Shown here: piece after piece, positions 1-51,326 of the stretch
Layout: every line of letters starts with the position of its first letter
How positions within the stretch are numbered: the stretch's first letter is position 1
Assembly: GCA_030828465.1 (NCBI GenBank)
Contig: JAURCL010000009.1
Span: forward strand, 1-51,326
Source of the DNA: Acidimicrobiales bacterium
GTDB taxonomy: Bacteria > Actinomycetota > Acidimicrobiia > Acidimicrobiales > Ilumatobacteraceae
Reading direction: 5' to 3'
Length of the DNA: 51,326 nucleotides
Translations under genes and position numbers: made by a program
The notes under the pieces: model-generated
Told to the model about the DNA's origin: nothing
What the model saw: only the letters and a program-made list of their open reading frames with translations
The model's database searches: none

Positions 1-441
1 CAACGGTGCGATCCGTCGGGCGACTGCGAGGAAGTCCGCGAGAGCCTGAGCATCGGACATCTGCTCGAGGGCGATCGGAACACCGGAGGAGTCGACAACC
101 ACCACGACGACGGGAGTATCGGCGGGAACCCTGATGGTGCCCGCTTCGGTCGCGGCGGGCATGGAGGATGCCGGGGTGCTCGGCTCGGTGACCGGGAGTT
201 CGTCACCGCTCGTCGCACCTTCCGCGATGCCGTAGGCGGTCATCATCGCGAGGACCGCGGTCGTGGAGCCGCCGACGGTTGCCACGCGAGCTGCTCGGGC
301 TGGGTTGCGTCTCCGGCCAGTCGCTGAGGGCGCCGATGCGGGCGGTTCGTCAACGGCGGTCGGAACCGGACGGGTCGCTCGAGCGGCGCGGAGCGCCGCG
401 AGCCTGGCCGCTCGATCCTCGGGCGAAGGACGCTCAGTCAT
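1..441 (-). CDS. Hypothetical single-pass membrane protein, 3' end outside window
   Basis: The reading frame starts at ATG 441-439 and stays open to the window edge, giving 147 residues without a stop. The N-terminus (about 50 residues) is rich in Arg, Ala and Pro and should be cytoplasmic. One hydrophobic stretch follows around residues 60-75, then a Pro/Thr/Ser-rich linker, then a more ordered part containing a run of six valines and the beginning of a folded domain. Its start overlaps the stop of the aspartate-tail gene upstream by 8 bp, so the two genes are probably co-transcribed and translationally coupled. I do not recognise the family. In actinobacteria such genes can neighbour flavin-transfer or ferric-reductase functions, but nothing here shows that. 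Confidence 0.6.
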   Translation of the reverse strand, partial: MTERPSPEDRAARLAALRAARATRPVPTAVDEPPASAPSATGRRRNPARAARVATVGGSTTAVLAMMTAYGIAEGATSGDELPVTEPSTPASSMPAATEAGTIRVPADTPVVVVVVDSSGVPIALEQMSDAQALADFLAVARRIAPL

Positions 442-1204
442 CGTCGCGCTCGTCGTCGTCGTCATCATCGTCGTCATCGTCATCGTCATGATCGTCGTCG
501 TCGTCCTCCTCATCGTCATCGTCGTCGTCGTCGTCGTGATCGTCGTCGTATCGCGCTGGGGCCGGCGGAGTGACCTCGCGACTCGAGAGCTCTGGGACGA
601 TGCCGAGTTGCGCGTCGAAGGTCGCTTCGAAGGTCACCTCAACCGCGCCGTCGGTGAACTCGACCTCCACGGCGTTCCGTGCCGGATACGCCTCGGTCTT
701 CACGACGGTCCAGCCGGCCGCCGCACTCGCATCGAGCACCAGGATTCGCGAGCTCACAACGTCGACGGTGACGGTGCCTGCTCCGCCAACGTTGAAGGTC
801 GTGAGGTAGGAGGCTGGAACGGTGGTCGTCGGCGCCACGGTGGGTGGGGTCGTCGTGACGGGTGCCGCAGGAACAGTCGTCGGCGTTGGAGCGACGGTGG
901 TGACCGTCGGATCCTCTGCCCCGACCAACCTCGATGAGACCGGCGCCGGTGTGGCGCTCGCGGCTTCGTCCGTTCCGGTCGACTGCGCGGCCGTCGCCGG
1001 TGCCTCGGTGGTCGACGTAGCGGTCACGACCTCAGCCGTGGGCGGCAGGGTGAGGTCAACGGTCGCCGCTTCCGGGATGAACGCGGACGAGGCGGCGGCC
1101 TCGGTCGGCGTGGAATCGAAGATCGAGGTGTTCACGAGCGCGGCAGCCGCGCCGGCGCCGAGCACGCCAACGAGGCTCAACGTGGTGGCGAGTGTGGTCT
1201 TCAT
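434..1204 (-). CDS. Exported protein with C-terminal poly-aspartate tail
   Basis: This is a 256-residue protein. I chose the ATG at 1204 because it has a good ribosome binding site (AGGAGAG) and opens directly into a signal-peptide-like hydrophobic stretch (residues about 4-24). Next come a long Thr/Pro/Ala-rich linker (about residues 35-150) and a compact valine-rich, probably beta-sheet domain (about 150-215). The last 37 residues are 31 Asp, 3 Glu, 2 His and 1 Arg. Such a tail could bind calcium or other cations, or a positively charged surface; that is inference. It is transcribed divergently from the OmpR-family regulator at 1377, and the shared intergenic region carries a regulator-type direct repeat. 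No catalytic motif is visible. Confidence 0.8.
   Translation of the reverse strand: MKTTLATTLSLVGVLGAGAAAALVNTSIFDSTPTEAAASSAFIPEAATVDLTLPPTAEVVTATSTTEAPATAAQSTGTDEAASATPAPVSSRLVGAEDPTVTTVAPTPTTVPAAPVTTTPPTVAPTTTVPASYLTTFNVGGAGTVTVDVVSSRILVLDASAAAGWTVVKTEAYPARNAVEVEFTDGAVEVTFEATFDAQLGIVPELSSREVTPPAPARYDDDHDDDDDDDDEEDDDDDHDDDDDDDDDDDDERDDD
437..547 (-). repeat. GAY trinucleotide microsatellite encoding the Asp tail
   Basis: A 111-bp tract made almost entirely of GAC/GAT codons on the minus strand (cgt/cat on the plus strand), broken by two Glu, two His, another Glu and one Arg codon. Runs of eight and twelve consecutive Asp codons are present. Mixed GAC/GAT use shows some selection or drift against pure slippage, but the tract is still prone to length change. 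It ends one codon before the stop, so in-frame changes would alter only the acidic tail. Confidence 0.9.
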
Positions 1205-1251
1205 GATCTCTCCTGTCGGGGGTTCGGGATCTCTCCCATGTCGTGCCACCG

Positions 1252-1257
1252 ACGGTA
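1252..1257 (-). promoter_or_regulatory. Putative -10 box of the Asp-tail gene
   Basis: TACCGT on the minus strand. It places transcription start near 1245 and gives a leader of about 40 nt that contains the AGGAGAG ribosome binding site. The -35 position shows no recognisable hexamer, which would fit dependence on an activator. Confidence 0.45.
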
Positions 1258-1285
1258 CGGAACGCTTGCCAGCACAGGGAACGAC

Positions 1286-1306
1286 GACATCCAAGGGACA
1301 TCCAAG
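1286..1306. promoter_or_regulatory. Direct-repeat operator, likely bound by the adjacent response regulator
   Basis: GACATCCAAG occurs twice, at 1286-1295 and 1297-1306, with an 11-bp period. One helical turn between direct half-sites is the usual architecture of OmpR/PhoB-family operators. The repeats lie about 41-61 bp upstream of the predicted start of the Asp-tail gene, the position expected for an activating site, and also just ahead of the regulator gene itself, so autoregulation is possible. Confidence 0.5.
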
Positions 1307-1376
1307 AAGTGGTCGGAGATGTCCAGATCGTTCCGATTCGCGCCCGATTCGGGGCAAGCGATGAAACAATCGGAAT

Positions 1377-2063
1377 ATGTCCGGTAACCAACGGCTGCTG
1401 CTCGTCGAAGATGATGACTCGATCGCCCGGTCCCTTACCGGCCCCCTCGAGTCCGCCGGATTCAGAGTGGAGCACGTCTCCACTGGCGCTGAGGCCGTGT
1501 CCGCGCGCGGAGCTGATGTCGTGCTCCTCGACCTCGGCCTGCCCGATATGGACGGCTACGACGTTTGTCGCGCGATTCGGGCTCATTCCGATGTCCCCAT
1601 CATCGTGGTGACCGCCCGCAGCGACGAGTTCGATCGGGTGCTCGGGCTTGAGCTCGGCGCCGACGACTACATGGTGAAGCCCCTCGGCACTCGTGAGCTG
1701 ATCGCGAGGATCCGGGCCGTGCTTCGACGCACCGGGGGACGTCCGACAGGGGTCGACGGAGACGACCGTCTCACTGTCGGGCCTCTCAGTATCGACCGCC
1801 GAACCCACCGGATCCACCTCGATGGCGAGGAGGTGCCGTTCACCCCGAAGGAGTTCGAACTGCTCGTGTTCCTCGCTGAGGATGCTGGAGCGGTGCGCAC
1901 CCGGACCGACATCGTCGAGCATGTCTGGGACGCCAACTGGTTCGGGCCGACCAAGACCGTCGACGCGCATGTCGCCAGCATCCGCCGCAAACTCGGCTCG
2001 CACTCGTGGATCGAGTCGGTGCGAGGCGTCGGTTTCCGGCTCGTGGAACCCTCCGGCTCGTGA
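1377..2063 (+). CDS. OmpR/PhoB-family response regulator
   Basis: A 228-residue transcriptional regulator. The receiver domain spans residues about 5-118, with the acidic pocket E11-D13, the phospho-acceptor D52 in the motif LLDLGLPD, T79 and K101. A winged-helix DNA-binding domain follows (about 130-226), ending in the family-typical segment with VDAHVASIRRKLG and RGVGFRL. It forms an operon with the histidine kinase: its stop overlaps the kinase GTG start as GTGA. It probably binds the direct repeat upstream of its own gene and controls the divergent exported protein. The stimulus cannot be read from the sequence. Confidence 0.95.
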   Translation: MSGNQRLLLVEDDDSIARSLTGPLESAGFRVEHVSTGAEAVSARGADVVLLDLGLPDMDGYDVCRAIRAHSDVPIIVVTARSDEFDRVLGLELGADDYMVKPLGTRELIARIRAVLRRTGGRPTGVDGDDRLTVGPLSIDRRTHRIHLDGEEVPFTPKEFELLVFLAEDAGAVRTRTDIVEHVWDANWFGPTKTVDAHVASIRRKLGSHSWIESVRGVGFRLVEPSGS

Positions 2064-3454
2064 GACGTCGACTGATCGCCGTCCTCGTCGGCGTCGTCGT
2101 GCTCGTGCTCGCGGTCCAGGACCTCCCTCTCGTCGGCCACCTCCGAGTCGTCGAGCGCGATCGCCTCGTCACTCGACTGGAGCGCGACGCCTTCATCCTC
2201 GCCGGTCGAGTGGAGGAGGACCTCGAGGCGGGCACAGCCGACGACAACGCCGTTCTGCTCGGGCTCGTGGAGCGCTACGAGGTCAGCGAGGACGTCAGCG
2301 TGGTGGTGACCGACACCCGGGCACTCGCCGTGCTCGGACCCGACTTCGACGTCGGGGAGGACTTCTCGAACCGCCCGGAGATCCTCGAAGCGCTCGCCGG
2401 CCGCCCCGAGACCGGTGAACGCGACTCGGTCACCCTCGGCCAACGACTCTTCTACGTGTCCGTCCCGGTGCTCAGCGGCGACGGGGTGGTTGGGGCCGTT
2501 CGCATCACCGCTCCAGCCTCGCGCGTCGACGAGGAAGTCGCCGATCGATTGTGGGGTCTCGGTCTGGTCGTGGCTATCTCAGTGGCGATCGCCGCCTTCG
2601 CCGCTCTGGTGATGGCATGGACGGTGACCCGCCCGCTCTCGCGGCTCTCGGAGAGCGCCGCCCGTCTCGCTGGTGGCTCGCTCTCCGAACGCGCGCCCGA
2701 GGGAGAGGGCCCTCCCGAGGTCCGTTCCCTCGCGCGACGGTTCAACCTGATGGCCGAACAGATCGAGTTGCTCGTCGCCCGCCAACGCGCCTTCGCTGGA
2801 ACCGCCTCCCACCAGCTGCGAACCCCGCTGACCGCGCTTCGCATTCGTTTGGAAAGCCTCGCCGCCGCCTCCGACGGTGTCTCAAGTGACCCCGCTCTTA
2901 CCGAGCACATCCAGGAGGCGATCGCCGAGACCGATCGGCTGCACCGAATGATTGAAGGTCTTCTCGCCCTCACTCGGGCCGAGGAGGCGGGCCTCGCGCC
3001 CGTAGAGGTCGATCTCGCGGCGATCGCGGCCGAGCGGATCGACTACTGGGCCCCGCTCGCCGGGGAGCGCGGTGTCGAGCTCCGGCTTCGCGGCGATGAT
3101 CCGGAGATCGCTTTGGCGGTAGCGGGCTCGGTCGAGCAAATCATCGACAACTTGGTGGACAACGCACTCGACGTCGCGCCGCTCGGCTCCGAGATCCTCC
3201 TCGAGGTCGAAAGGGCCGGCGAGCGGACCGAGCTTCGAATTATCGATGCCGGTCCGGGGCTCAGCGAGACGGATCGCGACATGGCCTTCGACCGATTCTG
3301 GCGGGCGCCGGGCGCGACACCGGGAGGGTCTGGGCTGGGCCTCGCGATCGTTCGTCAACTCGCCGAATCCGCCGGAGGATCCGCCCGCCTCGATGCTGCC
3401 GCGACAGGCGGTGTCGCCGCTGTGGTCTCGCTCAGGCGGCCCGAAGGTCGCTGA
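2060..3454 (+). CDS. HAMP-containing sensor histidine kinase
   Basis: A 464-residue membrane kinase, partner of the preceding regulator. The GTG at 2060 is preferred because it overlaps the regulator stop (GTGA) and places a hydrophobic first helix at residues about 5-21; an upstream in-frame start would add 18 non-hydrophobic residues inside the regulator gene. An extracytoplasmic sensor region (about 22-160) is followed by a second membrane helix (about 166-188), HAMP, and a dimerisation box with the phospho-accepting H251 in ASHQLRTPLTALR. The ATPase part shows an N box (about 361-373), G1 DAGPGL (396-401) and G2 GGSGLGLAI (422-430). Its 3' end overlaps the convergent oxidoreductase gene by 23 bp. 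Confidence 0.95.
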   Translation: MRRRLIAVLVGVVVLVLAVQDLPLVGHLRVVERDRLVTRLERDAFILAGRVEEDLEAGTADDNAVLLGLVERYEVSEDVSVVVTDTRALAVLGPDFDVGEDFSNRPEILEALAGRPETGERDSVTLGQRLFYVSVPVLSGDGVVGAVRITAPASRVDEEVADRLWGLGLVVAISVAIAAFAALVMAWTVTRPLSRLSESAARLAGGSLSERAPEGEGPPEVRSLARRFNLMAEQIELLVARQRAFAGTASHQLRTPLTALRIRLESLAAASDGVSSDPALTEHIQEAIAETDRLHRMIEGLLALTRAEEAGLAPVEVDLAAIAAERIDYWAPLAGERGVELRLRGDDPEIALAVAGSVEQIIDNLVDNALDVAPLGSEILLEVERAGERTELRIIDAGPGLSETDRDMAFDRFWRAPGATPGGSGLGLAIVRQLAESAGGSARLDAAATGGVAAVVSLRRPEGR

Positions 3455-4451
3455 GCACCGCCGCCCAACGATCCGGATCGCTCCGGTAGGGGGCGTAGAA
3501 GCCGAGGCGATCGACGATGTCACCGAACCGAGCACGCAACTCGGGGGCGATCCCCTCGGGCTCGGCGACCACCGCGAAGGTGTTGAGTACCTCGTCGTCG
3601 ATCAACTCGCCCATGGTCTCCCACTCACCGCGCTTGGAGAGCCCATTCAACTCGTCCTGCAACTCTCCCCAGCCATGGAGATCGAGCACCGCGCGATAGG
3701 CGGGGGTCGAGCCGTAGAAGGCGATCTGCTGACGGGTCGCTTTCGCCGCCGCGGCCATCTCCTCCTCGGTGTTCCCGGTGACCACGAACAGCGGTCCGGA
3801 GATCTCGAACCCGTCGAGAGACAGCCCCGCTCGCTCGCGGCCGCGCTGCAACGCCGGGATCGTCACCTCGCGCAGGTAGCGCTCGGTCGTGAAGCCGTGG
3901 CAGAAGAAGCCGTCGCAGACTTCACCGGCGACCTCGGTCATCAACTGCCCGACGCCGGCGAGGAACACCTTCGGCGGACCGAACCCGTCGAGGTCGGCGG
4001 CGTCCGGGGTGAAAAACGGCGTCATGAGCGTGTGCCGGTAGAACTCGCCACGGAAGGCGAGTGGCTCACCGTTGAGCCAGGTGGCCCAGATCGCGCGGAC
4101 CGCCTGGATCATCTCGCGCATCCGGGGAGCGGGATGGCTCCACTCCATCGAGAAGCGTTTCGTGATGTGCGGCTTGATCTGACTGCCGAGACCGAGGTGG
4201 AATCGGCCTCGCGAGTACGCCTGCAGGTCCCATCCGATGTTGGCGAGCAGCATCGGATTCCGCGCGAAAGCGACGGCGATCGAGGTGCCGAGGTCGACCC
4301 GCTCGGTCGTTGTGGCGGCTGCGACCAGCGGAAGGAACGGATCGTGAGCGGTCTCGGCGGTCCACACACCGTCGTAGTTCGCCGCCTCGAATTCCGCTGC
4401 CGCGCTGCCGGCGTCGGCGATGGTGGACGGCAGGGTCGCGTCGATCTTCAT
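3432..4451 (-). CDS. F420-dependent LLM-class (luciferase-like) oxidoreductase
   Basis: A 339-residue protein of the luciferase-like monooxygenase fold. Visible family marks are the N-terminal strand MKIDATLP, YDGVWTAETAHDPFLPL, DLGTSIAVAFARNPM, GRFHLGLGSQIKPHITKRF and FLAGVGQLMTEVAGEVCDGFFCHGF. These resemble the actinobacterial subfamily annotated as TIGR03617, which is predicted to use the deazaflavin F420 rather than FMN. The substrate is unknown. It is monocistronic with a leaderless promoter, and its last 23 bp overlap the histidine kinase gene tail to tail. Confidence 0.88.
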   Translation of the reverse strand: MKIDATLPSTIADAGSAAAEFEAANYDGVWTAETAHDPFLPLVAAATTTERVDLGTSIAVAFARNPMLLANIGWDLQAYSRGRFHLGLGSQIKPHITKRFSMEWSHPAPRMREMIQAVRAIWATWLNGEPLAFRGEFYRHTLMTPFFTPDAADLDGFGPPKVFLAGVGQLMTEVAGEVCDGFFCHGFTTERYLREVTIPALQRGRERAGLSLDGFEISGPLFVVTGNTEEEMAAAAKATRQQIAFYGSTPAYRAVLDLHGWGELQDELNGLSKRGEWETMGELIDDEVLNTFAVVAEPEGIAPELRARFGDIVDRLGFYAPYRSDPDRWAAVLSDLRAA

Positions 4452-4457
4452 TACCGG

Positions 4458-4463
4458 AGGGTA
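4458..4463 (-). promoter_or_regulatory. Leaderless -10 box of the LLM oxidoreductase gene
   Basis: TACCCT on the minus strand ends 6 nt before the ATG at 4451, so transcription should start at or next to the start codon. Confidence 0.6.
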
Positions 4464-4498
4464 ACCCGAGGTGATCGCGCGATCGCAGGCGCGGCGGG

Positions 4499-5392
4499 TC
4501 AGTCCTGATCGCGGAGGAACTGCTCGATCTCGGCGCCGATCTCATCGGCGGAGCGCAGTTCGATACGCGGACCTCCGAAGTCGATCCCGCTCGGCGTGTC
4601 ATCGGTGGAGTCGTGGATCCGCTCCAGTTGCTCGAGCATCGCCTGGTGCTCCTCGTTACCGGAGATGAGATCGTCGATCCGCTGACGCTGTTTCACCGTC
4701 TGCTGGCGAATGCCCGTCCCGTCGACCACCACATCTACGGCCTCACGCAGTCCGTCGAGCAGGGCGACGGCGGCAGCGGGATAGGGCATCGTCGACACGT
4801 AGTGCGGCACTTGCGCCCAGATGCCGAGCGAGGGGATGCCGAGGGAGTGCATCTCGTGTTCGAGGACGGCGCACACCCCGGCGGGCACCTCGAGGGTGGA
4901 GCGCAGGAACGGCACCCGGGCCAGCACATCCTGCGATGGGGTCGTGATCGAGAGACGTGGCGAGCGGGTGTGGGGGGCCGCGAAGGGATAGGCCCCGAGG
5001 TGGGCCATGGCCGACACGCCGAGCAGGCGAGCGAGGTGCGAGACCTCGGCGCGGAAGCGATGCCACGCCATGTCGGGTTCGGGTCCGCTCAGCAGCACCA
5101 GGTCGTGCCCCGCCAGATCTCGTCCGACCGAGATGGTGATGTGCTGCCACTCGACGAGCGTGTTGAGTCCCTCATCGAGATGCAGGGTCGGCCGGCGTGC
5201 GCGGAAGTCAATGAAGGGGTCATCGTCGAACACGGCGATCGGTGAGCCGTCGGACTCGGCCATGACCGCCTGCATCGCGGACTGCGCCGCGCCACCCGAA
5301 TCGATCCAGCCGGTCAGCGCGACGATCATCACCGGGTTATCGAGTTGCGGCGTATCGGACAGCCAGCGGATGGTGTTGCCCGGGGAGGTCAT
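4499..5392 (-). CDS. PAC2-family protein (proteasome assembly chaperone-like)
   Basis: A 297-residue protein. I chose ATG 5392 because it overlaps the stop of the upstream phosphotransferase gene as ATGA and begins with MTSPGNTIRW followed by the PAC2-like stretch MIVALTGWIDSGGAAQSAM. Further family features are the block LVLLSGPEPDMAWHRF, GAYPFAAPHTRSP and IPSLGIWAQVPHYVSTMPYPAAAVALLDGL. The C-terminus has a charged, probably helical segment (about residues 225-270). PAC2 proteins are widespread in actinobacteria, including species that have a proteasome, but the bacterial role is not established. Coupling to a phosphotransferase gene is the only functional hint here. Confidence 0.85.
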   Translation of the reverse strand: MTSPGNTIRWLSDTPQLDNPVMIVALTGWIDSGGAAQSAMQAVMAESDGSPIAVFDDDPFIDFRARRPTLHLDEGLNTLVEWQHITISVGRDLAGHDLVLLSGPEPDMAWHRFRAEVSHLARLLGVSAMAHLGAYPFAAPHTRSPRLSITTPSQDVLARVPFLRSTLEVPAGVCAVLEHEMHSLGIPSLGIWAQVPHYVSTMPYPAAAVALLDGLREAVDVVVDGTGIRQQTVKQRQRIDDLISGNEEHQAMLEQLERIHDSTDDTPSGIDFGGPRIELRSADEIGAEIEQFLRDQD

Positions 5393-6441
5393 CGCGCCTC
5401 CAGGATCTGAAGGGCCCGTTCGGCGGCCGAGTCGACTTGTTGTCGGAACGGCTCGAGTTCGGCGGGGTCCCGGGAGCCGAGCGCCCCACCGAGATAGCGG
5501 GCGTAAACCCCCTCGAGGATGCAGGCGAGCTTCCACGAGGCGAAGGCGATGTAGATGTCGAGGTCGCTCAGGTCACGGCCCGAGACCTCGGCGTAGCGAT
5601 CGACGAGTTGCTGGCGATCCCAGAATCCCTCGACGCGGGTAGCGGCCGCGGCCCATGGGCTCGGCTCGTCCGACGGTCCCGTCCAGTAGACGCAGAGGAG
5701 ACCGACATCGGCGAGTGGGTCGCCGAGGGTGCAGATCTCCCAGTCGAGCACGGCGGCCACGGTGCCGTCAGCGGCGAGCATCGTGTTGTCGAGTCGATAG
5801 TCGCCGTGGACGATCGTGGCCGGGCCCTGCTCGGGGATCGACCCGATGAGGGCGTCGTGCACCTCGTCCACGATCGGCAACTCGCGGGTCTTCTGCGCGT
5901 TCCACTGCCCGTACCAGCGCTTCAGTTGGCGCGCGAGGTAGCCGTCGTGCCGGCTGAGGTCCCCGAGTCCTACGGCGACCGGGTCGACGAAGTGAAGCGC
6001 AGCGAGGGTGTCGACGAGCGAGCGGCTCGCCGTGGATCTCGCCTCGTGGTCGAGGGCGGCTCGCGCCGTCTCCTCATCGCGGACCACCACGCCGTCGACA
6101 CGCTCCATCACGTAGAACGGAGCGCCGTTGACCGACTCATCGGCGCACATCCCGAGCGTTCTCGGCACGGGGACCGGACTGTCGACGAGGGCCGAGATGA
6201 TGCGGTGCTCCCGCCCCATGTCGTGGGCGCTCGCGAGGCCGTGCGAGAGCGGAGGACGCCGCAGCACCATGGGTCGGCCGTCGTCTCCGACGACGGAGAA
6301 GGTGAGATTCGAGTGACCTCCGGCGATCACCTCGAACCGGTAGGGGCCGCGGGCGCCGGGAACGTGCTCGTCGAGCCAGGCGGAGACCGATGACGACTCG
6401 ATCCCGATCGGCGCCTCGTCTCTCCGCGCCCCCGACACCAT
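5389..6441 (-). CDS. Aminoglycoside-phosphotransferase-fold (APH) family phosphotransferase
   Basis: A 350-residue kinase-like protein starting at ATG 6441. The nucleotide-binding strand is around residues 36-62, the catalytic loop VHGDYRLDN spans 211-219 with catalytic D214, and the metal-binding D233 sits in VLDWE. It resembles the APH domain of ACAD10/ACAD11-type proteins, which act on hydroxyacyl substrates, and many actinobacterial relatives are linked to fatty-acid degradation. The substrate is therefore more likely a small hydroxylated metabolite than an antibiotic. The gene has its own leaderless promoter and its stop overlaps the PAC2 gene start as ATGA. Confidence 0.88.
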   Translation of the reverse strand: MVSGARRDEAPIGIESSSVSAWLDEHVPGARGPYRFEVIAGGHSNLTFSVVGDDGRPMVLRRPPLSHGLASAHDMGREHRIISALVDSPVPVPRTLGMCADESVNGAPFYVMERVDGVVVRDEETARAALDHEARSTASRSLVDTLAALHFVDPVAVGLGDLSRHDGYLARQLKRWYGQWNAQKTRELPIVDEVHDALIGSIPEQGPATIVHGDYRLDNTMLAADGTVAAVLDWEICTLGDPLADVGLLCVYWTGPSDEPSPWAAAATRVEGFWDRQQLVDRYAEVSGRDLSDLDIYIAFASWKLACILEGVYARYLGGALGSRDPAELEPFRQQVDSAAERALQILEAR

Positions 6442-6447
6442 GGGGCG

Positions 6448-6453
6448 ATGGTA
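6448..6453 (-). promoter_or_regulatory. Leaderless -10 box of the phosphotransferase-PAC2 operon
   Basis: TACCAT on the minus strand, 6 nt before the ATG at 6441. Confidence 0.55.
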
Positions 6454-6507
6454 TCCGGACCGTCCCGCTGCCGACTCGGGGCGGGTGCCCGCGCGGAGGG
6501 GTATCGG

Positions 6508-6513
6508 TAGCGT
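6508..6513 (+). promoter_or_regulatory. Leaderless -10 box of the CnoX-like gene
   Basis: TAGCGT ends 6 nt before the ATG at 6520. No ribosome binding site is visible, which supports leaderless initiation. Confidence 0.6.
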
Positions 6514-6519
6514 GGAACC

Positions 6520-7263
6520 ATGACCGATCTCGGAGCCCTCGGCAATCAGGGCGGTGCCGTCATCGACGTCACCGACGCGACCTTCGAACAGGACGTGATG
6601 CTGCGCTCGCAGACCACTCCGGTGGTCGTCGATCTGTGGGCGCCCTGGTGCGGACCGTGCAAGACCCTCGGTCCGATCCTCGAGGAGGTCATCTCCGCGA
6701 CCGGCGGCAAGGTCGTGCTGGCCAAGGTCAACGTCGATGAGAACCCGGCGATCGCTGGGGCGTTCCAGGTCCAGTCGATCCCGGCCGTGTACGCGGTGTC
6801 GGACGCGAAGGTTGTCGACGGCTTCATGGGGGCGGTCGGCCGAGCCGAGGTGCAGGCCTTCATCGACCGCTTGGCGCCGAGCGCTGAGGACGACATGATC
6901 TCCGCGCTGGTGGCCGCTCGCGACGAACTTGGACTTCGCGCCGCGCTGGAGACGCATCCAGGCGATGAGGCGATCGTGGTCACCCTCGCCGAGATCCTCG
7001 TGGAGCGCGGCGAGACCGAGGAGGCATTGGCACTGCTCGAGCGCGTCCCGGAGACCGATCGGGTGCGTCACGTGAAGGCCGAGGCTCGCCTCGGCACCGT
7101 CCGACCCGAGGACGACTACGACGAGCGGCTCACCGCGCTGCTCGACCGTGTCAAAGGTGACGACGAGGCCCGGCAGATGTTCGTCGACATCCTCGAACTG
7201 ATGGGGCCCGACGATCCCCGCACCGCCGCTTACCGCAAACAGTTGACGGCACGACTCTTCTGA
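6520..7263 (+). CDS. Thioredoxin with C-terminal TPR region (CnoX/YbbN-like)
   Basis: A 247-residue cytoplasmic protein. Residues about 14-118 form a thioredoxin domain with the complete active site WCGPC (C44, C47) and the cis-proline segment VQSIPAVYAV. The C-terminal half (about 125-247) consists of tetratricopeptide-like helices. This domain order matches YbbN/CnoX, a holdase that protects proteins from oxidation and passes them to chaperonins. E. coli YbbN lacks the second cysteine, whereas this protein keeps both and may be a true oxidoreductase. It is transcribed alone, divergent from the phosphotransferase operon. Confidence 0.92.
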   Translation: MTDLGALGNQGGAVIDVTDATFEQDVMLRSQTTPVVVDLWAPWCGPCKTLGPILEEVISATGGKVVLAKVNVDENPAIAGAFQVQSIPAVYAVSDAKVVDGFMGAVGRAEVQAFIDRLAPSAEDDMISALVAARDELGLRAALETHPGDEAIVVTLAEILVERGETEEALALLERVPETDRVRHVKAEARLGTVRPEDDYDERLTALLDRVKGDDEARQMFVDILELMGPDDPRTAAYRKQLTARLF

Positions 7264-7277
7264 CGGTCACCGCGCCC

Positions 7278-7283
7278 TAGGGT
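7278..7283 (+). promoter_or_regulatory. Putative -10 box of comEA
   Basis: TAGGGT lies about 40 nt before the comEA ATG (7323). Unlike most neighbours this gene has a leader with a strong Shine-Dalgarno sequence (GGAGAGGAG). Confidence 0.35.
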
Positions 7284-7322
7284 GCGCGCTCCGACCTCCC
7301 TCCCCTTCGGAGAGGAGCATCG

Positions 7323-7970
7323 ATGGCGTCATCCACCCCGTCGGTCGGATCGGCCGGCCCGAGGGACCGCGCGCTCGGCCGCTTGCGCGAACTGATCGAC
7401 TTCTGGGGGAGCGGGCGGCTCGTCGCCACCGCCGTCGCCGCTCTCTCGGTGACTGCCGCGGGACTCTGGCTGCTCTCGCCGTCGCGTCCGCCGGTGGAAG
7501 CGGCCATTCCGACGTGGTCACCTACTGCGGGCTCGACCGAACCGGGAGCCGGTGAACCGATCGTGCGCGTCACGGTCCACGTCGCCGGGGCGGTTAAGCG
7601 TCCCGGGGTCTACCGACTCGACGCTGGCTCGCGGGTGCACGAGGCGATCGACGCGGCGGGGGGTCCAACCGCCGAGGCCGACACCGACCGCGTCAACCTC
7701 GCCGCCCCGCTGGTCGATGGGGCGCAGGTCAGGCTCCCCGAGTTCGGCGAGATTTCCGCCGATTGGTCCGATACCGAAGGCCCAGTCAACATCAACAGCG
7801 CCGATGCCGCGACGCTCGAGGGGCTGCCCGGGATCGGCCCCTCGCTCGCTCGCGCCATCATCGACGAGCGGGAGCGGTCAGGACCCTTCGAAGGCGTCGA
7901 CGACCTCGACCGGGTGTCCGGGCTCGGCCCGGTGCGCATCGACGCGCTGCGCGACCTGGTCGCGACGTGA
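7323..7970 (+). CDS. comEA: ComEA-like DNA-binding competence protein
   Basis: A 215-residue membrane-anchored protein. A single transmembrane helix spans about residues 33-51. It is followed by an extracytoplasmic linker, an SLBB domain (about 82-140, HVAGAVKRPGVYRL) and a tandem helix-hairpin-helix DNA-binding domain (about 154-213, with LPGIGPSLARAI and VSGLGPVRIDAL). ComEA binds incoming double-stranded DNA and delivers it to the ComEC channel. comEC lies just downstream, separated by one gene on the opposite strand. The start is supported by the ribosome binding site ahead of ATG 7323. Confidence 0.95.
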   Translation: MASSTPSVGSAGPRDRALGRLRELIDFWGSGRLVATAVAALSVTAAGLWLLSPSRPPVEAAIPTWSPTAGSTEPGAGEPIVRVTVHVAGAVKRPGVYRLDAGSRVHEAIDAAGGPTAEADTDRVNLAAPLVDGAQVRLPEFGEISADWSDTEGPVNINSADAATLEGLPGIGPSLARAIIDERERSGPFEGVDDLDRVSGLGPVRIDALRDLVAT

Positions 7971-7978
7971 CCGGTTGG

Positions 7979-8449
7979 TCAGAACAGGCGCTCGCCCAAG
8001 CGGACCGCGGCGATGAGCACCCCGCCGACCGCGCCGATGCCGACCGAGATGTAGAGCAGGCCCATCTCCATCCAGAACTCGCGCCAGGCCGTGATCGGAT
8101 GTCGTGCCGCGCGACGACTCGCCGCCCAACCGAGGAGAAGCCAGAACGGCACGCTGCCCACGATGGCCAGCGGATAGGTGCCCTGATCGGCGATGGGAGC
8201 CCCGACCACCAGCAGACCCGGTGCGGCCACCACTCCCGTCAGCAGTGCGAGCACCGCCGCGGTACGGCCCTGGCCGAACACCAGCGCCGCGACGGCGATG
8301 AGGCCGGTAGCGGTAGGAAGCGCGAGCCCGTAGAGCGGCCCGAGTCGCCGCACACGGGCGCGGTGCCACCTCAGTCCGCGGAACTCGGGCGCGGGCTGCG
8401 CGGCGGGAGCCTCGGTGGAGTTCGCGCTGTCGATCGCTTGGTCGCTCAT
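7979..8449 (-). CDS. Small multi-pass membrane protein of unknown function
   Basis: A 156-residue protein with a Pro/Ala-rich cytoplasmic N-terminus and about four hydrophobic helices (roughly residues 40-60, 64-84, 92-108 and 130-150). An Arg-rich loop, WAASRRAARHPITAW, separates the third and fourth helices. I do not recognise the family. It sits on the opposite strand between comEA and comEC, converges with comEA (8-bp gap), and its start lies only 17 bp from the divergent comEC start. Its promoter must therefore overlap the comEC coding region. Confidence 0.75.
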   Translation of the reverse strand: MSDQAIDSANSTEAPAAQPAPEFRGLRWHRARVRRLGPLYGLALPTATGLIAVAALVFGQGRTAAVLALLTGVVAAPGLLVVGAPIADQGTYPLAIVGSVPFWLLLGWAASRRAARHPITAWREFWMEMGLLYISVGIGAVGGVLIAAVRLGERLF

Positions 8450-8466
8450 CGTCTACCTCTGCGTCG

Positions 8467-10002
8467 ATGACCGACGCGGCGCCGACAGACTACGTCGCGT
8501 CGGGCAGCGCCGCGGGGGAGGGAGCCGGTCTCGAATCCGACGACGACTCTCGCGGTCTCCCCGATCGCGTCGTCGTCGCGGCTGCCGTCGTTCTGTCGTC
8601 GGCAATCGTCGCCCTCCCTTCGGGTCCCGACGGTGGCTCCCCGCTCATCGCTCGCATCGCGTTGCTCGCTGGGTGCGGACTCTTGGCGATCGGAATGGCC
8701 CCGTGCGCCCGCCCGCGCCGTTCGGTCATCGTGTCGAGCATCACCGCACTCTGCCTGCTCGGCTTCATCCTCGGTGAGCGCGCCAACCGATCGCTTCTCG
8801 TCGAGGCCGGAGGGTCGTATACCGGTTGGGTCCGGGTGGTCGACGACCCCCGGAGCTATCGCTCGTCGACCTGGTTGCTCATCGAAGTCGACGGCGACCG
8901 ACACGAGGTGTGGCTCCGACGATCCTCACAGCGCGCTCGGGCCGAATCCCTTCAAGCCGGCGAGCACGTCATGATCTCTGGGGAGCGCATCGCGCTCGAA
9001 CCCGACCGGCGCACACGGGTCGCTTGGCAGCACACCGTCGGCGAGCTGCGCGTCGACTGGTTGGGCGATGTCGTCGACGGTGGGGCACTCGCCCGCTCTT
9101 CCAACCGGGTGCGCGCCCTCGTCGCCGATGGGGCGGCCCTCATCGGCGCGCCCGAGGATTCGCTTCTGCGCGGCTTGGTCATCGGTGATGACCTTGAGCA
9201 ACCCCCGGAGATGATCGAACGCTTCCGGCGGAGCGGCCTCTCGCACCTCACGGCCGTGTCGGGTCAGAACGTGACGCTCGTGCTGGCAGCGAGTTCGCCG
9301 CTTCTCCGCCGGTTGCGGACTCGAGCGCGGCTCGCGGTGACGATCGGTCTCATCGCCTGGTTTGTGATGATCACCCGTTTCGAACCGTCGATCCTGCGGG
9401 CCGGGACGATGGCGATCCTCGCCGCGATCGGCGTGCATCTCGGGCGCGAGCGGAGCCCCATCCGCATGCTCGCCCTCGCCGTGACCGCGTTGGTGGTGAT
9501 CGACCCGCTCATCACCCGTTCGGTGGGACTCTGGCTCTCCGTTGGGGCGACCGCAGGGGTCATCGGAATCGGACCACGGCTTCAGCCGGGACTGAGCCGC
9601 CTCGGAGTGCTCGCCACTCCGGTCGCAGTGACACTCGGCGCCCAACTCGGTGTCGCACTACCGAGCCTCGTCGCCTTCGGCCGCCTCCCGCTCATCGGTC
9701 TCGTCGCCAACCTGCTCGCTGTTCCGGTCGCTGGACTTGTGATGCTCATCGGTCTGCCCGCCTGCCTCCTCGCTGGACTGACCGCGTCCTCCATGCCCTA
9801 CATCGGGTCGTTGATCCTTGCACCAGTCGGCCTCGGGGTGCGTTGGGTGGATCGAGTCGCCGCGCTCGGTGAGCAACTCGAACCCGCAAGCTCGATCCCC
9901 GGCGCGTTGGTCACCCTCGTGCTCGGCGGCGCGGTTCTCGGATTCGCGAGGTGGAGCGGTGCCGCCGACGAGAGGAGGGGTGCTATGAACGAGGCGGAAT
10001 GA
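8467..10002 (+). CDS. comEC: ComEC/Rec2-type DNA uptake channel lacking the MBL domain
   Basis: A 511-residue polytopic membrane protein. An N-terminal pair of helices precedes a soluble OB-fold-like region (about residues 115-205). The competence domain follows, with the hallmark GLSHLTAVSGQN at 257-268 and about seven to eight helices to the C-terminus. Full-length ComEC proteins (about 750 residues) end in a metallo-beta-lactamase nuclease domain, which is absent here; the protein ends shortly after the last helix. ComEC moves single-stranded DNA across the membrane. The stop overlaps the holA ATG (ATGA). Confidence 0.92.
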   Translation: MTDAAPTDYVASGSAAGEGAGLESDDDSRGLPDRVVVAAAVVLSSAIVALPSGPDGGSPLIARIALLAGCGLLAIGMAPCARPRRSVIVSSITALCLLGFILGERANRSLLVEAGGSYTGWVRVVDDPRSYRSSTWLLIEVDGDRHEVWLRRSSQRARAESLQAGEHVMISGERIALEPDRRTRVAWQHTVGELRVDWLGDVVDGGALARSSNRVRALVADGAALIGAPEDSLLRGLVIGDDLEQPPEMIERFRRSGLSHLTAVSGQNVTLVLAASSPLLRRLRTRARLAVTIGLIAWFVMITRFEPSILRAGTMAILAAIGVHLGRERSPIRMLALAVTALVVIDPLITRSVGLWLSVGATAGVIGIGPRLQPGLSRLGVLATPVAVTLGAQLGVALPSLVAFGRLPLIGLVANLLAVPVAGLVMLIGLPACLLAGLTASSMPYIGSLILAPVGLGVRWVDRVAALGEQLEPASSIPGALVTLVLGGAVLGFARWSGAADERRGAMNEAE

Positions 10003-10997
10003 GCATCCATCTCCTCACCGGCGACGACGAGTCGAACCTGCGATCGGCGGTCACCGAGCTCGTGCACGAACTCGTCGGCGATAGCGACCGGTCGCTCATG
10101 GTCGACGAGTTCGACGGGACGGAATACACCTTGCGCGAGGTAGTCGACTCCGCTCAGACCCCTCCCTTCCTGACCGAGAGTCGGGTGGTGGTCGCCCGAG
10201 GTGTCGGACGGTTCGTGGCCGCCGATATCGACGACATGAAGGCCTACCTTGCTGACCCGCTGCCGACCACCCACCTCGTGCTCGTGGGCGGTGGGGGAGC
10301 GGTCACCAAACCGCTCGTCGACGCGGTGAAATCGGCCGGAGGCTCCACGAGGAGCACCTCGGTGTCGACCCGTGGGCGCGACCTCGAGACCTGGGTGCGG
10401 AGTCGCCTCGAGGTGAAGGGACTCCAGTTCGACCAGCCCGCCCTCAGCCGCCTGATCGACTGGCTTGGCGAGAACACCTCAGCGCTCGATGGCCTGCTCG
10501 ACACGGTCGCGTCGGCGCATTCGGGCCGCACGAAAGTGCAACTTGACGAGCTCGAACCCCTCCTTGGTGAGGAGGGAGGCGTGCCCCCGTGGGACCTCAC
10601 CGACGCGATCGACGGCGGCGACGTCGCACGCTCCATCACCTTGCTCCACCGGATGATGCACGGAGGCGGACGCCACCCGCTGCAGGTCATGGCGATCCTC
10701 CACGGCCACTACGCCAAGATGGCCCGACTCGACGGCTCGGACGCCAGCGATCCCGAAAGTGCGGCAGCGGCGCTCGGTGCGAAGAGCTCGTTCGCGGCAG
10801 GCAAGGTGCTCAACTCGTATCGACGACTCGGTGTCGACGGTGTTCGTCGGGCGATCGGGCTGCTCGCTGCCGCCGATCTCGATCTCCGAGGAGAGACCGG
10901 TCTCGACGAGGAGACCGTGATGGAGATCCTTGTGGCGCGGCTCGCGCGGCTCGCGCCCGCCGGTCGGCGAACGGGCAGTGGAAGGCGCGCTGGCTAA
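9999..10997 (+). CDS. holA: DNA polymerase III delta subunit
   Basis: A 332-residue clamp-loader subunit. The start ATG 9999 overlaps the comEC stop, and the protein opens with the typical MSIHLLTGDDESNL. It carries the AAA+-like fold without a functional Walker A, as usual for delta. The conserved middle part includes RGRDLETWVRSRLEVKGLQFDQPALSRLIDWLGENTSAL (quoted here in part: GENTSALDGLLDTV) and WDLTDAIDGGDVARSITLLHRMM. The comEC-holA-rpsT order is a familiar bacterial arrangement. The gene converges on rpsT with a 5-bp gap. Confidence 0.95.
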   Translation: MSIHLLTGDDESNLRSAVTELVHELVGDSDRSLMVDEFDGTEYTLREVVDSAQTPPFLTESRVVVARGVGRFVAADIDDMKAYLADPLPTTHLVLVGGGGAVTKPLVDAVKSAGGSTRSTSVSTRGRDLETWVRSRLEVKGLQFDQPALSRLIDWLGENTSALDGLLDTVASAHSGRTKVQLDELEPLLGEEGGVPPWDLTDAIDGGDVARSITLLHRMMHGGGRHPLQVMAILHGHYAKMARLDGSDASDPESAAAALGAKSSFAAGKVLNSYRRLGVDGVRRAIGLLAAADLDLRGETGLDEETVMEILVARLARLAPAGRRTGSGRRAG

Positions 10998-11002
10998 GAG
11001 CC

Positions 11003-11254
11003 TCAGCCCGCGTTGATGCGCTTCATCAAGCGGCTCTTGCGACGAGCCGCCGTGTTCTTGTGGATGACACCCTTGCTCGCAGCCGCATCGAGGCGCTTCA
11101 CCGCCGCGCGGACCGCTGCCTCGTTCTCGTCGGTGCCGACGGTGGACTCGGCCTTCTTGACGCGCGTCTTCATCTCGCTGCGCACAGCGCGATTGCGCTC
11201 CGCAGCTTTGGCGTTCGTGAGGATTCGCTTCTTCTGGCTCTTGATGTTGGCCAC
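11003..11254 (-). CDS. rpsT: 30S ribosomal protein S20
   Basis: An 83-residue basic protein starting at GTG 11254. It begins MANIKSQKKRILTN and ends with the conserved HKNTAARRKSRLMKRI, which together define S20. The length is normal. It binds 16S rRNA in the 30S body. A weak GGAG lies ahead of the GTG, and the leader is about 75 nt long. It is transcribed alone, divergent from lepA. Confidence 0.98.
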   Translation of the reverse strand: MANIKSQKKRILTNAKAAERNRAVRSEMKTRVKKAESTVGTDENEAAVRAAVKRLDAAASKGVIHKNTAARRKSRLMKRINAG

Positions 11255-11337
11255 GGGCACTCCGGGTTGATCTCCGCCGCCACCCGATGGTGACGATTCT
11301 TGAATCCACTCACGGCGAGCCGCAGATGGACGGGGAA

Positions 11338-11366
11338 ACGCTACCGGAGGCACCCCGTGGACCCAA
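11338..11366 (-). promoter_or_regulatory. rpsT promoter with -35 and -10
   Basis: On the minus strand TTGGGT (11366-11361), a 17-bp spacer and TAGCGT (11343-11338) form the most complete promoter in the window. The predicted start lies near 11331. Confidence 0.6.
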
Positions 11367-11377
11367 CGCCGCACCGG

Positions 11378-11383
11378 TAGCGT
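11378..11383 (+). promoter_or_regulatory. lepA -10 box, decides the lepA start
   Basis: TAGCGT at 11378-11383 ends 10 nt before ATG 11394. The alternative in-frame GTG at 11382 lies inside the box and would not be transcribed, so ATG 11394 is preferred. Confidence 0.5.
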
Positions 11384-11393
11384 GAGCAGTGCC

Positions 11394-13193
<1,800 letters not shown>

Positions 13194-13207
13194 GCTGGTC
13201 CGCTCCC

Positions 13208-14464
13208 GTGACTGACACCGCCGGCCGGGCGCCCGTCGCTCGGCCCTCCACCTTCCGCTCGCTCCGGCACCGCAACGCGCGCCTCTTTCTCGGAGGCTTG
13301 TTCGTCTCGCAGATCGGAGCGTGGGTCCAGTACACCGCTCTCGCGATCGTCGTCGACCGACTCACCGGATCGACGACGGCGATCGGAGTGCTGACCGCCC
13401 TGCAGTTTGGCCCACTCCTCCTGCTTGGAGCCTGGGCCGGGGCCTTTGCCGACCGGGTCGATCGACGCCGGATCGTGCTCGTTACGCAGAGCCTCCTCGC
13501 TCTCCAAGCGGTGGCTCTCGCCCTCGCTGACCTCGTCGACCTCTTGAACGTGGGCGTCATCTACACGCTCACCCTCGTGCTTGGCATTGTCTCGGCGATC
13601 GACAATCCGGCCCGGCGCGGATTCGTCATCCAACTCGTCGACCAGCACGAGATCTCCAACGCGATGTCGCTGAACACCGCCACCATGACCGGCTCGAGGA
13701 TCTTCGGCCCCGCGATCGCGGCCCTGCTGATCACCCGGGTCGGCACCGGGTGGCTCTTCGCCCTCAACGCCGTTACCTCGATCGCGATCATCTCTTCGAT
13801 CCTCGCGGTCGACCGCTCAAGGGTGCACGAGGCACCCAAGGCATCGCCCGGCGGACGACCGATCCGCGATGCTCTCGCCTACATCCGGGCCACGCCGAGA
13901 CTCGGAGCCACCTTCGTGGTGTTCGCCGTGGTCTCCACGTTCGGGTACAACCACAACGTCTCTCTGCCTCGGATCGCCAACGAGATCTGGCGGAACGAGC
14001 AGTGGTTCGGCTGGGTGATGACGGTGATCAGCCTCGGCAGCATGATCGGCAGCCTGATGACGGCCTCGCGTCCGTCGGTGTCCATGAAATGGATGGCGGG
14101 GAACGGCCTGATCCTCGGCCTCAGCGGACTCGCGCTCGCCTGGACGCCGAGCGGATGGGTGGCGCTGGTCGTCGCGGTACCGCTCGGACTCGGTGGCGCC
14201 GCCTTCATCGCCTCGATGAACTCCTTCAGCCAGCAGGAGTGCCCACCTGAGATGCGGGGTCGAATCCTCGCGTTCATCGCGATTGCCTTCCTCGGCTCGT
14301 ATCCGATCGGCGGACCGATCACCGGGATCGTTGGCGACCTGATCGGGCTCGAATGGTCGATCGCCTACGGGGCGGCGATCACCACCCTCGCCGTGCTCTG
14401 GCTGGTCGCCCGCGTCGTGCCGCGGTCTCAGGTCCGAGTGGCGACTGGCGCCAGCGTCGGCTGA
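13208..14464 (+). CDS. MFS transporter, DHA3/EntS-like exporter
   Basis: A 418-residue protein with about twelve transmembrane helices. The intracellular loop 2-3 motif appears as GAFADRVDRRRIV, and DNPARRGFVIQLV after helix 4 is typical of the EntS-like exporters for siderophores and drugs. The N-terminal RHRNARLFLGGLFVSQIGAW is also characteristic. The substrate is unknown. The start is GTG 13208, with no clear ribosome binding site. It is probably co-transcribed with lepA and with the photolyase gene 3 bp downstream. Confidence 0.9.
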   Translation: MTDTAGRAPVARPSTFRSLRHRNARLFLGGLFVSQIGAWVQYTALAIVVDRLTGSTTAIGVLTALQFGPLLLLGAWAGAFADRVDRRRIVLVTQSLLALQAVALALADLVDLLNVGVIYTLTLVLGIVSAIDNPARRGFVIQLVDQHEISNAMSLNTATMTGSRIFGPAIAALLITRVGTGWLFALNAVTSIAIISSILAVDRSRVHEAPKASPGGRPIRDALAYIRATPRLGATFVVFAVVSTFGYNHNVSLPRIANEIWRNEQWFGWVMTVISLGSMIGSLMTASRPSVSMKWMAGNGLILGLSGLALAWTPSGWVALVVAVPLGLGGAAFIASMNSFSQQECPPEMRGRILAFIAIAFLGSYPIGGPITGIVGDLIGLEWSIAYGAAITTLAVLWLVARVVPRSQVRVATGASVG

Positions 14465-14467
14465 ACT

Positions 14468-15820
14468 GTGGGAGTGACCAGTCAGACGAGCGTGGTGTGG
14501 TTCCGACGGGACCTGCGCACCATCGACCATCCCGCGCTGTCTCGAGCGGTCGGCGACGGCTCGGTGCTCCCGCTCTTCGTGATCGACCCCGCCTTCGCGA
14601 ACTCCTCGAAGGTCCGCCGCCTCGCACTCGCGGAGATGCTCGCCTCACTCGACCGCGACCTCGGAGGCGCGCTGCACATCGCGGTGGGCGATCCAATCGA
14701 CACCGTTCCGGCGATCGCGGCCGCGGTCGGCGCCGACGCCGTGCACGTCAGCCGCGACCACGGGCCCTATGGGCACCGACGCGACGCCTCCGTCGCTGAG
14801 CGACTGCGGGCCGACGGGCGACGGCTCATCGGCACCGGCTCGAACCATCTCATCGACCCGACCACGGTGACGAAGGCGGATGGCAGCCCGTACGCGGTGT
14901 TCACCCCGTTCAGCCGCACCTGGCGATCGGTGCTCGCCGAGTCGGGTAACACCGCGCTCCTCGACGCCCCGAGTGGCGCCGACTGGATCACCGGTATCGA
15001 TGGCGCCGTGAATGACCCACGCGCAGCGCTCGGACTCACCCCCGATGACTTGGGTCCGAACAACGACCGCCACCTCGACCGCTCCACCGCGAGCGCGCTC
15101 GAGCGGTGGGCGAACTTCCGGGCTGTCGGCCTCGACCGCTACGACGAGCGACGGAACCTGCCGGCGGAGGCGGGGACCAGCTCCATGTCGTCCGCGCTCC
15201 GCTTCGGTCTGGTCCATCCGGCCCGGCTGCTCGCCGATCTCGATCCAGGGTCAGAGCACCACCGCACCTTCGAGAGCGAGCTCTGTTGGCGCGACTTCTA
15301 CGCCGATGTGCTCTTCCGTCGGCCCGAGACCGCCTGGGAGAACCTCGACCGCCGCCTCAACGGCATCGCGCTCGACACCGATGAGCGCGCCCGGGAGCGG
15401 TTCGCCCTCTGGTGCCAAGGGAGGACGGGATTCGAGATCGTCGACGCCGGAATGCGCCAACTGCTCACCACGGGCTGGATGCACAACCGCGTCCGCATGA
15501 TCGTCGCCAGCTTCCTGGTGAAAGATCTGCACCTGCCGTGGCAGTGGGGAGCGCGGTTCTTCATGGAGCTCCTGATCGATGGTGACCTCGCCTCGAACAA
15601 CCACGGATGGCAGTGGGCCGCGGGCACCGGCACCGACGCCGCGCCCTACTTCCGTGTTTTCAATCCCGTCACCCAGGCCGAACGATGGGATCCCGACCGG
15701 TCGTATCGAGCACGGTGGCTCCCCGAACTCGATACCGCTGACTACCCGGCTCCGATGGTCGATCACGCCCGCGAGCGGGATGAGGCCCTCGCCCGGTACA
15801 AGGCCGCACGCGGTGGTTAG
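14468..15820 (+). CDS. phr: Deoxyribodipyrimidine photolyase (CPD class I-like)
   Basis: A 450-residue cryptochrome/photolyase protein. The N-terminal alpha/beta antenna-binding domain begins VVWFRRDLRTIDHPAL. The FAD-binding catalytic domain includes ELCWRDFYADVLF, GFEIVDAGMRQLLTTGWMHNR, VRMIVASFLVKDLHLPWQWG and the NNHGWQWAAGTGTDAAPYFR segment that contacts FAD and the lesion. It repairs UV-induced cyclobutane dimers with light, consistent with a sunlit habitat. Its TAG stop falls inside the hrcA operator. Confidence 0.95.
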   Translation: MGVTSQTSVVWFRRDLRTIDHPALSRAVGDGSVLPLFVIDPAFANSSKVRRLALAEMLASLDRDLGGALHIAVGDPIDTVPAIAAAVGADAVHVSRDHGPYGHRRDASVAERLRADGRRLIGTGSNHLIDPTTVTKADGSPYAVFTPFSRTWRSVLAESGNTALLDAPSGADWITGIDGAVNDPRAALGLTPDDLGPNNDRHLDRSTASALERWANFRAVGLDRYDERRNLPAEAGTSSMSSALRFGLVHPARLLADLDPGSEHHRTFESELCWRDFYADVLFRRPETAWENLDRRLNGIALDTDERARERFALWCQGRTGFEIVDAGMRQLLTTGWMHNRVRMIVASFLVKDLHLPWQWGARFFMELLIDGDLASNNHGWQWAAGTGTDAAPYFRVFNPVTQAERWDPDRSYRARWLPELDTADYPAPMVDHARERDEALARYKAARGG

Positions 15821-15843
15821 CACTCGGTAACCTCAAGTGCCAG
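15817..15843. promoter_or_regulatory. CIRCE-like HrcA operator containing the hrcA -10 box
   Basis: The left arm TTAGCACTC (15817-15825) matches the CIRCE consensus exactly. The spacer is exactly 9 nt, and the right arm AAGTGCCAG matches GAGTGCTAA at 6 of 9 positions. The spacer contains the likely -10 box TAACCT (15828-15833), and the element ends on the base before the hrcA ATG. Bound HrcA would block its own promoter directly. Confidence 0.8.
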
Positions 15844-16842
15844 ATGCTCGACGATCGCAAGACCGCCATCCTGAGTGCCGTCGTCCAGGAGTACATCGCG
15901 ACCGCACAACCCGTGGGCTCGTCCCACATCGCCAGCGCGCCCGGAGTTCAGGTGTCGCCGGCCACCGTCCGCAACGACATGGCGGTGCTCGAGCAGGAGG
16001 GGTTCCTCGTCCAACCCCACACGTCGGCCGGCCGGGTGCCGACCGACAAGGGCTACCGCTTCTTCGTCGACCACCTCACAGAACCCGGACGACTCGACGA
16101 GACTCGCTCGGCTGAGGTCGGCGACTTCTTCTCCGCCGCCCACGGTCGCCTCGAGGAACTGCTTCACCAGACCTCCGACCTGCTGACCCGGCTCACCAAC
16201 TCCGCCTCGATGGTGCTCGGGCCCACTGCCGCGGCCGCGGTGGTGCGCTCGGTTCAGATCGTCGGACTCTCGACGACCACCGCCACGGCCATCCTCGTGC
16301 TGTCGAACGGGACGGTGACGAGCGAGGTACTCGACCTTCCGGAGGCCACGGACGACGACGAGATCCGCCGGGCCGCCGCCCACCTCGACTCGATGCTCTC
16401 CGGCCGCTCGATCGCTGATTCTGCGTCGGTGCCGACCGTCGGCGACCCGCGAGTCGATGAGATCGCGACCGCTGCGCTCACCGCGCTGAGGCGCGCCTCC
16501 AGCGACGACCAAGTGTTCGTTGGGGGTGCTTCCACCGTGGCGGCGTCATTCGACGCCGTCGAGGTGGTGCGCGATGTGCTGCACACGCTCGAGCAGCAGT
16601 TCGTCGTCGTGTCGCTGGTGCAGAACATCCTTGATCGAGGAATGTCGGTCGCCATCGGCATCGAGCACGGCGTCGAGCCGCTCGCTGCCTGCTCGGTCGT
16701 GGTCGCTCCCGTGGTGGTCGACGGAGAGCACCTCGGATCGGTGGGTGTGCTCGGCCCCACTCGCATGAACTACCCGCAGGCGCTCGCGACGGTCGGTCTG
16801 GTCAGCGACCGCCTCGGCCGACACCTCGGGGACGCCGGCTGA
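15844..16842 (+). CDS. hrcA: Heat-inducible transcription repressor HrcA
   Basis: A 332-residue repressor. The N-terminal winged helix (about residues 1-75) contains [35 protein letters not shown] and [19 protein letters not shown], all diagnostic. A GAF-like and dimerisation region follows, ending with the conserved [22 protein letters not shown]. HrcA represses chaperone operons through CIRCE, with activity tuned by GroE. Here it heads the operon hrcA-dnaJ-rsmE-hemW and has a CIRCE element at its own start. The stop overlaps the dnaJ ATG by one base. Confidence 0.98.
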
Positions 16843-17975
16843 TGGCCGACTACTACGAACTGCTCGGCGTGAGCCGCTCGGCTTCGGCCGAGGAGGTCAA
16901 GAAGGCCTACCGCAAGCGCGCCCGAGAACTCCATCCCGACGCGAACCCTGACAACCCGGAGGCCGCCGAGCGATTCAAGGAACTCGCCCGCGCCTACCAG
17001 GTGCTCTCCGACGACGACCAGCGAGCCCGCTACGACCGCTTCGGTGAAGCCGGGGTGTCTGGGTCCGGGGGAGGGGCTTCAGCCGAGGATGTCTTCGGCG
17101 CCGGCTTGGGCGACATTTTCGACGCGTTCTTCGGCGGTGGCAGCCCGTTCGGCGGCGCCTCGCGCGGGCGCGGCCCGACCGGTCCGCCGCGCGGTCAGGA
17201 CATGGAGGTCGTGGCCGACATTTCCTTCGAGCAAGCGGTCTTCGGCGATCGCATCCCGGTACCGCTCCGGCTGCCCTCGCCCTGCCCCGACTGCTCGGGC
17301 ACCGGGGCCGGAGGGGGCACCCTGCCGGTCACCTGCTCCGAGTGCTCAGGTTCCGGCCAGGTGCGCCGGGTCCGACAGAGCGTGCTCGGCCAGATGGTGA
17401 CCAGCGCCGCCTGTGGCCGATGCGGCGGCATGGGAGAGGTGATCGCTACGCCGTGCTCGACCTGCCGCGGAGAGGGCCGGGTCACCGCAGAGGAGACCTA
17501 CGACGTCGACGTGCCCGCCGGAGTCGATACTGGAGCGACTCTCCGGCTCACCGGTCGCGGTGCGGCGGGACCACGAGGAGGGGCGCGGGGTGATCTCTAC
17601 GTCCACCTGCGGGTTGCCCCCCACGAGCGGTACGAGCGCGACGGCACCGATCTGGTCACGCGGGTGCCGGTGTCGGTTGCCCAGGCGGCCCTCGGCACGA
17701 CGGTCGATCTCCCGACGCTCGACGGAGACGAGGAACTGCAGATCCCCGCTGGCACGCAACCCGGTCACGAGTTCCTTCTCCGAGGGCGTGGTGTGCCGCG
17801 TTTGCAGGCCCGCGGGCGCGGCGATCTCCGGGTGATCGTCGAGGTGCGCGTCCCGACCGACCTCGACAGCACCGAGACCGACCTGCTCACCCGCCTCGCC
17901 GAGCACCGCGAGGAGCGGATCGGCACATCCGGGGGGTCAAGTCTCTTCTCCCGGATCAAGTCGGCCTTCTCGTGA
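16842..17975 (+). CDS. dnaJ: Chaperone protein DnaJ
   Basis: A 377-residue type I J protein. The J domain (1-67) carries HPD at 31-33. A Gly/Phe-rich linker follows (about 70-118). The zinc-binding domain has all four CxxCxGxG motifs (C148/C151, C165/C168, C191/C194, C205/C208), and two C-terminal substrate-binding domains complete the protein. It works with DnaK and GrpE, which are not encoded in this window. Coupling to hrcA places it under HrcA control. Confidence 0.98.
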
Positions 17976-18637
17976 CCGACGAGCTTCGGGTCTCCGACGG
18001 TCATCTTCTTGTCGATGATCTCGATCATCCTGAACTGACCGAGGAGGCCGAGCATCACCTCACCCGGGTGCTGCGCCTCCGTGACGGGCGCGTCGTGACC
18101 GTCACCGACGGTTGCGGTCGGTGGAGGGCGTGCCGGCTTGAGTTGGGGAGTCTGGTCGTCGAAGGTGACATCCGCGACGGCGCAGACCGGCCGAGCATCA
18201 CGATTGCGGCAGCCGTGCCAAAAGGCGACCGCGTCGACTGGATGGTCCAGAAGCTCACCGAACTCGGTGTGGCTCGCATCGTGTTGTTGCGATGCGAGCG
18301 ATCGGTCGTCAACTGGGAAGGTGAGCGGGCCGAGCGTCAACTCGAGCGGCTGCGCCGCATCTCGATCGGGGCCCTCCAGCAATCGCGGGGCGTGTGGATG
18401 CCAGCCATCCAAGCGCCGGTCGCGGCGGCTGAGGTGCTTCCGCAGATGCCCGCGGCCGAGCCCGGTGGAGACCGTCTCGCCGTCGGCGCGACCACGGTTG
18501 CGATCGGTCCCGAAGGTGGTTGGTCGGAGTCAGAGCTCGCGGCAGCCGGTGGCACGGTCGACCTCGGGCCGGGTGTCCTTCGAGTCGAGACCGCGGCGGT
18601 GACGGCCGCTGTGCTGATGACCCGGGTCGCGTCGTGA
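17972..18637 (+). CDS. rsmE: 16S rRNA (uracil-1498-N3)-methyltransferase RsmE
   Basis: A 221-residue SPOUT methyltransferase. The N-terminal PUA-like domain includes [15 protein letters not shown]. The knot region includes [19 protein letters not shown] and the SAM-binding loops [13 protein letters not shown] and [15 protein letters not shown]. It methylates U1498 of 16S rRNA. It starts at GTG 17972, overlapping the dnaJ stop (GTGA), in the widely conserved hrcA-dnaJ-rsmE order. It is slightly shorter than typical family members (about 240 residues). Confidence 0.96.
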
Positions 18638-19695
18638 ACGGCGGCGATGGCTTCGGTGTCTACGTGCACATTCCGTTCTGCGCCTCCAAGTGCGACTACT
18701 GCGCCTTCGCGACCTGGACCGACCGAGCCCACCTCATGGAGCAGTATCTCGCCGCCGTCGAGCGCGAGATCGAACGAGCCGAACTGCCCGCGGCGACCTC
18801 GGTATTCGTCGGCGGGGGCACTCCGTCGCTCGTCCCACCCGAGCGTCTCGCCGCCCTGATCGACACCATCCCGGTGGTCGCCGGGGCCGAGATCACGGTG
18901 GAGTGCAACCCCGACAACGTGGACTCGGCGCTCACCACCGCCTACGCCTCGGCCGGGGTGAATCGGATCTCGCTCGGGGTGCAGTCGATGGTGCCCGAGG
19001 TGCTCGAGCGGCTCGGTCGTCGGCATGACCGCGACAACGTCGCCGCGGCCGTCGACGCGATTCAGACGGCCGGAATCCCGACGCTCAACCTCGACCTGAT
19101 CTACGGGACGGTGGGGGAGAGCGACGACGATTGGCGCAGCACCCTCGAACAGGTGTTGGAGCTTGATCCTCCCCATATCTCGGCCTACGCCCTCACCGTC
19201 GAGGCGGGAACGCCCCTTGCCGAGCGTCGGGCGGATCACCCCGACGATGATGTCCAAGCCGACCGCTACGAGATCGTCGACGACGCGCTGTCGGCGGCCG
19301 GTCTGATGGGCTACGAGATCTCCAATTGGGCGAAGCCCGGCCACGAGTGTCGTCACAACGGCCTCTACTGGGCGCAGGGTGACTACCGCGGGTTCGGCTG
19401 CGCTGCGCACTCCCACTCGGCGGGACGGCGCTGGTGGAACGTCCGAACCCCCGACCGCTACATCGACCTGGTCGCTCAGGGAGCGTCGACGGAGGCCGCC
19501 GGTGAGGAGCTCGACGAGGAGACACGCCGCTTCGAGGGATTGGAACTACGCCTGCGCACCCGCGAGGGTGTGCCACTCGACCGGCTCGACGGCGAGGCGC
19601 TTCCGGGGATCGTCGAACAGCGAGGGGATCGGTGGGTGCTCACTCGCCGCGGACGACTCATGGCCAATGAGGTGAGCACGCACCTGATCGTCTGA
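18634..19695 (+). CDS. hemW: Radical SAM heme chaperone HemW
   Basis: A 353-residue radical SAM protein, starting at GTG 18634 where it overlaps the rsmE stop. The cluster-binding motif is CASKCDYC (C16, C20, C23), preceded by YVHIPFC. Other conserved parts are VFVGGGTPSLVP, VECNPDNVD, NRISLGVQSM, LDLIYGT and YEISNWAKPGHECRHNGLYW. HemW-like proteins hand heme to target proteins and are often misnamed coproporphyrinogen oxidase. The gene closes the heat-shock operon. In many relatives hemW sits beside lepA instead. Confidence 0.94.
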   Translation: MNGGDGFGVYVHIPFCASKCDYCAFATWTDRAHLMEQYLAAVEREIERAELPAATSVFVGGGTPSLVPPERLAALIDTIPVVAGAEITVECNPDNVDSALTTAYASAGVNRISLGVQSMVPEVLERLGRRHDRDNVAAAVDAIQTAGIPTLNLDLIYGTVGESDDDWRSTLEQVLELDPPHISAYALTVEAGTPLAERRADHPDDDVQADRYEIVDDALSAAGLMGYEISNWAKPGHECRHNGLYWAQGDYRGFGCAAHSHSAGRRWWNVRTPDRYIDLVAQGASTEAAGEELDEETRRFEGLELRLRTREGVPLDRLDGEALPGIVEQRGDRWVLTRRGRLMANEVSTHLIV

Positions 19696-19726
19696 CCGGC
19701 CGGTGGTGCCGACTCCGGCCAGGGGG

Positions 19727-19732
19727 TACACT
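19727..19732 (+). promoter_or_regulatory. Putative -10 box of the tRNA-Val gene
   Basis: TACACT lies 12 nt before the first base of the mature tRNA, giving a short 5' leader. No clear -35 box is visible. Confidence 0.45.
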
Positions 19733-19744
19733 CCGAGCCGCTAC

Positions 19745-19821
19745 GGGCGCGTAGCTCAGTTGGTTAGAGCGCCACCATGACACGGTGGAGGTCCCGGGTT
19801 CGAGTCCCGTCGTGCCCACCA
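19745..19821 (+). tRNA. tRNA-Val (GAC)
   Basis: A 77-nt cloverleaf with an encoded CCA end. The acceptor stem is GGGCGCG/CGTGCCC with one G-T pair. The D arm is GCTC...GAGC, the anticodon stem CCACC/GGTGG encloses ATGACAC with anticodon GAC at 19779-19781, and the T arm CCGGG-TTCGAGT-CCCGT has a C-T mismatch at its base. It reads GUC valine codons. The A at position 32 is unusual. A terminator begins on its last base. Confidence 0.95.
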
Positions 19822-19847
19822 CACCCCGGCCGTGGCCGGGGTGTTTT
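19821..19847 (+). terminator. Intrinsic terminator of the tRNA-Val gene
   Basis: ACACCCCGGC, loop CGTG, GCCGGGGTGT forms a perfect 10-bp stem (19821-19844) followed by TTT. It starts on the terminal A of the tRNA CCA end. On the minus strand no T run follows, so it is unlikely to serve the convergent gene. Confidence 0.9.
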
Positions 19848-19881
19848 CATGTGGCGACTCGGGCGACCCGAGCGCGGAGTG

Positions 19882-21975
19882 TCATCCGATCCACCCCAGC
19901 ACGTCGACGAGGACGTGACCGCTGCCCGCGGAGTCGTTTCCTGTCGAGAGGAACACCTGCAGGGTGCCGTCGGGCCCGAGACCGACGATCGCCATATTCG
20001 GGACCACCTCTCCGGCACGCCAGTTCAGGTTCGACACGGTCGGCTGCTCGGCTCCGGTCGGCCACACCGAGAGATAACCGGCAGCCGTCGGCGAGACGAC
20101 GGTGATGTTCACGTGAGCCCCGGTGGCGCCCTCCGGCACCCCTTCGACGCCGGCGATCCGGATGGTTCTCGTCTCGCCATGACGCATCGCGCCCGCCGTG
20201 GTGCCGGATCCGGTTCGTGTGTCGAACACCCGAACCGGATCGACCGCGGTAGTCATGCCACCGTCACCGAAGTAGCCGAGCACATCAACGAGAAGGTGCG
20301 TCGACGTGCCGGCCGCGAGCAGATCAACCGCTCCCGCAGCGCCCACCTCGACCACAACCAGATTCGGGCGGGTCACACCTCGACGCAGGTTCAGATTCGA
20401 CGCGTTCGGTGCCACCGAACCCGCCGGGAAGACGGTCACGTAACCGGAGCCGGAAGGATCGGCAGCGGTCACGTTGAGCACCACGGATCGCGCACTCTCA
20501 GGAACTCCCGCGACCCCGCTCACCGTCACCCGCCGGACCTCTCCCGCGGCGAACGCCCCGCCGGCGAGTCGTGAGTCGAGCAGCCGAGTCGGGGTGACCC
20601 CGGAGAAACCGACGCCGCCGGAGTTCGGGCCGTAGCCGAACCACCCGGCGACATCAGCGATGAGATGGGTGGAACCCTCCGACAGGTGGAATCGGATCGC
20701 TCCGCCGGCGCCGACGCGAGCGAGCACCATGTTGGGTGCCGTCACTCCGCGGGAGAGGTTGAGGTTGGAGGCGCTCGGCCAGGCGCCGTAGTCGGACTGG
20801 TCGTCGAACACGTTGCCACGCCCAGCCGGGCGCGGGCCGACGGTCAGATACGCGGTGGCGGTCGGCTCGACGGCGGTCAGATTGAGCAGCACCGCCGACA
20901 CTCCCGAGGCGGGCACCCCGCCGAAACCGGTGACAACGAGGTCGTGGTTGCGCCGCTCGTCGAGGCGGATCTCAGGGTTGGTGGTCGACGCTGAGCCATC
21001 ACCGGCGCGCACCGCGCCATTGGGGATGCCGAGTCCGATTCTCGTGTCGAGCACGCGTGTCGGCGCTGTTGGATGGAAGGTGCCGACCGGTGGAGAAACC
21101 TCGGAGGGCCCGGTCAACACGACGCATCGATCGAGGCCGAAGCATGGGGCACCGAGGTCGATATCGGGCACCGAACCGGCCGCGATGTCGACGAAACCCT
21201 GCACTCGTCGTCCCGAATTGTTGTCGGTGATGAACAACGTGTAGCGACCGGGCCAGCCGATGGCTGTCGACCAGGTGTCGCCGGAGGTGGTGAGGGTTCC
21301 GAAGGCCCCGAAACTCGTGCCCTCGGCGTTCGTCGGCACCGCCGCGCAGGTCTCATGCCACGAGCACGGAATTTGGAAGGCGTCGATGCTCACGCGGCCG
21401 CTCGAGATCGGCCCGTCGTTGACCACCGAACCGACGATCGGAAAGCCTCCCCACCCGTCGCCGGGCGTCGCGAGGTGCACCGGCCCGAGATCGGAGGGCA
21501 ACGCGTCACCCTCGCGTTCGATCTGGATCGCGATGCCGCCGTGGTCCTCGTCGAAGGGGTCGTACACCTCCCAGTAGCAATCCTGTTCCGGATCGTCGCC
21601 CGAGCAGCCGTCGGCGTCGTGGGGGTAGAACTCGATTCGCACGATCGCCGCCGCCGGGTCGTAGAGCGGGCCGTCGTGGTAGCCGGTCGGGCGCCCGTAG
21701 TTGAGCGACGAGGTGTCGGTCTCCCAGGTGAACCACCGACCCGAGGAGTCCCATCTCATGTAGACGTCGTATCCGAATGGCGAGTCGGACCAGTCCCCGG
21801 TGTAGGTCCACTCGACGCCGAGCGAGCCGATCGTGCCGACCGGATCAAAGTCGATCGAGAAGGTGTTCAGAGCCTGCGTGCCGAGCGTGTTTGCTGGTGA
21901 CCCGACCGGCGATGCCGCGGTCGGCGTCGGGATGAGCGCGGCGAGGAGGGCGGCTGCTGCGAGCGCGACTCTCAC
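19882..21975 (-). CDS. Exported protein with three tandem SNLN-type repeat modules
   Basis: A 697-residue secreted protein with a signal peptide (about residues 1-21). Residues 30-290 form a unique region with three possible disulphide pairs (C124/C133, C204/C210, C278/C284). Three modules of 110-145 residues follow (302-447, 460-570, 579-697). Each runs through (V/L)(L/F)D(T/S)R, VxGVxGVP, LN(L/V)T or VNIT, Y(L/V)(T/S)V, SNLN, a V-x-x-PN segment and a closing DVxG(W/Y). This repeat is common in exported actinobacterial proteins and may be an adhesive or carbohydrate-binding beta fold; function is unproven. Its GTG start overlaps the upstream monooxygenase stop (GTGA), an unexpected partner. 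Confidence 0.85.
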   Translation of the reverse strand: MRVALAAAALLAALIPTPTAASPVGSPANTLGTQALNTFSIDFDPVGTIGSLGVEWTYTGDWSDSPFGYDVYMRWDSSGRWFTWETDTSSLNYGRPTGYHDGPLYDPAAAIVRIEFYPHDADGCSGDDPEQDCYWEVYDPFDEDHGGIAIQIEREGDALPSDLGPVHLATPGDGWGGFPIVGSVVNDGPISSGRVSIDAFQIPCSWHETCAAVPTNAEGTSFGAFGTLTTSGDTWSTAIGWPGRYTLFITDNNSGRRVQGFVDIAAGSVPDIDLGAPCFGLDRCVVLTGPSEVSPPVGTFHPTAPTRVLDTRIGLGIPNGAVRAGDGSASTTNPEIRLDERRNHDLVVTGFGGVPASGVSAVLLNLTAVEPTATAYLTVGPRPAGRGNVFDDQSDYGAWPSASNLNLSRGVTAPNMVLARVGAGGAIRFHLSEGSTHLIADVAGWFGYGPNSGGVGFSGVTPTRLLDSRLAGGAFAAGEVRRVTVSGVAGVPESARSVVLNVTAADPSGSGYVTVFPAGSVAPNASNLNLRRGVTRPNLVVVEVGAAGAVDLLAAGTSTHLLVDVLGYFGDGGMTTAVDPVRVFDTRTGSGTTAGAMRHGETRTIRIAGVEGVPEGATGAHVNITVVSPTAAGYLSVWPTGAEQPTVSNLNWRAGEVVPNMAIVGLGPDGTLQVFLSTGNDSAGSGHVLVDVLGWIG
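20010..21070 (-). repeat. Three tandem coding repeats within the exported protein
   Basis: This is the coding region of the three homologous modules, given approximately. Conserved landmarks such as SNLN and PN(L/M) recur with a spacing of about 125 residues. The copies are diverged at DNA level, so the duplication is old and maintained by selection on the protein. Confidence 0.75.
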
Positions 21976-23462
21976 GATTCGGCCGTGACGGCGACCCGGG
22001 GGGAGGAGAACGTCATGACGCCGTCATCGATCGGGGCTTGCAGGAGCGCGCGCCGATCAGCCGCGTACCGCTGCGGGTTCGTCCATGGCTCGCGGTCGCC
22101 CTGTTTCGGCAGGGCTGGGATCATCCGTTGCAGATAGCCCGCTGAGAAGTCGTCGATCCACGGACGAAGCGTCATGTCATCGTCCTCGGGCCGACGACGA
22201 GGGGTCGCCTGAGCGTGGCCCGAATCGCGGAGGTGGTTGAGCAGTCGACACACGTAGGTGGACACGAGATCCGCCCGCAGTGTCCAGGAGGCGTTGACGT
22301 AGCCGAAGGTCGAGACCAGGTTCGGGACATCGGAGTAGGCGACACCGCGGTAGGTGAGCGTCGAGGAGAAGTCGACCTCTTCGCCGTCGACCGCAACCTC
22401 CATTTCGCCGAGGTTCACCAACTCGAGTCCGGTCGCGGTGACGATCACATCGGCGGGGAGTTGGCGCCCGTCGGCGAGCGCGACCCCCTCGCGGGTGAAT
22501 CGGTCGATGGTCGCTGTGACCACTCGGGCACCGCCCGAGCGGACCGCTGCGAAGAAGTCGCCATTGGGCACCAGGCACAGCCGCTGATCCCACGGGTCGT
22601 AACTCGGGGTGTAGTCGCGCTCGATGTCGTGCCCGGGGCCGAGTCCGGCGCGCACGCCGTCGAGCAGGCGTCGACGGATCAAGTCGGGATCGGTGCGGGT
22701 CTTTCGGTAGACGAACTGCTGCTGGAACACGTTCTTCCGTCGAACCAGCCAGTAGGCGACCCGTTCGGGGAGGAATTTGCGGAGTCGGAGCGCGACCCGG
22801 TCGACGTCGGGTCTGGCGACCATGTACGTCGGCGAGCGCTGGAGCATTGTGACATCGGCTCCCGAATCAGCGAGAGCGGGCACGAGCGTCACCGCCGTCG
22901 CCCCCGATCCGATAACGACGACCCGACGCCCCGTGACGTCGAGACCGTCGGGCCAGTCCTGCGGGTGCACGATCAAGCCGTCGAAGTCGTCGCGACCAGC
23001 GAAGTCGGGGGTGTGACCCGCGCGATACGAGTAGTAGCCCGCGCACACGAACAGGAAGGAGCAGGTCATGGTCACTGGACCCGCCGGCGTGTCGACGGAA
23101 AGCGTCCATCGGGCCGTCTCCGAAGACCACTCGGCGCGCCGGACGAGATGCTCGAAGCGGATGTGCTGAGCGATGTCGAACTCCTCGACCGTCTCTCGGA
23201 GGTAGCCCATGATCGCCGCACCGTCAGCGATCGACTTGTCGGCCGTCCACGGCTTGAACGAGTAGCCGAGGGTGTGCATGTCGCTGTCGGAGCGAACTCC
23301 GGGATACCGGAACAGGCTCCAAGTGCCGCCGATATCGGAGCGGCCCTCGAGGATCGAGAACGAACGGTCGGGACAGAGCGTGCTCAGGTGATACGCCGCG
23401 CCGATACCCGAGATGCCCGCGCCGACGATCACGACGTCCTGATCGACAGCGGCTGAGGACAT
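21972..23462 (-). CDS. Flavin-containing Baeyer-Villiger-type monooxygenase
   Basis: A 496-residue FAD/NADPH enzyme. The FAD Rossmann motif is VGAGISGIG (about 13-21), and the NADPH motif is VIGSGATAV (about 183-191). The Baeyer-Villiger fingerprint FxGxxxHxxxW(P/D) is present as F160 to W170-P171. Such enzymes insert oxygen next to a ketone or oxidise sulphides; the mycobacterial relative EthA activates ethionamide. The ketone substrate cannot be predicted. The gene has a leaderless promoter, is divergent from an aldo/keto reductase, and is coupled by GTGA to the exported repeat protein. Confidence 0.92.
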   Translation of the reverse strand: MSSAAVDQDVVIVGAGISGIGAAYHLSTLCPDRSFSILEGRSDIGGTWSLFRYPGVRSDSDMHTLGYSFKPWTADKSIADGAAIMGYLRETVEEFDIAQHIRFEHLVRRAEWSSETARWTLSVDTPAGPVTMTCSFLFVCAGYYSYRAGHTPDFAGRDDFDGLIVHPQDWPDGLDVTGRRVVVIGSGATAVTLVPALADSGADVTMLQRSPTYMVARPDVDRVALRLRKFLPERVAYWLVRRKNVFQQQFVYRKTRTDPDLIRRRLLDGVRAGLGPGHDIERDYTPSYDPWDQRLCLVPNGDFFAAVRSGGARVVTATIDRFTREGVALADGRQLPADVIVTATGLELVNLGEMEVAVDGEEVDFSSTLTYRGVAYSDVPNLVSTFGYVNASWTLRADLVSTYVCRLLNHLRDSGHAQATPRRRPEDDDMTLRPWIDDFSAGYLQRMIPALPKQGDREPWTNPQRYAADRRALLQAPIDDGVMTFSSPRVAVTAES

Positions 23463-23468
23463 GCCTCG

Positions 23469-23478
23469 ACACTACTTT
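23469..23478. promoter_or_regulatory. Overlapping divergent -10 boxes sharing TA
   Basis: On the minus strand TAGTGT (23474-23469) lies 6 nt before the monooxygenase ATG at 23462, a leaderless arrangement. On the plus strand TACTTT (23473-23478) points to the aldo/keto reductase, giving a leader of about 55 nt with the ribosome binding site GGAGGTGAG. The two boxes share the TA at 23473-23474. Confidence 0.45.
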
Positions 23479-23540
23479 CACGATGGAGGCTCGAACCCCG
23501 ATCCATCCGGATCATTCGGGCCGTTGGAGGTGAGCGGACG

Positions 23541-24530
23541 ATGACGTCATCCGATGGAGCAATGGAATACACACGGCTCGGTTCAACCGGCATGGAGGTG
23601 TCGAGGATCTGCCTCGGGTGCATGAGTTACGGCGAGCCCGGGCGCGGCACCCACCCCTGGTCACTCGATGAGGATTCCTCGCGGCCGTTTTTCGCTCAGG
23701 CCCTCGACCTCGGCATCAACTTCTTCGACACCGCGAACGTCTACTCGCTCGGCTCCAGCGAGGAGTACCTCGGGCGCGCGATCAAGGCGCTTACCTCCCG
23801 AGATCACGTCGTCATCGCCACCAAGGTGCACGGACGCATGCACGAGGGTCCGAACGGAGCCGGTCTGTCACGGCGGGCGATCATGTCCGCCATCGACGAC
23901 AGCCTCCGCCGACTTGGCACCGATCACGTCGACCTCTACCAAATCCACCGGTGGGACCCCCGCACGCCGATCGAGGAGACGATGGAGGCCCTCAACGACG
24001 TGGTGCGGGCGGGGAAGGCGCTCTATCTCGGAGCTTCGTCGATGTGGGCCTGGCAGTTCGCCAAAGCCCAACGCGTCGCGGCCGAGCACGGATGGAGCCC
24101 GTTCGTCACCATGCAGGACCACTACAACCTGCTGAACCGCGAGGAGGAGCGCGAGATGCTCCCGTTGTGCGCCGACCAGGGTGTTGGCGTCATCCCGTGG
24201 AGTCCGCTCGCGCGTGGGCGGTTGGCGCGACCATGGGAGGAGGCCACCGAGCGTTCGTCGACCGACCAGTTCGGAGGCACCCTCTACCGCGACGACGACC
24301 GGCGGATCGTCGAGGAGGTCGCAGCCATCGCCGGGGAGCGCGGCGTGCCGATGGCGAGTGTCGCCCTCGCGTGGGCGCTCGCCAATCCGGTCGTCTCCGC
24401 GCCGATCATCGGGGCGACGAAACCCCACCATCTCAACGACGCGGTGACCGCGCTCTCGATCACCCTCGACGATGCGGAACGGCAGCGCCTCGAGTCGATC
24501 TACGAGCCGCGGCGCCCTGTCGGCTTCTGA
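23541..24530 (+). CDS. Aldo/keto reductase
   Basis: A 329-residue (alpha/beta)8 NADPH-dependent reductase. Family marks are LGCMSYG, FFDTANVYSLGSSEEYLG with the catalytic Asp and Tyr, VIATKVHG with the Lys, VDLYQIHRWDP with the His, GVIPWSPLARGRL and PIIGATKPHHLNDAV for coenzyme binding. It resembles the YajO-like branch. ATG 23541 has a Shine-Dalgarno sequence (GGAGGTGAG). MEYTRLG at 23562 is an alternative start. Its last 71 bp overlap the convergent zinc-finger gene. Confidence 0.93.
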   Translation: MTSSDGAMEYTRLGSTGMEVSRICLGCMSYGEPGRGTHPWSLDEDSSRPFFAQALDLGINFFDTANVYSLGSSEEYLGRAIKALTSRDHVVIATKVHGRMHEGPNGAGLSRRAIMSAIDDSLRRLGTDHVDLYQIHRWDPRTPIEETMEALNDVVRAGKALYLGASSMWAWQFAKAQRVAAEHGWSPFVTMQDHYNLLNREEEREMLPLCADQGVGVIPWSPLARGRLARPWEEATERSSTDQFGGTLYRDDDRRIVEEVAAIAGERGVPMASVALAWALANPVVSAPIIGATKPHHLNDAVTALSITLDDAERQRLESIYEPRRPVGF

Positions 24531-25110
24531 TCGGACCGTCGAACAGTCCCGCGAGATGGGCGACGGCGAGAACGCTGACCAGTTCGGGGAGATGTAGCGC
24601 CTCGCCGGCGAGGGGGACCCGCCCCGCGAGGAGGTCGACCACCGCGGTGATCGCGAGCGTGAGCCCGAGGAGCACCGCGACCGGTAGAGCGGTGCGGGCC
24701 CGCGCGGGGCGGAACGCGACCGTCGCCAGGAGCAATCCATAGGCGAGGGTGAACGCCGCGAGGTGCCGCGCCTCATGCGAGCCGCCGCCGACTAGGTCGA
24801 TCAGGGAGAACCCGAGGATCTGAGCGGCCGCTAGCGCGATCACCGCACGAGACACCCCCCACTCGGCGGTTCGAGCCGCGAGCAGGCCAAGCCGTCGTGA
24901 ACGTTCGCCGGCCCCCGCCACCTCAAGAGCATTCCCATCGCCGGCCAGCCGGGGGAGCGAACCGGTGATCCGGGCGCAACGCTCGCAGACCGCGAGATGG
25001 GCTTCGATGAATCGGGTCTCGATGCCGACCGGCTCGCTATCGGTGAAGGCGGACACGGCCTCGATGACCATGTCGCAGGTCACGGCCCGCTCAGAATCCA
25101 TCGGCGGCAT
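24460..25110 (-). CDS. zf-HC2 anti-sigma-like membrane protein
   Basis: A 216-residue protein. An N-terminal zinc-finger-like motif HLAVCERC (H38, C42, C45) with upstream C12 matches the zf-HC2 anti-sigma fold. About four to five hydrophobic helices follow (roughly residues 85-195). Proteins of this type usually hold an ECF sigma factor at the membrane until redox or envelope stress releases it, but no sigma gene is adjacent. It is divergent from a membrane thioredoxin. The Arg-rich C-terminus lies within a 71-bp antisense overlap with the aldo/keto reductase. The start is uncertain (ATG 25110 or 25101). Confidence 0.75.
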   Translation of the reverse strand: MPPMDSERAVTCDMVIEAVSAFTDSEPVGIETRFIEAHLAVCERCARITGSLPRLAGDGNALEVAGAGERSRRLGLLAARTAEWGVSRAVIALAAAQILGFSLIDLVGGGSHEARHLAAFTLAYGLLLATVAFRPARARTALPVAVLLGLTLAITAVVDLLAGRVPLAGEALHLPELVSVLAVAHLAGLFDGPIRSRQGAAARRSTRGAAVPHRRG

Positions 25111-25182
25111 ACTGGCAGGGTCGTTCGGAACCGCCGAGTGGTTCCCGATCGACCAGCGGGAGAGCGCAGGAGGGAGAACCGC

Positions 25183-25845
25183 ATGTCGAGCACGCGAGAC
25201 GAGGTCGACCGCGAATCGAGCAGCGGTCGTCGCAATCAACTCCTCGTGGTGCTGTCGACCGTGATCCTGGTGATCGCGGTCACCCTGGTCATCGTCGCGG
25301 TGACGGACGGGGGAGGCGCCGTCACCCCCGACAGCGAGCAGTTCCGACCGGTTCAGGTCGCCGGCGACCCGCTCGTGCCCTTCGGTGGCGACACGCTCGG
25401 CGACCCGGCACTCGGAGCGATCGCGCCCGTGATCAGCGGAGCGTCCTTCGATGGCTCACCGGTCGTCATCGGGCCCGGCTCGCCAACGCTCGTGGTGTTC
25501 CTCGCCCACTGGTGCCCGCATTGCCAAGCGGAGGTACCGATGCTCGTCGAATGGGCGGAGAGCCTCCGGGTCCCGTTCGGGCTCGATGTCTTCGCAGTGG
25601 CCACCGCCACCTCGGCCGACCGCGCCAACTACCCGCCGTCGCTCTGGTTGGAACGCGAGCGGTTCCCCTTCCCGGTGCTCGCCGATGATGCCTCGAGCAC
25701 CGCGGCGGCTGCCTTCGGCACGACCGGATTCCCGCAACTCGTGATGCTGTCACCCACCGGTGAGGTCATGTGGCGCTACAGCGGCCAGACCCCGGACGGC
25801 CTTCTCGAGCAGCTGGTCGCCGAGTCCCTCGCCGCGCTCGGTTGA
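25183..25845 (+). CDS. Membrane-anchored TlpA/thioredoxin-like protein
   Basis: A 220-residue protein starting at ATG 25183 with a strong AGGAGGGAG ribosome binding site. A single transmembrane helix (about 19-41) tethers an external thioredoxin-like domain (about 70-220). The active site is WCPHC (C111, C114) in FLAHWCPHCQAEVPML. The cis-proline region is TTGFPQLVML. WCPHC is typical of periplasmic or cell-surface oxidoreductases of the TlpA/DsbA type. It probably reduces or oxidises disulphides of exported proteins or cytochrome c precursors. Confidence 0.9.
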   Translation: MSSTRDEVDRESSSGRRNQLLVVLSTVILVIAVTLVIVAVTDGGGAVTPDSEQFRPVQVAGDPLVPFGGDTLGDPALGAIAPVISGASFDGSPVVIGPGSPTLVVFLAHWCPHCQAEVPMLVEWAESLRVPFGLDVFAVATATSADRANYPPSLWLERERFPFPVLADDASSTAAAAFGTTGFPQLVMLSPTGEVMWRYSGQTPDGLLEQLVAESLAALG

Positions 25846-25851
25846 ATTCGC

Positions 25852-26274
25852 TCAGCGGGCGAACACCTGAGCGTCGTCCGCGAACGCCTTGAACTCGAGC
25901 GCGTTGCCGGCCGGATCAAGCAGGAACATCGTCCACTGCTCGCCCGGAAGACCCTCGAACCGAAGATAGGGATCGATCACGAACTCGGTTCCCGCGGCGC
26001 GTAGACGCTCGGCGAGAGCTGTGAACGCATCGACGTCGAGCAGCACACCGAAGTGGGGAACCGGAACGTCGTGACCATCCACCGGGTTCGACGCGCGAAC
26101 TCCCGCCCCCTCATCGAGGTGAGTGACGAGCTGGTGCCCGTAGAGATCCCAATCGATCCACGTGTCGGCGCTCCGACCCATCGGGCAACCGAGCACACCG
26201 CCGTAGAACTCGGCGGCGGCCACGAGATCATTGACGGGAACCGCGAGATGAAAACGATGCGTCACCGCGGCCAC
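25852..26274 (-). CDS. VOC-family (glyoxalase/dioxygenase-like) protein
   Basis: A 140-residue protein with the paired beta-alpha-beta-beta-beta modules of the vicinal oxygen chelate fold. Likely metal ligands are His7 or His9 in [10 protein letters not shown]75 in VPHFGVLL and the Glu in LEFKAFAD. The motif [19 protein letters not shown] is typical. The function is unknown. It starts at GTG 26274, 1 bp after the stop of the S9 peptidase gene, and is probably co-transcribed with it. Confidence 0.88.
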
Positions 26275-26275
26275 G

Positions 26276-28342
26276 TCACACCCCCGCGAGCTGCTCGGAG
26301 AACCATTCGAGGATGATCTCGAATCGGCGACGCCGATGGAACGGCGAGCCGGACCGGGAGAGCTCGTGGGTCTCGCCGGGGAACCGCCAGAACACCACGG
26401 GCTTGCCGAGCCAGCGCAGGGTGATGAACAACTCCTCCGCCTGGCTGATGGGGCAGCGAATGTCGTCCTCGCTGTGGATGATCAGCATCGGCACGTCGAT
26501 CTCGGCGGCGAAACGCACCGGCGACATGCGCAGGTACTCCTCGGGATCGGTGACCGGATCGACGCCGTGCTCGACGCGGAACATCGTGCCGATGTCGCTC
26601 GACCACTCCTCGGTCAACAAGTTGTTGACCGCGCGCTCTGAGCAGACCGCCCGAAGCCGTCCGGCGTGACGGGAGGCGAGCAGGGTCGCCATGTACCCGC
26701 CGTAACTGCCGCCCTGCATGCCGACCCGACGCGGATCGCAGACTGGGAAGCGCTCGAGGGCCGCGTCGATCACGGCGATCACGTCGTCGAGGTCGGCCAC
26801 CCCCCAACCGGTGCCAGGCGCGACCGGATGCTTCGGGCCGAGGATCGCCTGCCCCCAGGCCTGCTCGCGCCCCGAGCCTCCGCGCGGATTCGACATGACG
26901 ACCACGAACCCGGCCGCCGCCTGCGCCTGCGCCTCGTCGAAGAATCCCTCCCCGTACTGGGTGTGCGGACCACCGTGGACGTTGACGATCACCGGGAGAG
27001 GCGAGGAGCCATCCGATGGGTCGACCCCGGGTGGGCACATGATCCAGGCGTCGATCTCGCCGTCGGTTCCCTCGGTCGGATTCGGACAGGGAACGGTGAA
27101 GTGGGTCCAGCCGACCGGAGCGATCCGGTCGACGAGGGCAGAGGCCGGATTGAGAAGCTCTCGTTCCTCGCTGCCGTTGAGCGCGATGACACGACCTGGG
27201 CGGTCGACCTCGGAGGCGACGATCACGGTGGATCCACCCCGGTGGTCCCACGCGGTGATGCAGCGTCGACCCGTGGTCACCGGTATCGGCGCTGTCGAGC
27301 CGTCCGGGTCGAGTGTGAACAGGTGGCAGGTACCCCGGTCCTCCGCGCTCGCGAGCAGATCACCCTCGGCGGTCCACACCGGGCGGATCGCGCCAGACGT
27401 CACGTCGAAGGTGCGATCGAGGTCCTCGGAGACCCATCGACGGGACCCGCTGGCGAGGTCGAGCACACCGACGCGCACGTTCTGCGGATAGGTGAGCGGG
27501 TCGTCGTTGCCAAGGAACGCGATGTGCGTGCCGTCGAGGGACACCGCGGGAAGGGCCACGTTCACCCCTCCACTGGTGAGGCGCTCGACTGACGCCGGGC
27601 CCCCGTCGGCACTCGGCGTGACGCGGTAGAGATCGGAGGCGAGATCGACGTCCCATCCTGCGTGGCGGGCCGCGGCAACGATCAGCGACGAGGAGTCCGG
27701 AGACCAGCAGAAATCGCTGTGGTCGGGTGCGCCACCCTCGGGGAGGCCCGATTCGGGGGTGAGGTCGATCGGTGATCCGGTGCCGTCGGCCGCGACCACG
27801 AAAACATGGTTGGGCCGATCGAACACCCACCCCTCACCGTTCAGGCGGGTGTAGTACGAGTCGATGCGTCGCGGTTCGCGGTCGGCATCACTCGACTTCG
27901 AGTAGCGGTCGTGCGGCACCCGGGCCGCGTAGGCGATCAATCGGCCATCGGGGGACCAGACGGGCGAGGAGAGCGAGTCGGGCCGCTCCACGAGGCACCG
28001 GACCTCGCCCGGTCCGTCCACCGGAATCACATGGAGGCTCGCTCGGCGATCGCTCGGGTCTCCACCCCGACGAGACACGAACGCGAGATGACGGCCGTCC
28101 GGAGACCAGGCGGGGCTGGTCTCACCCGGGTCACCGGAGGTCAGCGGGCGCGGCGCGGTTGAGCCATCGACGGCGGCGAGCCAGATCTGACGGCGATAGG
28201 TGTTGCCCTCGAGATCGACGCGAGACGTCGTGAACGCGACCTGCGCCCCGTCGGGTGAGACGGCCACCTGCCCCGTCGACACTTGGCCGTCCAAGAGGCG
28301 GCTGACCAGATCGGTGAAGGGTGACGGCTGCGTCTCGCTCAT
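26276..28342 (-). CDS. S9 prolyl oligopeptidase-family serine peptidase
   Basis: A 688-residue acylaminoacyl-peptidase-like enzyme. The N-terminal beta propeller shows repeated WSPDG and [11 protein letters not shown] blades. The C-terminal alpha/beta hydrolase domain carries the catalytic triad S546 (GGSYGGY), D627 ([11 protein letters not shown]) and H659 (FPGETHE). No signal peptide is visible, so it should act in the cytoplasm on short peptides. The start ATG 28342 fits a leaderless promoter 8 nt upstream. The VOC gene follows directly. Confidence 0.94.
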
Positions 28343-28350
28343 GGCGCCGG

Positions 28351-28356
28351 ACGTTA
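28351..28356 (-). promoter_or_regulatory. Leaderless -10 box of the S9 peptidase gene
   Basis: TAACGT on the minus strand, 8 nt before the ATG at 28342. Confidence 0.5.
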
Positions 28357-28406
28357 CCGGTGAGCACGAGGTCACGGGGAGCGAAGGCGCGCGATGAAGT
28401 GAGCGG

Positions 28407-28808
28407 TCACCTGTCGAGCGTGACCACGATGGCTGCGTCTTCCGCCCGACGACGGGTCCACAGGGAACGAACCCACGAGGCGACATCGATCGCCACCACC
28501 TGCCAGCCGTACTTCCGTCGAATCGCGGCGACCACCGGCCGGGCCGCATCGCCCGTCAGCACCGTGGCGGTGCCGGACCAGGTCGGAGCGCCGAGGTCGA
28601 TGACGCCGCGTCGATCGCAGGGCTGCAGCGCCACCTCCGGGAAATTGCGGATCCGCTTGACCTTGCCCGCCGTGACATCGGTAGTGAACCCGATCGTCTC
28701 GTCGCCAAGGTCAACGATCCAGACCGCCGTGGCGACCGAGGTCCCGTTACGGCGCCGAGTTGCGATCGAGACGTACCGCAGCGCGCCGACGATCTCCGGT
28801 GAGGTCAC
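28407..28808 (-). CDS. PPOX-class (pyridoxamine-phosphate-oxidase-fold) F420-type protein
   Basis: A 133-residue split-barrel protein. The recognisable core is YVSIATRRRNGTSVATAVWIV, followed by TTDVTAGKVKRIRNFPEVALQPCDRRG. Actinobacterial members of this group mostly use F420, although FMN or heme cannot be excluded. It may reduce a small conjugated substrate. It starts at GTG 28808 with a leaderless -10 box, divergent from the DUF3237 gene. Confidence 0.88.
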   Translation of the reverse strand: MTSPEIVGALRYVSIATRRRNGTSVATAVWIVDLGDETIGFTTDVTAGKVKRIRNFPEVALQPCDRRGVIDLGAPTWSGTATVLTGDAARPVVAAIRRKYGWQVVAIDVASWVRSLWTRRRAEDAAIVVTLDR

Positions 28809-28814
28809 GAACGG

Positions 28815-28820
28815 AAACTA
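28815..28820 (-). promoter_or_regulatory. Leaderless -10 box of the PPOX gene
   Basis: TAGTTT on the minus strand, 6 nt before GTG 28808. Confidence 0.5.
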
Positions 28821-28863
28821 CCGAAGGCTCCCTGCCGGCCCGCACCCTGGAACGCCGCGCGGC

Positions 28864-28869
28864 TACGGT
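28864..28869 (+). promoter_or_regulatory. Leaderless -10 box of the DUF3237 gene
   Basis: TACGGT, 7 nt before ATG 28877. It decides this start over longer in-frame options that begin inside the divergent gene. Confidence 0.6.
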
Positions 28870-28876
28870 GCTCAGC

Positions 28877-29278
28877 ATGTCACTCGAACTCGTCCCGCTC
28901 TGCACCGCGACCATCGCCCTCGCCAAGCCGATCGTTGTGTCGCCCACCTTGACGATCGGGGAGCTCACCTCGGTCGAGTACGAAGGCGACCGCATCCGCG
29001 CCTCCATGAAGGGCCAGGCCGCGGCCGACTGGATCCGCATCGGAGCGGACGGGGTCGGCACCCTCGATGTGAAACTCGCCGTCGAGACCGACGACGGCGC
29101 CACCATCTACGCCGAGTACTCAGGTCGGATGCACTTCGACACCATGACGATTTACGCGGCGCCGCTCTTCCACACTGGCGACGAGCGCTACGCGTGGCTC
29201 AACCGGGTGCAGGCTGTCGCCAAGGGCACCTTCCCCGAGCGCGGCAAGCTGGTCTACGAGATCTACGAACTGGTCTGA
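28877..29278 (+). CDS. DUF3237-family protein
   Basis: A 133-residue small beta-barrel-like protein. The DUF3237 signature is visible in DWIRIGADGVGTLDVKLAVETDDGATIYAEYSG (key parts: ADWIRIG, LDVKLAVETDDGA) and in the closing FHTGDERYAWLNRVQAVAKG and KLVYEIYELV. No enzymatic role is established for the family. It is single-gene and leaderless. Its last 16 bp overlap the convergent TRIC-type gene. Confidence 0.9.
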   Translation: MSLELVPLCTATIALAKPIVVSPTLTIGELTSVEYEGDRIRASMKGQAAADWIRIGADGVGTLDVKLAVETDDGATIYAEYSGRMHFDTMTIYAAPLFHTGDERYAWLNRVQAVAKGTFPERGKLVYEIYELV

Positions 29279-29910
29279 GCGCGTCGCGCCGGCGACGGCG
29301 CTCGCCAGCCCAAGCGCAGTGCGATGAGTCGCACCGTGATCACGACCGCCGCCGTGGCTAGTGCGGCGAACGCGCCGCCCGCCTCGGAACCGTGAAGCAC
29401 CACCGTTACCGTCGACCCGAGAGCGGCGGGCACGGCGTAGAGCGTCGAGTCGACCCGGAAGATCTGCGGAGCGTCCCCGGCCAACGTGTCGCGGAGCACA
29501 CCGCCACCGGTCGCGGTGACGACTCCGAGTAGCACAGCGGGGAGCGCGCCGAGACCCGCCTCGGCGGCGACGGAGGCACCGGCCACACAGAACAATCCGA
29601 GACCCAGCGCGTCAAACACGAGCATCGCCCGATGCCAGCGGGCCAATAGGCGATGGGCGGCCGCAGCTGTCACGGCCGCCGCGAGGGCTGCTGGCAGGAG
29701 CCAGGGGTCACTGAACGCCGCCGGCGTTCCATCCGCGATCACCAGGTCGCGCACGAAACCTCCGCCGAGCGCGGTCGCGGTGCCGAGGGCGAGCACCCCG
29801 ATGAGGTCGAAGTCCTTTCGGACAGCGAGAAGAGAGCCCGAGGCGGCGAAGGCGATGATCCCGGCGAACTCGAGGATCGTGACGATCGACTCGTCCAAGC
29901 CGCCGAGCAT
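29263..29910 (-). CDS. TRIC-type cation channel / UPF0126 membrane protein
   Basis: A 215-residue protein with about seven transmembrane helices built from two homologous halves. The hallmark repeats are GTATALGGGFVRDLVI in the first half and TATGGGVLRDTLAGDAPQIF in the second. Prokaryotic homologues of this family form trimeric monovalent-cation channels. ATG 29910 overlaps the carboxypeptidase stop by one base (TGATG), so the gene is coupled to it. Confidence 0.92.
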   Translation of the reverse strand: MLGGLDESIVTILEFAGIIAFAASGSLLAVRKDFDLIGVLALGTATALGGGFVRDLVIADGTPAAFSDPWLLPAALAAAVTAAAAHRLLARWHRAMLVFDALGLGLFCVAGASVAAEAGLGALPAVLLGVVTATGGGVLRDTLAGDAPQIFRVDSTLYAVPAALGSTVTVVLHGSEAGGAFAALATAAVVITVRLIALRLGWRAPSPARRAQTSS

Positions 29911-31595
29911 CAGCCGACCTCGACCCGCGCGCTCACTCGACCAGCTCGCTGATGGGACACCTCGACCGTGAGCTCGGACCCGACGCTGGCGCGGACCGTC
30001 CACTCATGAACGAGGCGATCGGGGGTGCCGTCGGACATTGGTCGCCCACCAAGGTTCATTGCGGCTCGACCGGCGAGCTGTCCGAGGCGGATGGTGGCGG
30101 GGCCGCCGACCGTGGTGGCCTCGTCGCCATCGGATCCGCGGAGCGCGGCGCGGATCGGGAGCACGAGATGCTCGCGCCTCGCGTGCGCGCTGACATCGGT
30201 GGGAAGCCAACCGGTGTTGGCGACTCCGACGCGGATGCGCCAGAGATTCTCCCCGAGAGCGATCGCCTCGAGAAGGGAGATCTCAAGGCGAGGGGAGGCG
30301 AGAGCTTGGTGGACCGCGAAGTCTGCGTGCGGGCTCACCTCGGCGGCGAGCAAGCTGGTCGGGGCGTTCGTCCAGAGATGGAAGTCGTCCGCTCCGCCGA
30401 TCTCGATCGCTCCGAGTTGAGGGTGATCGAAGGGCGTCCACTCGACGTAGCCGCCGTGAGCGTGCTCATCGGACCATCGCGCCACCGCGAGCTCCTGCTC
30501 GATGGTCGGCCCCTCGAACCAGATGTGGGTGCTCGCGCGCTCGCCGGTGGCGTGATGGATCACGTCCCAAAACTCGGTGGTCCACGAGAAGACCCCGAGA
30601 TGGTCGTAGGCCCAGTCATCGGCCGCGCCGCTCAGCAGGTGCCGCCGATCCCAGGTGAAATCCTCGAACACGGAGTGGCAGCGGTAGCCGGTGAGCTCGT
30701 TTCCCCGCTCGGCGAGGCGACGCCACACCCAGAGATCACCCGCCGGAAGGTCGCCGTCGGGACGGGTGCTGCTCGGTCTCAGCAACACGCCACCGGAGGT
30801 GTGGAAGGCGTTGTATCCGCAGATGTTCGGGCGGGCTCTGATCGCTCGCACCAGCGCGTCGATCTCCGGTTCGGACAACGGATGGTCCCCAGACCCGAGC
30901 ACCGAGGTTGACCACCCGGCCGGGAAGTTGCGGTTGAGGTCAAGCCCCGCGGGATCGCGAGGGGTGTCGATCGTGAAGCCGTCGTAATCCTCGATGACTC
31001 CCTCGGCCAGCAGGCGGTATCGCTGGCGCTCGCCGACCTGGCCGTCCGGTGGGACCGGGGCCATCACCCGCGGGTCCTCGGGATGCTCCACCCAAGCGCC
31101 ATCCGGATCGGCGATGCGCATGGTTCGGATCACTCCGTCGCCGTCGATGTTGCTCGGTGCCAACCCTGGCCATTGGTGTCCGTCGGTCCATGGCCACGGG
31201 CGCACGCTCGAGCGATGGAAGCGAGGCTGGTCAGCGAGGGCGTCCTCGACTCCGTCGGGGTTGACGCGGGGAGCGATGTAGAAGGCGCGGGTGCGAAGGG
31301 CCTCGGTGATTATCGGGTCGGCCCCGAAGCCGCGCACCAAACGGTCGATCAGCGCGAGCGCAGCGACCCCGCCGGTGACCTCGACCGCATGGATGTTCGC
31401 GTCGACCCAGTGTGCTGGTTTGTCGGCCGCGGACCCGGTCGACGGGTCGGTAAGGGTCGCGAGGATCAGATCTCGGCCGAGGTGCGACCGGCCATACACC
31501 TCGAGCGTCATCAGGCCATCGGAACGCGCCTCGACTGCCCGGAGCCACTCGACCATCTCGTCGTATCGGAGGAATCGGTCGAAGCAATAGTCCAC
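29910..31595 (-). CDS. M14-family zinc carboxypeptidase
   Basis: A 561-residue metallopeptidase. Zinc ligands H69 and E72 lie in NIHAVEVTGG and H265 in GYNAFHTSGG. Substrate-binding R110 (IAPRVNPDG) and N221-R222 (LDLNRNFP) and the catalytic Glu E341 (FSWTTEFWD) are all present. A beta-rich C-terminal part (about 400-561) may bind substrate. No signal peptide is seen, which is unusual for M14 enzymes, so a cytoplasmic role is likely. GTG 31595 is chosen because it follows a leaderless -10 box by 8 nt. Confidence 0.92.
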   Translation of the reverse strand: MDYCFDRFLRYDEMVEWLRAVEARSDGLMTLEVYGRSHLGRDLILATLTDPSTGSAADKPAHWVDANIHAVEVTGGVAALALIDRLVRGFGADPIITEALRTRAFYIAPRVNPDGVEDALADQPRFHRSSVRPWPWTDGHQWPGLAPSNIDGDGVIRTMRIADPDGAWVEHPEDPRVMAPVPPDGQVGERQRYRLLAEGVIEDYDGFTIDTPRDPAGLDLNRNFPAGWSTSVLGSGDHPLSEPEIDALVRAIRARPNICGYNAFHTSGGVLLRPSSTRPDGDLPAGDLWVWRRLAERGNELTGYRCHSVFEDFTWDRRHLLSGAADDWAYDHLGVFSWTTEFWDVIHHATGERASTHIWFEGPTIEQELAVARWSDEHAHGGYVEWTPFDHPQLGAIEIGGADDFHLWTNAPTSLLAAEVSPHADFAVHQALASPRLEISLLEAIALGENLWRIRVGVANTGWLPTDVSAHARREHLVLPIRAALRGSDGDEATTVGGPATIRLGQLAGRAAMNLGGRPMSDGTPDRLVHEWTVRASVGSELTVEVSHQRAGRVSARVEVG

Positions 31596-31603
31596 GTCGT
31601 CGA

Positions 31604-31609
31604 ACGCTA
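31604..31609 (-). promoter_or_regulatory. Leaderless -10 box of the M14-TRIC operon
   Basis: TAGCGT on the minus strand, 8 nt before GTG 31595. It argues against the longer in-frame start at 31655, which would overlap the divergent gene. Confidence 0.6.
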
Positions 31610-31644
31610 GTGGCGGCCCGAGTGGGCTCTGGCATGCTCGGGCG

Positions 31645-32061
31645 ATGGATACCACCGAGAGCAGTCGGCGTCGCCTGCTCGACTACTTCGACTCGTGCAA
31701 CGCTGGAACCGCTGAGCAGATCGCCGCCCACTTCACCTCGGACGCGGTGGTCTGGGACGCCAACAGTCGGCCGGCGCGCGGACCCGATGAGATCGGTCCG
31801 ATGTGGGTCAAGGTTCGAGAACGCTGGGGTGGGGCAGTGTGGTCGGTGCTGTCGACGGTCGTCGAGGGCGACCGGGCGGCGATGGAGTGGGCGATGGACG
31901 GCACGGCGCTGGAGACCGCCCAAGCCTTCACCTTCCGGGGGAGCGACCACTACGAGTTTCGAGATGGACTGATCTGCGAGATCAGGCAGTGGTGGACCTT
32001 CGACGCAGCCCGACTCGACACCGGGCTTGTCGGCCATCCGAGTCTCGGGGTGCCTGCCTGA
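31645..32061 (+). CDS. SnoaL-like / NTF2-family protein
   Basis: A 138-residue protein with the cone-shaped NTF2 fold. The N-terminal helix RRRLLDYFDSCNAGTAEQIAAHF leads to FTSDAVVWDANSRPARGPDEI, and the late strands include DHYEFRDGLICEIRQWWTFD. Related proteins act as polyketide cyclases, ketosteroid isomerases or simple ligand binders. The function here is unknown. It is divergent from the carboxypeptidase gene. Confidence 0.88.
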   Translation: MDTTESSRRRLLDYFDSCNAGTAEQIAAHFTSDAVVWDANSRPARGPDEIGPMWVKVRERWGGAVWSVLSTVVEGDRAAMEWAMDGTALETAQAFTFRGSDHYEFRDGLICEIRQWWTFDAARLDTGLVGHPSLGVPA

Positions 32062-32119
32062 GGATCGATTCTCAGTTCGTTCACCCGTCGGATCCCTCGG
32101 GGTCCTCCAAGCGCAACCT

Positions 32120-32125
32120 TACGTT
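32120..32125 (+). promoter_or_regulatory. Putative -10 box of the LPXTG protein gene
   Basis: TACGTT predicts a start near 32132 and a leader of about 49 nt that includes the ribosome binding site GGAAGG ahead of ATG 32181. Confidence 0.35.
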
Positions 32126-32180
32126 CAGGCCGATCTGTCACCGTCTGCCGGTCATGTCCAGCAAACCCGGAAGGCAGCCA

Positions 32181-34001
32181 ATGATCCCCTCACGCATCTC
32201 CACCCGGCGAACCCTCGCCAGCGGACTCGCCGGAATCGCGGCGATCTCGCTCGTGTCAACAGCGGCGCTCGCCGCTCCACCGACCTCCGATGGTGGTGTC
32301 ACCCTTGAAGCGCTCGGCACGTTTGATGGAGGCGGACTCGCTCACGCTGAGATCGTCGCCTACGACGCCTCGAGCGAGCGAATCTTCATCTCGAACGACG
32401 ACGAGGTCGCAGTCGACATCGTGTCGATCGCGGACCCGACGAGCCCGACGCTCGTGACATCCTTCGATGTGAGCGCCTACGGAGATGGAGTGAACGGCGT
32501 CGCGGTCCATCGGGGAATCGTCGCCGCCGCGGTGGAGCGGGACCCGGTGTTCGACGCGGCCACCGGTGTCGCCACCCCTACGAACGGACGAGTCGTGCTG
32601 TTCAACCGGAATGGCGTGTACATGAACACTCTTGAGGTGGGAGTGCTTCCGGACATGGTCGCGTTCTCTCCTGACGGCTCCAAAGTCATCGTGGCCGGGG
32701 AGGCCGAGCCCATCTGCGCCGAGGATGTCGGGGGAGGTCAGGACTCGGACGTTGCTCTCGCCGTTGATCCTCCCGGCACGGTCGCGATCATCGACATGAG
32801 TGGTGGGGCCTATCAGGCGACCGTGGAACTGCTCGACTTCAGCGGGTTTGACACGGCCACGCTCCAGGCTGCTGGCGTCCGAATCTTCTGGCCGGGCTCG
32901 ACCGCTGCCGAGGACCTCGAACCTGAGTACGTGACGGTCGCTCCCAACAGTCGAACCGCCTACGTCACCCTGCAGGAGGCGAACGCGGTGGCGGTCGTCG
33001 ACCTGACGACTCCGGCGATCACCGCCGTGGTCCCCCTCGGTCTGAAGAACTGGGCCGATCAGCAGGTCGACCCGAGCGACCGCGACGCTGGCCACTCACT
33101 CGGGTCCTGGAACGTCTCGGGTATGTACATGCCCGATGCGATCGCCTCCTTCAGCGTCGGCGGAGCGACGTACCTCGCCACAGCGAACGAGGGCGATTCC
33201 CGCGACTACGACTGCTACAGCGAGGAGGAGCGGCTCGCCGACCTCGACTACACCGGAACCTCGCTCGGAGCGGACCTCGTCGCCCAGGCCCAAGACGACG
33301 CGCTCCTCGGTCGCGTGAAGACGACCACCGCGATGCCGACCACCGACCCCATCACCGGACTCATCGCCTACGGCGGACGGTCGTTCAGCATCTGGAACAG
33401 CTCCGGCGCTCTCGTCTGGGACAGCGGGAGCGAGTTCGTCGAGATCGTCGCCCGAGACTTCCCCGATTACGTCAACACCAACGCTGACGACGAGGCCGCT
33501 ACCGCTCGAGCGATGGTCGAGTCGATGGCCGACGGGGCCGACGCCCGCTCCGATGACAAGGGAACCGAGCCCGAGGCGGTCGCCGTCGGTCGGATCGGTG
33601 ACCGGCAGTACGCCTTCATCGGTCTCGAGCGCCAAGGCGGCATCATGGTCTATGACGTCACCGATCCCAGCGCGCCGGCCTTCGAGGACTACGTGAATCT
33701 GGCCCTCTCGGAACTCGCGTCGGGAGGTGACTTCACCGGGCCGGGAACCACGGACGTCTCCCCGGAGGGTGTCGTCTTCGTGTCAGCCTCGAGCAGCCCG
33801 AATGGCGAGCCGCTCGTCATCGTGGCGAACGAATTGTCGGGAACGACCACCGTCTACGCGGTTCGCGGAGCCGAGATCGACTCGGCGCTCGCCACCGTCG
33901 CGACCCTGCCCGCCACCGGCGGGACGATGGACGTGCTGATGCTCGCACTCATCGCGATCGCGGGTGGGGGCACCCTGCTCGCGACCCGTCGACGGGCCTG
34001 A
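32181..34001 (+). CDS. Choice-of-anchor I family exported protein with LPXTG anchor
   Basis: A 606-residue surface protein. ATG 32181 has a GGAAGG ribosome binding site and opens a signal peptide ending near AALAA (about residue 33). The body is a seven-bladed-propeller-like protein with FSPDGSKVIVAGEAEP, MYMPDAIASF, ATANEGDSRDYDCYSEEERL and GTEPEAVAVGRIGDRQYAFIGLER, typical of choice-of-anchor I proteins. The C-terminus has the sortase signal LPATG (576-580), a hydrophobic helix and a closing Arg cluster. The protein is therefore probably linked to the cell wall. No sortase is encoded here. A strong hairpin follows the stop. Confidence 0.92.
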   Translation: MIPSRISTRRTLASGLAGIAAISLVSTAALAAPPTSDGGVTLEALGTFDGGGLAHAEIVAYDASSERIFISNDDEVAVDIVSIADPTSPTLVTSFDVSAYGDGVNGVAVHRGIVAAAVERDPVFDAATGVATPTNGRVVLFNRNGVYMNTLEVGVLPDMVAFSPDGSKVIVAGEAEPICAEDVGGGQDSDVALAVDPPGTVAIIDMSGGAYQATVELLDFSGFDTATLQAAGVRIFWPGSTAAEDLEPEYVTVAPNSRTAYVTLQEANAVAVVDLTTPAITAVVPLGLKNWADQQVDPSDRDAGHSLGSWNVSGMYMPDAIASFSVGGATYLATANEGDSRDYDCYSEEERLADLDYTGTSLGADLVAQAQDDALLGRVKTTTAMPTTDPITGLIAYGGRSFSIWNSSGALVWDSGSEFVEIVARDFPDYVNTNADDEAATARAMVESMADGADARSDDKGTEPEAVAVGRIGDRQYAFIGLERQGGIMVYDVTDPSAPAFEDYVNLALSELASGGDFTGPGTTDVSPEGVVFVSASSSPNGEPLVIVANELSGTTTVYAVRGAEIDSALATVATLPATGGTMDVLMLALIAIAGGGTLLATRRRA

Positions 34002-34010
34002 AGGGTTCGA

Positions 34011-34045
34011 CCGGGCGGATGGTTTGAGGTGAGCCATCCGCCCGG
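34011..34045 (+). terminator. Strong hairpin after the LPXTG gene, no T tract
   Basis: CCGGGCGGATGG (34011-34022) pairs perfectly with CCATCCGCCCGG (34034-34045) around an 11-nt loop. No run of T follows. It may act as a U-less terminator or as an mRNA 3' stabiliser. Confidence 0.6.
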
Positions 34046-34073
34046 CACTCCCTGAGACCTCGGTCACAGTTGC

Positions 34074-34079
34074 TACGGT
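34074..34079 (+). promoter_or_regulatory. -10 box of the aminotransferase operon
   Basis: TACGGT ends 10 nt before ATG 34090. The in-frame GTG at 34081 lies too close to the box to be transcribed, which supports the ATG. Confidence 0.5.
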
Positions 34080-34089
34080 CGTGCCCGCT

Positions 34090-35283
34090 ATGGCTGAACT
34101 CGCACACCGACTCGAGAACCTCGGCACGGAGACCGCGTTCGCCGTCTCGGCAGCCGCCGCCGACTGGAAGGCCAAGGGGAACACGGTCTATCCGTTCCAC
34201 CTCGGGGACATCGACCTCCCGACCCCGGCCAATGTGGTGGAGGCGATGGCCAAGGCCGTCGCCGACGGGCACACCGGCTACTGCGCGGCGCCAGGCATTC
34301 CACCGTTGCGAGAGGCCCTCGCTGATGACCTCGGATCACGCCGCTCAATGACGTTCTCCCCGTCGCAGGTCGTCGTGCAGCCCGGCGGCAAACCGGTGAT
34401 CACCAAGTTCATCCAGGCGCTCATGAACCCGGGCGACGGGGTGCTCTATCCGAACCCGGGCTACCCGATCTACGAGAGCCAGATCGAGTACTTCGGCGGG
34501 CGGGCGCTGCCCTACGGCTACGCCGAGACGCCGACCGGCTTCGGAATCGACCTCGAGCGCATCCGCGAGCTCGCCCCGGAGGCGAAGTTGCTGATCTACA
34601 ACAACCTCCAGAATCCCCTCGGCTGTGAGAGCTCACCCGAGGAGATGGCCGAGATCGCACGACTCGCCGTTGAGCACGACCTGTGGGTGCTCTCCGACGA
34701 GGCCTACTTCGAGATGCGCTACTCGGGAACTTCGACTTCTCTCGCCTCGCTACCCGGGATGGCCGAGCGCACGGTCATCTTGCACACCTTCTCGAAGAAG
34801 TTCGCCATGACCGGTTGGCGGCTCGGCTGCGCGGTCGCGCCCGACGAGGTCGCCGCGCAGATCGCGAAGCTCAACACCAACGACGAGAGTTGCACCGCCC
34901 ATTTCGTGCAGCACGCCGGGGTCGAGGCCCTCCGCGACCCCTCCGGAGCGGCCAGCCTGCTCAGCGAACTCGAGCGCCGGCGCGACGCTGCCCATGCCGG
35001 ACTCGTCGCCGTGCCCGGCATGACCTGCGCCAAGCCCGAGTCGACCTTCTATCTGTTCCCGAACGTCACCGAGGCGATGTCCATCACCGGTCACAGCGAC
35101 GTCGGGGAGTTTGCCACGGCAGCGCTTCACAACACTGGGGTGTCGTTCTGCACCCGTCGTCATTTCGGACGCCAAGGCGCCGACGAGACCGAGCAGTACA
35201 TCCGTCTCGCCTACTCCGGAATCGGCGTCGACGCGATCACCGAGGGGCTTACCCGTCTCGCAGAGTGGGTCGGCGCCTCATGA
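34090..35283 (+). CDS. Class I/II pyridoxal-phosphate aminotransferase
   Basis: A 397-residue fold-type I enzyme. PLP contacts are D203 and Y206 in SDEAYFEM and the Schiff-base K236 in FSKKFAMTGWRLG. The usual NPTG motif reads NPLG (175-178), a rare variant preceded by NNLQ. A conserved Arg near the C-terminus (YIRLAYSGI) should bind the substrate carboxylate. The amino donor is unknown. The stop overlaps the D-2-hydroxyacid dehydrogenase start (ATGA), suggesting that the keto acid made here is then reduced. Confidence 0.93.
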   Translation: MAELAHRLENLGTETAFAVSAAAADWKAKGNTVYPFHLGDIDLPTPANVVEAMAKAVADGHTGYCAAPGIPPLREALADDLGSRRSMTFSPSQVVVQPGGKPVITKFIQALMNPGDGVLYPNPGYPIYESQIEYFGGRALPYGYAETPTGFGIDLERIRELAPEAKLLIYNNLQNPLGCESSPEEMAEIARLAVEHDLWVLSDEAYFEMRYSGTSTSLASLPGMAERTVILHTFSKKFAMTGWRLGCAVAPDEVAAQIAKLNTNDESCTAHFVQHAGVEALRDPSGAASLLSELERRRDAAHAGLVAVPGMTCAKPESTFYLFPNVTEAMSITGHSDVGEFATAALHNTGVSFCTRRHFGRQGADETEQYIRLAYSGIGVDAITEGLTRLAEWVGAS

Positions 35284-36239
35284 CCCGACCGAGGGTCGTT
35301 GTCACTGGCCGCATTCCCGAACCCGGTCTTGACCTGCTCCGCGAGGTGGGCGACGTGTGGGCGTGGACCAGCGACGAGGTGATCCCGACCGCGGTTCGCG
35401 ACGAGCAACTGGCCACCGCCGACTACGCGGTCACCCTGCTCACCGACCGTGTCGACCAGGCTTTCCTCGACGCGGCACCGGCCCTGAGGATGGTCGCCAA
35501 TGTGGCCGTCGGCTACAACAACATCGACGTTCCCGCCTGTCGGGCCCGAGGGGTCACCGTGACCAACACCCCGGGCGTGTTGACCGACGCAACGGCCGAC
35601 CTCGCGATGGCGCTCGTGCTCATGGCGACCCGGCGGCTCGGCGAGGGGGAGCGGCTGATCAGAGCCGGCACGCCCTGGCAATGGGGCATGTTCATGATGC
35701 TCGGCACCGGCTTGCAGGGTCGCCGACTCGGCATCGTCGGGATGGGCGCGATCGGCGTCGCCCTCGCCGATCGGGCGCGCGCCTTCGGTATGGAGATCGC
35801 GTACCACAATCGGTCGGCCGTGGCTCCAGAGGTTGCCGAGCGACTCGGTGCGATCCGCCTCGAACTCGATGAGTTGCTCTCGACGAGCGACATCGTGTCG
35901 CTCAACTGCCCCTACTCGGAGGCGACGCACCACCTGATTGACGCCGATGCCCTCGCCACGATGCGCTCGGACGCCTTTCTCGTGAACACGGCGCGGGGTC
36001 CCATCGTCGACGAGGCAGCGCTCGCCGTCGCCCTTCGCGATGGGGTGATCGCCGGAGCCGCGCTCGATGTCTTCGAGCGGGAACCCGAGGTCGAGCAAGG
36101 GCTGCTCGACCTCGACAACGCGGTGCTCGTTCCCCACCTCGGGTCGGCGACGATCGAGACCCGCACCGCCATGGCGACCCTCGCGGCGCGCAATGTCGTC
36201 GCGGTGATCGGCGGCGACGACCCGATCACACCGGTGTAG
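35280..36239 (+). CDS. D-isomer-specific 2-hydroxyacid dehydrogenase
   Basis: A 319-residue NAD(P)-dependent enzyme similar to glyoxylate/hydroxypyruvate reductases. The Rossmann motif is GMGAIG (154-159). Catalytic residues are R239 (NTARGPIVDE), E268 (DVFEREP) and H286 (VPHLGSA). The substrate-side motif VAVGYNNIDV is also present. It probably reduces glyoxylate, hydroxypyruvate or a related 2-keto acid supplied by the coupled aminotransferase. Its TAG stop overlaps the next gene's -10 box. Confidence 0.94.
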   Translation: MTRPRVVVTGRIPEPGLDLLREVGDVWAWTSDEVIPTAVRDEQLATADYAVTLLTDRVDQAFLDAAPALRMVANVAVGYNNIDVPACRARGVTVTNTPGVLTDATADLAMALVLMATRRLGEGERLIRAGTPWQWGMFMMLGTGLQGRRLGIVGMGAIGVALADRARAFGMEIAYHNRSAVAPEVAERLGAIRLELDELLSTSDIVSLNCPYSEATHHLIDADALATMRSDAFLVNTARGPIVDEAALAVALRDGVIAGAALDVFEREPEVEQGLLDLDNAVLVPHLGSATIETRTAMATLAARNVVAVIGGDDPITPV

Positions 36240-36242
36240 GTT
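36237..36242 (+). promoter_or_regulatory. Leaderless -10 box overlapping the upstream stop codon
   Basis: TAGGTT uses the TAG stop of the dehydrogenase gene as its first three bases and ends 6 nt before ATG 36249. Confidence 0.55.
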
Positions 36243-36248
36243 CCGACT

Positions 36249-36704
36249 ATGCCGATCGACGGGGAGTACGAGCCGAGCACGATGTCCTGGGTGGCCGACC
36301 AGGTCGCCGACTACGAGGCGTCCGGAGGAACGCGGGCGAACACCCTCCGCGACACCGGCATCCCAGTGTTCCTAGTCACGATGCGCGGACGCCGCAGTGG
36401 CAAGGTCCGCAAGATCGCCCTGATGCGGGTCGAGCACGACGGGGAGTACGCACTGGTCGCGTCCAAGGGCGGTGGCGCGGACCACCCCGACTGGTACGCG
36501 AACCTCCTCGCCGATCCACGGGTCGAGATCCAAGACGGCCCGGCGCCGTTCGATGCGGTGGTGCGCGAGGTCACCGGTGATGAGCGCGCGCTCTGGTGGG
36601 AGCGAGCGGTCGCGGTCTTCCCGCAGTACGCCGTGTACGAGGAGACGGCCTCCGCTGCCGGCCGCGTCATTCCTGTGCTCATCGCCTCAGCGGGCGAGCA
36701 CTGA
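36249..36704 (+). CDS. Deazaflavin (F420)-dependent nitroreductase-family protein (DDN-like)
   Basis: A 151-residue split-barrel protein of the mycobacterial DDN type. Diagnostic parts are [29 protein letters not shown] (key: GRRSGKVRK), [26 protein letters not shown] and [22 protein letters not shown]. The family reduces quinones and nitroimidazoles with F420H2. It has its own leaderless promoter and ends 3 bp from the convergent isocitrate dehydrogenase. Confidence 0.93.
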
Positions 36705-36707
36705 GCG

Positions 36708-38936
<2,229 letters not shown>

Positions 38937-38989
38937 GGATCTCCCGATCGTCTTGTGTGCGTCTGCGAGCCCGCGTGGGGGCGCTGTCG

Positions 38990-38995
38990 AGGCTA
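38990..38995 (-). promoter_or_regulatory. Putative -10 box of icd
   Basis: TAGCCT on the minus strand predicts a leader of about 46 nt with a Shine-Dalgarno sequence. It lies in the 72-bp gap after the ThrH-like gene, so icd probably has its own promoter. Confidence 0.4.
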
Positions 38996-39008
38996 CCGGT
39001 CGCCGTGT

Positions 39009-39620
39009 TCAGGCTGTGAGGCCAGTGATCGCACTGAGCAGGTCGTCGTAGTCATCGAGAGCGCTCAGATCGGAGTTGTCGAGCCGCACTCGTTCGGGCG
39101 CCCGGAAGAGCAGACCGTGGTCGGCGGCGCGAAGCATCGAGAGATCGTTGTAGGAGTCGCCGGCGGCGATGGTCGAGAATCCGATCGACCGGAACGCCTC
39201 GACCGCTCGGCGCTTCTGGTCCTGCTGACGCAACTGATAGTCGGTGATGCGGTCGTGCTCGACGACAAGCCGGTGGCACATGATCGTCGGATGGGCGAGC
39301 TGGGCTATCAAGGGTCCGGCGAACTGCTGGAAGGTGTCACTGAGGATGATCACCTGGTGGGTCGATCGCAGCCTCGCCAAGAAGTCAGCGGCGCCATCGA
39401 GGGGCGACAGACCTGAGATCACCTCGCGGATCACCGACATGGTGAGGCCGTGCTCATTCAACAGGCGGATGCGGTCGCGCATGAGCACGTCGTAGTCGGG
39501 CTCGTCTCGGGTGGTCCGCTTGAGTGCCTCAACCCCGGTGCGCTCGGCGACCGCGATCCAAATCTCGGGCACGAGCACACCCTCGAGGTCGAGGGTGACG
39601 ATCCACTGGTGTTCGCTCAC
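39009..39620 (-). CDS. thrH: ThrH-like phosphoserine phosphatase/homoserine phosphotransferase
   Basis: A 203-residue HAD-superfamily protein. The nucleophile motif is DLEGVLVPEIW (D11, E13), which is the ThrH form rather than the usual DxD. Further ThrH signatures are TTRDEPDYDVLM, GLSPLDGAADFL, VIILSDTFQQFAGPL, LRQQDQKRRAV and IAAGDSYNDLSML. Pseudomonas ThrH dephosphorylates phosphoserine and can transfer phosphate to homoserine. GTG 39620 overlaps the VOC stop (GTGA). Its presence in a GMC-oxidoreductase operon is unexpected. Confidence 0.9.
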   Translation of the reverse strand: MSEHQWIVTLDLEGVLVPEIWIAVAERTGVEALKRTTRDEPDYDVLMRDRIRLLNEHGLTMSVIREVISGLSPLDGAADFLARLRSTHQVIILSDTFQQFAGPLIAQLAHPTIMCHRLVVEHDRITDYQLRQQDQKRRAVEAFRSIGFSTIAAGDSYNDLSMLRAADHGLLFRAPERVRLDNSDLSALDDYDDLLSAITGLTA

Positions 39621-40099
39621 AGCACGGGGCGTCCGTACATCTCGCCCAGTGGATCGGAGATCAACTCGAGCCGCTCGCCGTCCGGACCGAGGAAGTAGAT
39701 CGAGGATCCGTCGATGTGCGCGTAATCGACCCCGGCCTCGTCGAGGGCCTGACGGGCCCGCGACCACTGATCGGGTTCCATCGAGATGGCGAGGTGATGA
39801 TGGCCGCCGAGCACCTCGCGGTAGGGGCCGAGGTCGAGCCCGGGCATGTCGAAGAACGCGAGAGCGTTTCCGTTGCCGATATCGAAGAAAAAGTGCGTCG
39901 AACCGGCGTAGTCGCGATTCTCGAACAAGTCCGTCAACGGGAAGCCAAGCAGGTCCTGGTAGAAGCGGATTGTTCGCTCCACATCGGAGCAGAGCAGCGC
40001 CTGGTGGTGAACCCCGCGGGCGGTGGAGACCGGACGCTCGGCGGAGGGGCGGAGGTGGTCGCTTCGGAGTCGATCCCACTCGGCTGTGCGGTCGGTCAT
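39617..40099 (-). CDS. VOC-family (glyoxalase/dioxygenase-like) protein
   Basis: A 160-residue protein. Likely metal ligands are H31 (GVHHQALL), H100-102 (GGHHHLAI) and a C-terminal Glu ([10 protein letters not shown]). The stretch [39 protein letters not shown] is typical (key: [15 protein letters not shown]). Many close relatives are annotated as catechol-dioxygenase-like or fosfomycin-resistance-like, but neither can be claimed. It is coupled on both sides (ATGA to the GMC gene, GTGA to thrH). Confidence 0.9.
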
Positions 40100-41760
40100 C
40101 GATCGACGTCCTCGGGCAGATAGATGGGTGCCTCATCGGGAGGCAGGAGGGAGTTGCCGAGGATCAGGTCGCTTGCCCGTTCGGTGACCATCATCGTCGG
40201 CGCGTAGATGTTCCCGTTGGTGATCACCGGGAGCACTGAGGCATCCACCACACGGAGGCCCTCGGTGCCGCGCACGCGCATACTCGACGGGTCGACGACC
40301 GCCATGTCGTCGGTGCCCATCTTGGCCGTGCCTGACGGGTGGAGCGCCGTCTCGGCGTCTCGAGCCACCCAGTCCATGATCTCCTGATCGGATTGCACCG
40401 ACGGACCGGGCGAGATCTCACCGCCGTCAAAGGGAGCGAAGGCGGCCTGGCTGAGGATGTGTCGGGTGACGCGTACCGCCTCGATCCACTCGCGGCGGTC
40501 GCGCTCGGTCGACAGATAGTTGAAGCGGATCGCGGGCTTGGCCCGAGGATCCGTCGAGGTGATCCTCACGCTGCCCGTCGAGTCGGAGTACATCGGCCCG
40601 ACGTGCACCTGGTAGCCGTGACCGTCGGGCATGTCCCCCTTGGCCGTCGATCCGTCGTAGCGGATCGCGATCGGGAGGAAGTGGTACATGAGGTTCGGAT
40701 ACGGCTCGCTCGGGTTCGATTTGATGAAGGCGCCCGCCTCAAAGTGATTCGTCGACGCGGGCCCGCGACGGAACAACCACTGCAGGCCGATCCAAGGTTT
40801 GCGCCAGTGCGCCAAGTGCGGCTGCATCGAGACCGGCTGGGTGCAGGCGTGTTGGATGTACACCTCGAGATGGTCCTGAAGGTTCTCGCCCACACCGGGA
40901 ACCGCGCTCACCACATCGATCCCGAGCGATCGCAGATGGTCGGGATCACCCACCCCGGAGAGCTGCAGCAATTGCGGGGAGTTGAAGGCCCCACCCGACA
41001 CGATGACCTCACCGGCCTCAACGTGGCGTGTCGAGCGACCCCGTCGGTAGTCGACGCCAGTGCATCGGTTGCCGTCGAAGGTGAGTCGCTCGGCCTGGGC
41101 CATGGTGACGAGGTCGAGGTTGGGACGCGACAGCACCGGGTGCAGGTAGGCCCGGGCGGCGCTGAGGCGCCGACCTCGCCTGACGTTCTTGTCGAAGGCA
41201 GCGAACCCCTCCTGGCGATATCCGTTGACGTCATCGGTGATCCGGAAGCCCGCCTGTCGCCCGGCGTCCAACCACGCGGCGAACAGCGGAGACGACGCCG
41301 GACCGCGCTCGAGTGCGAGGGGTCCCTCGCCGCCGCGCCAGTCATCGGGGCCGGCAAGGCAGGTCTCCATCCTCTTGAAATAGGGGAGGCAGTGGGCGTA
41401 GTCCCAGTTGGCCATCCCCGGCAGGCGCGACCACTTCTCGTAGTCGGCTGGGTTGCCTCGCTGGAAGATCATCCCGTTGATACTCGAACTGCCACCGAGC
41501 ACTTTGCCGCGAGCGTGGTACACCCGGCGGCCACCCATGAACTCCTCGGGCTCCGTCTCGTACTTCCAGTCGTAGAAGCGATTTCCGATCGGATAGGAGA
41601 GCGCCGCCGGCATGTGGATGAAGACGTCCCATCGCCAGTCGGTGCGTCCGGCCTCGAGGACGAGCACGCGGTTCGACGGATCGGCGCTGAGGCGGTTCGC
41701 TAACGCGCAACCGGCGGAACCACCGCCGACGATCACGAAGTCATAGCGGTCGCGCGGCAC
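40096..41760 (-). CDS. GMC oxidoreductase, choline-dehydrogenase-like
   Basis: A 554-residue FAD enzyme. The dinucleotide motif is [16 protein letters not shown] (about 10-25). GMC signature 1 appears as [19 protein letters not shown], and signature 2 as [15 protein letters not shown]. The active-site His lies in [11 protein letters not shown], and [19 protein letters not shown] closes the family profile. BetA makes betaine aldehyde from choline; related enzymes oxidise other alcohols. No betaine-aldehyde dehydrogenase is nearby, so the substrate stays open. It is first in a three-gene coupled operon. Confidence 0.93.
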
Positions 41761-41767
41761 AACTCCG

Positions 41768-41773
41768 AGAGTA
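41768..41773 (-). promoter_or_regulatory. Leaderless -10 box of the GMC-VOC-thrH operon
   Basis: TACTCT on the minus strand, 7 nt before GTG 41760. Confidence 0.6.
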
Positions 41774-41799
41774 CCGGTCGACCGACGGCGCCGAGAGGC

Positions 41800-43296
41800 T
41801 CAGGCCGGCAGTCGGCCGAGGCTCGGATCGCCGGGGGCGGCTGGGGCACCGCTTCTGCCGATCGGCCGGATCGATCGGACGCGACCGAGCAGCGGGGTGT
41901 GACGCACCTCCACCTCAGCCCCGATCGGTGGCGCCGAGCGTCCGTTCACCAGCCATGACGACAGCCACGGTTGCTCGCCGTCATCGACGGTCAACTCGAC
42001 CAGCGCCGATCCATCACGGCCCGCCCCCGCGAGCGCTCGGAGCCATGAGGCTCGTCCGGATCCCTCATCGACGAGTCGGACATCGACGACGAGACCGCGG
42101 CGCGCGCGACTTACGACCGAGTCGAACACCCCGGCGACCGTGAGCCAGATGCCGGCCACGAGAGGGATCCACAATGCCCAGCCGACGGCGTCGACGAGGA
42201 CATCGATCCATCGATTCGCATCTGGCACGAGGCGATCCAGTTCGTCCAGCCGATCCGAGGACCGGATGCTGTTGACGATCGAGCCGGCCACACGAGAGCC
42301 GATGATCGCGAGGAGACCGACCGCGGCGACCACGGGCGGTCGTCCGCCCCGTCCGGGGATGAGCGGCGAGTGGATGGTGACCACTCGGGCACGGTTTCCG
42401 GCATCCGACCAGACCCGCCTCGGCTGTACGGGGTCCGTCAGCGGCAGCGCCCAGCGGGTCGCCTCGTGGGCGCCCGTGGCGACCGCGACCGCGAGCGCGC
42501 GTTGGCGTGTGGCCGAGGTGACCGGGGACGCGTCGTTCGGGATTCGACGAGAGAGGTCGGCCCGGATGGCCATCCAGGCGAAGGCATGGCGACGACCTGA
42601 GTCGGTGAGGTGGTCGACTGGGTCGGCGAGATCGGCGACCACCGTCCGCAGAAGCGCGAGGGAGAGCAGGCCGAGCACCAATCCGTCGACCGAGAGGCCG
42701 TCGAGCGAACGCGATGAGATCACACCGAGCACCTCGCCGATAGCCCACACCGCGGCGGGCAGGGCTGGTAGCGCCGGTGCGGCGACCAGACGCTCGTCTC
42801 GAGCAGCGACGCTCAGCCCGTCTCGTCGAGAGGCTGCTGCGACAGCGCGACGGAATCGCGCCCACCACAACCATCCGGGTTGATTGCGGAGCAGCGTCCC
42901 CGTCGAGACGAGGCCGTTGCGCGAGCGCGAGCGGAGGAGGCCGAGCACCATCGATTCGTGGGCCTCGACATCTGGCGCACCATTTTCGACCGTCACGAGC
43001 AGGCCAGCCTCGGCGGCCGGATCGTCGCGCAGCGTCACTGCGCCGCGAGCTGCCAGGTCGACCACGGTCGCTGTGGCCGCGGAGCCGGCCGCGCGGCACG
43101 CGCCCCCGGACAGTCCGACCACGAGCATCGACGCGACGGCGGGACGCTCCGAGCCCGGCGGGTCCGACCCGACCGGAATCTCCTCGGGAAGGTCGGCGCC
43201 GCGGTCACCGCGGCTGAGATCGATCCACCGCTGCACTCCCCACCAGACCCACGCAACAGCCGTGAGGGCGGCAACGGCGACCGCGGCGGTGGTCAC
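41800..43296 (-). CDS. DUF2207-like membrane protein
   Basis: A 498-residue protein. An N-terminal helix (about residues 4-20) is followed by a soluble part with a winged-helix-like segment ATATVVDLAARGAVTLRDDP and a downstream HESMVLGLL block, resembling the C-terminal half of DUF2207 proteins. Further hydrophobic helices lie at about 175-215, 320-345 and 372-395. A beta-rich C-terminal region may be extracytoplasmic. The match to DUF2207 is by eye only. It is coupled by GTGA to the upstream MscS gene. Confidence 0.65.
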   Translation of the reverse strand: MTTAAVAVAALTAVAWVWWGVQRWIDLSRGDRGADLPEEIPVGSDPPGSERPAVASMLVVGLSGGACRAAGSAATATVVDLAARGAVTLRDDPAAEAGLLVTVENGAPDVEAHESMVLGLLRSRSRNGLVSTGTLLRNQPGWLWWARFRRAVAAASRRDGLSVAARDERLVAAPALPALPAAVWAIGEVLGVISSRSLDGLSVDGLVLGLLSLALLRTVVADLADPVDHLTDSGRRHAFAWMAIRADLSRRIPNDASPVTSATRQRALAVAVATGAHEATRWALPLTDPVQPRRVWSDAGNRARVVTIHSPLIPGRGGRPPVVAAVGLLAIIGSRVAGSIVNSIRSSDRLDELDRLVPDANRWIDVLVDAVGWALWIPLVAGIWLTVAGVFDSVVSRARRGLVVDVRLVDEGSGRASWLRALAGAGRDGSALVELTVDDGEQPWLSSWLVNGRSAPPIGAEVEVRHTPLLGRVRSIRPIGRSGAPAAPGDPSLGRLPA

Positions 43297-44318
43297 CCGG
43301 TGCTGTCCTCATTGCGCACCCAGACGGTGCGCTGAGGGAACGGGATCTCGATGCCGTTGGCATCGAAGACCGCCTTGATGTGCTCGCGGGCGGCGCGCTG
43401 AAAAGCCCACTGGTTGCCAGGCTCGACCTTGACGATCGCGCGGATCGTGATGCCGTCGGCGCCTAGGGACTCGACGCCGAGCACCGTCGGCGCCTCGAGC
43501 ACCTTGTCGGCGAACTCCTCGGTGGCGCAAACCTCCTGCACCGCCTGCTCGATCAGTGTGCGCGCCGGAGCGAGCGCCGTGTCGTAGGCGACGTCGACAT
43601 CGACCACCGCGACCGACCAGAGCTGGCTGAGGTTGCCCACCCGCTGCACCTGGCCGTTCGGGACGTGCCAAACCGTTCCATTCAGACTGCGGAGCACCGT
43701 GGCGCGAAGCGTGATCTCCTCCACCACGCCGACCGCCTCACCAAGGTCGACCACGTCGCCGAGTCCGTACTGATCTTCCATCAGCATGAAGAGGCCGGCG
43801 ATGCAGTCCTGCACGAGGCTCTGGGCACCGAAGCCGAGCGCGACACCCGCGATACCGGCGCCCGCGATGAGCGGGCCGAGGTCGATGCCGACGATCCCGA
43901 GCGCGGTCATCAGCGCCATGGTCCACACCACGACGCTCACGGTGCTGCCGAGCACATTGGAGATCGACTTGGCGCGGGCCTCGCGTCGTGGGTCGTCGTC
44001 AGATTCGAGGATGTCTGCTCCGGGAACCCCGAGTCCGTCGAGTCGCGACAGGAGTGCCTCCGGACGGTCCGCGGTGATGACGTGGGTGACGACCTTGCGC
44101 ACCGAGCGCTTCAACAGGCGGTTCGCGATCCAGGCCACCAAGAGCACCACGATGATCCGCAGGGGACGGTCGACGAACCAGGTCGTCGCCGAGGCGAGGA
44201 ACTCGTTGCCGTTCGAGACGTCGAACACCCACGAGCAGAGACTCCCGGTCGTGTCGTCGCATACATCCTCGACAGCGGCGGGCAGGGAGTGGGGCGTTGC
44301 CAGCAGGTTTGGGCTCAT
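43293..44318 (-). CDS. MscS-family mechanosensitive ion channel
   Basis: A 341-residue channel protein. An N-terminal periplasmic segment with a cysteine pair precedes about three transmembrane helices (about 49-66, 124-142 and 148-175). The pore-lining helix is GAGIAGVALGFGAQSLVQDCIAGLFML. The cytoplasmic beta domain starts at EDQYGLGDVVDLGEAVGVVEEITLRATVLRSLNGTVWHVPNG (key: GDVVDLGEAVGVVEEI). It releases solutes on hypo-osmotic shock. ATG 44318 follows a leaderless -10 box. The gene is coupled to the DUF2207-like gene. Confidence 0.94.
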   Translation of the reverse strand: MSPNLLATPHSLPAAVEDVCDDTTGSLCSWVFDVSNGNEFLASATTWFVDRPLRIIVVLLVAWIANRLLKRSVRKVVTHVITADRPEALLSRLDGLGVPGADILESDDDPRREARAKSISNVLGSTVSVVVWTMALMTALGIVGIDLGPLIAGAGIAGVALGFGAQSLVQDCIAGLFMLMEDQYGLGDVVDLGEAVGVVEEITLRATVLRSLNGTVWHVPNGQVQRVGNLSQLWSVAVVDVDVAYDTALAPARTLIEQAVQEVCATEEFADKVLEAPTVLGVESLGADGITIRAIVKVEPGNQWAFQRAAREHIKAVFDANGIEIPFPQRTVWVRNEDSTG

Positions 44319-44325
44319 CCCGTCG

Positions 44326-44331
44326 ACGGTA
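44326..44331 (-). promoter_or_regulatory. Leaderless -10 box of the MscS operon
   Basis: TACCGT on the minus strand, 7 nt before ATG 44318. It argues against the longer in-frame start at 44438. Confidence 0.6.
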
Positions 44332-44341
44332 GTTCCGTCGC

Positions 44342-44363
44342 TAACCTCGCTGGGGTGCACCCC
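44342..44363 (+). promoter_or_regulatory. Putative -10 box and start-site palindrome of the UDP-glucose dehydrogenase gene
   Basis: TAACCT (44342-44347) predicts a start near 44354. The perfect 12-bp palindrome GGGGTGCACCCC (44352-44363) sits on that start and could be a repressor site or a 5' hairpin. The leader is about 72 nt. Confidence 0.35.
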
Positions 44364-44425
44364 CGCCGGGGAGTCATCCCGCGCGAGCGGTGCGGTACTC
44401 GGCAGGAGTGGGGCGGGAAGGACAT

Positions 44426-45760
44426 ATGGGCGACACAACCATCGACGACGGAAGCGACCGCCCGGTGCTCGGCATCGTTGGAGTGGGCTATGTCGGCCTC
44501 ACCACCGGCGCCTGCCTCGCCCATCTCGGCTTTGAGGTCGTCTGCGGTGATGTCGACGCCGATCGCGTGGCTGAACTGTCCGCGGGCCGGATCCCGATCT
44601 TCGAGGACGGCCTCGCCGAGCTCGTGGCCGAGGGGCTCTCGAGTGGACGGCTCTCGTTCGTGCTCGGCGGCGCTGAGGTGGCTCGCCGGGCCTCGATCGT
44701 CTTCCTGTGCGTTCCAACACCACAGGACGAGGACGGGTCAGCTGACCTCGGCTACATCGAAGCCGCTGCCGCCGAGATCGGACCGGTGCTCGCGCCGGGC
44801 AGTGTCGTGGTGAACAAGTCGACCGTTCCGGTCGGGTCAGCCCGCGTGGTGGAGGCGGTCATCCGACGCGGGGACATCTCGGTTGTCTCCAACCCGGAGT
44901 TCCTCCGCGAGGGCACGGCGGTCAAGGACTTCCTGCATCCGGATCGGGTGGTTGTCGGATCGTCCGACCGCGCTGCCGCCTACCGGGTGGCTGAGCTGTA
45001 CCGGGGCCTCGACACCGAGATCCTCGTGACCGATGCCTCCTCGTCGGAGACGATCAAGTACGCGGCTAATGGGTTCCTCGCTATGAAGATCTCGTTCGTG
45101 AACGCGGTGGCCGCGATGTGTGAGGCCGTCGGTGCCGATGTCGCCGATGTAGTGGAGGGCATCGGCTCAGATCGGCGGATCGGTCGCGAGTTCCTCCGGC
45201 CCGGTCCCGGTTGGGGCGGCAGCTGCTTCCCGAAGGACTCCCACGCCCTCGTCCACGTTGCCGCGAGTCATGGCTATGACTTCTCGATGATGCGCGGGGT
45301 GATCGCCGTCAACGACGAGCAGCGTGAGCGCATGATCCGCAAGGTGCAGCGCGCCGCGGGAAGCGACGACCTCACGGGGGTCAGCGTTGGGGTTCTCGGT
45401 CTTACCTTCAAGGCGGGCACGGACGACCTCCGCGACTCGCCGAGCATCGCGATCATTGGACGACTCCGAGAGTTGGGAGCCAGCGTGACCGCGTTCGACC
45501 CGACGACGGCAACCGCCGTCTCGCCGGCCCGGCTTCGTCAACTCGAGGGAATCGAGTTAGCCGAAGACGTCGACGGGGCCATTCGCGACAAGGACGTCGT
45601 CGTTCTGCTCACCGAGTGGCCCGAGTTCCGATCCCTCGACCCTCATCGAGTCGCCTCGCTCATGCGGGGCCGTTCAGTGGTCGACACTCGCAACCTCCTC
45701 GATCCGGCATCGTTCCGCTCGGCCGGACTTCACTACGACGGTGTCGGACGTCCCCAGTGA
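44426..45760 (+). CDS. UDP-glucose 6-dehydrogenase
   Basis: A 444-residue enzyme starting at ATG 44426 with a GGGAAGG ribosome binding site. The NAD-binding motif is GVGYVGL (19-25). K211 lies in SSETIKYAANGFLAMKISFVNA (key: ETIKYAAN), and the catalytic C267 in GWGGSCFPKD. GLTFKAGTDDLRDSPS marks the C-terminal domain. It oxidises UDP-glucose to UDP-glucuronate. The decarboxylase downstream turns this into UDP-xylose, so the pair feeds cell-surface polysaccharide synthesis. Confidence 0.96.
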   Translation: MGDTTIDDGSDRPVLGIVGVGYVGLTTGACLAHLGFEVVCGDVDADRVAELSAGRIPIFEDGLAELVAEGLSSGRLSFVLGGAEVARRASIVFLCVPTPQDEDGSADLGYIEAAAAEIGPVLAPGSVVVNKSTVPVGSARVVEAVIRRGDISVVSNPEFLREGTAVKDFLHPDRVVVGSSDRAAAYRVAELYRGLDTEILVTDASSSETIKYAANGFLAMKISFVNAVAAMCEAVGADVADVVEGIGSDRRIGREFLRPGPGWGGSCFPKDSHALVHVAASHGYDFSMMRGVIAVNDEQRERMIRKVQRAAGSDDLTGVSVGVLGLTFKAGTDDLRDSPSIAIIGRLRELGASVTAFDPTTATAVSPARLRQLEGIELAEDVDGAIRDKDVVVLLTEWPEFRSLDPHRVASLMRGRSVVDTRNLLDPASFRSAGLHYDGVGRPQ

Positions 45761-45770
45761 GCGGCGGACA

Positions 45771-46766
45771 GTGAGCGGCCGACTCCGACCCGGGGGATGG
45801 GTGATTGTCGCCGGCGGATCGGGTTTTATCGGCTCCCACCTCTGCGAGGCCTTGCTCAACCGGGGCTACCGGGTGCTCGATCTCGACGACCACTCCACCG
45901 GACGAGTCTCCAACGTGGCCCACCTGCTCGATGTTGACGGATTCACCCTCCTCGAGGGTGACGTGACCGACGGGGGCATCGCGGGTCGCGTCGCCGCGGT
46001 CGTCGGAGACGAGACGGTTGCCGCGGTCGCGCACCTCGCCTCGGCGGCATCACCTCCCGCGTACCTCGCGCGACCGCTCGAGACCCTCGCGGTCGGAAGC
46101 ATCGGCACCGACCGGTTGATCTCGATCGCGCTGAGGTATGAGGCGAGGTTCTTGCTTGCCTCCACGAGCGAGGTGTACGGAGATCCGCTCGAGCACCCTC
46201 AGCGGGAGACCTACTGGGGCAACGTCAATCCAATCGGCGAGCGTTCGGTGTACGACGAGGCGAAGCGCTTCGCTGAGGCCCTCACCGCGGCGCACGAGCG
46301 AGCGTCCGGTCTCGACGCCCGAATAGCGAGGATCTTCAATACCTACGGACCGCGGATGCAGCCCGACGACGGACGGGTGGTGACGAACTTCGTGCATCAG
46401 GCCCTGCGCGGTGAGGCGATGACCGTGTATGGCGACGGGACTCAGACGCGGAGTTTCTGCTTCGTGAGTGACGAGGTCGAGGGCCTCATCGCGCTGCTTG
46501 AGAGCGAAGTGCGGGGCCCGGTCAATCTTGGCAACCCGACGGAGTTCACGATGATCGAACTTGCCGTCGCCGTCGGCGAGGTCATTGGCGTTGAGCCCCG
46601 ACTCGATCATCGGCCGTTGCCCTCCGACGATCCGAAGGTTCGCCAGCCCGACATCTCGCGAGCGCGCGAACTGCTCGGCTGGGAGCCTCGGGTCGCGCTT
46701 CGTGATGGCCTCCGCTTGATGGTGGACTCGCTCGACGACACCGCTGCGTCCGGCGCCGACCACTGA
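45771..46766 (+). CDS. UDP-glucuronate decarboxylase-like epimerase (UXS)
   Basis: A 331-residue extended SDR enzyme. The NAD motif is GGSGFIG (15-21), and the catalytic Y161 and K165 lie in SVYDEAK. The UXS-type signature STSEVYGDPLEHPQRETYWG, then NVNPIGERSVYDEAKRFAEA, is clear, as is ARIFNTYGPRM. It converts UDP-glucuronate to UDP-xylose. GTG 45771 has a GGCGGA-like ribosome binding site. GTG 45741, overlapping the dehydrogenase gene by 20 bp, is the alternative. Confidence 0.92.
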   Translation: MSGRLRPGGWVIVAGGSGFIGSHLCEALLNRGYRVLDLDDHSTGRVSNVAHLLDVDGFTLLEGDVTDGGIAGRVAAVVGDETVAAVAHLASAASPPAYLARPLETLAVGSIGTDRLISIALRYEARFLLASTSEVYGDPLEHPQRETYWGNVNPIGERSVYDEAKRFAEALTAAHERASGLDARIARIFNTYGPRMQPDDGRVVTNFVHQALRGEAMTVYGDGTQTRSFCFVSDEVEGLIALLESEVRGPVNLGNPTEFTMIELAVAVGEVIGVEPRLDHRPLPSDDPKVRQPDISRARELLGWEPRVALRDGLRLMVDSLDDTAASGADH

Positions 46767-46791
46767 CACGGCGACCTCCGTCGAGCGGGCG

Positions 46792-46797
46792 TACACT
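46792..46797 (+). promoter_or_regulatory. Leaderless -10 box of the ClC gene
   Basis: TACACT, 8 nt before GTG 46806. No ribosome binding site is visible. Confidence 0.6.
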
Positions 46798-46805
46798 TTG
46801 CCCAC

Positions 46806-48113
46806 GTGTGGCGGAGCCGAGTGCTGAGAGGTCTGAGACCCGACACCTTCTCGGTCCGTCGCGACGAATTCAGGAGTCTCGTCCGTCGATCCCGCGAGGT
46901 GATCCTCATCGCGGCCATCACGGGGATCGTCACCGGCCTGTTCGTGAGAGGCTTCGAGTACCTCGTTGAGGTGGTGTTCGACGCGCTCGTCGAGGCACCG
47001 CTGTGGGTCGGCGCGGTGGGGCCAGCGGTCGGATTCGTTCTCGCCGCGATCATCCTCCGCGTCGTCGGGGGAGGGTCGTCACCGGCTACCTCCGATGAGT
47101 ACCTCCGGGCCTTCCACGACTCGCAGTACCGGCTCCGGATCCGCGACCTCTTCGCACGAGTCTCAGCAGCGGTGGTGTCGCTCGGCTCCGGTGGTGCGCT
47201 CGGCCTCGAGGGTCCCTCGCTCTACGGAGGATCGGCGCTCGGTGCCGAGATCCAGCGGCGCCTCCCGAGACCGTTCCGCGGTTCGGATCACCGCACCTTG
47301 TTGGTGGCCGGCGCGGCGGCGGGTGTGGCGGCCATCTTCAAGGCCCCGGCGACCGGAGCGATCTTCGCCCTCGAGGTGCCCTATCGAGACGATCTCGCAC
47401 GACGCATGCTCCTGCCAGCGCTGGTGGCGAGCGCGACCGGCTACTTCACGTTCGTCTCGCTCAGCGACACGGCGCCGCTGCTGTCGGCAACGGTCATCCC
47501 GATCCCTCAGTTCGAGATCCGCGACCTCTTCGGTGCCCTCGCGATCGGCGTGGCGTGCGCCGTCGGAGCCCGCGCCTTCGCGAAGGTGATCCGCGTCGCC
47601 AAGGGTCTCTCGTTGCGGGCATTCCCGGTGCGGCTGCTGCTCGCCTCGGCCACCATGGCCGGACTGTTCGTGCTCTCGCGAGAGCTCACCGGGCAGAGCC
47701 TGAGCGTCGGCGCCGGATACGAGGTGCTCCGCGACTGGCTCTTCGTGGAGGCCGATATCGCCGTCTGGTTGCTGATCGCGGTGTTCGCCATCCGTGCCGT
47801 CGCTTCGGCGGCCACGGTTGTTGGTGGCGGAGTCGGTGGGGTGTTCATCCCCCTCGTGGTGGGCGGCGCAATCGTCGGGCGCGGCGTCGGCGAGGTCTTT
47901 CATCCCGAACGCTTCACCCTTTACACCCTTCTCGGAATCGCCGCCTTCCTCGGGGCGGGCTACCGAGTGCCCCTCGCCGCCGTGATGTTCGTGGCCGAGA
48001 CCACCGGCCGACCCAACTTCATCGTCCCAGCGCTCTTCGCGGCGGTCGCCGCGGAGCTCGTGATGGGTGAGCAGTCGATCACCGCCTACCAGCGGCGTCC
48101 CGGCCAGCTCTGA
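46806..48113 (+). CDS. ClC-family chloride channel/transporter
   Basis: A 435-residue polytopic protein. The anion-pathway motifs appear as GGSSP (about 89-93), GLEGP with the gating glutamate E135 (133-137) and GVFIP (345-349). The position equivalent to the internal proton glutamate of E. coli ClC (E203) is V191, directly after E190 in FALEV. Vertebrate ClC channels show the same E-V pair, while most exchangers have E-E. No CBS domains are present. It may be a chloride channel or an uncoupled transporter. Confidence 0.93.
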   Translation: MWRSRVLRGLRPDTFSVRRDEFRSLVRRSREVILIAAITGIVTGLFVRGFEYLVEVVFDALVEAPLWVGAVGPAVGFVLAAIILRVVGGGSSPATSDEYLRAFHDSQYRLRIRDLFARVSAAVVSLGSGGALGLEGPSLYGGSALGAEIQRRLPRPFRGSDHRTLLVAGAAAGVAAIFKAPATGAIFALEVPYRDDLARRMLLPALVASATGYFTFVSLSDTAPLLSATVIPIPQFEIRDLFGALAIGVACAVGARAFAKVIRVAKGLSLRAFPVRLLLASATMAGLFVLSRELTGQSLSVGAGYEVLRDWLFVEADIAVWLLIAVFAIRAVASAATVVGGGVGGVFIPLVVGGAIVGRGVGEVFHPERFTLYTLLGIAAFLGAGYRVPLAAVMFVAETTGRPNFIVPALFAAVAAELVMGEQSITAYQRRPGQL

Positions 48114-48158
48114 CCTCCGATTCGGTCGTCCGGTCGACGGGCGGACAAGATCGCCCGC

Positions 48159-50015
48159 GTGACGACTTCCCACGACGGATCCCCTCGGCCGGTCGACGTG
48201 ACCTCTCATCTCCAGGGCACGGTCGTCACCTGGGAGAAGCCGATCGGAGCGAGCGTGCGCGAGGGGGAGGTGCTCGGGCTCATCGAGTCGATGAAGCTGC
48301 ACCATGAGGTTCGGTCCCCGGCGGACGGCGAGATCGTCGAGTTGCTGGTCGATATCGGGGCGACGCTGACACCGGGCACGGTGATCGCGCGGATCGCGGT
48401 CGGCGCCGTCGAGTCGTCCGCGCCGACCGCTGCTATCGCCCAGCCGTCGGCCACCGGCCTCAATCGCGCGGACCTGTCCGAGGTCATGGATCGCCACCAA
48501 ATCGGCACCGACGAGGCCCGACCAGCGATGGTCGAGGCCCGTCACGCCAAGGGTCGCCGAACGGCCCGCGAGAACGTCGCCGATCTCATCGACGATGGCT
48601 CACTCATCGAGTACGGGCCGCTCGTTGTCGCCGCGCAGCGTCGCCGGCGCGAGCTCGCCGATCTGGTGGAGCGCACTCCGGCTGACGGACTCGTTGCCGG
48701 TCTCGCCACCGTGAACGGCGACCTGTTCTCGGGTCGCGACGCCCGGTGCGTCGTCATGTCGTACGACTACTCGGTGCTGGCCGGAACCCAGGGACACCAG
48801 AACCATCGGAAGAAGGACCGACTGTTCGAACTCGCGGAGGAGCTTCGTGTTCCCGTGGTGTTCTTCACCGAGGGGGGAGGGGGACGTCCTGGTGACACCG
48901 ATACCGGCGGCGTTACGGGCCTCGACTGCCTCGCCTTTCTCTGGTGGGCGCAACTCTCGGGCACGGTGCCGCTCGTCGGCATCAACTCGGGGTACTGCTT
49001 CGCCGGCAACGCGGCCATTCTCGGTTGCTGCGATGTGGTGATCGCCACCCGCGACTCGAATATCGGCATGGGAGGTCCCGCCATGATCGAGGGTGGGGGG
49101 CTCGGAGTGTTCGAGCCGACCGAGGTCGGCCCGACCTCGGTGCAGTCCCCGAACGGCGTCATCGACATCCTCGTCGAGGACGAGGCGGAGGCGGTTGCCG
49201 TCGCCAAGCGCTACCTCTCGTACTTTCAGGGGTCGATCGACCGGTGGGAGAGCCCCGATCAGGAGGCGCTGAGGGACGTGGTGCCCGTCGATCGCCTCCG
49301 CGCCTACGACATCCGCTCGGCGGTGGAGGGCATCTTCGATCGCGGTTCAGTGCTCGAGCTCCGACGCGAGTTCGGCGTTGGGATGATCACTGCGCTCGCG
49401 CGGATTGAGGGTCGCCCGATCGGGGTGATCGCGAACGATCCGGCGCACCTCGCTGGAGCAATCGACTCCGATGGCGCCGACAAAGCCGCCCGGTTCATCC
49501 AACTCTGCGACGCCCACGGCCTGCCGATCGTCTCACTCGTCGACACCCCGGGGATGATGGTCGGTCCCGACATCGAGGAGACCGCGCTCGTGCGACACTG
49601 CTCGCGATTGTTCGTCAACGGGGCCAACATCTCGGTGCCGATGGTGTCGGTGGTGCTCCGCAAGTCGTATGGGCTCGGTGCTCAGGCCATGATGGGCGGC
49701 AGCACCAAGGCTCCGCTCGCCTGTCTGGCCTGGCCGACCGGGGAGTTTGGTGGGATGGGGCTCGAGGGTTACGCGCGGCTCGGCTACCGCAAGGAGATAG
49801 AGGCCGCCGGGTCGCCCGAGGAGCAGGAACGGGTCTTTCGCGAGATCGTCGACCGGCTCTACGAGAACGGCAAGGCGCTGAGTATCGCCTCCTGGTTCGA
49901 GATCGATGATGTGATCGACCCCGCTGACACCCGTCGCTGGATCTCCGCCCTGATCTCGACGGCGCCCGCACCGGAGCGGGGGGTAAGGCGTCGACCCAAC
50001 ATCGACACCTGGTGA
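48159..50015 (+). CDS. Biotinyl-domain / carboxyltransferase fusion (acyl-CoA carboxylase type)
   Basis: A 618-residue protein. Residues about 14-82 form a biotinyl domain with ESMKL (43-47), where K46 is the likely biotin site. The remainder is a complete carboxyltransferase of the acyl-CoA carboxylase beta type, with RRTARENVADLIDDGS, YDYSVLAGTQGHQNHRKKDR, GGGGRPGDTD, IGMGGPAMIEGGGLG and LVDTPGMMVGPDIEE. The biotin carboxylase subunit is missing from the window. A biotinyl domain placed ahead of the carboxyltransferase is an unusual order. The acyl-CoA substrate is unknown. The start is GTG 48159. Confidence 0.9.
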   Translation: MTTSHDGSPRPVDVTSHLQGTVVTWEKPIGASVREGEVLGLIESMKLHHEVRSPADGEIVELLVDIGATLTPGTVIARIAVGAVESSAPTAAIAQPSATGLNRADLSEVMDRHQIGTDEARPAMVEARHAKGRRTARENVADLIDDGSLIEYGPLVVAAQRRRRELADLVERTPADGLVAGLATVNGDLFSGRDARCVVMSYDYSVLAGTQGHQNHRKKDRLFELAEELRVPVVFFTEGGGGRPGDTDTGGVTGLDCLAFLWWAQLSGTVPLVGINSGYCFAGNAAILGCCDVVIATRDSNIGMGGPAMIEGGGLGVFEPTEVGPTSVQSPNGVIDILVEDEAEAVAVAKRYLSYFQGSIDRWESPDQEALRDVVPVDRLRAYDIRSAVEGIFDRGSVLELRREFGVGMITALARIEGRPIGVIANDPAHLAGAIDSDGADKAARFIQLCDAHGLPIVSLVDTPGMMVGPDIEETALVRHCSRLFVNGANISVPMVSVVLRKSYGLGAQAMMGGSTKAPLACLAWPTGEFGGMGLEGYARLGYRKEIEAAGSPEEQERVFREIVDRLYENGKALSIASWFEIDDVIDPADTRRWISALISTAPAPERGVRRRPNIDTW

Positions 50016-50030
50016 CCGTTCGGCCGCCCG

Positions 50031-50729
50031 TCAGAGCCCGTCGAATACGAAGTTCGACTGTTTGACCGAACCCATCGTCGCGCAACTCGCTACCGAGTAG
50101 CGATGGCCCGGATAGAGGACTACGTCGTCGTCGACCCGGTGGAGCAGGCGCAGGCTCTCACCCATCGCGACCGGATCCGAGCCGGGCAGATCGGTTCGAC
50201 CGCACCCGTCAAGGAACAGGGTGTCGCCGGCCACTAGGCGACCATCGACGAGGAAGCACTGGCTCCCCGGGGTGTGTCCGGGGGTGTGGACCAAGCGAAC
50301 CTCGATATCGCCGACGGTCACGACATCGCCGGGGGAGTGGGCGACGAGGTGATCGGTGCCAACCCCGGAGGTCCGCTCCATCCACTCGATCTCCTCCGAC
50401 TGGACGTGCACCGGACAGGAGTGGCGCTCGAGGAGAGCGGCGACCCCCTCGATGTCGTGGCCCATGATCGATCCCCCGACGTGATCGGCGTGGTAGTGGG
50501 TGGCGAGCACACCGACGACCGTCATCCCGTCGGCTCCTACCTGCTCAACGAGGTCGTCGACCTTCCAGGCGGGATCGACGAGCAGGCACTCACCGGTCGA
50601 TCGGTCACCGATCGCGTAGGCGAAGTTCACCATCTGGGTGGCGAAGGGATCGCCGACGGCGAAATCCCGGCCCGAGAGCATCTGGCGGAAGTAGAGGCGG
50701 TCGTCGCCAGTCGCTGCGTCCGTTGCCAT
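50031..50729 (-). CDS. MBL-fold hydrolase (glyoxalase II / persulfide dioxygenase-like)
   Basis: A 232-residue metallo-beta-lactamase-fold protein. Metal ligands are THYHADH (H78, H80, D82, H83), H152 in PGHTPGS, D169 in GDTLF and H209 in YPGHRY. The sequence DGCGRTDLPGSDP resembles glyoxalase II-like and persulfide dioxygenase enzymes. ATG 50729 is preferred over an upstream start because a -10 box lies 6 nt before it. It converges on the carboxyltransferase gene with a 15-bp gap. Confidence 0.92.
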   Translation of the reverse strand: MATDAATGDDRLYFRQMLSGRDFAVGDPFATQMVNFAYAIGDRSTGECLLVDPAWKVDDLVEQVGADGMTVVGVLATHYHADHVGGSIMGHDIEGVAALLERHSCPVHVQSEEIEWMERTSGVGTDHLVAHSPGDVVTVGDIEVRLVHTPGHTPGSQCFLVDGRLVAGDTLFLDGCGRTDLPGSDPVAMGESLRLLHRVDDDVVLYPGHRYSVASCATMGSVKQSNFVFDGL

Positions 50730-50733
50730 CGCG

Positions 50734-50747
50734 CAAGCGTACGCTTG
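50734..50747. promoter_or_regulatory. Palindromic bidirectional -10 element
   Basis: CAAGCGTACGCTTG is a perfect 14-bp palindrome. On the plus strand it contains TACGCT (50740-50745), 8 nt before ATG 50754. On the minus strand it contains TACGCT (50741-50736), 6 nt before ATG 50729. One element thus supplies leaderless -10 boxes to both genes, sharing the central TA. Confidence 0.65.
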
Positions 50748-50753
50748 GCGGCG

Positions 50754-51326
50754 ATGTCGAACAGCACCAACCCCTCGGACACCGTCAGATACGGCCTCAT
50801 CGGCAGCGGCATGATGGGGGTCGAGCATCTCGAGAACATCGCCCATCTCGACGGGGCAGTCGTCACCGCGGTCTCCGATCCGGTCGAAGGGCGTCGCGCG
50901 ATCGGAGCGGCCACCGTCGCCTCATTCGGTGGCGAGGCACCGACGTTGTTCGCCGACCACCGCGAACTCATCGACTCGGGCCTGTGTGATGCCGTGGTGA
51001 TCGCCTCGCCCAACATGACGCATGTCGATGTGCTCGGCGACGTCCTCTCGAGTGACCTGCACGTCCTAGTGGAGAAGCCGTTGTGCACGACGGTCGAGGA
51101 CTGCCGCCGCGTAGTCGACGCGGCGGAGGCCGGGCCGTCCGATCGGGTCGTGTGGATGGGTCTCGAGTACCGCTACATGCCGCCGACCACCGCTCTTCTC
51201 GCCGAGCTGGCGACGGGCGTGGCCGGCTCAGTGAAGATGGTCGCCATTCGCGAGCATCGTTTCCCGTTCCTCGTGAAGGTCGGCGACTGGAATCGCTTCA
51301 ATCGCAACACCGGCGGCACGCTCGTC
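50754..51326 (+). CDS. Gfo/Idh/MocA-family oxidoreductase, 3' end outside window
   Basis: The frame from ATG 50754 is open to the window edge (191 residues). The Rossmann motif is YGLIGSGMMGVEH (about 13-25), and the family motif EKPLC lies at 107-111 in VLVEKPLCTT. VVIASPNMTHVDV and GLEYRYMPPT also fit. These enzymes oxidise or reduce sugars and inositols with NAD(P). The substrate cannot be told from the N-terminal half. It shares a palindromic promoter with the divergent MBL gene. Confidence 0.93.
   Translation, partial: MSNSTNPSDTVRYGLIGSGMMGVEHLENIAHLDGAVVTAVSDPVEGRRAIGAATVASFGGEAPTLFADHRELIDSGLCDAVVIASPNMTHVDVLGDVLSSDLHVLVEKPLCTTVEDCRRVVDAAEAGPSDRVVWMGLEYRYMPPTTALLAELATGVAGSVKMVAIREHRFPFLVKVGDWNRFNRNTGGTLV

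Follow-up and report, generated by a model that had tools for sequence, protein, structure and literature searches.

Gene organization at the acidic-tailed protein locus

The window analyzed here, a stretch of DNA of 51,326 nt, carries close to its first position a minus-strand gene (434–1204) for a 256-aa protein, P0001, delineated from its open reading frame and its homologues. P0001 is composed of a hydrophobic N-terminus, a Thr/Pro-rich linker, an 80-residue beta domain and an acidic C-terminal tail. The hydrophobic segment (residues 1–29; 1118–1204, minus strand) was defined on a 21-row alignment and is probably a signal peptide or a membrane anchor. It holds 8 of the 11 invariant columns of this alignment; the invariance is partly one of construction, because the loci were retrieved with the pattern AGSAAA[LM][VA]N. 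Judging from its N-terminus (MKTTLATTLSLVGVLGAGAAAALVN), the protein is probably exported. Gene 2 (1–441, minus strand), recognized as an open reading frame with relatives, is cut by the contig end, and its start overlaps the end of the tail by 8 nt (434–441, minus strand), as seen in the sequence and in relatives. Divergently, on the plus strand, lie the genes of an OmpR-type response regulator (1377–2063) and a sensor histidine kinase (2060–3454).

The beta domain (residues 132–210; 575–811, minus strand) was delimited from the alignment and from AlphaFold2, which predicted seven strands with a pLDDT of 95.9. When 29 members were compared with Pfam, 11 families were matched by one member each (best value 0.00086, SpaA_4) and no match was family-wide. 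A profile search of PDB sequences with the domain gave no matches at E up to 10, and Foldseek gave none at E ≤ 0.001; the best fold match in a second look, 4k15 (lmo2686; Z 7.5, rmsd 2.5, 76 residues), is within the usual background. Weak full-protein matches in Pfam and NCBIfam (CDC45, NOA36, ZrgA), located mostly on the tail, were discarded as low-complexity chance, the NCBIfam run covering the window protein P0001 only. ZrgA is a zinc uptake protein that is exported and has an acidic/His low-complexity stretch. P0001 reached 11.7 bits against the ZrgA model (NF047873), for which the cut-off is 185, and the match lay on the tail alone.

Composition and codon usage of the acidic tail

The tail is encoded by 37 codons (437–547, minus strand) followed by the stop codon TGA (434–436), as determined from the sequence, the codon count and TRF. 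The translation of these codons gives 31 Asp, 3 Glu, 2 His and 1 Arg, exactly the composition that the first-pass annotation had assigned to a 111-bp GAY tract, and the codon count (22 GAC, 9 GAT, 3 GAG, CAC, CAT and CGC; GAY in 31 of 37) agrees. A 27-nt pure GAY run was found only in this tract in the 1.83-Mb draft genome to which the window belongs (four overlapping registers, all in the one tract; none for the reversed pattern used as a control).

The annotation had also called the tract a microsatellite, the length of which may vary between strains and so allow quick tuning of charge. The label holds in so far as TRF reports a period-3 array at 437–549; it fits poorly with the 77% matches of this array, its mixed codons and its perfect runs, the longest of which are (GAC)5 and (GAT)2. 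GAT and GAC are not clustered along the tail (17 runs vs. 13.8 expected from shuffles). The share of GAT among Asp codons is 9/31 in the tail vs. 41/121 in five other genes, hand-chosen from the window, and over 59 homologue genes, the fused L029 among them, it is 0.26 in the tails and 0.23 in the domains. Such a codon mix is what selection for Asp with unconstrained third positions would yield. The idea of a tuning device gains little from codons near background and from homologue tails that use different residue mixtures.

The acidic C-terminus as a trait of the protein family

With P0001 as the query, matches were obtained in 17 of 61 genomes, its own included. A six-row profile that contained the tail matched 86 of the 221 genomes examined from the window's own family, and a domain-only profile (E ≤ 1e-5) matched 47 of 397 genomes sampled evenly from the order. 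In public genomes, a first scan with the six-row genus alignment gave no match; a broader alignment gave 25 loci, found in metagenome-assembled genomes labelled Ilumatobacter, Ilumatobacteraceae, Acidimicrobiaceae, or only Actinomycetota and similar. A literature search returned nothing on bacterial polyaspartate C-terminal tails and metal, on aspartate-rich proteins of Ilumatobacter, or on aspartate and two-component systems of Ilumatobacteraceae, and in a wider search on periplasmic or low-complexity polyaspartate and iron all of the matches listed appeared unrelated.

Altogether 81 distinct domains were collected, 78 of them with a closed C-terminus; 68 of these 78 end in DD and 52 in DDD. 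Where a divergent response regulator was present in the fetched stretch (59 homologues), the protein ends in DD in 55 cases and in DDD in 44, and 49 of the 59 have at least 40% D+E across the last 15 residues. A DD end was also found in 13 of the 19 homologues for which no regulator was seen. Among 212 neighbor proteins (regulators, kinases, ApbE, membrane protein and gene 2), neither a DD end nor 40% D+E was observed in any. The four exceptions to the DD end among the 59 are L029 (genome G001), two L134 proteins and one of the pair encoded at L139. On these sequence grounds, the acidic-tailed, probably exported proteins are a little-known family with the Asp-rich end as its hallmark.

The tails are built of different residue mixtures: pure D, D/H, D/E/H, D/S, D/K, charge-balanced E/K/R/H, and some that are Gly/Ser-rich. 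In L168, L074, L081 and L032, for example, the tail is charge-balanced or Gly/Ser-rich with little besides the terminal DD. Since such tails would bind metal poorly, what is conserved may be an acidic end rather than a sponge for metal. The annotation had suggested comparing the tract among relatives, with fixed length and codon pattern as the outcome that would count against it. Comparison of six genus members gave 29 to 57 residues after the domain (the seventh, G001, is fused and was left out), and both the length and the sequence of the tail differ between species, so that outcome did not occur. The varied residue mixtures and the background codon usage point to selection acting on the protein, and the negative charge itself looks to be under selection.

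In G001 (L009 1920–2110, G001:C4), a frame change inside the tract leads into an Arg/Gly/Pro-rich stretch and an in-frame fusion to gene 2, which gives a 665-codon open frame; tract instability and an assembly error are both possible causes. Elsewhere (L078 4254–6522, G221:C10), two acidic-tailed genes with tails of differing composition stand in tandem.

The divergent two-component system and its putative operator

Pfam searches identified a receiver domain (PF00072) and a Trans_reg_C domain (PF00486) in the regulator, and HAMP, HisKA and HATPase_c domains in the kinase, the architecture of an OmpR-type two-component system. The divergent regulator and kinase are present in most scanned loci, across several families of the order. 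No regulator was seen adjoining the protein at L163, L070, L136 and L137 (L137 with little upstream sequence); as the flank at several homologue loci was just 1.5 kb long, "no regulator seen" and, below, "no ApbE seen" are not equivalent to absence.

Comparison of upstream regions revealed a direct repeat, TTGGAT-N5-TTGGAT (1289–1305, minus strand), between the divergent genes. With an 11-bp period, TTGGAY-N5-TTGGAY occurs exactly in 38 of 57 upstream regions and with up to one mismatch in 45; among 570 shuffled regions the respective numbers were 0 and 1. In 10 of the 57 regions, seven of them outside the family of the window, the repeat has at least three mismatches. A -10-like hexamer, TACCGT (1252–1257, minus strand), lies 31 nt from the repeat, and TA[CT][CGT]NT was found 31–33 nt past the repeat in 35 of 45 cases, a count without a shuffle control. 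By consensus, neither a sigma-70-type promoter nor a terminator was recognized in 1–3600. The repeat is a probable operator, which the response regulator would bind.

An 18-nt form of the site (YTTGGAYNNNNCTTGGAY) gave 15 matches in 20 genomes, 11 of which are at the promoter of the acidic-tailed gene and four elsewhere (G004, G221 twice, G223); the reversed pattern gave 2 matches in the 20 genomes. No match was found in the seven genomes lacking the acidic-tailed gene. The site is present at this promoter in eleven of the 13 gene-bearing genomes, and for nine of these it is the sole match; G007 and G223 have no match of the 18-nt form at the promoter of the acidic-tailed gene. The genome of the window contains the 18-nt form once, and in G145, assembled as a single contig of 5 Mb, exactly one match is present, located at the acidic-tailed gene. 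The two-component system is the firmest partner of the acidic-tailed protein.

Gene 2, ApbE and the ferric-reductase-like protein

Across several families of the order the genes follow a common layout: after the kinase-regulator pair and a divergent promoter come the acidic-tailed protein and gene 2, followed by ApbE and a ferric-reductase-like protein, with not all parts present at every locus. ApbE (PF02424) scored above the cut-off in all three relatives' proteins scanned, and PF01794 in all four relatives' membrane proteins scanned. In the genome of the window, contig C36 ends within an ApbE gene, behind which lies a ferric-reductase-like gene (a PF01794 homologue by sequence comparison). 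This fits an arrangement in which the window contig and C36 flank one assembly gap after gene 2; the orientation agrees, the contigs not being joined. In G223 (L163, G223:C20; L162, G223:C17) the two modules are apart, one copy of the family lying with a two-component system and a second copy with ApbE and a ferric-reductase-like gene.

Co-occurrence of ApbE and the beta domain was determined in 81 genomes of the window's family that are at least 90% complete, with the domain called at E ≤ 0.001. Both were present in 45 genomes and neither in 26, with ApbE only in seven and the domain only in three (Fisher 9e-12); with stratification by genus (nine genera, 52 genomes), the association gave a z of 4.8. 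At 18 of 59 loci, the window among them, the fetched stretch showed no ApbE, some of these stretches or contigs being short. None was seen despite more than 4 kb of downstream sequence at L064, L076, L077, L083, L087, L148 and L152. G143 (90% complete) has no ApbE match and yet keeps the acidic-tailed protein and the two-component system. Because G143 and other loci without ApbE retain the protein and the two-component system, a link to electron transfer would not be obligatory. In a casual look, no iron transporter was noticed next to the operon.

ApbE and the six-helix ferric-reductase-like PF01794 proteins together make up the MsrQ-like systems, which are conserved broadly across Actinobacteria and some of which have been proposed to be assimilatory iron reductases; their clusters typically, not universally, include an FMN-binding-domain gene (Meheust et al., 2021; PMC8238504). 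The loci studied here resemble these flavinylation clusters in the presence of ApbE and PF01794, in relatives and on C36. They differ in that the FMN-binding domain (PF04205), DUF2271 and DUF3570 gave no match in 11 ApbE-bearing, mostly draft genomes (G000, G001, G004, G007, G009, G011 and G013 of the genus, and G145, G141, G190 and G171). For PF04205, no match was obtained in 12 of 16 genomes, 11 with ApbE, these being drafts and some less than 90% complete. The passages of PMC8238504 that describe the MsrQ-like clusters make no mention of an acidic-tailed protein, of gene 2 or of a dedicated two-component system. The same source notes that genomes with orphan apbE remain and suggests unidentified substrates; Flavodoxin_4 and FMN_red have been described as ApbE substrates (PMC11334425), and N- or C-terminal tags can undergo flavinylation (PMC10722498).

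The motif DxxxGA[ST] was found in none of 81 acidic-tailed proteins and none of 15 gene 2 frames (those caught by sequence comparison), and [ST]GA[ST] in 12 and 1 of them, respectively, at scattered positions. With no conserved motif, flavinylation of the acidic-tailed protein via the canonical motif is not supported. The loop sequence W[QER]GATRT, which genus members have in their ferric-reductase-like protein, contains a GAT that was considered as a general ApbE site and dismissed, as it was not seen in the loops of the other genera compared.

The gene 2 product has a charged N-terminus, one hydrophobic segment and an Ala/Pro/Thr-rich extension. By hand count, 27 of 38 candidate open reading frames have GS at the very end or one position before it (e.g., GNSGGS, TSSGS, TSGSN, SSGSN, SSGSK, TNGSR); the remaining 11 end differently, e.g., in TTKASG, APSGA or TERSR. 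The relatives with a Ser/Gly tip include L025, L026, L027, L028, L030, L149 and L146. Given that terminal tags can be flavinylated, this tip is at most a candidate substrate of ApbE.

Possible functions of the acidic tail

The reading we prefer, and consider about evenly poised between right and wrong, is that selection has kept the tail as a polyanion, which is produced when its own two-component system calls for it and binds cations at the cell surface. The tail would be the polyanionic end of an exported beta-domain protein. This protein would be what the divergent two-component system chiefly, and probably exclusively, controls directly, and binding of the response regulator to the 11-bp direct repeat would switch the gene on. 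Outside the cytoplasmic membrane the flexible tail could then bind cations in large numbers and with low specificity. Iron or calcium would be the most likely metal, and the few His residues may add affinity for softer metals. In operons that go on to gene 2, ApbE and a ferric-reductase-like gene, the tail might hold cations near an extracytosolic flavin/haem electron-transfer chain.

Cation binding by an extracytosolic anionic tail is plausible by analogy. The Asp-rich C-terminal tail of calsequestrin binds Ca2+ (PMC12862029), and the D-repeat of the secreted protein asporin, a run of 8–19 Asp of variable length, is reported to interact with calcium (PMC6771297). The resemblance is in the way of working only. 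Calsequestrin likewise is a folded, extracytosolic protein that ends in an unstructured acidic stretch; it is made of thioredoxin-like domains where P0001 has a small, predicted all-beta domain. Asporin is a human small leucine-rich proteoglycan with an N-terminal repeat and a length polymorphism within one species.

A role of the acidic end in solubility or stability is the main rival to cation binding. Here the disordered terminus would provide protection or spacing, be it solubility, distance from the wall or membrane, or safety from tail-recognizing proteases, with no metal involved. Such a role suits a tail in which the last two or three Asp are the most constant and the rest varies from polyD to Gly/Ser-rich or charge-balanced, and which is unstructured in prediction (pLDDT about 60 in the full-length AlphaFold2 model). 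A few Asp would suffice for it, however, and many lineages carry tens of acidic residues in differing mixtures; moreover, gene 2 products, which seemingly have long extracytosolic extensions too, end in DD in 0 of 12 cases. We regard protection or spacing as rather unlikely, though deserving attention. A more doubtful proposal makes the protein an accessory sensor whose tail binds the ligand or contacts the kinase: when free, the polyanion would act on the histidine kinase, and cations would release it, closing a feedback loop. The gene and the two-component system indeed stay paired without ApbE in G143 and at L064, L076, L077, L083, L087, L148 and L152, and of 13 gene-bearing genomes, 11 carry the operator pattern at this promoter and most have it nowhere else; the protein without an adjoining regulator at L163, L070, L136 and L137 argues against a sensor arm. 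Still slimmer are the chances of a composite scheme in which the tail does the sensing for its own two-component system, and this system controls, via a usually single operator, an extracytosolic flavin/haem reductase whose ApbE modifies an undescribed substrate, possibly the Ser/Gly tip of gene 2.

Two further explanations would make the tail an accident of its DNA. A GAY tract produced by slippage and tolerated at the gene end would account for the period-3 array, the length variation between species and the frame change in G001. It is at odds with the near-background codon mix, the maximum of five units in a perfect run and the unclustered order of GAT and GAC, and with the recurrence of acidic ends, built of different residues, across families of the order; on the codon mix and the homologue tails we reject slippage as the only cause, and we consider neutral expansion very improbable. 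Finally, the DD end could be a by-product of the overlap (GATGACTGA) that carries the gene 2 start codon ATG. The ATG of the next open reading frame (at least 80 aa) overlaps the gene end in 37 of 78 genes, every one of which ends in DD. Against this, 23 of 27 regulator-linked genes without an overlap still end in DD, including L076, L077, L081, L084 and L087, where an ORF scan found no gene 2, and the acidic residues preceding the overlap are left unexplained. The start-codon overlap as the only cause is thereby ruled out, and of the readings weighed here the by-product has the least to be said for it.

In the light of these comparisons, we consider the protein family, the probable operator and the ApbE lacking a known substrate to be the more interesting content of the locus. 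The Asp run becomes a trait that can be tested across a family, in which a small exported domain carries a strongly acidic end and has, apparently, its own signaling switch. Two small proteins of the locus are open to direct assay. The analysis also points to genomes that carry ApbE and none of the three tested substrate families.
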